Virus record (IMG/VR): IMGVR_UViG_3300032893_000211 | Location: 1-32,704 of that record | Origin: a virus | Length of the DNA: 32,704 nucleotides | Reading direction: 5' to 3' (one strand) | Part shown: positions 1 to 32,704 of the stretch, one piece after another | Numbering within the stretch: the stretch's first letter is position 1 | Layout of the letters: each line of letters starts with the position of its first letter | Made by a program: the position numbers and the translations under genes | The notes under the pieces: model-generated | What the model was told of the DNA's origin: nothing | Databases searched by the model: none | What the model saw: the letters and a program-made list of their open reading frames with translations, nothing else

Positions 1-24
1 GTTCGTCAACAGAAATCTTCTATC
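1..24 (-). promoter_or_regulatory. Dyad-ended promoter/operator element, copy 1
   Basis: Copy 1 of a 24-bp element found five times in the window. It matches the core TCAACAGAAATCTTCT on the plus strand. Read on the minus strand it gives TAGAAGATTT, then CTG, then TTGACG, a -35-like hexamer. The stop codon of the 622-aa helicase (20-22) lies inside the element, so it would serve the next leftward gene, which is outside the window. Its -10 region is also outside. By sequence (TTTCTG rather than TTTTTG) it groups with copy 2. Confidence 0.55.
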
Positions 25-1888
25 CGCCCCACCTCTCGTCCTCTTCGACGAAGTCCAGGCCGACCTTGTCGGCGTAGTACAGGCGCTGCGGCTCCTTGGT
101 CTCCGTGTCGCGCCACGCCTCACGCCAAGCGGCGCAGAGCGCATTTCGTAGCGCGCGGTCGCCGACGTGCACGGTGCACTCGACCTCCTCGGCGCGCTGG
201 CCGGCGCGGTGCCAGCGCCCCAGGAGCTGCTCCCAGCGGCCGTTGGACGACGGCGGGGTCAGGACGAGGCCGCGGCGAAAGTGCTGAAGGTTCTTGCCCG
301 TGCCGTGCGCGGCGACGCTGGCGGCGCAGGCCGCGTCGCGGAACTCGACGATGCGGTCGCCGTCGGCGCCGGCGCGGAAGACGGGCAGCCCGCGCGAGGC
401 CAGCTCCTCGCCGACGGCGCGGTGCTCGTACCAAACGACCAGTGGCCCATCACCCTCACTGATGGCCCTCTCGACGTCGCGCCACAGAGGCTCGCGGTCC
501 AGCCAGACCGTCTCCTTGGGCGGCTCGGGGCGGTAGCGGTTGGCGACGGCGAGCCATGCGGCGTACTCGGCCGACTCGACCTCGCCGCGCTCGACCGCCC
601 GGCGGAGCAGCTCTGGCGAATCGCAGCCCGGGCGCGAGCGGCGCGAGAGCCAGTCGCGCTGGAACCCGCGCCAGGCCGCGCGGGCGTCGAGCCATTCCTC
701 GTCGCGCCCATTCGGCCAGACCCAGCGGTAGTAGAAGCCGAGGTAGAGCTGCTTGGCGAAGCGCGCCACCTCCTTGGCGTCGACGAGGTCCTGGCCGCCG
801 ACGCTCCACGTCTTGCGCAGCTCGGCGAGCGCCGCGGCAACCGGGGCCGACTCGGGCATAGTGCGGCCGCGCAGGACGAGGCGGCAATCGACCGACGCGC
901 CGGACGTGGCCACGACGCCGGGGGTCTCAATCATGCGGCGGCGAAAGATGCGCCAAGCCACGAGCCGGCGGACAGTCATGGCGTCTCGCTCGTTGGAGAC
1001 GAAGGCGGCCTGCTCCATAGGGGTGAGCTTGTCGAGCTCGTCGGCGAGGTCGGCCGGGCCGCAGAGGTCGAGCAGCGCGCCGGGCTCCATCGGATCGGCG
1101 CCGGCCTCGGGGTTGGGGTCCACGGCTCGGCCCCAGTCGTCGGCCTCGCGGTAGCTGCGCGGGACGTGGGAGAGCGCGCGCAGCGACCGCGCGGGCAGCC
1201 GGCGCGAGCGCTTGACGCCCTTGGACCCGAGCGTGCCCGAGAGGAAGCAGACCGGCGCGTCGGGCCGCGCGTCGGCCTCGCGCCAGAAGCGCTCGGAGCG
1301 CACCGAGTCGTTCTCGAGCGTGTGCGCCTCGTTGCAGATGAAGGCGTCCGAGTTCAGGCGCTCGAGGACGTCGCCCTTGGATGTGGACGACAGCTCGGAG
1401 TAGGAGACGACGCCGGCGATGCGGTCGAGTGGTAGGCGGAAGTGGCGACCGTAGCGGGGGACATCAACGTCGAGCATCTGCGACTTGAGCCGCGCCTCGG
1501 TCAGGATGACGGCGCGCTGTGCCTGGAGCGCGTCGGGCAGGAGGAGGCAGGCGAGCTCCTTGCCGTGCCCGACCCCGACCGGGGCGTAGAGCCCGCCGAC
1601 GCGCTCGGCCTCGAGGAGAACGGCCGACTGGATGGGCCGCAGGCGCGGCTGGCGCGGGCGGCCGTCAGGATCGCGGCAGAGGTCACAGCCCGGGCAGGCC
1701 GCGTCGGGGATGAGCCAGATGGGCGTGAGGTCGACGGCGGCGGGGTCGAGGACGCGGCGCGGGAGGGTCGAGATCCGCTTCCACTCGGAGGACCGGCCGA
1801 CGCCCTTGGCCGCCAGCGCCCGGTCGGCGAGCGTGCCGCGCTTGATGGCGACGCCGGTCTTCTCGCGGAGGAGGTCGGAAAGACTCAT
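20..1888 (-). CDS. SF2 (DEAD/DEAH, SNF2-like) helicase with degenerate ATPase motifs
   Basis: 622 aa. A superfamily 2 helicase/translocase by its overall layout: a Walker A-like GVGHGKEL at about 104-112, an NEAH box at 186-189, a motif III-like SGT at 217-219 and an SNF2-type motif VI QLLGRWHRAGQ at about 554-564. An N-terminal cysteine cluster (C65, C68, C71) may bind zinc. Two catalytic positions are unusual. The Thr/Ser that normally follows the Walker A lysine is Glu, and the first Asp of the DEAH box is Asn, so ATP hydrolysis may be weak or absent. It starts in an ATGA overlap with the 82-aa gene and is the last gene of this transcription block, with promoter element copy 1 at its stop. 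A role in phage replication or recombination is inferred from the family and the neighbours. Confidence 0.8.
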   Translation of the reverse strand: MSLSDLLREKTGVAIKRGTLADRALAAKGVGRSSEWKRISTLPRRVLDPAAVDLTPIWLIPDAACPGCDLCRDPDGRPRQPRLRPIQSAVLLEAERVGGLYAPVGVGHGKELACLLLPDALQAQRAVILTEARLKSQMLDVDVPRYGRHFRLPLDRIAGVVSYSELSSTSKGDVLERLNSDAFICNEAHTLENDSVRSERFWREADARPDAPVCFLSGTLGSKGVKRSRRLPARSLRALSHVPRSYREADDWGRAVDPNPEAGADPMEPGALLDLCGPADLADELDKLTPMEQAAFVSNERDAMTVRRLVAWRIFRRRMIETPGVVATSGASVDCRLVLRGRTMPESAPVAAALAELRKTWSVGGQDLVDAKEVARFAKQLYLGFYYRWVWPNGRDEEWLDARAAWRGFQRDWLSRRSRPGCDSPELLRRAVERGEVESAEYAAWLAVANRYRPEPPKETVWLDREPLWRDVERAISEGDGPLVVWYEHRAVGEELASRGLPVFRAGADGDRIVEFRDAACAASVAAHGTGKNLQHFRRGLVLTPPSSNGRWEQLLGRWHRAGQRAEEVECTVHVGDRALRNALCAAWREAWRDTETKEPQRLYYADKVGLDFVEEDERWGG

Positions 1889-2133
1889 CGAGGCGGAGAT
1901 AGGCGATCTGATACGACCATGATCGATTTTTCCGCATAGGTCTCGTCGCTATGCATCACCGACCATTCGTAATCACAAATGATCTGATTGTCCTGCATAC
2001 CTGCAAGCTGATCTCGCATAGTGACAGGACCGTAATATGTGATTTCGCATTCGAGTGAATTATCGACGAGTACCCAATAATACCCAGGTTCACGCACTGG
2101 GATAGGCTCGGGTTCGTTTGAATAGAATCTCAT
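1885..2133 (-). CDS. Small hypothetical protein (82 aa)
   Basis: 82 aa, acidic, with an aromatic N-terminal half (PGYYWVLVDNS). No recognised domain. A start seven codons further upstream (2154) is open. The ATG at 2133 is preferred because it forms an ATGA overlap with the stop of the DHH phosphoesterase gene, the pattern used through most of this operon. Its own TGA overlaps the helicase ATG in the same way. Base composition is more AT-rich than in the flanking genes, which hints at a separate origin. Function unknown. Confidence 0.7.
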   Translation of the reverse strand: MRFYSNEPEPIPVREPGYYWVLVDNSLECEITYYGPVTMRDQLAGMQDNQIICDYEWSVMHSDETYAEKSIMVVSDRLSPPR

Positions 2134-3227
2134 TCGCGTTCCCAATGACAACAACCGTCGCAGCCATGGCGTTCTCCGGTATGTCCAATTCCATGTTCAC
2201 AGCGGCCTGAAGGATCGAGACCTCGCCAGCCTGTACCACGTTCCCACGGCAGCCGCTCGACCTCGCACCCGGCCGCGCGGTGATGCCCGCCGCCCCCGAA
2301 CGCCTTGGCGATGGCGGAGACGTCGGGGGCGGTGATCTTGTGGCTCGGATCGAGGCATTCGTCGTCGACGTCGAACGGTGGGGCGTTGACGTCTCGACTC
2401 CGCAGCGACACGCGCCACTTGCCCGACGGGCCGTCCTTGTAGTAGACGACCCCGATCGCATCGCGCCCCTGGCGCGCGGACTCGAGCGCGAGCGCCTCGC
2501 CGACTTCGCTCTGCAGGACCGAGGAGCAGGCGGCGAGGGCGAAGACTTCACCTTGAATGAGCGCGTTCTTTCCGTTGTGATCCTTTGCTCGATACTCGTA
2601 TTCGAGCGTGACCTCCTCCGCGGTCGCGACCATGTGCTCGACCATGAGGCGCTCGGCGCGGAGGATGGCGGCGCCGTCCTGCATGAGCGACTCGCTGATC
2701 GGGCTGAATCTACAATCATTATAAATTGGGATCAGCGCGCGAAAGTCCGTCAGCGCGCCCGAGGCCGCGAGCGCCGCCGAGACCTCCTTCGAGTGCGGCA
2801 GCTCCCAGCGCCAGAGGTCGCGGTCCTGCACGTAGGCGAAGAGTTCGGGGAGCGCAGACGTCAGTGAATCAGGTTTGAAGTATCGCCACGCGAGCGCTGC
2901 ACCGGATCTCGACATGTCGAAGATGCAACGCAAGCCTGCTTGGCCCGTATCGAGACCGGCGAGATCAGCCTGCGCTGTCTTGTGATGATCGACGATGACG
3001 AGCTTGTCGATGCTCATCTGGGCGGCGTTCATCCGCACCAGCTCTGCGCGCGGGTACGAGAAGTCGAGCACGTACACGTCGCGCCCGCGCACCTCGTCGT
3101 CCGTCGGCGCCGGGTCGCCGTAGCTCGCCGGGCGGTACTCGGCCTCGTCGCCGAACTTGAGCCAGGCCGCGAGCGCCGCGGCGGCGCCGTCGAGACAGTC
3201 TGCATGATAGATGATGAGGGGCTTCAC
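2130..3227 (-). CDS. DHH/DHHA1 family phosphoesterase (RecJ/NrnA-like)
   Basis: 365 aa from a GTG that overlaps the upstream stop (GTGA). Metal-binding motifs of the DHH superfamily are present: HADCLDG at 8-14, an Asp in LDFSYP near 55 and the signature DHH at 80-82. The DHHA1-type substrate motif GGGGHH is near 311-316. The family hydrolyses phosphodiesters, as in single-strand exonucleases (RecJ), nanoRNases and cyclic-dinucleotide phosphodiesterases. Which of these applies cannot be read from sequence. The protein ends in a Cys/His-rich tail (C, H, H, then CDGCCH) after the DHHA1 motif that could bind zinc and is not part of the usual fold. The codons upstream of the GTG belong to the previous gene's region. 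Placed between a membrane-protein gene and an unknown gene in the replication operon. Confidence 0.88.
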   Translation of the reverse strand: MKPLIIYHADCLDGAAAALAAWLKFGDEAEYRPASYGDPAPTDDEVRGRDVYVLDFSYPRAELVRMNAAQMSIDKLVIVDHHKTAQADLAGLDTGQAGLRCIFDMSRSGAALAWRYFKPDSLTSALPELFAYVQDRDLWRWELPHSKEVSAALAASGALTDFRALIPIYNDCRFSPISESLMQDGAAILRAERLMVEHMVATAEEVTLEYEYRAKDHNGKNALIQGEVFALAACSSVLQSEVGEALALESARQGRDAIGVVYYKDGPSGKWRVSLRSRDVNAPPFDVDDECLDPSHKITAPDVSAIAKAFGGGGHHRAAGCEVERLPWERGTGWRGLDPSGRCEHGIGHTGERHGCDGCCHWERE

Positions 3228-3499
3228 TTCAGATCTCCAGTTGCCATCAAGATCACTACCACGCCGACGACGATTAGGAACGCTGTGACGGGAACCATGA
3301 CCGCCGCGGCAACGATCTGGGTACAATGCTCGACGCAATACCCCCATCCGATAATGTCGACACCAAGCGCTATAGATAACGACATCGCGATGGTCAAAAT
3401 CTTCAGTGCTAATTTTTGCGCTGCAGACATCTTTTCGCTCCTACGTTTTCGATTGAGGCACGTTTCACATTCGACTGGCGCAGCCCTTCGATAATCCAT
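3224..3499 (-). CDS. Small two-helix membrane protein (91 aa)
   Basis: 91 aa. Two hydrophobic stretches are visible: one around residues 30-52 (LALKILTIAMSLSIALGV) and one near the C-terminus (IVAAAVMVPVTAFLIVVGVV), ending in a short polar tail. The N-terminus is basic with a Cys-x-x-Cys (CETC), so a cytoplasmic N-terminus is likely. The start at 3499 has a GGGGAGG ribosome-binding site about 10 bases upstream. A later start at MSAAQK is also possible. Its stop overlaps the GTG of the DHH gene. It could be a holin-like, exclusion or anchor protein, but nothing in the sequence decides this. Confidence 0.68.
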   Translation of the reverse strand: MDYRRAAPVECETCLNRKRRSEKMSAAQKLALKILTIAMSLSIALGVDIIGWGYCVEHCTQIVAAAVMVPVTAFLIVVGVVVILMATGDLK

Positions 3500-3504
3500 G
3501 TGCT

Positions 3505-3666
3505 CTAGACCTCCCCGTGCGGCGCCAAAACCGTGGCCGACACTCGTCGGCCCGGCAGCGGCGTCACGCTCTTGACCTCGTAGCCCATCTCCCGGAGCGA
3601 CTGCAGGACCCGGTCCCGCGCGCCCGGCGGACCGTCTACCGAGACACGCAGGACCGGGCGCTTCAC
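3505..3666 (-). CDS. Small hypothetical protein (53 aa)
   Basis: 53 aa from a GTG that overlaps the previous stop (GTGA), ending in TAG five bases before the next gene. The sequence begins VKRPVLRVSVDGPPGARD and looks like a compact beta-alpha-beta unit. The segment RDRVLQSLREMGYEVKS would form the helix, followed by a strand ending VSATVLAP. No family recognised. It is too short for ordinary gene calling. It is supported by the operon's overlap pattern, the absence of any other gene in the gap, and protein-like composition. Confidence 0.6.
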   Translation of the reverse strand: MKRPVLRVSVDGPPGARDRVLQSLREMGYEVKSVTPLPGRRVSATVLAPHGEV

Positions 3667-4073
3667 GGATCGACCTCCGTCTCTGTCGTGAACCGCGTTT
3701 CCAGCGCGTCAACGGCTTGCTCGAGCAACAAACGCGTACCAGCGCGCAACGGCTTCCCCTCAGCCGCCGCTTTGAGAGTGAGTCGGTGAGTGCGGAGCAT
3801 CCCGGACAAGCGAAGATCGGAAATGCGCTTACGCCATTCCTGTATCAGGCCGGCCCGTCGAGCATCGAGAGGATGCGTAGCGGACTCGATAAGCGGCTCG
3901 ATGCGCTGGCCTTCGAGCGCTTCGCATAGGCGCTCCAACAATCCGCACACCTGCCGCGCCGAGAATGCCAGCGACTTCAAGGCGAGCGTGCGCGTATACT
4001 CGTCGGTGGCGCCGAGCCTGCCGATCTTCCAGAGCTCGTCATCGGCGAACGCGCCGAAATCGTTGTCGCTCAC
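3663..4073 (-). CDS. Hypothetical helical protein (136 aa)
   Basis: 136 aa, predicted mostly alpha-helical, with an acidic start (SDNDFGAFADDELW) and a basic middle (RRAGLIQEWRKRISDLRL). No recognised domain. The GTG start lies two bases after the stop of the Cas4/RecB-like nuclease gene, with a GGGAGGG ribosome-binding site inside the end of that gene. An upstream extension would run through the nuclease gene's C-terminal coding region in another frame and is unlikely. Its stop overlaps the next GTG. Tight coupling to the nuclease suggests joint expression. Function unknown. Confidence 0.7.
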   Translation of the reverse strand: MSDNDFGAFADDELWKIGRLGATDEYTRTLALKSLAFSARQVCGLLERLCEALEGQRIEPLIESATHPLDARRAGLIQEWRKRISDLRLSGMLRTHRLTLKAAAEGKPLRAGTRLLLEQAVDALETRFTTETEVDP

Positions 4074-4075
4074 AA

Positions 4076-6313
4076 CTACCGCCCTCCCTTCGCCTGCACC
4101 ACGACCGCCGCATGCGGGCGCAGGACGTCGAGCGCGACCTGCTGCGCGGGGCTGGACGAGTCGATCGCGAGCACGGCCGGGCAGCCGTCCAAGCATTCAC
4201 GCAGCGCCGCGGCGAGGACGGCCTTGCCCGTGCCGAAGGGCGCGAGGAAGACGTCGTCGAGGGGCGCGGGCTTGCCGCTGTCGCGATCGACGTGCGCCAG
4301 CGCCGCCAGCTCGGCGATGGGCCCGACCCAGTCCGCCGCGTCGACGACGCTTGCCTTGTGCGCGCCCTTGACGGGATGGCAGTCGACGTAGATGGTCGGC
4401 GCGACCGGCGGCGCCTTCGGCGGGGCCTTGCGCAGGGCCTTCAGATGCTCCTGGACGCGGTCGGGCGCAACCGGCGTAGGTAGCGGGAACGCATCTTCTC
4501 GTCCGCTCCCTGCGGACACGATTGGGATGGTTTTGATGACGGTGACCGGCGGAGGCACCGGCGCTAATTGAGCGCGCGCGGCTTCTTGGAAAGCTGTCAA
4601 TTGCTCGCGTGCAGTGAATTGATCAGTTGTTGGCGTCGACGTCTCCATCGGTTTCGGAGGCGCCGATTGCTGCGCGCTCGGGTTGACGACCACCATCGCG
4701 CCCGCCGCGGCTTTCGCCGTGCCGTCCTTCGGCCGCTCCGTCGGCTGGCGCAGCATGCCGGGCGTGATCTTGCCGGCGAGGGCGTCCTCCATGGCGCCCT
4801 CCTGATTCAGGAGGTTGACCTCCTCGACGGTGAAGCCCCAGGATGTGAGTAGGCGGTAGCCTCGCTCGCTATCCGTCTCACCTTTCGGCTCGAACGCCGT
4901 AGGTGCTGGTACTGATTGATGCGCCTTCAAGTGCGCCTCGAACTGCGACGCGGGAATCTTCTCGCTGCACGTCGAGCAGCCGATCTTGATCTCCTCCGGC
5001 TCCTTCTTCGGCCGGCCGCGCTTCTTGACCTTCTCTTCGGCCGCGTCCGACTCGGCGCTGGTCGAGGTCCGCGAAGGCGCGTCGGGCGGCAGGACGCGGC
5101 CGGGCTGGCAGACCGTGCAGGCATGACCCGGCTCGACGGCGATGAAGCCCTGGCCGTTCGAACTCGCGTAGTAGCCGTTGCCATTGCAGGGCTGACCCTT
5201 GGCGTAGCCGTCGACGCCGACGTCGCCCGGGTGGGCATGGTTGGGGTTGACGATGCGCTCGACCGCGCGGCCGTCGCCGGTCAGGGCGCCCGGGATCGGC
5301 TCGGTCTTGGGTCGGTAGCCGGGCGCGTCGGCGGGCTGCTCCGGGCTGGGAATCGGTTGTACCACGACGTACGGTTGCCCCTCCTTCGTCACCATCGGCT
5401 GACTCACGGCCGGCGTCGAGACCCCCGCTTGTTGGGCCTTGGCCGCGTTCAATCGATCCATCAAGCTCATGCCGCTCATCTGCTTTTTCCCTCCTCCTAA
5501 AACGTCCAATCCGCAGCGCGAGCGGAAGTGGCACCCGCCAAAACGCTCGCACCCGGTCTTACCGAACTCGTCCACGTCCGACGCGCCCAGCGCGGGCAGG
5601 TCATCGAAACTTACCGTTTGCCGCGCCGCCTGCACCATGGCGCGCACGTCGTCGTGCAGCGCCTCCCACTGCGCGCGGACATGATCGCGGTCCATCTCCG
5701 CCGACTTCGACAACCGCGCGCCGCGGAAGCGGTAGCCGACGGGGCTTCTCTCGTCCTTGTCGAACTTCGCCACCACGTGGCGGGCGCGCACGCGCTTGAC
5801 CTCGGGGATCGTCCACAGCCACGCCGAGTAGCTAATCGGCTGAATGTGCGCGCGCAGCTGCTCCGCCGTCTTGGCGTAGCGGAAGTCGGACGTGCTCTTC
5901 AGATCGTCCACGAACACGTCCCCGGGCGCCTCCTCGTACAGGAAGTCCGGGTAGCCGATGAGGACCGGTCCGCCGTCGTAGGTCGGCGTGACGACCTTCT
6001 GCTGGATGACGACGCCCGCGGGCAGAAGCTTCACGATCCCCTGCACCGCCTCGCGCCAGCCCGCGTGCACCGGCTCGCCGCGGTAGTGCTTCTGCACTTC
6101 GAGGTCGACCGCAGTGCCGCGCTTCTGCGCGTCGGTCTGCGGCGCCCAGTCGCCCTCGACGTAACCGCCGAACCACTGCCGAGGGCATTGCGACCAGCGC
6201 TCGATCTGGCTGGCGCTGGTCGCCTGGATGACCTTCAGCCGGCGCTCGGCGTGGTCGTCGCGCACGGTCACGCCCGCCTCTTCTAGCCGCTGGATAATCG
6301 AGTCAGATGGCAC
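4076..6313 (-). CDS. Cas4/RecB-like PD-(D/E)XK nuclease fused to AT-hook, zinc-finger and C-terminal domains
   Basis: 745 aa. Residues 1-270 are a PD-(D/E)XK exonuclease of the RecB/Cas4 type: GTAVD at 66-70, GYPD at 120-123, DDLKS at 136-140 and a downstream Gln near 158. Four cysteines (C43, C255, C261, C267) are spaced as in the Fe-S clasp of Cas4/AddB-like nucleases. A low-complexity linker follows, with CxxC pairs around 376-402, an AT-hook-like KRGRPKK at 431-437 and a C2H2 zinc-finger-like C446/C449/H461/H465. The last ~120 residues form a separate domain containing PFGTGKAVL, which resembles a P-loop but may not be one. The family trims DNA ends in recombination or replication. The start is GTG at 6313, immediately downstream of promoter element copy 2, so this gene heads a second leftward block. 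At more than twice the size of a typical Cas4-like phage nuclease, the fusion is unusual. Confidence 0.82.
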   Translation of the reverse strand: MPSDSIIQRLEEAGVTVRDDHAERRLKVIQATSASQIERWSQCPRQWFGGYVEGDWAPQTDAQKRGTAVDLEVQKHYRGEPVHAGWREAVQGIVKLLPAGVVIQQKVVTPTYDGGPVLIGYPDFLYEEAPGDVFVDDLKSTSDFRYAKTAEQLRAHIQPISYSAWLWTIPEVKRVRARHVVAKFDKDERSPVGYRFRGARLSKSAEMDRDHVRAQWEALHDDVRAMVQAARQTVSFDDLPALGASDVDEFGKTGCERFGGCHFRSRCGLDVLGGGKKQMSGMSLMDRLNAAKAQQAGVSTPAVSQPMVTKEGQPYVVVQPIPSPEQPADAPGYRPKTEPIPGALTGDGRAVERIVNPNHAHPGDVGVDGYAKGQPCNGNGYYASSNGQGFIAVEPGHACTVCQPGRVLPPDAPSRTSTSAESDAAEEKVKKRGRPKKEPEEIKIGCSTCSEKIPASQFEAHLKAHQSVPAPTAFEPKGETDSERGYRLLTSWGFTVEEVNLLNQEGAMEDALAGKITPGMLRQPTERPKDGTAKAAAGAMVVVNPSAQQSAPPKPMETSTPTTDQFTAREQLTAFQEAARAQLAPVPPPVTVIKTIPIVSAGSGREDAFPLPTPVAPDRVQEHLKALRKAPPKAPPVAPTIYVDCHPVKGAHKASVVDAADWVGPIAELAALAHVDRDSGKPAPLDDVFLAPFGTGKAVLAAALRECLDGCPAVLAIDSSSPAQQVALDVLRPHAAVVVQAKGGR

Positions 6314-6322
6314 GCGTCCCCC

Positions 6323-6366
6323 ACCTTGCGCCTCGCGGGCGCGTTCATCAACAGAAATCTTCTAAC
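6323..6366 (-). promoter_or_regulatory. Dyad-ended promoter/operator element, copy 2, with downstream CAAGGT box
   Basis: On the minus strand the 24-bp element (6343-6366) presents TTGATG at 6351-6346. Seventeen bases further is CAAGGTGGGG (from 6328), a string shared at exactly the same distance with copy 3. CAAGGT may be a divergent -10. The GTG start of the Cas4-like gene is only about 10 bases beyond, so the leader would be very short. The TAG stop of the upstream HNH gene (6362-6364) is part of the element. Confidence 0.55.
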
Positions 6367-6658
6367 GAGCAGCTTTGCCGACGCCGCAGCGCTCGGCGCA
6401 TCGGCGGCGATTGCACTCGCGACAGGCTGGGCGCACGTTGGCGTCGACGTAGCGTCCGCCGTCGTGGCCGCACACGACGCGATCGACCTCGAAGTCGCGC
6501 TTGCGCATGCGCCGCGGGCACAGCCAGCACTTGATCCAGCCGCGGCGCGCGTAGCGCTTCCATAGGCGCTCGCGCCGCGCCCGCCGGTCGTAGCTCGAGC
6601 CGGAGGCGCAGCCGTTCGACGTTCCACGCCGAGCCCTATCGCCGACGCGCCAGGCCAC
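6362..6658 (-). CDS. Small HNH-type endonuclease
   Basis: 98 aa. The C-terminal half matches a zinc-stabilised HNH fold: CWLC at about 44-47, then FEVDRVVCGHDGG and later NVRPACRECNRRR. The two CxxC pairs would hold structural zinc, and the EVDRVV segment takes the usual D-H position with Val/Asp rather than a clear His pair. The N-terminus is strongly basic (RRARRERLWKRYARR). The GTG start shares one base with the previous TAG (TAGTG). Phage HNH proteins of this size act in packaging, recombination or homing. Here it lies among replication genes, away from terminase. Its stop lies in promoter element copy 2. Confidence 0.72.
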   Translation of the reverse strand: MAWRVGDRARRGTSNGCASGSSYDRRARRERLWKRYARRGWIKCWLCPRRMRKRDFEVDRVVCGHDGGRYVDANVRPACRECNRRRCAERCGVGKAAR

Positions 6659-7095
6659 TAACGCTTATCCCAGTTGGGACCAAGGGTGCGCTCTTCCACG
6701 AGATGCCTACGCTCACCACCAGCAGATATGAGCTCGAGGCCGAGCGCGGCGGCGTCCTTGAGCCCGGCGTGCATCCCGCTCGACCACCCAAGGTCGACGT
6801 AGATCACGGTCGCATCCATACCTCGGCGCATGGCGAAGCCGGCGGCGATGCCGCGCTCGCGCTCCTCGGGCACATCATCGTGCAGGACGCCGGGCAGCGT
6901 CAGGAGAGCGTGCGACGCGTACGGAGTTTCATTCCTTTCTAAACAATCACGCAAACAAGCTGCTAAATAGTGGGCGTGACGCTGCCGTTCTTCATTGCGC
7001 TTGAAGCATACAAGGCAACCCATGGGGCAATGGTCGCCCAACTGATGAGGTGGCGTGCGCGGTGCGAACGGTGATTCGACTTGTACACGTCTCAA
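6658..7095 (-). CDS. Hypothetical protein with Cys cluster and DUF7768-like C-terminus
   Basis: 145 aa from a TTG that overlaps the upstream TGA (TTGA) with GGAG nine bases ahead. A GTG at 7110 would add five residues but has no ribosome-binding site. An N-terminal H22/C23/C27/C30 cluster (HCPMGCLVC) may bind zinc. The C-terminal part, VIYVDLGWSSGMHAGLKDAA, followed by LGLELI, resembles phage domains of the DUF7768 / nucleoside-deoxyribosyltransferase-like type, where a DLG.S.GM.AG motif follows a strand. If correct, it would bind a nucleotide-like ligand. The family assignment is from memory and moderate. Sits between two HNH nuclease genes. Confidence 0.6.
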   Translation of the reverse strand: MRRVQVESPFAPRTPPHQLGDHCPMGCLVCFKRNEERQRHAHYLAACLRDCLERNETPYASHALLTLPGVLHDDVPEERERGIAAGFAMRRGMDATVIYVDLGWSSGMHAGLKDAAALGLELISAGGERRHLVEERTLGPNWDKR

Positions 7096-7529
7096 GGTAC
7101 ATTTCTCCACGTTTTACGCAATTTGATGTCGAAAATAGTTCTTATTGAAACGCCATATAAAGGCGCAATGTCCCTTGATAGTTCGCCGGCAGCTAATCGT
7201 GAACGGATGTTAGTAACGCGCCGTGCTGTCAATTTAGGCGGTTTGCATTGAAAATGCGCTCGACCCTTATTACCCATATCCTTCGCATTTTCTTGACGCG
7301 ATCCCGCCCATAAATGACTAGGACGAACGCATAATCTGTTATCGCAAGAGTGACAAACCTCTTCAGGCCAAACACCATGCGTTAGCATATAGGCGACGCG
7401 GTGCGCCCCTATGATGCGGCCATGGAAATTGAATTGTCCATATCCGTCTCGTCTTATAGACGCTGTCCACGTCCAACAGCCTCGACTCTTCCGCACCTTT
7501 TCCCAAAATCTCGGCAGAATCGAAGTCAC
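7092..7529 (-). CDS. HNH homing endonuclease with C-terminal HTH
   Basis: 145 aa. This is a typical phage free-standing HNH homing nuclease. RFWEKV and CWTWTAS precede GAHRVAYMLTHG (about 41-52). The core is VCHSCDNRLCVRPSHLWAG (about 58-76), and NAKDM follows at 81-85. This is the HNH_3-type arrangement. The last 45 residues (LTARRVTNIRSRLAAG to SIRTIFDIKL) form a helix-turn-helix-like DNA-binding tail. The GTG start lies three bases after the upstream stop with GGGAGG ahead. The gene is clearly richer in A+T and uses other codons than its neighbours, fitting a recent selfish insertion into the operon. Such enzymes cut a specific site in related genomes and spread by repair. Confidence 0.88.
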   Translation of the reverse strand: MTSILPRFWEKVRKSRGCWTWTASIRRDGYGQFNFHGRIIGAHRVAYMLTHGVWPEEVCHSCDNRLCVRPSHLWAGSRQENAKDMGNKGRAHFQCKPPKLTARRVTNIRSRLAAGELSRDIAPLYGVSIRTIFDIKLRKTWRNVP

Positions 7530-7532
7530 AGG

Positions 7533-7814
7533 CTACGCCTCCCTCCGCTCGCGGCCGAGCTGGCGCAGGCGATCCGCCACCCAGGATGGCGGATGTTTCG
7601 TCGCGGCCTCGACCTCGCGGTCGAGCAAGATCTCGTCCGTGCCGCAGGAGCACAGCACACGGAAGATCCCACGGCTACCTTCGAACGAGACCATGGAGTG
7701 CCACATGTCCTCGTGCCCGGGCATGAGCGCCGCCAGGAACTCGCGAGACGTGGACCTACTATCAACGATCAAGGGCGCGTCTAAGCATCCGTTGGCGTTC
7801 TTCTTCGCGATCAA
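7533..7814 (-). CDS. Small hypothetical protein (93 aa)
   Basis: 93 aa from a TTG within a TTGA overlap, with a perfect AGGAGG five bases ahead. The long open frame upstream of this TTG is a shadow of the 100-aa gene. A CSCG motif lies in the middle. The C-terminus, EVEAATKHPPSWVADRLRQLG, split here by position, carries VEA, P, W, A and RLR residues also seen at the end of the 54-aa protein two genes upstream, suggesting a shared small module. Function unknown. Confidence 0.65.
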   Translation of the reverse strand: MIAKKNANGCLDAPLIVDSRSTSREFLAALMPGHEDMWHSMVSFEGSRGIFRVLCSCGTDEILLDREVEAATKHPPSWVADRLRQLGRERREA

Positions 7815-8113
7815 GCTTCCCTCCTGTGCCAGAAACCAAAGTGCCGTTGCGCGTGCGTGCATCGGCAGCGCCAGTGCTTCCTCTGCCCCCAGCGCCGGCG
7901 CTTCCACGAGCGCACGTACGCATTGTGGCGCTCGCGCCCCGACGGCGACGCGCGGCGCCAGCGCAGGCTCATGAGCGCCCGCTCCCGCCCCGCCTCGGCG
8001 ATGCCGGCCGAGCGCGCCTCGAGTCGCTCCTCGCGATCCTCCTCGGACCACCGCGCGTGCTCGGCGAACTCGCCCCAGACCTCCGCGCGCAGGAGCGCGT
8101 CGCGCCACGCCAC
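7811..8113 (-). CDS. Basic hypothetical protein (100 aa)
   Basis: 100 aa, very rich in Arg and Trp, starting at GTG four bases after the stop of the 54-aa gene. The N-terminal half is charged and helical (EEDREERLEARSAGIAEAGR). The C-terminus, WRCRCTHAQRHFGFWH, holds two Cys and two His that could bind zinc. A nucleic-acid-binding role is possible from charge alone. A longer frame in the same region (7533-8162) has composition typical of an out-of-frame translation and is not used. No family recognised. Confidence 0.6.
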   Translation of the reverse strand: MAWRDALLRAEVWGEFAEHARWSEEDREERLEARSAGIAEAGRERALMSLRWRRASPSGRERHNAYVRSWKRRRWGQRKHWRCRCTHAQRHFGFWHRREA

Positions 8114-8116
8114 GGG

Positions 8117-8281
8117 CTACTTCTTCTCCCAGCCCATCGCCCGGAGGCGCTCGGCGAGCCACGCGCGGGGGTCTGCCTCAACACGCCGGCGCTCGAACTC
8201 CATCTCGTGCTCGGTCATGTTGAGAGCGCGTAGGAGGCACTTCAAATGCGAATTTCGATCTGGGATATCGACGTAGCTCAC
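8117..8281 (-). CDS. Small hypothetical protein (54 aa)
   Basis: 54 aa, helical and charged, ending DPRAWLAERLRAMGWEKK. The GTG start has GGAG five bases ahead and overlaps a TGA (8278-8280) in frame with the methyltransferase gene upstream. That gene now stops 13 codons earlier at a TAG. The longer frame to 8440 is a methyltransferase shadow. Its last 24 residues resemble the end of the 93-aa protein (VEA.P..W.A.RLR..G). Function unknown. Confidence 0.6.
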   Translation of the reverse strand: MSYVDIPDRNSHLKCLLRALNMTEHEMEFERRRVEADPRAWLAERLRAMGWEKK

Positions 8282-8319
8282 GCGTTCTCCTCCGTGGCGG
8301 CCTCGGCCGCGTTCTTGAC

Positions 8320-9315
8320 CTAGACCACCTTGAGACGAGGCTGCTCCTGCGGCGCGGCGTTCTTGGCTTGCTCGGCCGCGCGCAAGTTCTCGACCGCCAT
8401 GCGGTAGTAGCTGTCCTTGAGCTCGGCGCCGACGAAGCATCTGCCCTGCTCGATGGCGCCGACGCCCTCGGAGCCGACACCCATGAACGGCGACCAGACG
8501 ATGTCGTTCGGGTTAGTCCAGAGCATGATGGCGCGCTTGATAACGCCGAGCTGCAGCGGCGCGAGATGGCGCTCATCGTCGTGCTCGCGCGCTCCGCGGG
8601 CATTCAGCGTATTCGACTGGGAGATCCCGCACTCGTCGGAGTCGTCGCGCGTCTTGGGGTCGCGCGGGATCTCGAAACCCTCGTCGTCCAGCTTGACGCC
8701 GCCGTTCTCGGTCGTGTCCGTCGTGATCCACACCGGCGACGCGTAGCGCTGCCAGCGCTCTACGGGGAAGGTCTCGTTCGTGTGTGTCACAGGCTCGGGG
8801 TTGACGCCTGGCTTACGCATAACCACGAGGTAATCAGGGAAGCCCTGACGCGACATGGCCGAGTCCTTCTTGATCTGCTTGTGTAGGAGGCCGAGCGCCT
8901 TGGTGCGCTGCATCGCGGTGACGGGATTCTTCCAGATGCAGACCTCGCTGTGCGAAACGAAGCCGGCCTTCTCGTATTCGCGCCGCAGGTCTGAGCGGAA
9001 ATCGCGGAAGCCAATGAAGCCGTCGCGCGCCTTCGACGTCGGAATGAGCATGCAGTGCACGGCAATGAGACGCCCGGGCATGGTCGCGCGGAACTGCTCC
9101 TTGACCAAGTAGCGATAGTGGTCGAAGAACTGCTCGTCGTTCGACACGTTGCCCATGTCCCGGTCGCTGGCGCTGTAGGTATACAGCGACGAGAACGGCG
9201 GCGAGAAGATGCTGAAGTGAATCGAGTTGTCGGGCAGCTCCCGCGCCACGTCGACGGTGTCGGCGTGATATGCGGCCCAGCCCTGGCCTTCTTGGACGTC
9301 GCAGATCAAGGACAT
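8320..9315 (-). CDS. DNA adenine/cytosine-N4 methyltransferase
   Basis: 331 aa. A class-beta SAM-dependent N6-adenine or N4-cytosine methyltransferase. The catalytic SPPF motif is at 38-41 (after HADTVDVARELPDNSIHFSIF). The SAM-binding SPFMGVGSEGV at 275-285 is in C-terminal order, as expected for the beta group. The FxGxG-type motif has Ser in place of the usual Asp, a form common in phage enzymes. The start ATG at 9315 has GGAG just upstream and lies eight bases after the stop of the SNF2-like helicase. There is no restriction partner nearby, so genome protection or regulation is likelier than a restriction system. The frame stays open for 13 more codons beyond its TAG. Confidence 0.88.
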   Translation of the reverse strand: MSLICDVQEGQGWAAYHADTVDVARELPDNSIHFSIFSPPFSSLYTYSASDRDMGNVSNDEQFFDHYRYLVKEQFRATMPGRLIAVHCMLIPTSKARDGFIGFRDFRSDLRREYEKAGFVSHSEVCIWKNPVTAMQRTKALGLLHKQIKKDSAMSRQGFPDYLVVMRKPGVNPEPVTHTNETFPVERWQRYASPVWITTDTTENGGVKLDDEGFEIPRDPKTRDDSDECGISQSNTLNARGAREHDDERHLAPLQLGVIKRAIMLWTNPNDIVWSPFMGVGSEGVGAIEQGRCFVGAELKDSYYRMAVENLRAAEQAKNAAPQEQPRLKVV

Positions 9316-9323
9316 TCGCTCTC

Positions 9324-10712
9324 CTATCGGTTCATGAAGCCGGGCAGACGCATCGGCCTCGCCGGCTCGTACGGGTTGTGGCGCCGTTGGCGCCCTCGAA
9401 CGTTCGCGCGCACGGCGTCGCGCGTCTCCCTGGAGAGCTCGTCGGCCATGGCGCGGGCATCAGCCTCCTTGCGCCGCACGTTGTCGACCACGGCTCCCTC
9501 GGGCGCCGACGACAACATGTGCACATGAACGGGCCGACGCTGCCCGAATCGCCAGCTGCGGCGGATGGCCTGGTAGGTCATCTCGAACGAATCCGACATA
9601 CCGATGAAGACCTGCCGCGCGCAGCGCTGAAAGTTCATGCCCCAACCGGCGATCGACGGCTTGGACACGAGGACGCGCAGACGGCCCTCGGCGAACGCCA
9701 GGAGGCGTTCGGCCTTCTCGTCCGGGTCGTCCGGTCCGCGGACCTCGACAGCGCCGGGGATGGCGGACGCGGCCCCCTCAGTCTCCGCGTTGAAGTCGCC
9801 CCATAGGAGCCATTGCTCGTCAGGCTCGCGGGCCACCAACTCGGCCGCCGCGGCGACTCGAGCGCGTAAGCTGGCCTTGCGCGCCCACCGCCGCTCAGTC
9901 AGCGTGGCGGCCAGCTCGATGTAGGGCACGCCGGCGCCCTCGAAGTCCGCCGCCGTGACGCCGACGACATGGTCTCGCACGTCCAGCTGCGGCAGGTCGT
10001 AGCCCTCGTCGGCGTACCCGAGATCGCTCGGCCGGCGGACCAGCGCGGCCCAGCACGCCACCCACTTCCAGAAGTCAGCGCGCGCGTGCTTCTTGAGGCG
10101 CCAGTCCTGCGTCTTGCCCGAGTCGTGCACGAAGAATTCGGCGAGCATCTCGGCGCGGCTGCACACCCCGAGGAATTCAGCGTGCGTGCCTAGCTCCACG
10201 AAGTCGTTCGGCGCCGGCGTGGCCGTGCATGCGAGGCGGTACCTGCAGTGCGCGAACGCGTCCTTCAATGTCGACAGCGTCTTAGAGTCGAAGTTCTTGA
10301 TGCACGATGATTCGTCGAGCACGACCGCCCCGAAGCGCTTGGGATCGAAGAGGTGCAGGCGGTCGTAGTTGGTGACGCAAATCCCGCCGCGGGCCTCCGC
10401 GTCGCTCTTGGCGTGGTGCACATGGACGCCGATGGCGGCGCCCTCCCGGACCGTCTGCGCCGCCACGGCCAGTGGGGCGAGGATGAGCACGCGCTGGCCC
10501 GTGGCCTGCCCGACCATACGTGACCACTCGACTTGCATGCGGCTCTTACCGAGGCCAGTGTCGGCGAAGATGGCTGCGCGTCCTTGCCCCACGGCCCAGC
10601 GCACGAGGTCGCGCTGGTGCGGTAGGAGGCCGTGCTGTTGTGGTTCGTCGTCGTGGCCGACCCGCGGCGCGTCCTTGAACTTCTGCTTCAGAAAGCTCTC
10701 GTATTCCATCAC
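9324..10712 (-). CDS. SNF2-like DEAD-box helicase
   Basis: 462 aa. A complete superfamily 2 helicase: GLLPHQRDLVRWA (Q-like motif, 28-40), Walker A ADTGLGKS (50-57), a Walker B-like LDES (132-135), TATPAPND (163-170) and motif VI YQAIRRSWRFGQRRPV in the C-terminal lobe. The layout is that of phage SNF2-related helicases involved in replication or recombination. Unlike the 622-aa helicase at the end of the operon, its ATPase residues look intact. The start could be GTG at 10712 (GTGA overlap) or ATG at 10709. GAGG lies five to eight bases ahead. The next gene is the methyltransferase. Confidence 0.9.
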   Translation of the reverse strand: MMEYESFLKQKFKDAPRVGHDDEPQQHGLLPHQRDLVRWAVGQGRAAIFADTGLGKSRMQVEWSRMVGQATGQRVLILAPLAVAAQTVREGAAIGVHVHHAKSDAEARGGICVTNYDRLHLFDPKRFGAVVLDESSCIKNFDSKTLSTLKDAFAHCRYRLACTATPAPNDFVELGTHAEFLGVCSRAEMLAEFFVHDSGKTQDWRLKKHARADFWKWVACWAALVRRPSDLGYADEGYDLPQLDVRDHVVGVTAADFEGAGVPYIELAATLTERRWARKASLRARVAAAAELVAREPDEQWLLWGDFNAETEGAASAIPGAVEVRGPDDPDEKAERLLAFAEGRLRVLVSKPSIAGWGMNFQRCARQVFIGMSDSFEMTYQAIRRSWRFGQRRPVHVHMLSSAPEGAVVDNVRRKEADARAMADELSRETRDAVRANVRGRQRRHNPYEPARPMRLPGFMNR

Positions 10713-11197
10713 ATATCCTCGTCGAGCGCGTGCGGCAGCGCTGGCCGCCTACGGCCGCAGAACTGGCAGAAGACCACGGGCCAATGATGCCCGCCGGGCG
10801 AGACCGAGTAGAGCACGCCCGAGGTCGCCGCGCGGCGAACCGCTCCGGTCTCCAGCTGCCGCTCGAGCGCCGCGCAGCACACTTCGACGAGATCATCGTC
10901 CACCGGCGGCAGCTCGGCCGCGCTCGGGGCGATGACGATCTGCGGCTGGGCGACGGGCGCGTAGGTCGGCGCGCGCGGGCGCAGCTCCGCCACGGTGGGC
11001 TCCTCCTTGAGCTCGGCGCGGCCGGCGTCGGTCAGCTCGTAGCGCTCGCCGAACGAGCCCGTCTTGACGATCCAGCCGCGCAAGATCATGCGGTGGAGCA
11101 TGCGCCCGTCGTGCCGCGCGCAGGATGCCGGGCCCGCGGCGGCGTCACGCAAGGCGGCGTGCTGGCGCTCGAGGACCGAGTACGCGCGGGCTCTCAC
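10709..11197 (-). CDS. Winged-helix-like protein with C-terminal zinc motif
   Basis: 162 aa from a GTG in a GTGA overlap with the previous stop. Residues around 30-65 (DGRMLHRMILRGWIVKTG, then ERYELTDAGRAEL) look like a winged helix: helix, turn, helix, beta-wing and the LTDAGR end typical of such domains. A Pro/Ala linker follows, and the end holds VVFCQFCGRRRP, a CxxC pair. It may be a DNA-binding accessory or regulator. It lies directly upstream of the SNF2-like helicase and overlaps it. Confidence 0.62.
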   Translation of the reverse strand: MRARAYSVLERQHAALRDAAAGPASCARHDGRMLHRMILRGWIVKTGSFGERYELTDAGRAELKEEPTVAELRPRAPTYAPVAQPQIVIAPSAAELPPVDDDLVEVCCAALERQLETGAVRRAATSGVLYSVSPGGHHWPVVFCQFCGRRRPALPHALDEDM

Positions 11198-11403
11198 GGT
11201 CGCACCGGCGCACGATAAGGGACCCAATGCGCCCCATCGCAAATCTCGACTCGGTCATACCAAGTCCACGATAGCGGCGCGACCCGCGTGCTGCCCTTCT
11301 GCTCCGGCGCGCACTCGCCACGAAGCACATGAATCAAAAGAGCGGAGACGACCGCAATCAATAGAAGAGCCGCAATCGTACCGAAAAATTTACTGTCGCT
11401 CAC
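11194..11403 (-). CDS. Small single-pass membrane protein (69 aa)
   Basis: 69 aa from a GTG in a GTGA overlap. One strong N-terminal membrane helix (FFGTIAALLLIAVVSALLIH) is followed by about 40 polar residues with two cysteines and several Trp (WTWYDRVEICDGAHWVPYR). The polar part is probably outside the cytoplasm. Fourth of four consecutive tiny membrane-protein genes. No family recognised. Confidence 0.62.
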   Translation of the reverse strand: MSDSKFFGTIAALLLIAVVSALLIHVLRGECAPEQKGSTRVAPLSWTWYDRVEICDGAHWVPYRAPVRP

Positions 11404-11588
11404 GGCCACTGCTCCTCTCCGCGCCGCAGGCGCTCCCGGACCGCGACGAGATCGATAACTTCGATGCGCTCGCGCACGACCTGATTGCGAGCCCGCGCGC
11501 GCCGCACGAGCCAGACGCCCGCGGCCACGAAGAAGCCGCCGGGGACGAGGAGGCAGAGCGCGAGGCCGAGCTTGTCGGCGCGGGTCAC
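11400..11588 (-). CDS. Small single-pass membrane protein (62 aa)
   Basis: 62 aa from a GTG in a GTGA overlap. A membrane helix (LGLALCLLVPGGFFVAAGVW) is followed by a strongly basic helical tail (LVRRARARNQVVRERIE), so the C-terminus should stay in the cytoplasm by the positive-inside rule. Third of the four membrane-protein genes. Function unknown. Confidence 0.62.
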   Translation of the reverse strand: MTRADKLGLALCLLVPGGFFVAAGVWLVRRARARNQVVRERIEVIDLVAVRERLRRGEEQWP

Positions 11589-11770
11589 TGGCCACTTCCA
11601 AGAAGATGGTGTTCGCGCTCTTGTTCGAGGCGCAACATTTCCCGCCTATGATTCAGGAGATCCTTATCCGTGCGCTCACCTAACTGACAACAGCGATGGA
11701 CGACAAAGCAAATCGTTCCGGCCACCGTCGGCATGACGATGAGTAGAATGGTGACAGTTTCGGTAATCAC
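11585..11770 (-). CDS. Small membrane protein with charged coiled tail (61 aa)
   Basis: 61 aa from a GTG that overlaps the preceding TGA (GTGA). An open stretch further upstream is the neighbouring gene in another frame. A membrane helix (VTILLIVMPTVAGTICFVV) leads into a charged helix (DLLNHRREMLRLEQEREHH) that could form a coiled coil. Second of the four membrane-protein genes. No family recognised. Confidence 0.62.
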   Translation of the reverse strand: MITETVTILLIVMPTVAGTICFVVHRCCQLGERTDKDLLNHRREMLRLEQEREHHLLGSGQ

Positions 11771-11934
11771 GGAACCCACCCTTCCACCCCGCACCAGGCC
11801 ATCGACGCCGCCGCGCCGAACCCGACGGCCACGATCGCGAGCGCGGCGCGGTTGGCGGGCGAGACCGACGGCGCGAGGACGCCAAAGAGGACCAGGGCGA
11901 GCATGCCCGCGTGGGCGAGGCAGGCGGCGGTCAT
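11767..11934 (-). CDS. Small two-helix membrane protein (55 aa)
   Basis: 55 aa, starting at ATG in an ATGA overlap with the first gene of the operon and ending in a GTGA overlap. Two hydrophobic helices (HAGMLALVLFGVLAP and ALAIVAVGFGAAASMAW) are joined by a short polar loop (SVSPANRA). The hairpin topology is like that of small class II holins, but no other evidence for lysis is present and the position in an early operon argues against it. Confidence 0.6.
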   Translation of the reverse strand: MTAACLAHAGMLALVLFGVLAPSVSPANRAALAIVAVGFGAAASMAWCGVEGWVP

Positions 11935-12143
11935 CGCGTCACCTTCGACCGGCGATCTGCATCAGCGAACGCCTCTTCCCACGTCCAGCCCCGACCGTAG
12001 GCGTAGGTGCCGTTCGTTAGTAGGTCCCCGCCGATAGTGCCGACGATGCACTCGCCGTCGCGAGTATGCGCGGCGCCAGTCGATCCCCAGCGCCTCTTCG
12101 CTTCGCGCTGCGCATCGTGGATGTCCATGAAAGCTGGTTTCAT
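11931..12143 (-). CDS. Small hypothetical protein, first gene of leftward operon (70 aa)
   Basis: 70 aa with a strong ribosome-binding site (GAGGAGGGG just before the ATG). Soluble, with a charged start (DAQREAKRRWGS) and a Gly/Thr-rich centre (ECIVGTIGGDLLTNGTYAYG), then a W-rich helix (WTWEEAFADADRR). The layout suggests a short helix, beta-hairpin and helix. First gene after promoter element copy 3, and so presumably the first early product. No function recognised. Confidence 0.68.
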   Translation of the reverse strand: MKPAFMDIHDAQREAKRRWGSTGAAHTRDGECIVGTIGGDLLTNGTYAYGRGWTWEEAFADADRRSKVTR

Positions 12144-12163
12144 GTGCCCCTCCTCGTGACCCC

Positions 12164-12207
12164 ACCTTGCGCTCGGTCACTGCGTTAGTCAACAAAAATA
12201 TTCTAAC
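12164..12207 (-). promoter_or_regulatory. Dyad-ended promoter/operator element, copy 3, heading the early operon
   Basis: The 24-bp element here (12184-12207) has perfect inverted ends: GCGTTAG at 12182-12188 and CTAACGC at 12203-12209. On the minus strand, TTGACT (12192-12187) is followed after 17 bases by CAAGGTGGGG, as in copy 2, and then by the strong ribosome-binding site of the 70-aa gene. It lies between that gene and the divergent 72-aa possible regulator. This is the likely start of the leftward early transcript. Confidence 0.6.
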
Positions 12208-12239
12208 GCACTGCGCACCGTCGACACACGCGGGCATCC

Positions 12240-12266
12240 TTGACACTCGCATCGACAATCTATCAC
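12240..12266 (+). promoter_or_regulatory. Possible promoter for the 72-aa gene
   Basis: TTGACA at 12240-12245 and TATCAC at 12261-12266 with a 15-base spacer, 11 bases before the ATG. The -35 is perfect, but the spacer is short and the -10 is weak. No ribosome-binding site is seen before the ATG. Suggestive only. Confidence 0.35.
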
Positions 12267-12277
12267 AATCGTCACTC

Positions 12278-12496
12278 ATGCCAAAGGCCAAAAGCAAGGA
12301 ATCGCTCTCGGCTCCCGTCGCTGTCGGGGCTCGAAAGCGGGTGATGGACATGGTCCGCGAGATGGGGGAGACCGCCGTAGCGCGACTACTCGGCACCAGT
12401 CCCGAGACGCTCGCGCGCATCCTGGCGGGGCTCAACGTGCAGTCAGGCACTCGGGCGCTCGTCGAGCGCGTGCTGGAGAAGGAGAGTGCAGCGTGA
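12278..12496 (+). CDS. Small helix-turn-helix-like protein, possible phage regulator
   Basis: 72 aa. A basic N-terminus (PKAKSKESLS) leads into a helical segment, MGETAVARLLGTSPETLARI, that reads as a helix-turn-helix: ETAVARLLG helix, TS turn, PETLARILAG recognition helix. Another helix follows (RALVERVLE). The start ATG at 12278 is chosen over upstream codons because those lie inside the promoter element. The gene is divergent from the early operon and next to element copy 3, the usual place of a Cro/repressor-type gene. It overlaps the Dda-like helicase start (GTGA). Binding to the five-copy element is a guess. Confidence 0.65.
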   Translation: MPKAKSKESLSAPVAVGARKRVMDMVREMGETAVARLLGTSPETLARILAGLNVQSGTRALVERVLEKESAA

Positions 12497-13746
12497 GCGA
12501 ATTCCAGCTGACCTATGAGCAGCGCGAAGCGCTCGCGCGCATCGACGATTGGTATCGCCTCGGGCTGTCACCTATGTTCGCGCTGACTGGCGCAGCGGGT
12601 ACGGGCAAGACCACGCTCACGCGCGAGATCGTCAAGAAATATGGGACGTCGTCGACGCACTTGACGGCCATGACGGGCAAGGCTGCGCACCGCCTATCCA
12701 AGCTGGCCGATGTGCAGGGCGTGACGACGCTGCACAAAGTCCTGTATAACCCGCCGCACGAGTTTCGAAACAAGCAACGCCGCGACGGCGTCGAGCTCGA
12801 CTTCAACAGCACCCGAGCTACGCAGTGCGAACTACTCATCGTCGACGAGGCATCGATGATGTCTCCGCAGACGTTCGAGAAGCTCAAGAAGGATTGGTCA
12901 CACGTCAAGGTGCTTCTCATCGGCGATCCGTTCCAGCTTCCGCCGATCCTCAACTCCGAGGAGCAGTCTGTCTATGGCACCGACTTCAGCGTGTTCACCT
13001 ACGTCAAGGGCTTCGAACTGACGCAGGTCATGCGCAACGTCGGCGGCGTGCTCAAAGCGGCGACGCAGCTGCGCGAGACGGGCGAACTGTGCCTCGATCC
13101 ATATCCTGGATATGAGATCTGGTACGAGGCCAGTCCGTTGCGCCGCGCCGTCGAGGAATACTGCGCGGACCCATACGAGCATCTCTTGCTCACCTGGCAG
13201 AACAAGTGGCGAATGGCGGCCAGTCGCGCCGTGCGCGAGCGCTTCGGCCACAAGTCCGAGCTGCCCGAGTACAACGAGCCCGTCGTGATTCGAAAAAGCG
13301 GCCGCGGCGCGCTCAACGGCGACATTCGCAACGTACAACATCTGACGGAAGCATCCGACTTCTACGGTACGAGGACGCGGATGCTGCACAGCATCGGATT
13401 CCCCGAGCCCCTCTGGGTGTCCATCGAGGGCGGCAACCCGGAGATGGATGGCGAATTCTTCGACGGATTCTTGTATCTATCGCGAGAGCAATGGACCCAG
13501 TCGCGCGGCGACAAAAACAAGCCGCTACCGATTACCTGGGCCTATTGCTTAACGGCGCATCTGGCGCAGGGCAGCGAGGCCGAGCGCACCACCATTTTTC
13601 TGGGGCGCCGCGACGAGGAGAGCCGCCACATGGCCGAGCTGTCGACGCTGCCCGATGGGAGGCAGGTGCCGCAGATCGTGCGCTGGCTCTACACCTGCCT
13701 CACGCGGTCGAAGAAGCGAACGACGCTGATTGTGGGTGCTCGATGA
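12493..13746 (+). CDS. SF1B DNA helicase (Dda/RecD-like)
   Basis: 417 aa from a GTG in a GTGA overlap. Walker A GAAGTGKTT (33-41), a TAMTGKAA motif Ia region, Walker B LLIVDEAS (114-121) and motif III GDPFQLPP (144-151). The C-terminal UvrD_C_2-type block has YCLTAHLAQGSE and WLYTCLTRSKKRTTLIV. This is the arrangement of 5'-to-3' helicases such as T4 Dda and RecD2. It probably loads or unwinds DNA in phage replication with the primase-helicase, which follows in an ATGA overlap. All catalytic motifs look intact. Confidence 0.92.
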   Translation: MSEFQLTYEQREALARIDDWYRLGLSPMFALTGAAGTGKTTLTREIVKKYGTSSTHLTAMTGKAAHRLSKLADVQGVTTLHKVLYNPPHEFRNKQRRDGVELDFNSTRATQCELLIVDEASMMSPQTFEKLKKDWSHVKVLLIGDPFQLPPILNSEEQSVYGTDFSVFTYVKGFELTQVMRNVGGVLKAATQLRETGELCLDPYPGYEIWYEASPLRRAVEEYCADPYEHLLLTWQNKWRMAASRAVRERFGHKSELPEYNEPVVIRKSGRGALNGDIRNVQHLTEASDFYGTRTRMLHSIGFPEPLWVSIEGGNPEMDGEFFDGFLYLSREQWTQSRGDKNKPLPITWAYCLTAHLAQGSEAERTTIFLGRRDEESRHMAELSTLPDGRQVPQIVRWLYTCLTRSKKRTTLIVGAR

Positions 13747-16340
13747 GTGACAAGAGCCCGCTGGTCCCCGTCTACGACAAGGACCTCACGCGAAGCTGGC
13801 CGAAGCACGACGACGTACCAGCGGTGTACTATGTGCCGCTGTCGCGCGTCCTGGAAACGCGGTACGACTTCGACGCGCACTTCTCGGCGTACTCCGCGCC
13901 GTCGGTACCGAAGCGCCTCTCGACGAATCCCCCGGCATTCGAGCGCATCGACGGCGGCGTGCAAATGGTGGCCTTGGTTGTGGACGTCGACGACCCCGTC
14001 AATCACGCCATCGGCGAGCCCGCCCGCGGCGAATGGTTGGAGGTCGAGCGCCGGCGCGCGGCCGGCATGCAGGAGCACTTCGACGCCGTCTACTACGAGA
14101 CGCGCGGCGGCTATCGCCTCGTGATCTTGCTCGAACAGCCGGCCGTCATCGCCAGCGCCGAGGATTACGCGGAATGGCGCCTCTACTACTTGACATGGCT
14201 AGCGCATCTGCACCGGCGCTTCGGCATCCTCGGCGACCCTGGCTGTCGCGACTGGACTCGCGCGTACCGACTCCCCCTCGTGGTGCGCTCCGGCAAGGCC
14301 GAGAATCCCGTGATGACGGGCACGCTCGGCGCCGTCTCGTTCGAGCCCTCAGACGAGGACCTCCAAGAGCTGACTCGCATGGCCGCGCAGTCCAAGGCGT
14401 GGAAGCAGGCCCTCGACGGCGTGAGCCGCGGCGCCAAGGCTGCTACGCCAGCGAAAGAGAAGGCCGGCGCGCCCACGGACGCGCTACTGCGGTACGCCCA
14501 AGTGCAGATGGACGCGCGCCCGCCAGGCAAGGCCGACGGCTCAGGGGGCTCGGCGGCGCTCCTGGCGGCGAGGTTCCTCTACCGCGAGCTCGCGCTGCCC
14601 GACGACGACAAGACACGGGCCGTGTTCGACTCGTGGCTTAAGCGCTGTGATCCGCCGTGGACCGACGAGAACGAGATCCAGCACAAGATCGACGAGGGCG
14701 CAGCGTCCGAGGCGGTGGCGGAGGGCTCGGGGCTGCATCTATTTCGCATCTGGCTGGCATTCGAGGAGGCCGAGCAAAACACGCCCATGTCCGTCGCCGT
14801 GCAGAGCGCCAACCCCGATGCCCCGCGCGTCGTACGCATCGGCCCCCTAGAAGGCGAGATCGTCGACGAAGTCATGGTCTGCCTGGCCTCGCGCAACGGC
14901 ATCTATTGCCGCGACAACCGACTGATGGCGATCATGCCTCCCGAGCTGCCGGGAGAAAAGAAGCGGCTTGTGGCGTTGTCGCGCGCGACCGTGCGCGGCC
15001 TTATCACTCGCTGCTGTCGACTCGAGAAGTTCGACGCACGCTCGAGCAAGTGGGTGCACGCCAACCCGCCGGCGTGGCTCGTCGACCAAGTGTACGATCG
15101 GGTGCATTGGCCAGGTATCCCTCCCATCACCGACTTCGTTGACGTCCCCGTGCTCAACGCCTTCGGCGAGGTCATAGCGCCCGGCTACGACAAAGCAAGC
15201 GCTATCTACTATGCGCCATCGTTCGAGCCCTTGCCGATGCCGGACGCGCCCACTTTCGCCGACGCCGTCGCCGCGGCGGAGCGGCTGCTCGACCTGTTGT
15301 GCGACTTTCCCATTCCCCTGCTTTCCTATCGCTCGGCGTGGCTGGCGGCGCTCTTGACGCAGTTCGCGCGGGCGCTCATCCGCGGCCCCATCCCAATGGT
15401 GATGGTCGACGGCAACGCCAGGGGTTCGGGCAAGACGAACCTTGTCGACATGGTGGCCGAGGCCGCGCTTGGGTGCCTCGCCAACAAGACGCCCGAAGCG
15501 AAGGACCCGGACGAGTTCCGCAAGCAGTTCTCGTCGGCCGTGCTGGCGGGCGATACCATTATCTGCTTCGACAACCTGACGAGCGCTGTCGGTGGCGCCG
15601 CGCTTGACGCCGCGCTCACGAATGGTGGGCGCTGGTCCGATCGCATCCTTGGTACCAATACCCGCGTTGACCGCGTCGTCAAGATGACCCCATTCGCCAC
15701 CGGCAACAACATTCCGCTACGCGACGACCTCGTGCGCCGCCTTCTGTACATTCGCATTGAGTCTCAGACCGAGAAGCCCGAGGAGCGGTCAGGCTTCAAG
15801 CACGACATCGAGGGCAAGCTGGGCGTCCGCCACGTGCTCAAGCACCGCGCCGAGATCGTGCGCGACTGCCTCATCATCCTCCGCGCCCACTGGCTAGCTG
15901 GGCGCCCTCGGCCGCCGATGATGTCGTGGGGCTCGTTCGAGTCGTGGTCCCTCGCCGTGCGCGCGCCTATCATCTGGCTGGGCCTCCCCGACCCTGCCGA
16001 TGGGCGCCGCCAGCTCGCCGAAGAAGTAGATGAAGAGCCGACCAACCTGGCCCAGCTCATGGCCGGTCTCGAGAAGCTCCAGGCCTCCTACCCCGGCGGT
16101 TTCACCGCCGCCCAGGTCGCCGCCGCCTGCGCCAGCTTCATGCCCGAGGACAAGAACGAGGAGCTCAAGGAGGCCGTGGCCGCTCTAGCGTCAACGCGCC
16201 CCGGTGCGCCACCTACAAGTAAGCAGGTTGGAGGCTTGCTCAAGAAATATCGCGGTCGCCCTGTTGGGGGGCGCCGTATTTGCCACGCCAAGAAATTGGG
16301 ACACGACAAGGTAATGCTCTGGGCCGTCTCTCCCGTTTAA
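13743..16340 (+). CDS. Primase-helicase (AEP-like primase plus C-terminal ATPase)
   Basis: 865 aa. The ATG at 13743 forms an ATGA overlap with the helicase; open frame upstream of it is a shadow. The N-terminal part fits an archaeo-eukaryotic-type primase: VALVVDVDDP (about 76-85) would carry the metal-binding acids, followed by a GGYRLVILLEQP strand and an RAYRLPLVVRSG segment. A middle region (FLYRELALPDDDKTR, then WTDENEIQHKIDEGA) resembles primase C-terminal linker domains. The C-terminal half has a P-loop, GNARGSGKTN (about 557-566), a Walker B IICFDNL (about 606-612) and a following TNTRVDRVVKMTPFATGNN stretch as in helicase/ATPase domains of phage and plasmid primases. It likely starts replication at the adjacent gene-free region. 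Confidence 0.82.
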   Translation: MSDKSPLVPVYDKDLTRSWPKHDDVPAVYYVPLSRVLETRYDFDAHFSAYSAPSVPKRLSTNPPAFERIDGGVQMVALVVDVDDPVNHAIGEPARGEWLEVERRRAAGMQEHFDAVYYETRGGYRLVILLEQPAVIASAEDYAEWRLYYLTWLAHLHRRFGILGDPGCRDWTRAYRLPLVVRSGKAENPVMTGTLGAVSFEPSDEDLQELTRMAAQSKAWKQALDGVSRGAKAATPAKEKAGAPTDALLRYAQVQMDARPPGKADGSGGSAALLAARFLYRELALPDDDKTRAVFDSWLKRCDPPWTDENEIQHKIDEGAASEAVAEGSGLHLFRIWLAFEEAEQNTPMSVAVQSANPDAPRVVRIGPLEGEIVDEVMVCLASRNGIYCRDNRLMAIMPPELPGEKKRLVALSRATVRGLITRCCRLEKFDARSSKWVHANPPAWLVDQVYDRVHWPGIPPITDFVDVPVLNAFGEVIAPGYDKASAIYYAPSFEPLPMPDAPTFADAVAAAERLLDLLCDFPIPLLSYRSAWLAALLTQFARALIRGPIPMVMVDGNARGSGKTNLVDMVAEAALGCLANKTPEAKDPDEFRKQFSSAVLAGDTIICFDNLTSAVGGAALDAALTNGGRWSDRILGTNTRVDRVVKMTPFATGNNIPLRDDLVRRLLYIRIESQTEKPEERSGFKHDIEGKLGVRHVLKHRAEIVRDCLIILRAHWLAGRPRPPMMSWGSFESWSLAVRAPIIWLGLPDPADGRRQLAEEVDEEPTNLAQLMAGLEKLQASYPGGFTAAQVAAACASFMPEDKNEELKEAVAALASTRPGAPPTSKQVGGLLKKYRGRPVGGRRICHAKKLGHDKVMLWAVSPV

Positions 16341-16374
16341 TTCTCGACCACCCCACCCTCAAAAATTTACGCTT

Positions 16375-16435
16375 TGCGGGTATTGCATCGCCAAATGCGG
16401 GTATTGTTCGCTCCCGTTGCGAACTTTACCCGCAA
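16375..16435 (+). repeat. Iteron-like repeats, TGCGGGTATTG group
   Basis: TGCGGGTATTG occurs exactly at 16375-16385 and 16396-16406, 21 bases apart (two helical turns, same face). A partial inverted copy (TTACCCGCAA) is at 16426-16435. Such phased repeats are typical binding sites for an initiator or regulator protein. Confidence 0.6.
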
Positions 16436-16461
16436 CAAAATCCATTTAATTTTTACACAGA

Positions 16462-16490
16462 TGCGGATAATGCGGATAATGCGGAGTATA
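16462..16490 (+). repeat. Nine-base tandem repeats, TGCGGATAA group
   Basis: Three head-to-tail units with 9-bp period: TGCGGATAA at 16462 and 16471, then TGCGGAGTA at 16480, running into an AT-rich TATAATCT. They share the TGCGG(A/G)TA core with the 11-bp repeats upstream. Confidence 0.6.
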
Positions 16491-16520
16491 ATCTCTAGCC
16501 TAATACAAGGGATTGTCGAT

Positions 16521-16555
16521 CTACGTACATATAGCGTATATACTCAGGTACGTAG
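16521..16555. repeat. Perfect inverted repeat with inner AT dyad
   Basis: CTACGTAC at 16521-16528 is exactly matched by GTACGTAG at 16548-16555. Inside lies a second perfect dyad, ATATA-GCG-TATAT (16529-16541). It could be a protein-binding site or a DNA-unwinding/cruciform element. There is no T-run, so it is not an ordinary terminator. Confidence 0.55.
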
Positions 16556-16660
16556 GGGGTGGGGTGGTTGTTTTGCGGTACAGGGGTAATAGGTGGCAAA
16601 AAAGAGGACCACATCCCCCGCACATTCGGCCAATGCATAGTGAGTGCGCTAGTTTAAGTA

Positions 16661-16707
16661 GCGGGTAGAGCGTTTGGGACAAACCCCGCAAGCTTACAAT
16701 ACCCGCA
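16661..16707. repeat. Bulged hairpin and inverted iteron copy
   Basis: GCGGG (16661-16665) and GTTTG (16672-16676) pair with CAAAC (16680-16684) and CCCGC (16685-16689), leaving a 6-base bulge and a 3-base loop. An exact inverted copy of the iteron, CAATACCCGCA, follows at 16697-16707. Confidence 0.5.
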
Positions 16708-16788
16708 CAAGTAATGGACGGTTCTAGCGGGCTTGCATGGTGAACGTGGGGCGTGCAAGAGTCGAGTCGTGGCATTTGGTGTCCAGTC

Positions 16789-17316
16789 ATGGCTAACGGC
16801 GTAGCCACCGAGGCGAAACGGGGACGCGGTAACAAGTCGGCGCAGCAGGTCGTGCAGGCGCGCCTGGCGACGGCAGAGCGCCTCGTGGCAGAGGGCAAGC
16901 CTCGACCCGAGTTCATCGAGGAGTTTCGGGGCGAGCACCCCAACTGCGACTTGCGCACCATCGACCGCTACAAGGCCATGGCATTCCAGGCGATTCGAAC
17001 GCGACGCGAGGCCGAGCGCGCGCACGACATCGACGTGCGGTTGCATCGCCTCACGTACCTGTCGCACAAGCTCGAGCGCGAGCAGGCTTACGCGCCGATG
17101 ATGCGGGCCGAGCAGCTCTTGGCCCAGATCACCGGCGTGCTGGAGGCCGAGAAGCACCTGCACCTGCACCAGGCGCCGCAGGAGGCCCGTCAGGAGCGTT
17201 TGCCGGCCGTGGACTGGCGCGGAGCTACTCCCGAGCAATTGGACGCGCTGGAGAGCGCCCTGCGCGCGCTGGTGACGTCCCAGCCCGCGCTTCCCGCGCA
17301 TGAGTCTGGCGATTGA
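16789..17316 (+). CDS. Putative terminase small subunit
   Basis: 175 aa. A basic Gly/Arg-rich start (KRGRGNKSAQQVVQARL) is followed by a helix-turn-helix-like stretch (EFIEEFRGEHPNCDLRTIDRY) and then long charged helices (REAERAHDIDVRLHRLTYLS) that would oligomerise. No strong family motif is recognised. The call rests on size, DNA-binding-like N-terminus and position, with its stop overlapping the large-subunit start (TTGA). Small subunits bind the packaging site and stimulate the large subunit. ATG at 16789 is preferred; a GTG at 16753 would add 12 residues. Confidence 0.65.
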   Translation: MANGVATEAKRGRGNKSAQQVVQARLATAERLVAEGKPRPEFIEEFRGEHPNCDLRTIDRYKAMAFQAIRTRREAERAHDIDVRLHRLTYLSHKLEREQAYAPMMRAEQLLAQITGVLEAEKHLHLHQAPQEARQERLPAVDWRGATPEQLDALESALRALVTSQPALPAHESGD

Positions 17317-18923
17317 GCGCGCGGCCGCTCCTGGACGCGCTCGCGTCCGACCCCTTGCGCTACCTCGCCGAAATCGAAGCCGAGCGCGCCCGGCGGCGCG
17401 CGGAGGAGGCCGGGCAGTGGTCCTTCGCCCAGTTCGCGCAGAACGCCTGGCAGTACGTCGACACGCGGCCGCTACAGTGGAATCGCTATCTTGCAGACCT
17501 AGCTCTGCACCTCGACGCCGCCGGGCGCGGCCGCATCCGCCGTCTCGTGGGCAACGGTCCGCCGCGCATGGGCAAGTCGAACCTCTTCGCCATCATGTGG
17601 CCAGCGTGGATTTGGGCGTGCGTTAACTCGGCGGAATGCTTTATTTATCTCTCGTACAGCGACGACCTCGTGACGGAGCACTCGGTCAAATGCCGCCAGC
17701 TCATCGAGTCGCCCTGGTACCAGGACACCTTCCGGCCACGGTGGCAGCTCGGCGCGCAGGTCGCCGCCGGCGGGCGCGTGTCGAATCGGCAGGACGACTT
17801 CGTCAACTCGGCGGGCGGGCGCCGCATCGCCTCGAGCATCAAGTCGGGTGTCATCGGGCGCGGCGCGACCAAGATCTGCATCGACGACCCGCTCTCGTCC
17901 GAGGAGGCGCGCAGCATGGCCGAACGCGACCGCGCGCGCGAGGCGGTGCAGCAGGCCGTGGCGACGCGCTTCAACGACCCGGCGTCGGGCGTGGCGGTCA
18001 TGCTCATGCAGAGGCTCGACCCGGAGGATCCGAGCCAGTGGGCCATAGACGCGGGCTGGGAGCACTTCTGCGCGCCGATGGAACGCGACGAGCGCGAGTT
18101 CGTGACCTACGAGGTCGTCGATGGCGAGAAGCGCGAGCTGTGGCGTGACGAGCGCAAGCCCGGCGACTTGCTCGACCCGCAGCGCTTCCCGCCCGAGGCC
18201 ATTAAGCAGATCAAGGCCAGTTTCTCGGCGGCGAAGTACGCCGCGCAGTTCAACGAGCGCCCCGTGCGCGACGCGCGCGCCGGCAAGATGTTCAACCGCG
18301 GCATGTTCAAGGTCTTCGATGCGCCGCCGGCGCGCGAGCGCGTGGTGCGCAGCGCGCGCTGCTGGGATTTGGCGTCGACCGAGGGTGAGGGTGGGATCCA
18401 GACGTCGACCGAGCCCGACTGGACGGTTGGCCTGCGCGGATCCATCCTCGACGACGGCATGATCGTCGTGGAGGACGTGGTCGATGGGCAGTGGGGACCC
18501 CTCGACGTGCGCAAGACCATCAAGGCGACGGCGAAGCTCGACCCCGACGGCGTTGAGGTGTCGGTGCCGCAGGATCCAGGGCAAGCGGGCAAGGCGCAGG
18601 CGCAGGAGTTCGTTTCGATGCTCATCGGCCACACCATCCATACGCCGCGACGCTCGCGCTCGACGGGCGACAAGATCACGCACGCGGGCCCGGCGAGCTC
18701 GCAGGCGCAGGCGGGCAACATGGCGGTCGTGCGCGGACCGTGGAACGATCGTTTCTTCCAGGTGCTCGAGGGCTTCCCCGACCCCGCTGTGCACGACGAC
18801 CACGTCGACGCGCTCGCGGACCTCGTGCACCTCCTCGCGCTCGGCGAGCAGGGCACAGCCGATATGTGGGCGCAGGTTGACCTCGGGGTCCAGGAGGGCG
18901 ACGAGTGGGACGCGCGGTCATGA
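17313..18923 (+). CDS. Terminase large subunit
   Basis: 536 aa from a TTG in a TTGA overlap. The N-terminal packaging ATPase has a Walker A GPPRMGKSN (about 82-90) after QWNRYLADLALH, a Walker B ICIDDP (about 188-193) followed by LSSEEA, and VAVMLMQRLDPEDPS as coupling motif region. The C-terminal RNase H-like nuclease has CWDLAST (about 350-356), a middle acidic strand (IVVEDVVDGQ), VPQDPGQAGKAQAQ and HDDHVDALADLVH (about 494-506), which supply the metal-binding acids. It pumps DNA into proheads and cuts concatemers. The protein appears full-length. Confidence 0.94.
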   Translation: MSARPLLDALASDPLRYLAEIEAERARRRAEEAGQWSFAQFAQNAWQYVDTRPLQWNRYLADLALHLDAAGRGRIRRLVGNGPPRMGKSNLFAIMWPAWIWACVNSAECFIYLSYSDDLVTEHSVKCRQLIESPWYQDTFRPRWQLGAQVAAGGRVSNRQDDFVNSAGGRRIASSIKSGVIGRGATKICIDDPLSSEEARSMAERDRAREAVQQAVATRFNDPASGVAVMLMQRLDPEDPSQWAIDAGWEHFCAPMERDEREFVTYEVVDGEKRELWRDERKPGDLLDPQRFPPEAIKQIKASFSAAKYAAQFNERPVRDARAGKMFNRGMFKVFDAPPARERVVRSARCWDLASTEGEGGIQTSTEPDWTVGLRGSILDDGMIVVEDVVDGQWGPLDVRKTIKATAKLDPDGVEVSVPQDPGQAGKAQAQEFVSMLIGHTIHTPRRSRSTGDKITHAGPASSQAQAGNMAVVRGPWNDRFFQVLEGFPDPAVHDDHVDALADLVHLLALGEQGTADMWAQVDLGVQEGDEWDARS

Positions 18924-19324
18924 TTAGGGAAGGCCGGACCATAAAGCGCGAAGGCTATTTGTTGCTCGACGGCAAGAACGCTGATGGAACGGATCGGCTC
19001 GCGTGGATCGTGCAGGTCTTCGATCGCCCTTGGCGAATCGATACGGCTCAACGTCGTCAGCTCGCTTCGCGTGGCAGCCGGCGTTATTCGATCGCGTGCG
19101 GACTCCATTCGGGATTCCCGCGGTGCTGTGTGCGTTTCTTCGTCTACGGATGGGGATGCATGAGCGACGACGAACGCGCGGCGTATAGCGCCACGTTCGA
19201 TGCAATACACGCAGGCTATGTTCCGTGTCCTCAGTGCGTTGCGCTGCGCCGATTCGTGCCGCGCGATCAGACCAAATCGTGTGATTGCAACGAGCGCTAT
19301 CGCGCCGTCGGGTTTGAGCGATGA
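18920..19324 (+). CDS. Cysteine-rich hypothetical protein (134 aa)
   Basis: 134 aa starting in an ATGA overlap with terminase. The second half has SIACGLHSGFPRCCVRFFV, then YVPCPQCVALRRF and SCDCNERY: eight cysteines and a His, probably binding metal. No domain name is certain. The gene uses far more A+T-rich codons than terminase and portal around it, suggesting later acquisition between two core genes. It overlaps the next gene (ATGA). Confidence 0.7.
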   Translation: MIREGRTIKREGYLLLDGKNADGTDRLAWIVQVFDRPWRIDTAQRRQLASRGSRRYSIACGLHSGFPRCCVRFFVYGWGCMSDDERAAYSATFDAIHAGYVPCPQCVALRRFVPRDQTKSCDCNERYRAVGFER

Positions 19325-19533
19325 GCGCCCTCGACGACGCCGTCGCCGGCCGCGAGGTCGTGCAGATCGACCACAACCGCGCCGGCACGCGCATGCGCCT
19401 CGTGGTCCAGGGCGAGGACGGCAAGGAGGAGTCGCTCACGTTCCAGGCCGCGGGCGGGGGCGAGTGGCGTCTCGTCGGCCGCGGCTCCGCGCCGGTCGAC
19501 CTGGAGGGCACGCTCTCGGAGTTTCGTAGGTGA
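19321..19533 (+). CDS. Small hypothetical protein (70 aa)
   Basis: 70 aa starting in an ATGA overlap. Alternating hydrophobic residues (REVVQIDHNRAGTRMRLVV, then EESLTFQA and EWRLVGRG) suggest a small beta-sheet protein, and the end SAPVDLEGTLSEFRR is a helix. In this position (terminase-portal gap) phages often have a small head-tail or regulatory protein of no named family. Function unknown. Confidence 0.65.
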   Translation: MSALDDAVAGREVVQIDHNRAGTRMRLVVQGEDGKEESLTFQAAGGGEWRLVGRGSAPVDLEGTLSEFRR

Positions 19534-19559
19534 GTTAGACTTCCCTCCCGCATCCGCGG

Positions 19560-19571
19560 TACCTTCGTTGC
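19560..19571 (+). promoter_or_regulatory. Putative leaderless start signal for portal gene
   Basis: TACCTT (19560-19565) is exactly six bases before the portal ATG, and no ribosome-binding site is present. The same TANNNT-N6-start geometry recurs at several late genes. No clear -35 (TTAGAC at 19535-19540 has a long 19-base spacer). Confidence 0.4.
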
Positions 19572-21482
19572 ATGGCCCGCTGGAAGTCCCGACGCCGCGC
19601 GAAAGTTCAAGACCAGGTCGACGGCTACGAGCCCAAGGCGCCCGCGCCGGTCGACCCTTGGACGCAGCCCGAGGTGCTCGACGAGCTGGCCACGCGCGCG
19701 CCCTCGAGCGGCAACGCCCGCTGGGACCAGGCCAACCTCGACGGCTTTCGTAATGAATTAACGGGTATCGGCACGTGGGAGAAGGACAAGGCGCTCGGCG
19801 GCCGGCGCGGGGGCATGTCTTTCGAGCTCAACTTCATCTCCCAGGTCGCCGCCGAGTCGCGCTGGCGCGGCTCCGACCTCGGCGCGCGCCTCATCGAAAC
19901 TATCCCCGACGAGATGACGCGCGAGGGCTGGGACGTGCAGGTGCAACCCTCGGACGAGGATGATGAGGCGGATGAGAAAGCGGACGCGTTTCCGCCGAGC
20001 GCCGGCGCGGCCGCGCCTCCACCGCCGATCGCTGCCGCGCCCATGCCCGAGAAGCATCCTGGCGAGATCGACGTCGACGACGCCGGCATCGAATGCGCCG
20101 AGGCGGTGGACGCCAAGCTCGAGGAGCTCGATGCGCTGCAGGTCTTCTGGGAGGCGCTCTGCTACGAGCGCGCGTACGGCGGCGCGGCCATCCTCGTCGG
20201 CGCCGACGACGGCACCGAGGACTTGACCAAGCCGCTCGACGAGGACCGCATCGAGGACGTCAAGCATATCACCGCGTTCTACGGCGGCTGGGACGGCGAG
20301 ATGGTTGCGTGGTCGTGGTACCGCGACGTCGCCGACGCCAACTACGGCAAGCCCGAGATGTACATGCTCCGCAACCTCGGCGTGCCCATCGCCAAGATCC
20401 CGGCCCCCGGTGAGAGGGTGACCAACAACATCCTGCCGCCGATGTCAGGCCCGAACGGCAGCTACGGTCCTCTCATCACCTGGGTGCATGAGTCGCGCTT
20501 GCTCGTCTTCCCGGGCGTCGCCGCGTCCCGCCGCGCGCGCGTGCAGATGCGCGGCTGGGGCGACTCGCTCTTCACCCGCGTCGACCAGGTGCTCCAGCAG
20601 TACGACCAGACCTGGGCGGGCGTCGCGAATCTCATGACCGACTTCGCCCAGGGCATCCTGAAGATCAAGAATCTCGCCCAAAACCTCATGGCCAACAACA
20701 AGGCCGGGACGGGTGTCGTGCGCAACCGCGGCACCGCGCTGAACATGGGCCGATCGATCGCCGGGCTCATGATGATCGACGCCGAGGAGGACTTCAAACG
20801 CGAGATGGCCTCGCTCGCGGGCCTACCCGAGGTGCTCCAGCAGTTCGCGCTGCGCCTCGCCGCCGCCGCGGGTATGCCCGTGAGCTTGCTCATGGGCCAG
20901 GCCCCGGCAGGCTTGAATGCGACGGGCGACAGCGAGATCCGCTGGTTCTATGACAGAGTCGCGAGCTGGCAGCGCAAGCGCATGCTGCCGCAGCTCAAGC
21001 GCCTCGTCGGCCTCATCCTCAAGTCGAAGCAGGGCCCGACCGACGGCGTCGAGCCCGCGCGCTGGAGCGTGGTCAACCGGCCGCTGTACCAGATGAGCGC
21101 CAGCGAGAAGGCGGACCGCTACCTCAAGGTCGCCCAGGCCGACGCGATCTACCTCACCAACAGCGTCGTGACGCCCGAGGAGGTCGCCGCCACGCGCTTC
21201 GCCGGCTCCGAGTACAGCGACGGGCCGATCACGGTCGATTTCGAGGGCCGCGCGGAGATGGCCGCGCAGGACGAGGCGGACAAGGCCGCGGCCGAGAAGG
21301 CGCAGGCCGCGCAGGCTCAGCTCGCCCAGAAGCAGCAGGCTGAGTTGCACGCGGCCAAGGTTGAGGCGACCAAGAACCCGCCGCCGGCAGCCGCGCCAGC
21401 GGAGGAGGGCGTCGACGAAACCGAGAAACCTCCCGAGAAGAAGGTCGCGCCCGTCGCACCCGGGCGCGCTGTGCAGAGCTAG
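19572..21482 (+). CDS. Portal protein (DUF1073 family)
   Basis: 636 aa. The body matches DUF1073-type phage portals: RGGMSFELNFISQVAAESRWRG split around 77-98, LIETIPDEMTREGW, QVFWEALCYERAYGGAAIL, then VHESRLLVFPG, WGDSLFTRVDQVLQQYD and the C-terminal GMPVSLLMGQAPAGLNATGD, followed by a long tunnel-like helix. An Ala/Pro-rich acidic insertion (about 130-160) is variable sequence. The last ~90 residues are low-complexity Ala/Gln/Lys. The dodecameric portal forms the DNA entry vertex and docks terminase. Its TAG shares the CTAG tetranucleotide with the stop of the opposing minus-strand gene. Confidence 0.9.
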   Translation: MARWKSRRRAKVQDQVDGYEPKAPAPVDPWTQPEVLDELATRAPSSGNARWDQANLDGFRNELTGIGTWEKDKALGGRRGGMSFELNFISQVAAESRWRGSDLGARLIETIPDEMTREGWDVQVQPSDEDDEADEKADAFPPSAGAAAPPPPIAAAPMPEKHPGEIDVDDAGIECAEAVDAKLEELDALQVFWEALCYERAYGGAAILVGADDGTEDLTKPLDEDRIEDVKHITAFYGGWDGEMVAWSWYRDVADANYGKPEMYMLRNLGVPIAKIPAPGERVTNNILPPMSGPNGSYGPLITWVHESRLLVFPGVAASRRARVQMRGWGDSLFTRVDQVLQQYDQTWAGVANLMTDFAQGILKIKNLAQNLMANNKAGTGVVRNRGTALNMGRSIAGLMMIDAEEDFKREMASLAGLPEVLQQFALRLAAAAGMPVSLLMGQAPAGLNATGDSEIRWFYDRVASWQRKRMLPQLKRLVGLILKSKQGPTDGVEPARWSVVNRPLYQMSASEKADRYLKVAQADAIYLTNSVVTPEEVAATRFAGSEYSDGPITVDFEGRAEMAAQDEADKAAAEKAQAAQAQLAQKQQAELHAAKVEATKNPPPAAAPAEEGVDETEKPPEKKVAPVAPGRAVQS

Positions 21483-21730
21483 AACACACGCACCGCGAAT
21501 GATAGTGACGGGCCACCCGCTTCGTCGCGCACTTCCACATATGGAGGGGGAGGCAAAAGCGCGCCACGCGCGTCCAATTCGGCGCCCACGGCGGCGAGCA
21601 TTTCCAATTGCCCGATGTGTGCCTGAGTCCCACGCACAGCCGCGGCGCAAGCAGCGAGCATCTCCGCTTCGATTGTGCGGCGCACGTGCTGCAGCGTCAA
21701 AGTGTCCATCTTGGCCACAATCTTCGGCAT
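21479..21730 (-). CDS. Hypothetical protein of minus-strand cassette 1 (83 aa)
   Basis: 83 aa with GGAGG eight to nine bases ahead of the ATG. The N-terminal half is a long amphipathic helix (LTLQHVRRTIEAEMLAACAA, then QLEMLAAVGAELD). The C-terminal half is Pro-rich then beta (LLPPPPYVEVRDEAG, SLSFAVRVF). No family recognised. Second gene of the two-gene leftward cassette between portal and head-morphogenesis genes, it ends convergently with portal in overlapping TAG codons. An accessory (moron-like) role is likely. Confidence 0.62.
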   Translation of the reverse strand: MPKIVAKMDTLTLQHVRRTIEAEMLAACAAAVRGTQAHIGQLEMLAAVGAELDARGALLPPPPYVEVRDEAGGPSLSFAVRVF

Positions 21731-21755
21731 CGTCGTGCCTCCGTCGTGCTCATGG

Positions 21756-21887
21756 TTAGCGCCCCAGCTTCCGCAGCACCGTCACCAGTTGATTCACTTC
21801 CGAGTCGTCGCCGGTCTTGTAGGCCGCTTCGACCGCCAGCTTGAGAGCCGCCATCAGACTCGCCTTGACCGCCGCCTTGTTCTTCAT
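21756..21887 (-). CDS. Small hypothetical protein of minus-strand cassette 1 (43 aa)
   Basis: 43 aa, almost wholly helical: MKNKAAVKASLMAALKLAVE, then AAYKTGDDSEVNQL and VTVLRKLGR. The start ATG lies exactly six bases after TAGATT, itself 16 bases after TTGACA, so a leaderless mRNA is predicted, and there is no ribosome-binding site. It is too short for ordinary gene calling. Support comes from the promoter, which is nearly identical to the one before the other minus-strand cassette, and from the gene's fit between promoter and the 83-aa gene. Confidence 0.62.
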   Translation of the reverse strand: MKNKAAVKASLMAALKLAVEAAYKTGDDSEVNQLVTVLRKLGR

Positions 21888-21959
21888 GGTCCTAATCTAA
21901 CATCGCCTGCGGGTTTGTCAACAAAAATCTTCTAACTCGAATCGTGCTAGCCTTTTCGT
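21888..21959. promoter_or_regulatory. Divergent leaderless promoter, element copy 4
   Basis: The 72 bases between two divergent starts. Minus strand: TTGACA (21921-21916), 16 bases, TAGATT (21899-21894), six bases, ATG. Plus strand: an extended -10-like TGCTAGCCT (TAGCCT at 21948-21953), six bases, GTG at 21960. The 24-bp element (21913-21936) lies in the centre. It is 63/67 identical to the sequence at 30766-30832, with the same 72-base distance between starts. Confidence 0.65.
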
Positions 21960-22937
21960 GTGATTCATACCCGCTCGCGCACCATTGCCATGGTTCGCCT
22001 CCTGCGCGCCGCTGCGCCCGCGCTGCACCGGCGCAAGGGCGGGCGCATGCCGCGCCAGCAGCAGCCCGACGCGATCCGTCTCGAATATTACAAGGCGATC
22101 CGCGCCCGCGCGGTCGAGCCGTCGGTGCGGGCGCTCGCGGGCGTGCGCGACGAGATCTTGCGCCTCCTCGCCGACGAGCGCGCGGAGCGCGGTGATGCTA
22201 GGATGGAGGCCGACGGTCGGAGCCTAGGCGCGCGAGCGCCGGAAGCTGCCCAGGAGCGGGAGGGAGCGACCTGGGGCCGAAGGGCTGACGCCGGCGGGCG
22301 GAAGGACCGCGCCCGCGAGCTCATCGAGAAGGCCGCCGCGCGCGCGACGCAGACCGTGAGCGAGCGCGAGCTGGCGGAGGTGGCGCGGCAGTTCGGCATG
22401 CGCACGAGCGACTTCCAACGCGTGCAGCTTGACCGGCAGGTGCGCCAGGCCGTGGGCGTGCCGCTGTCCTCGGTCGAGAAGCCGACCGTTGACCGCATCC
22501 CCGGCTTCGTGCGCGAGAACGTCGACCTCATCAAGACCGTGCCCAAGCGTTACTTCGAATCGGTCAAGGATGTGACATCGCAGGCGTTCGAGAAGGGGTG
22601 GACAGTCGACAAGCTCTCGGAGGAGATTTCGTCTCGCGGCGACGTCGCTGAGTCGGACGCGCGGAGGATCGCCAGGGACCAGATCGGCAAGCTCAACGCT
22701 GAGGTGAACCAGGACCGCCAACAAGCGTTAGGGGTCACAAGTTATATTTGGCGAGGGGTACTTGATGTGCGCGAACGTGATTCGCACGTCGCGTTTGAGG
22801 GTAGACGATTCGAATGGAACGGTGACGCGCCAATTGGCGTCAGTGGGCAAGTGATTCAGCCTGGTTATGAAATCTGTTGTCGTTGCCACGCCGAGCCGGC
22901 GCTCGACGACATCATCGCTGGCTTGAGCGAGGATTAG
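21960..22937 (+). CDS. Head morphogenesis protein (phage Mu gpF-like)
   Basis: 325 aa. The C-terminal region is a clear Mu F-like minor head domain: SDARRIARDQIGKLNAEVNQ, then SYIWRGVLDVRERDSHVAFE, GRRFEWNGD and PGYEICCRCHAEP. The N-terminal two-thirds are Arg/Ala-rich helices. The protein is needed in small copy number for prohead assembly next to portal. The GTG start lies six bases after TAGCCT in the divergent promoter. Codons from about 22728 to the end are clearly richer in A+T (ggggtcacaagttatatttg) than the first part, a possible recombination boundary within the gene. Confidence 0.88.
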   Translation: MIHTRSRTIAMVRLLRAAAPALHRRKGGRMPRQQQPDAIRLEYYKAIRARAVEPSVRALAGVRDEILRLLADERAERGDARMEADGRSLGARAPEAAQEREGATWGRRADAGGRKDRARELIEKAAARATQTVSERELAEVARQFGMRTSDFQRVQLDRQVRQAVGVPLSSVEKPTVDRIPGFVRENVDLIKTVPKRYFESVKDVTSQAFEKGWTVDKLSEEISSRGDVAESDARRIARDQIGKLNAEVNQDRQQALGVTSYIWRGVLDVRERDSHVAFEGRRFEWNGDAPIGVSGQVIQPGYEICCRCHAEPALDDIIAGLSED

Positions 22938-22948
22938 GCGCTGTTCGC

Positions 22949-22981
22949 ACGTGACACAACCCCGGGTGTAGCCTCGAAAGT
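22949..22981 (+). promoter_or_regulatory. 28-bp late promoter-like repeat, copy 1
   Basis: A 28-base sequence at 22949-22976, beginning ACGTGACACAACC and ending GGGTGTAGCCTCG, matches 31826-31853 in 26 of 28 positions. It contains TAGCCT (22969-22974) seven bases before the ATG of the 85-aa gene. ACAC and GTGT arms form a weak dyad. Both copies follow a stop codon by about 12 bases. Confidence 0.55.
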
Positions 22982-23239
22982 ATGACGATTATCGACGGGC
23001 TTCTGTGGCCAGATTTCAAGGCAGTCTTGAATGGCTGCTTGAAGGCGCCGGCGGTTTTTGCGTACACCGACGGCGGCGGAAACGTTTACGTCGCTGCGCG
23101 CGTAGCTGACGTGTTGTTCTCTTGTGGTATTGCTGCGGGCGCAGACGTCACCGATTTCCACTCCCAATCCTGGTACGACGCAGCCAACACGGCTTCCAAC
23201 CTCAACGGCGCCAAGTTGTACGCCGCCGTTTTCGGTTAG
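22982..23239 (+). CDS. Small hypothetical protein (85 aa)
   Basis: 85 aa: LWPDFKAVLNGCLKAPAVF, YTDGGGNVYVAARVADVLF and DVTDFHSQSWYDAANTAS are its recognisable segments. Mixed alpha/beta, no named domain. It is preceded by the 28-bp repeat also found before the tail sheath gene and lacks a ribosome-binding site, so strong leaderless late expression is possible. It is followed nine bases on by the 112-aa gene. Base use is closer to neutral than in the neighbours. It may be a small virion protein. Confidence 0.65.
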   Translation: MTIIDGLLWPDFKAVLNGCLKAPAVFAYTDGGGNVYVAARVADVLFSCGIAAGADVTDFHSQSWYDAANTASNLNGAKLYAAVFG

Positions 23240-23248
23240 GAGAAATCG

Positions 23249-23587
23249 ATGTATTTCTTGGGCTCTATCACGGGCCCGAGCGGCGGCGCCGCCGGGGTCT
23301 CGGTCAACAATCAGCAGTCGGGAGGCTTCGCCATTCCGCCGGGCACCCGATCGATCTACCTCGTGCCGCAAAATCCGCCGACGCTATTCGAGTTCGGCAG
23401 TGCCACGGGGTCGACGGGCGCGACCTTCCAGACGACCGTCGGCCGCGGAGCCATCCTCGACTCGACCGGCATCTACGGCCCGTTTCCGTGCGTGGTGGCG
23501 CCCGGGCAGCAGACCGTGGTCTCCATTTGCAACAACACGGGCGCGCCCGTCTCGGTCCGCGTCTACGCCAGCCCGGTGGCGGGATGA
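23249..23587 (+). CDS. Probable small virion protein (112 aa)
   Basis: 112 aa with a TAGGAG ribosome-binding site eight bases ahead. Gly/Thr/Ser-rich beta sequence: GSITGPSGGAAGVSVNNQQS, IPPGTRSIYLVPQNPP, PGQQTVVSICNNTGAPVSVR. This reads like a jelly-roll or Ig-like exposed structural domain. No family recognised. It overlaps a tiny 17-codon ORF (ATGA). Confidence 0.65.
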   Translation: MYFLGSITGPSGGAAGVSVNNQQSGGFAIPPGTRSIYLVPQNPPTLFEFGSATGSTGATFQTTVGRGAILDSTGIYGPFPCVVAPGQQTVVSICNNTGAPVSVRVYASPVAG

Positions 23588-23637
23588 AGCACGTCCGGCC
23601 CAAGACGAAGCCACAGCCAAGGCCGAAACCGCGATGA
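23584..23637 (+). CDS. Minute Pro/Lys/Arg-rich ORF (17 aa)
   Basis: The peptide MKHVRPKTKPQPRPKPR starts in an ATGA overlap with the 112-aa gene and ends in an ATGA overlap with the 79-aa gene. It may be a true basic peptide or only a ribosome-coupling relay between its neighbours. Without it, the 79-aa gene would have an untranslated gap and no good ribosome-binding site. Confidence 0.4.
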   Translation: MKHVRPKTKPQPRPKPR

Positions 23638-23873
23638 GCGACGAGGACTTCGAAAAGCTGCGCTTTCGCATTCGTGCCGAGCGGAAGCTCCGCGAATGGA
23701 ATGCCACCAATCGAGTCGACCGCGTTGGCGACGGCGGGCTACTCACCGATGTGCGCGACGACGTCGAAGCGGCGCGGCCACATTGCCCCTGGTGCGAGGA
23801 GCCGCTCGACGACAAGGGCGAGTGCGCGCGCCGCTGCCGCGCCTCGCGCGTGAACAGGACGGACAACCGATGA
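23634..23873 (+). CDS. Small zinc-finger-like protein (79 aa)
   Basis: 79 aa starting in an ATGA overlap. A charged helical N-terminus (DEDFEKLRFRIRAERKLREW) is followed by CPWCEEPLDDKGECARRC, a four-cysteine motif likely to bind zinc. It overlaps the protease-scaffold gene (ATGA). Function unknown; position suggests a head-assembly accessory or DNA-binding protein. Confidence 0.6.
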   Translation: MSDEDFEKLRFRIRAERKLREWNATNRVDRVGDGGLLTDVRDDVEAARPHCPWCEEPLDDKGECARRCRASRVNRTDNR

Positions 23874-25636
23874 GTCAGCGAAGCGACGTCACGCCGCCGG
23901 GCCGCGAGGCTCAGGTGCGCGCGCTCAAGAACAAGCCCGGCGTCGACAATCCGTACGCCGTGGCCTGGGCTTCGTACGAGAAGGGCGACGCGACCTACGA
24001 CGGCGCCAAGTGCGATGACTGCGGGCAGATGGTCCCGGTCGTCGACGCCAAGTACGTCGACCATGTCGCGCCCGGTGGCAGCTACGGCGAGCCGACGATG
24101 AGCAACGCCAACATGGATGCGGCGACGTCCATGTGCGACGGCTCAGGCGCGATGTGCAAGTACGACACGATCGAACATCGCGGCGGCCAGTGGGTGCTCA
24201 TCGCCAAGTCGAGCGGCAAGGTGCTCGGGACGCACCCGACCAAGGAGGTCGCTGAGGCGCAGGAGCGCGCGGTCCAGGCGAACAAGCACGCCGACGACGT
24301 CGTAATTCCCGGCACCGTCAAGCGCTGGGAGCGCATCGACTTCGCCCCCGGCGAGCTGCCGCGGGCGCGCGTCACCGCGGATGGCTTCCTCCAGGTCGCC
24401 GGCCGCGTCGCGCGAACGGGCATCCAGGAGTACCGCGACGGCCAGGGCGGCATCCGCAAGGAGCTGCGGCTGCCCGAGGAGGTGCGCAAGTCGCTGCCCA
24501 CCTTCCCGCTGCAGCCGATGACCAACCTCCACCCGTCGGAGATGGTCTCGCCCGACAACGCGCAGAAGTACGTCGTGGGCGCGGTCGGCGAGGCCGAGCT
24601 CAAGTCCGACGGATGGGTCACGGCGCCGCTGTCGCTCTGGCGCGCCGACGCCATCGAGGCCGCGCGCAACGGTCGCGTGCAGCTCTCGGTCGGCTACACG
24701 TGCCGGCTCGAGACGCAGGACGGCGAGTGGCAGGGGCAGAAGTACGACGCGGTCCAGCGCGACATCGTCGTCAACCACGTCGCGCTCGTCGACGCCGCGC
24801 GCGCCGGCGACGCCGCGCGCCTGCGCCTCGACGCGGGCGACGCGGAGGCCGTGTCGTTTGCGTGTGATACAGGCGAACCGTTACCTTCAATTCGTGAGGC
24901 AAAACTGATGGCGAAGCTGACGATCGACGGGATGGTCTTCGAGGTGCAGGACGCGAACGCGCAGGCCGCCCTCGACGGCTTCGTCGCCCGCGTCCAGAAG
25001 GACCGCGACGAGAAGGTGGCCGCGGAGAAACTCCGCGCCGACAACGCGGAGAAGCTGCGCGAGGTCGCGGTCAAGGAGAAGGAAGCCCTCCAGGGCAAGT
25101 ACGACTCCAAGATGGCCGAGGACAAGCAGCCCATCAAGCTCGACGCGGCCGAGATCACAGTCGCCGATGCGGCCGACCCGGCGAAGTTCGCCGCGTTCGT
25201 CCAACCCATCGTCGAGGCCCGTGCGATGGCGCGCGCGTCGCTGCTCGTCGAGGCGCGCAAGCACCTCGGCGCCAACGAGAAGTTCGACGCCTACGCCGGC
25301 AAGGACGGCAAGATGGTGCCGGCCAAGACCGACGACGAGATCAAGCGGCTCGTCATCGGCAAGCTCAAGCCTTCTATCAAGCTCGACGGCAAGGGCGCCG
25401 AGTACGTGCAGGCGCTCTACGACGACGCGGTGGCGACGGCCAAGCCGCAGCCGAGCGCGCTCGACCTCGCCCGCGCCACGGGCGGCCCGGCCATTGTGCC
25501 GCAGCTCGCCGGCGAGCGCTCGGACGAGACCGCGCAGCCCGATGCGGAGACCGCGCGTAAGGCGATGATCGAACGCATGCTGCGCGCCAACCCCAACCAC
25601 CCCAAGCACGACGCCGCTCTGGCGTCGAAGGTGTAG
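23870..25636 (+). CDS. DUF2213 capsid maturation protease with fused scaffold
   Basis: 588 aa from an ATGA overlap. Residues 1-~150 hold a variable domain with CDDCGQM and a CDGSGAMC pair. Residues ~155-335 match the DUF2213 prohead protease: VIPGTVKRWERIDFAPGELP, ARTGIQEYRDGQGGIRKELR, LPEEV, TNLHPSEMV, VGAVGEAELKSDGWVTAPLS, VQLSVGYTCRLE and VNHVALVDAARAGDAARLRL. From residue 347 on there is a charged coiled coil (RVQKDRDEKVAAEKLRADNA and on) and helical tail, typical of a scaffold. An internal ATG at 24908 (GAGG upstream) starts exactly at the scaffold part. The protease would cleave capsid and scaffold in maturation. Confidence 0.85.
   Translation: MSQRSDVTPPGREAQVRALKNKPGVDNPYAVAWASYEKGDATYDGAKCDDCGQMVPVVDAKYVDHVAPGGSYGEPTMSNANMDAATSMCDGSGAMCKYDTIEHRGGQWVLIAKSSGKVLGTHPTKEVAEAQERAVQANKHADDVVIPGTVKRWERIDFAPGELPRARVTADGFLQVAGRVARTGIQEYRDGQGGIRKELRLPEEVRKSLPTFPLQPMTNLHPSEMVSPDNAQKYVVGAVGEAELKSDGWVTAPLSLWRADAIEAARNGRVQLSVGYTCRLETQDGEWQGQKYDAVQRDIVVNHVALVDAARAGDAARLRLDAGDAEAVSFACDTGEPLPSIREAKLMAKLTIDGMVFEVQDANAQAALDGFVARVQKDRDEKVAAEKLRADNAEKLREVAVKEKEALQGKYDSKMAEDKQPIKLDAAEITVADAADPAKFAAFVQPIVEARAMARASLLVEARKHLGANEKFDAYAGKDGKMVPAKTDDEIKRLVIGKLKPSIKLDGKGAEYVQALYDDAVATAKPQPSALDLARATGGPAIVPQLAGERSDETAQPDAETARKAMIERMLRANPNHPKHDAALASKV
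24894..24910 (+). promoter_or_regulatory. Internal ribosome-binding site for separate scaffold
   Basis: GAGG, eight bases, then ATG at 24908 (MAKLTIDGMVFEV), located at the junction between protease and scaffold domains. This resembles nested protease/scaffold genes such as lambda C/Nu3. The context is locally more AT-rich. Confidence 0.4.
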
Positions 25637-25640
25637 GACC

Positions 25641-26237
25641 ATGGCCCAGACCACCGTTTCCGCGGGCGGCCAGTCGATCGGCGTCGCCGGTCAGCTCGCC
25701 GACTCGGCCGAGGGGCGCGACGTCGTCTCCGGCTTCAACAAGGAGGCGACGGCCCAGATCCCGTTCGGCTTCGGCGTGCGCGTGCAGCCGGGCTCGAACG
25801 GCGACGGCTTCCTGCTCGCGACCGGCTTCTCGGGCGGCGCGCCCGGGACCGAGGTCGCCGGCATCAACGTCTTCTCGTTCAACCACTTCAAGCAGGGCGC
25901 GGCCGACCCGCTCGGCAACTTCGCCGGCGACCTCGGCGGCTCGGGCCTGCTCCCGAACGCGGGCCTGCAGGTGCTCCGCGAGGGCCGCGTGCTCGTCCCG
26001 GTCGAGATCAACGTCGTCGCCGGCGACCGCGCCTGGTGCCGCGGCATCGCGACCGGCACCACGTCGAACACGGCGGGCATTTGGTCGGGCACGGGCTACA
26101 ACGTGGCGGGCGCCGGCTCGTCCTACATGATCGACTGCACCCGCCAGGGCGTGTTCCGCTCGGGCACCTACACGGCGGCCGACGGCGTCACGAAGGTGGC
26201 GGTCCTCGAGGTCGACTTCACCAACAAGTCGTTCTAA
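25641..26237 (+). CDS. Probable capsid decoration/stabilising protein (198 aa)
   Basis: 198 aa, Gly/Ala/Thr-rich and beta. The start TTVSAGGQSIGVAGQLADSA resembles the N-terminus of phage head-decoration/structural cation-type proteins found just before DUF2184 capsid genes. Later segments EATAQIPFGFGVRVQPGSN and VLREGRVLVPVEINVVAGD are typical of DUF2190-like or similar trimers. The family name is not certain. Four bases after the protease stop and 10 bases before the capsid gene. Confidence 0.72.
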   Translation: MAQTTVSAGGQSIGVAGQLADSAEGRDVVSGFNKEATAQIPFGFGVRVQPGSNGDGFLLATGFSGGAPGTEVAGINVFSFNHFKQGAADPLGNFAGDLGGSGLLPNAGLQVLREGRVLVPVEINVVAGDRAWCRGIATGTTSNTAGIWSGTGYNVAGAGSSYMIDCTRQGVFRSGTYTAADGVTKVAVLEVDFTNKSF

Positions 26238-26247
26238 GGAGCGTCCC

Positions 26248-27252
26248 ATGCGTTTGCCCCCGAACTATCGCTACGACGCCGAGACCCGCGGGGACGCGGG
26301 CGAGACGCTCTTCGTCGAGCGCGCGCTCCTCTGGGTTGAAACTGAGACCTACAACACGTTGTTCCCGCCGCTCGAGGGCCTGAAGTACGTGCCCATCGAC
26401 ATGAGCGCGTCCGAGGGCGCCAAGGGGACCGCGTACAAGCAGTACACGCGGACCGGTATCGCCAAGCTCGTCACCGAGCGCGGCGGCGACCTGCCGACGT
26501 CGAAGCTCTTCGTCCGCGAGTTCCAGCACCAGTTCTACCGCCTCGGCATGTCGTACGAGTACACGCTCGACGACCTGCTTGCGGCGCAGATGTCGGCGCA
26601 TAACGGCGGCCCGGCGCTCAACATCGACATGGAGCAGGCGATCGCCGCGCGCGAGGGCATCAACAAGGGCCTCGACGCGATCTCAGGCATCGGCTCGGCG
26701 ACGTCGTCGACCATCCCCGGCCTGTCGGTGGGCATCGGCCCCGACGTCGGCTTGCTCGGCCTCCTGAACCAGCCTAACGCCTCGACCTACACGCCGGCCA
26801 CCGGCGCGCAGGGCTCGACGCAGTGGCTCTTCAAAACGCCGGACGAGAAGATCGCGGACATCGTCGGCCAGTACGGCGCGATGGAGTCGGGCACCTACAA
26901 GATCTTCGTGCCGGACACGTTCCTCCTTCCCATTCCGCAATTTCGCGGCGCGGCGAGCACTCGTTTGGGCGACGGCTCGGATGAGACGGCCATCTCGCTC
27001 CTCAGGACGAAGATGCTCCCGGGCGTCACCATCGATTCGTGGCAGTACTGCGCGGGCGCGGGCTCGGGCGGCGTCGACCGCTGCGTGGCGTATATCAACA
27101 ATAAGCGCTACGTCAAGCACATGATCTCGCAGATGTTCCGCCAGATGCCGCCGCAGTACGAGAATCTCGAGTTCTCGGTCGACTGCTTGGCGAAAACCGC
27201 TGGAGTTTTCGCACCTTACCCCATATCTATCAGCTATATGGACAGTATCTAG
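26248..27252 (+). CDS. Major capsid protein (DUF2184 family)
   Basis: 334 aa with AAGGAG eight bases ahead of the ATG. Sequence features of the DUF2184 capsid family: ETLFVERALLWVETETYNTL, FPPLEGLKYVPIDMSASEGA, then REFQHQFYRLGMSYEYTLDD and the C-terminal VDRCVAYINNKRYVKHMISQ and GVFAPYPISISYMDSI. It should form the HK97-fold icosahedral shell. The reading frame is whole, and the GIY-YIG gene behind it has not interrupted it. The last ~20 codons are more AT-rich and include a perfect 8-bp hairpin sequence (27190-27212). Confidence 0.92.
   Translation: MRLPPNYRYDAETRGDAGETLFVERALLWVETETYNTLFPPLEGLKYVPIDMSASEGAKGTAYKQYTRTGIAKLVTERGGDLPTSKLFVREFQHQFYRLGMSYEYTLDDLLAAQMSAHNGGPALNIDMEQAIAAREGINKGLDAISGIGSATSSTIPGLSVGIGPDVGLLGLLNQPNASTYTPATGAQGSTQWLFKTPDEKIADIVGQYGAMESGTYKIFVPDTFLLPIPQFRGAASTRLGDGSDETAISLLRTKMLPGVTIDSWQYCAGAGSGGVDRCVAYINNKRYVKHMISQMFRQMPPQYENLEFSVDCLAKTAGVFAPYPISISYMDSI
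27190..27212 (+). repeat. Perfect inverted repeat at the end of the capsid gene
   Basis: GCGAAAAC (27190-27197), seven-base loop, GTTTTCGC (27205-27212), inside codons for LAKTAGVFA. It is not followed by a T-run, so a terminator is unlikely. It could be a recognition or cleavage region for the endonuclease encoded just downstream. Confidence 0.45.
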
Positions 27253-27340
27253 CGTAATTCCAGCTAGTTAGTCCGTATCTCCAAATTAACTCTTCTCAAT
27301 TAGGTAAACGATGAGTAAGATGTCCTCTTAGGAGGTCATC

Positions 27341-28123
27341 ATGAAGCTCATCATCTACGGCTTGATCGACCCCCGCGACGGGGCGGTCCACTACATCGGC
27401 AAGTCGTCCTCGGGGAAGAAGCGCCCGCGCGAGCACGGTATCGCGCGAAAGCTCGATCTTGATTTCACACCCAAGGCGCGCTGGATTCGGGCTCTTCAAC
27501 AGGAGGGTCTGGAGTTCGGCGTGGTCGTGCTTGAGCAGATCGAACGTCGCGAGGACCTCGCCGCCGCGGAGATTCGGTGGATCGCCTTCGGCCGTAGCGA
27601 AGGTTGGCCGCTTAAGAACATCACTGAAGGCGGCGATGGGCGCCAGCCGGGCTACAGGGTGCCGGCCGAGGAAGTCGAGCGCGCTCGGCGCGAATGGGCA
27701 CTCGGAATTCGCAAGCACAAGCCCGAGACGATCGAGAAGCTGCGCGCGCTCAAGCTGGGAGTGCCACGCAGCGAAGAAACCAAAGCGAAAATTCGTGAAG
27801 CTCGATTGCGCCAAGCGCCATTTTCGGTGGAAGTGCGACAGCGCATGAGCGAGATCAAGCTAGGAAAGCCTCCGAATAACAAAGGCATGAAGATGTCTAC
27901 CGAGACGCGCGCCAAGATGAGCGCGGCGCACAAGGCGCGCCACGCTATGCATCCAGTCTCCGCCGAGACGCGCGAGAAGATCGCCGCCTCCAAGAGGGGT
28001 CGCGCATGCCCTGATCTCGCGGAATGGCATCGTACCGAAGCAGGTAAAGCACATGCTGAAAAGCTGCGTCAAATCACGCTGGCGCGATGGGCAAAGAAGC
28101 GAGGAGAAACCCCTACGACTTGA
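27341..28123 (+). CDS. GIY-YIG homing endonuclease with NUMOD3 repeats
   Basis: 260 aa with a perfect AGGAGG six bases ahead of the ATG. The N-terminal catalytic domain has KLIIYGLIDPRDG and HYIGKSSSGKK (GIY and YIG strands), RPREHG and PLKNITEGGDG. Four NUMOD3-like DNA-binding repeats follow: RSEETKAKIREARL, SVEVRQRMSEIKLG, STETRAKMSAAHKA and SAETREKIAASKRG. This is the free-standing SegA/Mob type, which cuts a neighbouring conserved gene in related phages. Its location directly after the capsid gene suggests that the capsid gene's end is the target. The 88-base leader is AT-rich and foreign in composition. Confidence 0.93.
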   Translation: MKLIIYGLIDPRDGAVHYIGKSSSGKKRPREHGIARKLDLDFTPKARWIRALQQEGLEFGVVVLEQIERREDLAAAEIRWIAFGRSEGWPLKNITEGGDGRQPGYRVPAEEVERARREWALGIRKHKPETIEKLRALKLGVPRSEETKAKIREARLRQAPFSVEVRQRMSEIKLGKPPNNKGMKMSTETRAKMSAAHKARHAMHPVSAETREKIAASKRGRACPDLAEWHRTEAGKAHAEKLRQITLARWAKKRGETPTT

Positions 28124-28155
28124 CAAACTCGCGATTGCGGCGCGATTCTGAGTGC
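28120..28155 (+). promoter_or_regulatory. Putative leaderless promoter after homing endonuclease
   Basis: TTGACA (28120-28125) overlaps the endonuclease stop, an 18-base spacer follows, then GATTCT (28144-28149) and six bases to the ATG. The first 14 bases, TTGACAAACTCGCG, equal those of the minus-strand promoter at 30796-30783. It would restart late transcription behind the inserted gene. Confidence 0.5.
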
Positions 28156-28691
28156 ATGCAGACCGTCGTGATCAACAATCGTGAGGGGCTCGTCCAGGGC
28201 CAGCTCCAGCCCGACCCCGAGCTCGTCGCCAAGATGACCAAGGGGTCCATCCCCATCAACCGGTGCGTGACGCTCCTGCCAGGGGCGAACCTCGTCGAGG
28301 CCGCCGACCTGGAGGCGCTGGGCAGGAACCCGGCATTCGCCAAGCGCTTCGAGACGAAGATCCAGCGCTCGCCGGCGCCCGAGCAGAACCCCGAGAAGGT
28401 GGGCCTGCCCGAGCTGCAGCTCATGGGCGTCGACGGCAAGCTCATCGACCAGACGCAACCGGTGCCCAAGGACGCCAAGCCCGTGGCGCCGCTGCAGGTC
28501 GACAAGGACCACCCGCTCAAGGCGCTTAAGGCCGAGGTCGCCAAGGCGCTCATCGACGAGACCTTCGTCGTCTCCACGCTGCGCGCGTGGCTGGGCAGCG
28601 AGGGCCGGCCCGAGGTGCGCCTTGTTCTGACCCAGCGCATCGCCGAGCTCGACGCGGCGCCCGAGGGCGGCCCGGCGGCGGCGGGACGATA
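28156..28691 (+). CDS. Probable head/head-tail protein (178 aa)
   Basis: 178 aa; the stop TAA is at 28690-28692 and overlaps the next ATG by one base. Start ATG at 28156, not the upstream codon that overlaps the endonuclease. The N-terminal part is beta (QTVVINNREGLVQGQLQPD, INRCVTLLPGANLVEAADLE). The C-terminal half is helical with a Pro-rich linker. Such proteins occur between capsid and DUF4054 genes in related phages but have no named function here. A leaderless promoter is predicted. Confidence 0.68.
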
Positions 28692-29006
28692 ATGTTCCCG
28701 CTGATCAACATGACGTTCTCGTGCGACGGGTGCAACAAGACCGCGCATGTGTCGCTGCGCCCAGACGGGAATCAGGAGAATCCGCATCACACCTTACCGC
28801 AGGGCTGGTTGCGCTGGACGCAGGGCTACGATCGCTGCCTTGATGCGAGTCCATATGGACGCGAGGTTCCGTGGGTCGCGTGCAGCGAAAAGTGCGTCGC
28901 TACCGTCAAGGAGCTCATCAAGGGCTTGAAGCAGCGCGCCGCCGCGTTGCAGGTCGAGCAAGAGTTGGCCGCTATCGCGTTTGTTCTCGGCCCTGTGGGC
29001 GAGTAG
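28692..29006 (+). CDS. Small hypothetical protein with Cys motif (104 aa)
   Basis: 104 aa starting in a TAATG overlap. FSCDGCNKTAHVSL is a CxxC that, with CSEKC later, may bind zinc. HTLPQGWLRW and PYGREVPWVACSEKCVATVK form the core, and the C-terminus is helical. The pattern is that of phage zinc-ribbon proteins of unknown role. Codons are more AT-rich than in the flanking genes. Confidence 0.65.
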   Translation: MFPLINMTFSCDGCNKTAHVSLRPDGNQENPHHTLPQGWLRWTQGYDRCLDASPYGREVPWVACSEKCVATVKELIKGLKQRAAALQVEQELAAIAFVLGPVGE

Positions 29007-29009
29007 CCG

Positions 29010-29342
29010 GTGGCGATCACCTGGAGCGACGTCGTCGGCATCGCCCCCGAGCTGGTCTCAGTCGAGACGGCGACGCAGACCGCCATCCTCGCCGTGGTGT
29101 CGCGCCAGATCGACGCTGACGCCTGGGGCGAGTTCGCCGACGACGGCGCCAAGTACCTCGCCGCGCACCTCGCCTCCATCCGCGGCAATGAGGGCTTGGT
29201 CACCACCGAGACGCTCGGGCAGATGTCGCGCTCCTACGCGCTCCCGCCCGGCATCATGGGCTCGCTCGCGTTGTCGACCTACGGCGCGGAGTATAGGCGC
29301 TTGATCGATATCGCCGTCGGCGTGCCCGGGATCATCGTCTGA
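29010..29342 (+). CDS. Head-tail adaptor (DUF4054 family)
   Basis: 110 aa from a GTG three bases after the previous stop. DUF4054-like features: ITWSDVVGIAPELVSVETAT, GEFADDGAKYLAAHLASI, then the MSRSYALPPG loop and STYGAEYRRLID at the end. The family sits at the portal-tail connection (gp6/gp15-like connector). Next gene starts at a TGATG overlap. Confidence 0.85.
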   Translation: MAITWSDVVGIAPELVSVETATQTAILAVVSRQIDADAWGEFADDGAKYLAAHLASIRGNEGLVTTETLGQMSRSYALPPGIMGSLALSTYGAEYRRLIDIAVGVPGIIV

Positions 29343-29605
29343 TGCCTATCATCGTCAAGAAGCGCTCCAATTTCGAGTGGGACGTCGTCGAGGAGAAGGG
29401 CGTCCACGAGCACGTGCTCGAGACGCACCCGTTCGAGAGCGCCGCGCTGGCGCGCATGCGCGAGTTAAACGCGCGCCGCGCGCAGGAGGCCATCGGCACG
29501 CACGGGACCTTCACTATCGGCCCGGCGGGGGTCGCCGCCGTCGGCTGCACGTGCTCCAAGGGCATCCGCCTAGAGGCCGTCGCCTGCCCGGTGCATGGTG
29601 TCTGA
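29342..29605 (+). CDS. Small hypothetical protein (87 aa)
   Basis: 87 aa starting in a TGATG overlap. Charged beta-alpha start (IIVKKRSNFEWDVVEEKGVH), helix (ESAALARMRELNARRAQEAI) and a C-terminal VGCTCSKGIRLEAVACPVHG with three Cys and a His. No family recognised. It overlaps the next gene by 11 bases. Confidence 0.62.
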   Translation: MPIIVKKRSNFEWDVVEEKGVHEHVLETHPFESAALARMRELNARRAQEAIGTHGTFTIGPAGVAAVGCTCSKGIRLEAVACPVHGV

Positions 29606-30002
29606 CGAATCACGCGCCCCCGAGGCGCAGGCCGCCGTCTCGCGCTACGCCTTCCTCGCCGGGCCCGTGCGAGGGCTCGACCTGCAGAAGCGCGTGCCCG
29701 AGTTCATGCGCCGGCGCGGTTGGCCGGCGGAGGATGAGGATCTAGCCACGTGTATCGCAGCCGCCGTGGGGCTGTCCAAGATCGGCGCCGGCGCCACGCC
29801 CATCTACCGACCCCCGACCGCCGACGCGCTCCGCGGCGCGTGGCCGGCCGACGGCGCGCACACCGGTCGCTGCCAGCTTGCCGCGCAGGCGCAGGGACTT
29901 ATGCTCGGCCGCGAGCCGACGTGCAAGCCGCACTTCCAGTGCATCTCGGCGAGCGAGCTGGTCGTCAAGCTCGACCTCGACGAGCTGCTCCAGAATCGAT
30001 AG
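29595..30002 (+). CDS. Hypothetical protein in head-tail region (135 aa)
   Basis: 135 aa. Segments include SRYAFLAGPVRGLDLQKRVP, EFMRRRGWPAEDEDLATC, GLSKIGAGATPIYRPPTAD and a C-terminal ISASELVVKLDLDELL. There is no named domain. Start at ATG 29595, overlapping the preceding gene; the GTG right after it is an alternative. Position between DUF4054 and gp10-like genes suggests a neck or head-completion accessory. Confidence 0.62.
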   Translation: MVSDESRAPEAQAAVSRYAFLAGPVRGLDLQKRVPEFMRRRGWPAEDEDLATCIAAAVGLSKIGAGATPIYRPPTADALRGAWPADGAHTGRCQLAAQAQGLMLGREPTCKPHFQCISASELVVKLDLDELLQNR

Positions 30003-30004
30003 CC

Positions 30005-30502
30005 ATGGCACGCGGCAAGAAGATTACCGTCAAGGACAAGGACCTTGGCTGGGTCGACTTTTTCAAGCGCGTGGGAGAGATGGGTCTCGATCGCCTGCGC
30101 GTCGGCGTGCTCGCCGACAGCGCCGCGGGGGGTCTACACGTCGAGGGCGCGGACCTCACGGTGGCGGAGATCGCCGCGGTCAACGAGTTCGGCACCGAAG
30201 ACGGCCACATCCCCGCGCGCTCGTTCTTGCGCTCCAGCTTCGACGCCAACCGCGAGGCCAACGTGCGTTTGTTCGACAAGCTTCTCGGCGCTGTGCTCGA
30301 CGGCAAGATGCCGATCGACCAAGCGCTCGGGCTTCTCGGCCTCAAGATGTCAAGCGACGTGAAGAAGAAAATCGCCTCCGATGTTCCGCCGCCGAACGCG
30401 CAGCGCACTATCGAACAGAAGGGCTCGGCTCGCACCCTCGTCGACACGGGCCGCATGCTCAACGCGGTGACGTGGGCAGTAGATAAGGACAAGAAGGGCT
30501 AG
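30005..30502 (+). CDS. HK97 gp10-like / virion morphogenesis protein
   Basis: 165 aa from ATG two bases after the previous stop. VAEIAAVNEFGTEDGHIPAR followed by SFLRSS, and LVDTGRMLNAVTWAV near the C-terminus, are the paired signatures of the HK97_gp10 / phage virion morphogenesis family of head-tail or tail-completion proteins. Its TAG shares a CTAG tetranucleotide with the stop of the opposing minus-strand gene, as portal does. Confidence 0.84.
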   Translation: MARGKKITVKDKDLGWVDFFKRVGEMGLDRLRVGVLADSAAGGLHVEGADLTVAEIAAVNEFGTEDGHIPARSFLRSSFDANREANVRLFDKLLGAVLDGKMPIDQALGLLGLKMSSDVKKKIASDVPPPNAQRTIEQKGSARTLVDTGRMLNAVTWAVDKDKKG

Positions 30503-30762
30503 CGAATCTGCTCGAAACTGGCGAGAAACGCGAAGAGTTCCATACCGCAACCACCGCCTGAGCTGAGAGCCGTACCGGTACTACGCGCGCCATGAACGTA
30601 CATGGGGGCGCCATTGTACTTCTGCTTGGCGCAGGCGCGCGAAATCGTAACAGTGTGCTCCGAATTGTTCTTCAATGCCCAGACTTGACCCTTGCCGATA
30701 AAGGGGACTTCCTTAGCGACCGTCTGCCAGCCCTCAGTCACCGTCACCAACATCGTTTTCAT
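30499..30762 (-). CDS. Hypothetical protein of minus-strand cassette 2 (87 aa)
   Basis: 87 aa: MKTMLVTVTEGWQTVAKEV, PFIGKGQVWALKNNSEHTVT, then Cys- and Gly-rich ACAKQKYNGAPMYVHGA and ALSSGGGCGMELF. Beta-rich with four small loops and an aromatic tail. No family recognised. The ATG lies six bases after TAGATT, so the mRNA should be leaderless. As with cassette 1, it runs against the late genes, begins at the 72-bp divergent promoter and ends in a CTAG shared stop. A moron-like accessory role is likely. Confidence 0.65.
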   Translation of the reverse strand: MKTMLVTVTEGWQTVAKEVPFIGKGQVWALKNNSEHTVTISRACAKQKYNGAPMYVHGARSTGTALSSGGGCGMELFAFLASFEQIR

Positions 30763-30834
30763 ACCCCTAATCTAACATCGCCCGCGAGTTTGTCAACAAA
30801 AATCTTCTAACTCGAATTGTGCTAGGCTTTTCTC
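30763..30834. promoter_or_regulatory. Divergent leaderless promoter, element copy 5
   Basis: Exactly 72 bases between divergent starts, as in copy 4. Minus strand: TTGACA (30796-30791), 16 bases, TAGATT (30774-30769), six bases, ATG. Plus strand: TGCTAGGCT (TAGGCT at 30823-30828), six bases, GTG at 30835. The 24-bp element is at 30788-30811 and is identical to copy 4. Confidence 0.65.
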
Positions 30835-31233
30835 GTGGACATCGACTCGCTCATCCAGTCGTTCATGACCCAGGGCGGGTCCTACACGGTCACGCGGCGC
30901 CAGCGCGCCGCCTACTCGCGCGGCATCGCCCAGCCCACCAACGACTTCACCATCACCATCAAGGCGTGCGTGCAGCCGGCGACGGGCAAGGACCTCTTGC
31001 GCCTACCCGAGGGGCGCCGCTCGAACGAGACGCGCGTGCTCTTCACCACGACCGAACTCGACTGCGGCGACGTCGACAGCGACTTCGAGGCGGACACCGT
31101 CACCATCGACGGCGCCTTCTGGGAAGTTCAGCATGTAGAATTCTGGACCCAAGGCGGGTTCCTCAACCAGACGCGGCCGGCCGGGTACCGCGTCATCGTG
31201 CAGGCGCCGACGCCAGGGACGGATGACGTATGA
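30835..31233 (+). CDS. Head-tail connector/neck protein (132 aa)
   Basis: 132 aa from a leaderless-type GTG. DIDSLIQSFMTQGGSYTVTR, RLPEGRRSNETRVLFTTTEL, then WEVQHVEFWTQGGFLNQTRP: a beta-rich protein as found before LIC_12616-type genes in related myophages, probably a head-closure or neck protein. No firm family name. It overlaps the next gene (ATGA). Confidence 0.7.
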   Translation: MDIDSLIQSFMTQGGSYTVTRRQRAAYSRGIAQPTNDFTITIKACVQPATGKDLLRLPEGRRSNETRVLFTTTELDCGDVDSDFEADTVTIDGAFWEVQHVEFWTQGGFLNQTRPAGYRVIVQAPTPGTDDV

Positions 31234-31814
31234 GCTGGAACGACGTCGGCGACGCCATCCAGGCCGCCATCGTGCGCGCCAGCGGCCTCGCCGCGAGTCA
31301 GGTCGTCTGGAAGGACCAGGATCGCGGCCAGCCGCTCACCGACTACGTGGCGCTGCGCCTCGGCGGCGGCATCACGCTCGGCATCGACTACATCCAAAGC
31401 TCGACCGACTTGACCCGGCCGCTCGGGCAGGAAATCGAGCTCAAGGTGCGCGGCCGGCGCGAGGTGCCGCTCGAGGTCGAGTGCTTCACCTCCGAGTCGG
31501 TCTCGAGCCGCTCGGGCTCGGCGCTCGAGCTGTGCTCGCGCATCATGGCCGGCCTGACGCTGCCCTCCGTCCGCGCCATCCTCGCCGCGCAGGACGTCTC
31601 GCCGTTCGACCCGGGCACGCCGAATTGGATCCCCGATGTCCCGTCCACCCGTTTCCGCGGGCGCGCCGTGGCGACCGTGCGCTGCTACATGCCGCCGCCG
31701 ACCGCGGTCGAGTACGTCGGCTTCATCGCGCGCGTCTCGGGCACCGTGACCATCCAGGGCGGCGCCAACGGCGACCAGACCCAGACGTTCGACTCCGACC
31801 AGGCCGACGACTAG
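31230..31814 (+). CDS. Neck/tail terminator protein (LIC_12616 family-like)
   Basis: 194 aa from an ATGA overlap. An N-terminal helix (NDVGDAIQAAIVRASGL) is followed by the WKDQDRGQPLTDYVALRLGG segment and ELKVRGRREVPLEVECF, in the order of the LIC_12616 phage neck terminator family. GRAVATVRCYMPPPTAVEYV near the end is the C-terminal strand. It caps the tail tube next to the sheath gene. Its stop is followed by the second 28-bp repeat. Confidence 0.78.
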   Translation: MSWNDVGDAIQAAIVRASGLAASQVVWKDQDRGQPLTDYVALRLGGGITLGIDYIQSSTDLTRPLGQEIELKVRGRREVPLEVECFTSESVSSRSGSALELCSRIMAGLTLPSVRAILAAQDVSPFDPGTPNWIPDVPSTRFRGRAVATVRCYMPPPTAVEYVGFIARVSGTVTIQGGANGDQTQTFDSDQADD

Positions 31815-31825
31815 CGCTCGCTGGA

Positions 31826-31857
31826 ACGTGACACAACCGGGGGTGTAGCCTCGGTAC
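31826..31857 (+). promoter_or_regulatory. 28-bp late promoter-like repeat, copy 2
   Basis: Matches 22949-22976 in 26 of 28 bases, differing only by GG for CC in the centre. TAGCCT (31846-31851) lies six bases before the sheath ATG. No ribosome-binding site is seen. Confidence 0.55.
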
Positions 31858-32704
31858 ATGTCCCTGGCCGACATCGTCAACGTCACGTTCACATTGCAGA
31901 ACCCGGGTGTGACGGCGCAGGGGTTCGGCATCCCGCTCATCGTCTCGCACAGCGCCACCTGGGCCGAGCGCACGCGCACCTACTCCAGCTTGTCCGCCGT
32001 CGCCGCCGACTTCGGCGCGGCCACGCCCGAGTACCTGGCGGCGCAGAAGATGTTCTCCCAGACGACGGGCATCCAGACCATCATGATCGGCCGCGCGGCC
32101 AACAAGCCGACGCAGCAGTACGACGTGGGCGTCAACAGCGTCGTCGCCAACGCCGTCTACAAGCTGCGCGTCGCCGCCGACAACGGCTCGGCCGTTTTCA
32201 CCTCGCAGGAGTGCGACTACACGGCGACGCCGGCGGCTGCGTGGGCCTCGGGGACGAACTACACGCAGGGCCAGCTCGTCACGAACGACTCGCCGGCCAA
32301 GTACTACATCTGCATCACCAGCGGCACGTCGGCCGGCTCGGGCGGCCCCACGGGGACCAACGCCGACATCACCGACAACACCGTCCACTGGATGTACGCG
32401 GGCGGCTCGGCCACCGTCGGCACGACCACCAACGACGCCATCGTTTACGGGCTCAAGCTCCTCGTCGACGCGCTCGCCGCGCCGGCGCTGCCCGTGACGA
32501 CCAGTCTCCAGGGCTCCGTCGGCTCGAAGACGTTTCGCATGGTGGCGACCGCCGCCGGGACGTACTTCGCGACCGAAGTGCTCGACATGTCGTACCTCTC
32601 GGTCGCGCAGGACCACGCCGACCCGGGCATCGCCGCCGACCTCGCCGCCATCAAGCTGGCCTCGAGCGCGTGGTACGGCCTCATCACGCTCTTCAATTCG
32701 TCGC
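31858..32704 (+). CDS. Tail sheath protein (DUF3383 family), 3' end outside window
   Basis: First 282 codons, open to the edge of the window. SLADIVNVTFTLQNPGVTAQ, GFGIPLIVSHSATWAERTRT, YSSLSAVAADFG and PEYLAAQKMFSQTTGIQTIM form the N-terminal domain of DUF3383 contractile-tail sheaths, which marks the phage as myovirus-like. From about residue 125 to 182 there is an inserted domain (AAWASGTNYTQGQLVTN, KYYICITSGTSAGSGGPTG, TVHWMYAGG) resembling carbohydrate-binding-like modules common in exposed tail proteins. The sheath fold then resumes. Starts at ATG behind the 28-bp repeat. Confidence 0.85.
   Translation, partial: MSLADIVNVTFTLQNPGVTAQGFGIPLIVSHSATWAERTRTYSSLSAVAADFGAATPEYLAAQKMFSQTTGIQTIMIGRAANKPTQQYDVGVNSVVANAVYKLRVAADNGSAVFTSQECDYTATPAAAWASGTNYTQGQLVTNDSPAKYYICITSGTSAGSGGPTGTNADITDNTVHWMYAGGSATVGTTTNDAIVYGLKLLVDALAAPALPVTTSLQGSVGSKTFRMVATAAGTYFATEVLDMSYLSVAQDHADPGIAADLAAIKLASSAWYGLITLFNSS

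Follow-up and report, generated by a model that had tools for sequence, protein, structure and literature searches.

How does an essential late operon tolerate the insertion of genes between its members? The question is raised by two short minus-strand gene cassettes that lie between virion genes of an uncultivated myovirus (a tailed phage), represented by an IMG/VR virus record of 32,704 bases, the whole of which was analysed and is referred to here as the window. Its plus strand codes for terminase, a Portal_3-type portal, MuF, protease, capsid, neck and tail sheath, while the minus strand of its first 12 kb or so carries early-type genes. The window was compared with G1 (IMGVR_UViG_3300032893_000028; loci L010 and L028-L031; about 74 kb, circular), the ends of which carry an 85-bp repeat, so that the assembly is probably complete and circular; with G2 (3300037068_000153; loci L012 and L032-L035; 77 kb); with L11 (3300032893_003056, locus L011); with L055 (3300037510_000448); and with a distant relative, L24 (3300036045_000023, locus L024), which is apparently the same phage as L023. 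Portal identity to the window is 95% for L11 and 93% for G1, and the portal proteins of cultured phages match at about 22-32%. No close cultured relative was found (megablast against cultured phages gave no match), nor did genome contigs reveal a prophage or a host. L007 was dropped as a relative because it is a chance match within an AT-rich contig, and the 18-mer TTTGTCAACAAAAATCTT also matches AT-rich phages that have promoter-type sequence only in common.

Between each cassette and the start of the virion gene that follows lies a copy of a 67-bp divergent element, which is re-used at the two junctions:

21891-21957, unstranded: divergent element copy 1, with a minus-strand -35 at 21916-21921 and -10 at 21894-21899, and the plus half at 21937-21957
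30766-30832, unstranded: divergent element copy 2, with a minus-strand -35 at 30791-30796 and -10 at 30769-30774, and the plus half at 30812-30832

The copies are identical at 63 of 67 bases (21891-21957 against 30766-30832), whereas no other 67-mer of the window matches at more than 39 of 67, and for a 37-nt stretch of the element 0 chance occurrences are expected. The coordinates, open reading frames and repeated divergent element described in an initial annotation of this DNA are thus real, the 63/67 identity being recovered. The element is carried by three sequences only: the window, G1 and L11. Identity between element copies is 88% for the two in the window, 90% for the neck orthologues and 94% for window and L11; the portal/MuF copies of the window and G1 are more divergent (71%). 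As the window copies are about as alike as orthologues, and the G1 portal/MuF copy differs, it is probable that the promoter part was either copied from one site to another or replaced. Folding of the element is not stronger than that of shuffled sequences (z +1.06), and no stem-loop was found within it.

The minus half of the element has the layout AGATTTTTG-TTGACA-16 nt-TAGATT-6 nt-ATG in both copies, AGATTTTTG being A/T-rich. The two copies are the top sigma-70-like sites within 19500-32704 (10/12, with TG preceding the -10), and at both cassettes the ATG lies 12 nt past the first base of the -10 hexamer. This common ATG position, which the initial annotation had listed among the features that the cassettes share, is indeed seen, but neither the promoter nor its spacing to the start is cassette-specific, as both are general to these phages. 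The 22-nt core TTGTCAACAAAAATCTTCTAAC occurs at five sites in the window (with up to three mismatches), the extra ones lying at 3, 6345 and 12186, and the minus half is therefore not peculiar to the two cassettes:

6345-6366, minus strand: core copy heading a minus-strand early-type operon
12186-12207, minus strand: core copy heading a minus-strand early-type operon

The third extra copy, at the start of the record (position 3), likewise heads a minus-strand operon, as does the same core in many instances in G1 and G2, which points to a general promoter of the early-type minus strand. Among the core copies of the window, G1 and G2 the start codon is often 34-38 nt downstream of TTGAC. Several copies in the early block have a different -10 region (GCAAGGT and then Gs), the cassette copies having TAGATT or TATATT. 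The -35 and the A/T-rich stretch upstream of it are also present in unrelated AT-rich phages, which fits a promoter read by the host polymerase. Given such a general early-class promoter, with the start codon at about +1, the host polymerase probably reads the cargo early. We infer early expression of the 'early-type' genes from their content and strand; for the cargo, the shared promoter sequence by itself suggests such timing.

The first cassette occupies the portal/MuF junction, which is organized as follows:

19572-21482, plus strand: portal gene, left neighbour of cassette 1 (PF06381, 2e-67; phrog_146)
21446-21468, minus strand: terminator-like hairpin just downstream of cassette 1 (8-bp GC stem, T-rich tail)
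21479-21482, unstranded: CTAG comprising the P0001 stop and the portal stop, a secondary feature
21479-21730, minus strand: P0001, distal cargo ORF of 83 aa (GC3 0.69)
21728-21753, minus strand: constant leader ATGAGCACGACGGAGGCACGACGATG ahead of the distal cargo, also found in L11 and G2, where other cargo follows it
21756-21887, minus strand: P0002, proximal ORF of 43 aa with a phage-like codon score
21960-22937, plus strand: MuF gene, right neighbour (PF04233, phrog_324), with GTG 12 nt past the first base of TAGCCT

Alignment of the relatives at this junction, the check proposed in the initial annotation, revealed three different cargo sets, as well as three sites without cargo, between conserved flanks. 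The cargo comprises P0002 and P0001 in the window; P0002, frameshifted by a 1-bp insertion, together with an unrelated cysteine-containing ORF in L11; and an unrelated 35-aa ORF in G1. The cassette is absent from G2, L055 and L24. In L11 the second ORF takes the place of P0001 exactly from ATG to TAG, and the flanks are about 93% identical. Between G1 and the window homology resumes at the -35 region, so that the breakpoint lies inside the element. P0001 and the 35-aa ORF of G1 are each found in one sequence only, and are thus without evidence of conservation. The leader occurs as ATGAACACGAYGGAGRGCACGACGATG ahead of differing cargo in L11 and G2, the window version being one base short; it is another constant piece beside changing cargo.

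The portal stop of L11 is a GAGTAG located 48 nt upstream of the CTAG in the same frame; a 15-bp deletion removed the GAGTAG in the window, and the window portal therefore runs on to the CTAG. The portal/MuF cassette of G1 has no CTAG stop overlap. The stop overlap is thus present at both window cassettes, but it is not the fixed part that it had been taken to be, as L11 and G1 differ at portal/MuF. The CTAG was also considered as an insertion signal and rejected, the overlap not being kept at portal/MuF in these two relatives. A hairpin similar to that downstream of P0001 lies between the portal stop and the CTAG in L11; terminator-like sites defined by consensus match only number 11, against 7.5 expected in shuffles.

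The second cassette lies at the neck/head-closure junction and has a single cargo ORF:

30005-30502, plus strand: neck / tail completion gene, left neighbour of cassette 2 (phrog_222, 4e-41; start by codon score)
30499-30502, unstranded: CTAG comprising the P0003 stop and the neck gene stop, also present in G1
30499-30762, minus strand: P0003, cargo ORF of 87 aa, with a 92% identical protein in G1
30835-31233, plus strand: head protein / head-closure-like gene, right neighbour (phrog_939, 8e-18), with GTG 12 nt past the first base of TAGGCT

P0003, which is common to the window and G1 (dN 0.038, dS 0.276, dN/dS about 0.14), is under purifying selection in the minus-strand frame. The cassette is absent from the neck junction of G2, L055 and L24. 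Exchangeable cargo behind a conserved element, as the initial annotation had envisaged for both sites, is therefore borne out at portal/MuF, where other cargo and empty sites occur, but the neck junction displays presence and absence only. No terminator-like site was found downstream of cassette 2, and its transcript would thus continue antisense to the neck gene.

The plus half differs in its distribution from the minus half. The sequence TCGAATYGTGCTAGNCTTTYC (with up to three mismatches) occurs five times in the compared genomes, always at cassettes (two in the window, two in G1 and one in L11). In all five a GTG start is located 12 nt past the first base of a -10-like TAGNNT, one copy reading TATCTT; the promoter features of this half are limited to the TAGNNT and a TG, with no good -35. 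At empty sites the downstream gene starts on or just past the upstream stop (TAGTG in L24, GTGA in G2 and TAGCGCGTG in L055). The plus half is probably a second leaderless promoter for the next virion gene: insertion would break the tight gene junction, and the plus half would supply a new start signal, probably giving MuF or the head-closure gene a leaderless start after the junction has been split.

The cargo genes differ in base composition from their surroundings, GC3 being 0.69 in P0001 and P0003 and 0.84 in P0002, compared with 0.90-0.93 in core genes. The window cargo, described as unrecognised in the initial annotation, gave no significant match to Pfam, PHROGs, PADLOC or cultured phages, and P0001, P0002 and P0003 matched no HTH family. 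The structure model of P0003 (mean pLDDT 44) is unusable; that of P0001, built from a single sequence, is mostly one long helix (pLDDT 70.5), and the other four models lie at 46-56. Neither a tyrosine nor a serine integrase was found in the circular 74-kb G1 or in G2, and lysogenic conversion, one of the roles suggested earlier for the cargo, is thus unsupported. A role in host takeover or counter-defence is our guess.

We consider it likely that these loci are moron-like antisense cassettes with an early-class promoter, together with a second promoter serving to restart the late gene that the insertion interrupts. Accessory cassettes would have been inserted antisense between head genes of the myovirus late operon, and their cargo would probably be transcribed by host RNA polymerase as soon as infection begins, with no dependence on late transcription. 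The junctions thus look like swappable gene slots, the cargo of which is probably made early. It is possible, though we hold this more tentatively, that the element is a dedicated two-way module, providing both early antisense cargo and a leaderless late-gene start, such that cargo is swapped without loss of virion expression and ORFs are replaced from start to stop.

It could be argued that the element is instead a mobile regulatory repeat of the PeSL kind, its copies acting as homology patches for recombination and the cassettes arising as a by-product. The element does recur at intergenic places, the portal/MuF breakpoint between the window and G1 falls inside it, and the window portal copy resembles the neck-site copies more than it does the G1 portal copy. 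The swap between the window and L11, however, took place at start and stop codons, outside the element, which lacks a stem-loop, and the minus half is conserved as expected of a promoter, at a fixed distance to start codons. We therefore regard a mobile repeat as unlikely. An operator or antisense control site, at which a regulator binds or a minus transcript dampens the late genes, the ORFs being incidental, is considerably less probable still: although the upstream AGATTTYTG is more conserved than the -10, and the minus strand is antisense to late transcription, such a site does not account for purifying selection on P0003 in the minus-strand frame or for cargo swapped at codon boundaries, the core is no more than weakly palindromic and no integrase was found. 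The initial annotation had itself named a case against its proposal, in which one promoter was recently duplicated beside two fixed genes with no exchange of cargo. The same neck cargo in the window and G1 would agree with this, as would the 88% identity of the window copies, which is near the 90-94% of orthologous copies; it is contradicted, unless the L11 and G1 loci are assembly chimeras, by the three cargo sets at portal/MuF and the empty sites in three relatives, and we find it scarcely credible.

The expression of morons does not depend on the late operon and often takes place from the prophage. In lambdoid phages the moron is an ORF that lies inserted among phage genes and brings a promoter and a terminator of its own (PMC1524935). 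The cassettes described here are similar in that small inserted ORFs of odd base composition (GC3) separate genes that are direct neighbours in relatives (the empty sites of G2, L055 and L24) and have their own predicted promoter (10/12 sigma-70-like sites). With respect to the terminator, a hairpin with a T-rich tail follows cassette 1 and none follows cassette 2, such sites being not well above shuffles. In contrast with morons, the cassettes are antisense to the operon, their promoter is common to the phages' own early operons, a plus-strand promoter-like half is present at the cassette edge, and there is no sign of lysogeny.

PeSL units in T4-type phages were reportedly the subject of work by Arbiol in 2010 and Comeau in 2014. 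These mobile regulatory units, as cited via PMC4503421 and PMC3950731, were proposed for T4-type phages and consist of an early promoter and a stem-loop. By these secondary accounts the element shares with PeSL units a repeated early-type promoter between genes that is tied to gene shuffling; it differs from them in having no stem-loop and two promoter-like, divergent halves, and in belonging to an unrelated phage group. In acr-aca operons, small changing cargo lies behind a strong sigma-70-type promoter, and acr genes are classed as morons (PMC9410906, PMC6538845). The variable small cargo behind what appears to be a strong sigma-70-like promoter is comparable; however, no HTH regulator gene was recognised among the window cargo, the promoter has no clear inverted repeat, and the cargo is antisense and unrelated to known families. 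What distinguishes the system as a variant is that the cassettes are antisense, that the plus half occurs at cassettes only, and that an ORF was replaced from start to stop codon. In its combination of the plus half with the TTGACA half, the element provides a sequence handle for accessory genes in the structural operons of uncultivated phages, and offers a testable answer to how an essential late operon tolerates insertion. Genes in such slots are candidate host-takeover or counter-defence factors.

The same minus promoter precedes cargo at other junctions. At the MuF/next-gene junction of G2 it heads a minus cassette with a 172-aa ORF, an HNH_3 endonuclease and a small ORF, and in the tail region of G1 (L028:16930-17439, minus strand) a cassette that encodes a 169-aa lipoprotein-like matrixin metalloprotease (PF00413, 6.6e-7). 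In G2 (L012:10960-11260) an inverted copy of the last bases of MuF (CTCGACGAGGAATAGCGCAAC) lies about 140 bp further downstream, where the minus cassette has its distal end. The MuF/next-gene junction of L24 has a minus ORF (L024:11320-11769) that ends in a CTAG common with the plus gene, without the TTGACA element.

A homing endonuclease gene (NUMOD3, phrog_314; 27341-28123) follows the capsid gene in the window only, and a GC-rich hairpin takes its place in G1 and G2. The plus-strand ORFs at 22982-23239 and 28692-29006, which have no family matches, may be plus-strand accessory genes; both junctions are closed in G1, and the second is closed in G2 too. A plus-strand repeat with dyad symmetry, GTGACACAACCSSGGGTGTAGCCT, is located at 22928-22976 and 31805-31853, where it precedes the post-MuF gene (22982 in the window) and the sheath gene, with the ATG 12-13 nt past TAGCCT. 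G1 and L055 carry it at both of these junctions as well, G2 and L24 carry it in part, and it resembles a late promoter accompanied by a regulator site.
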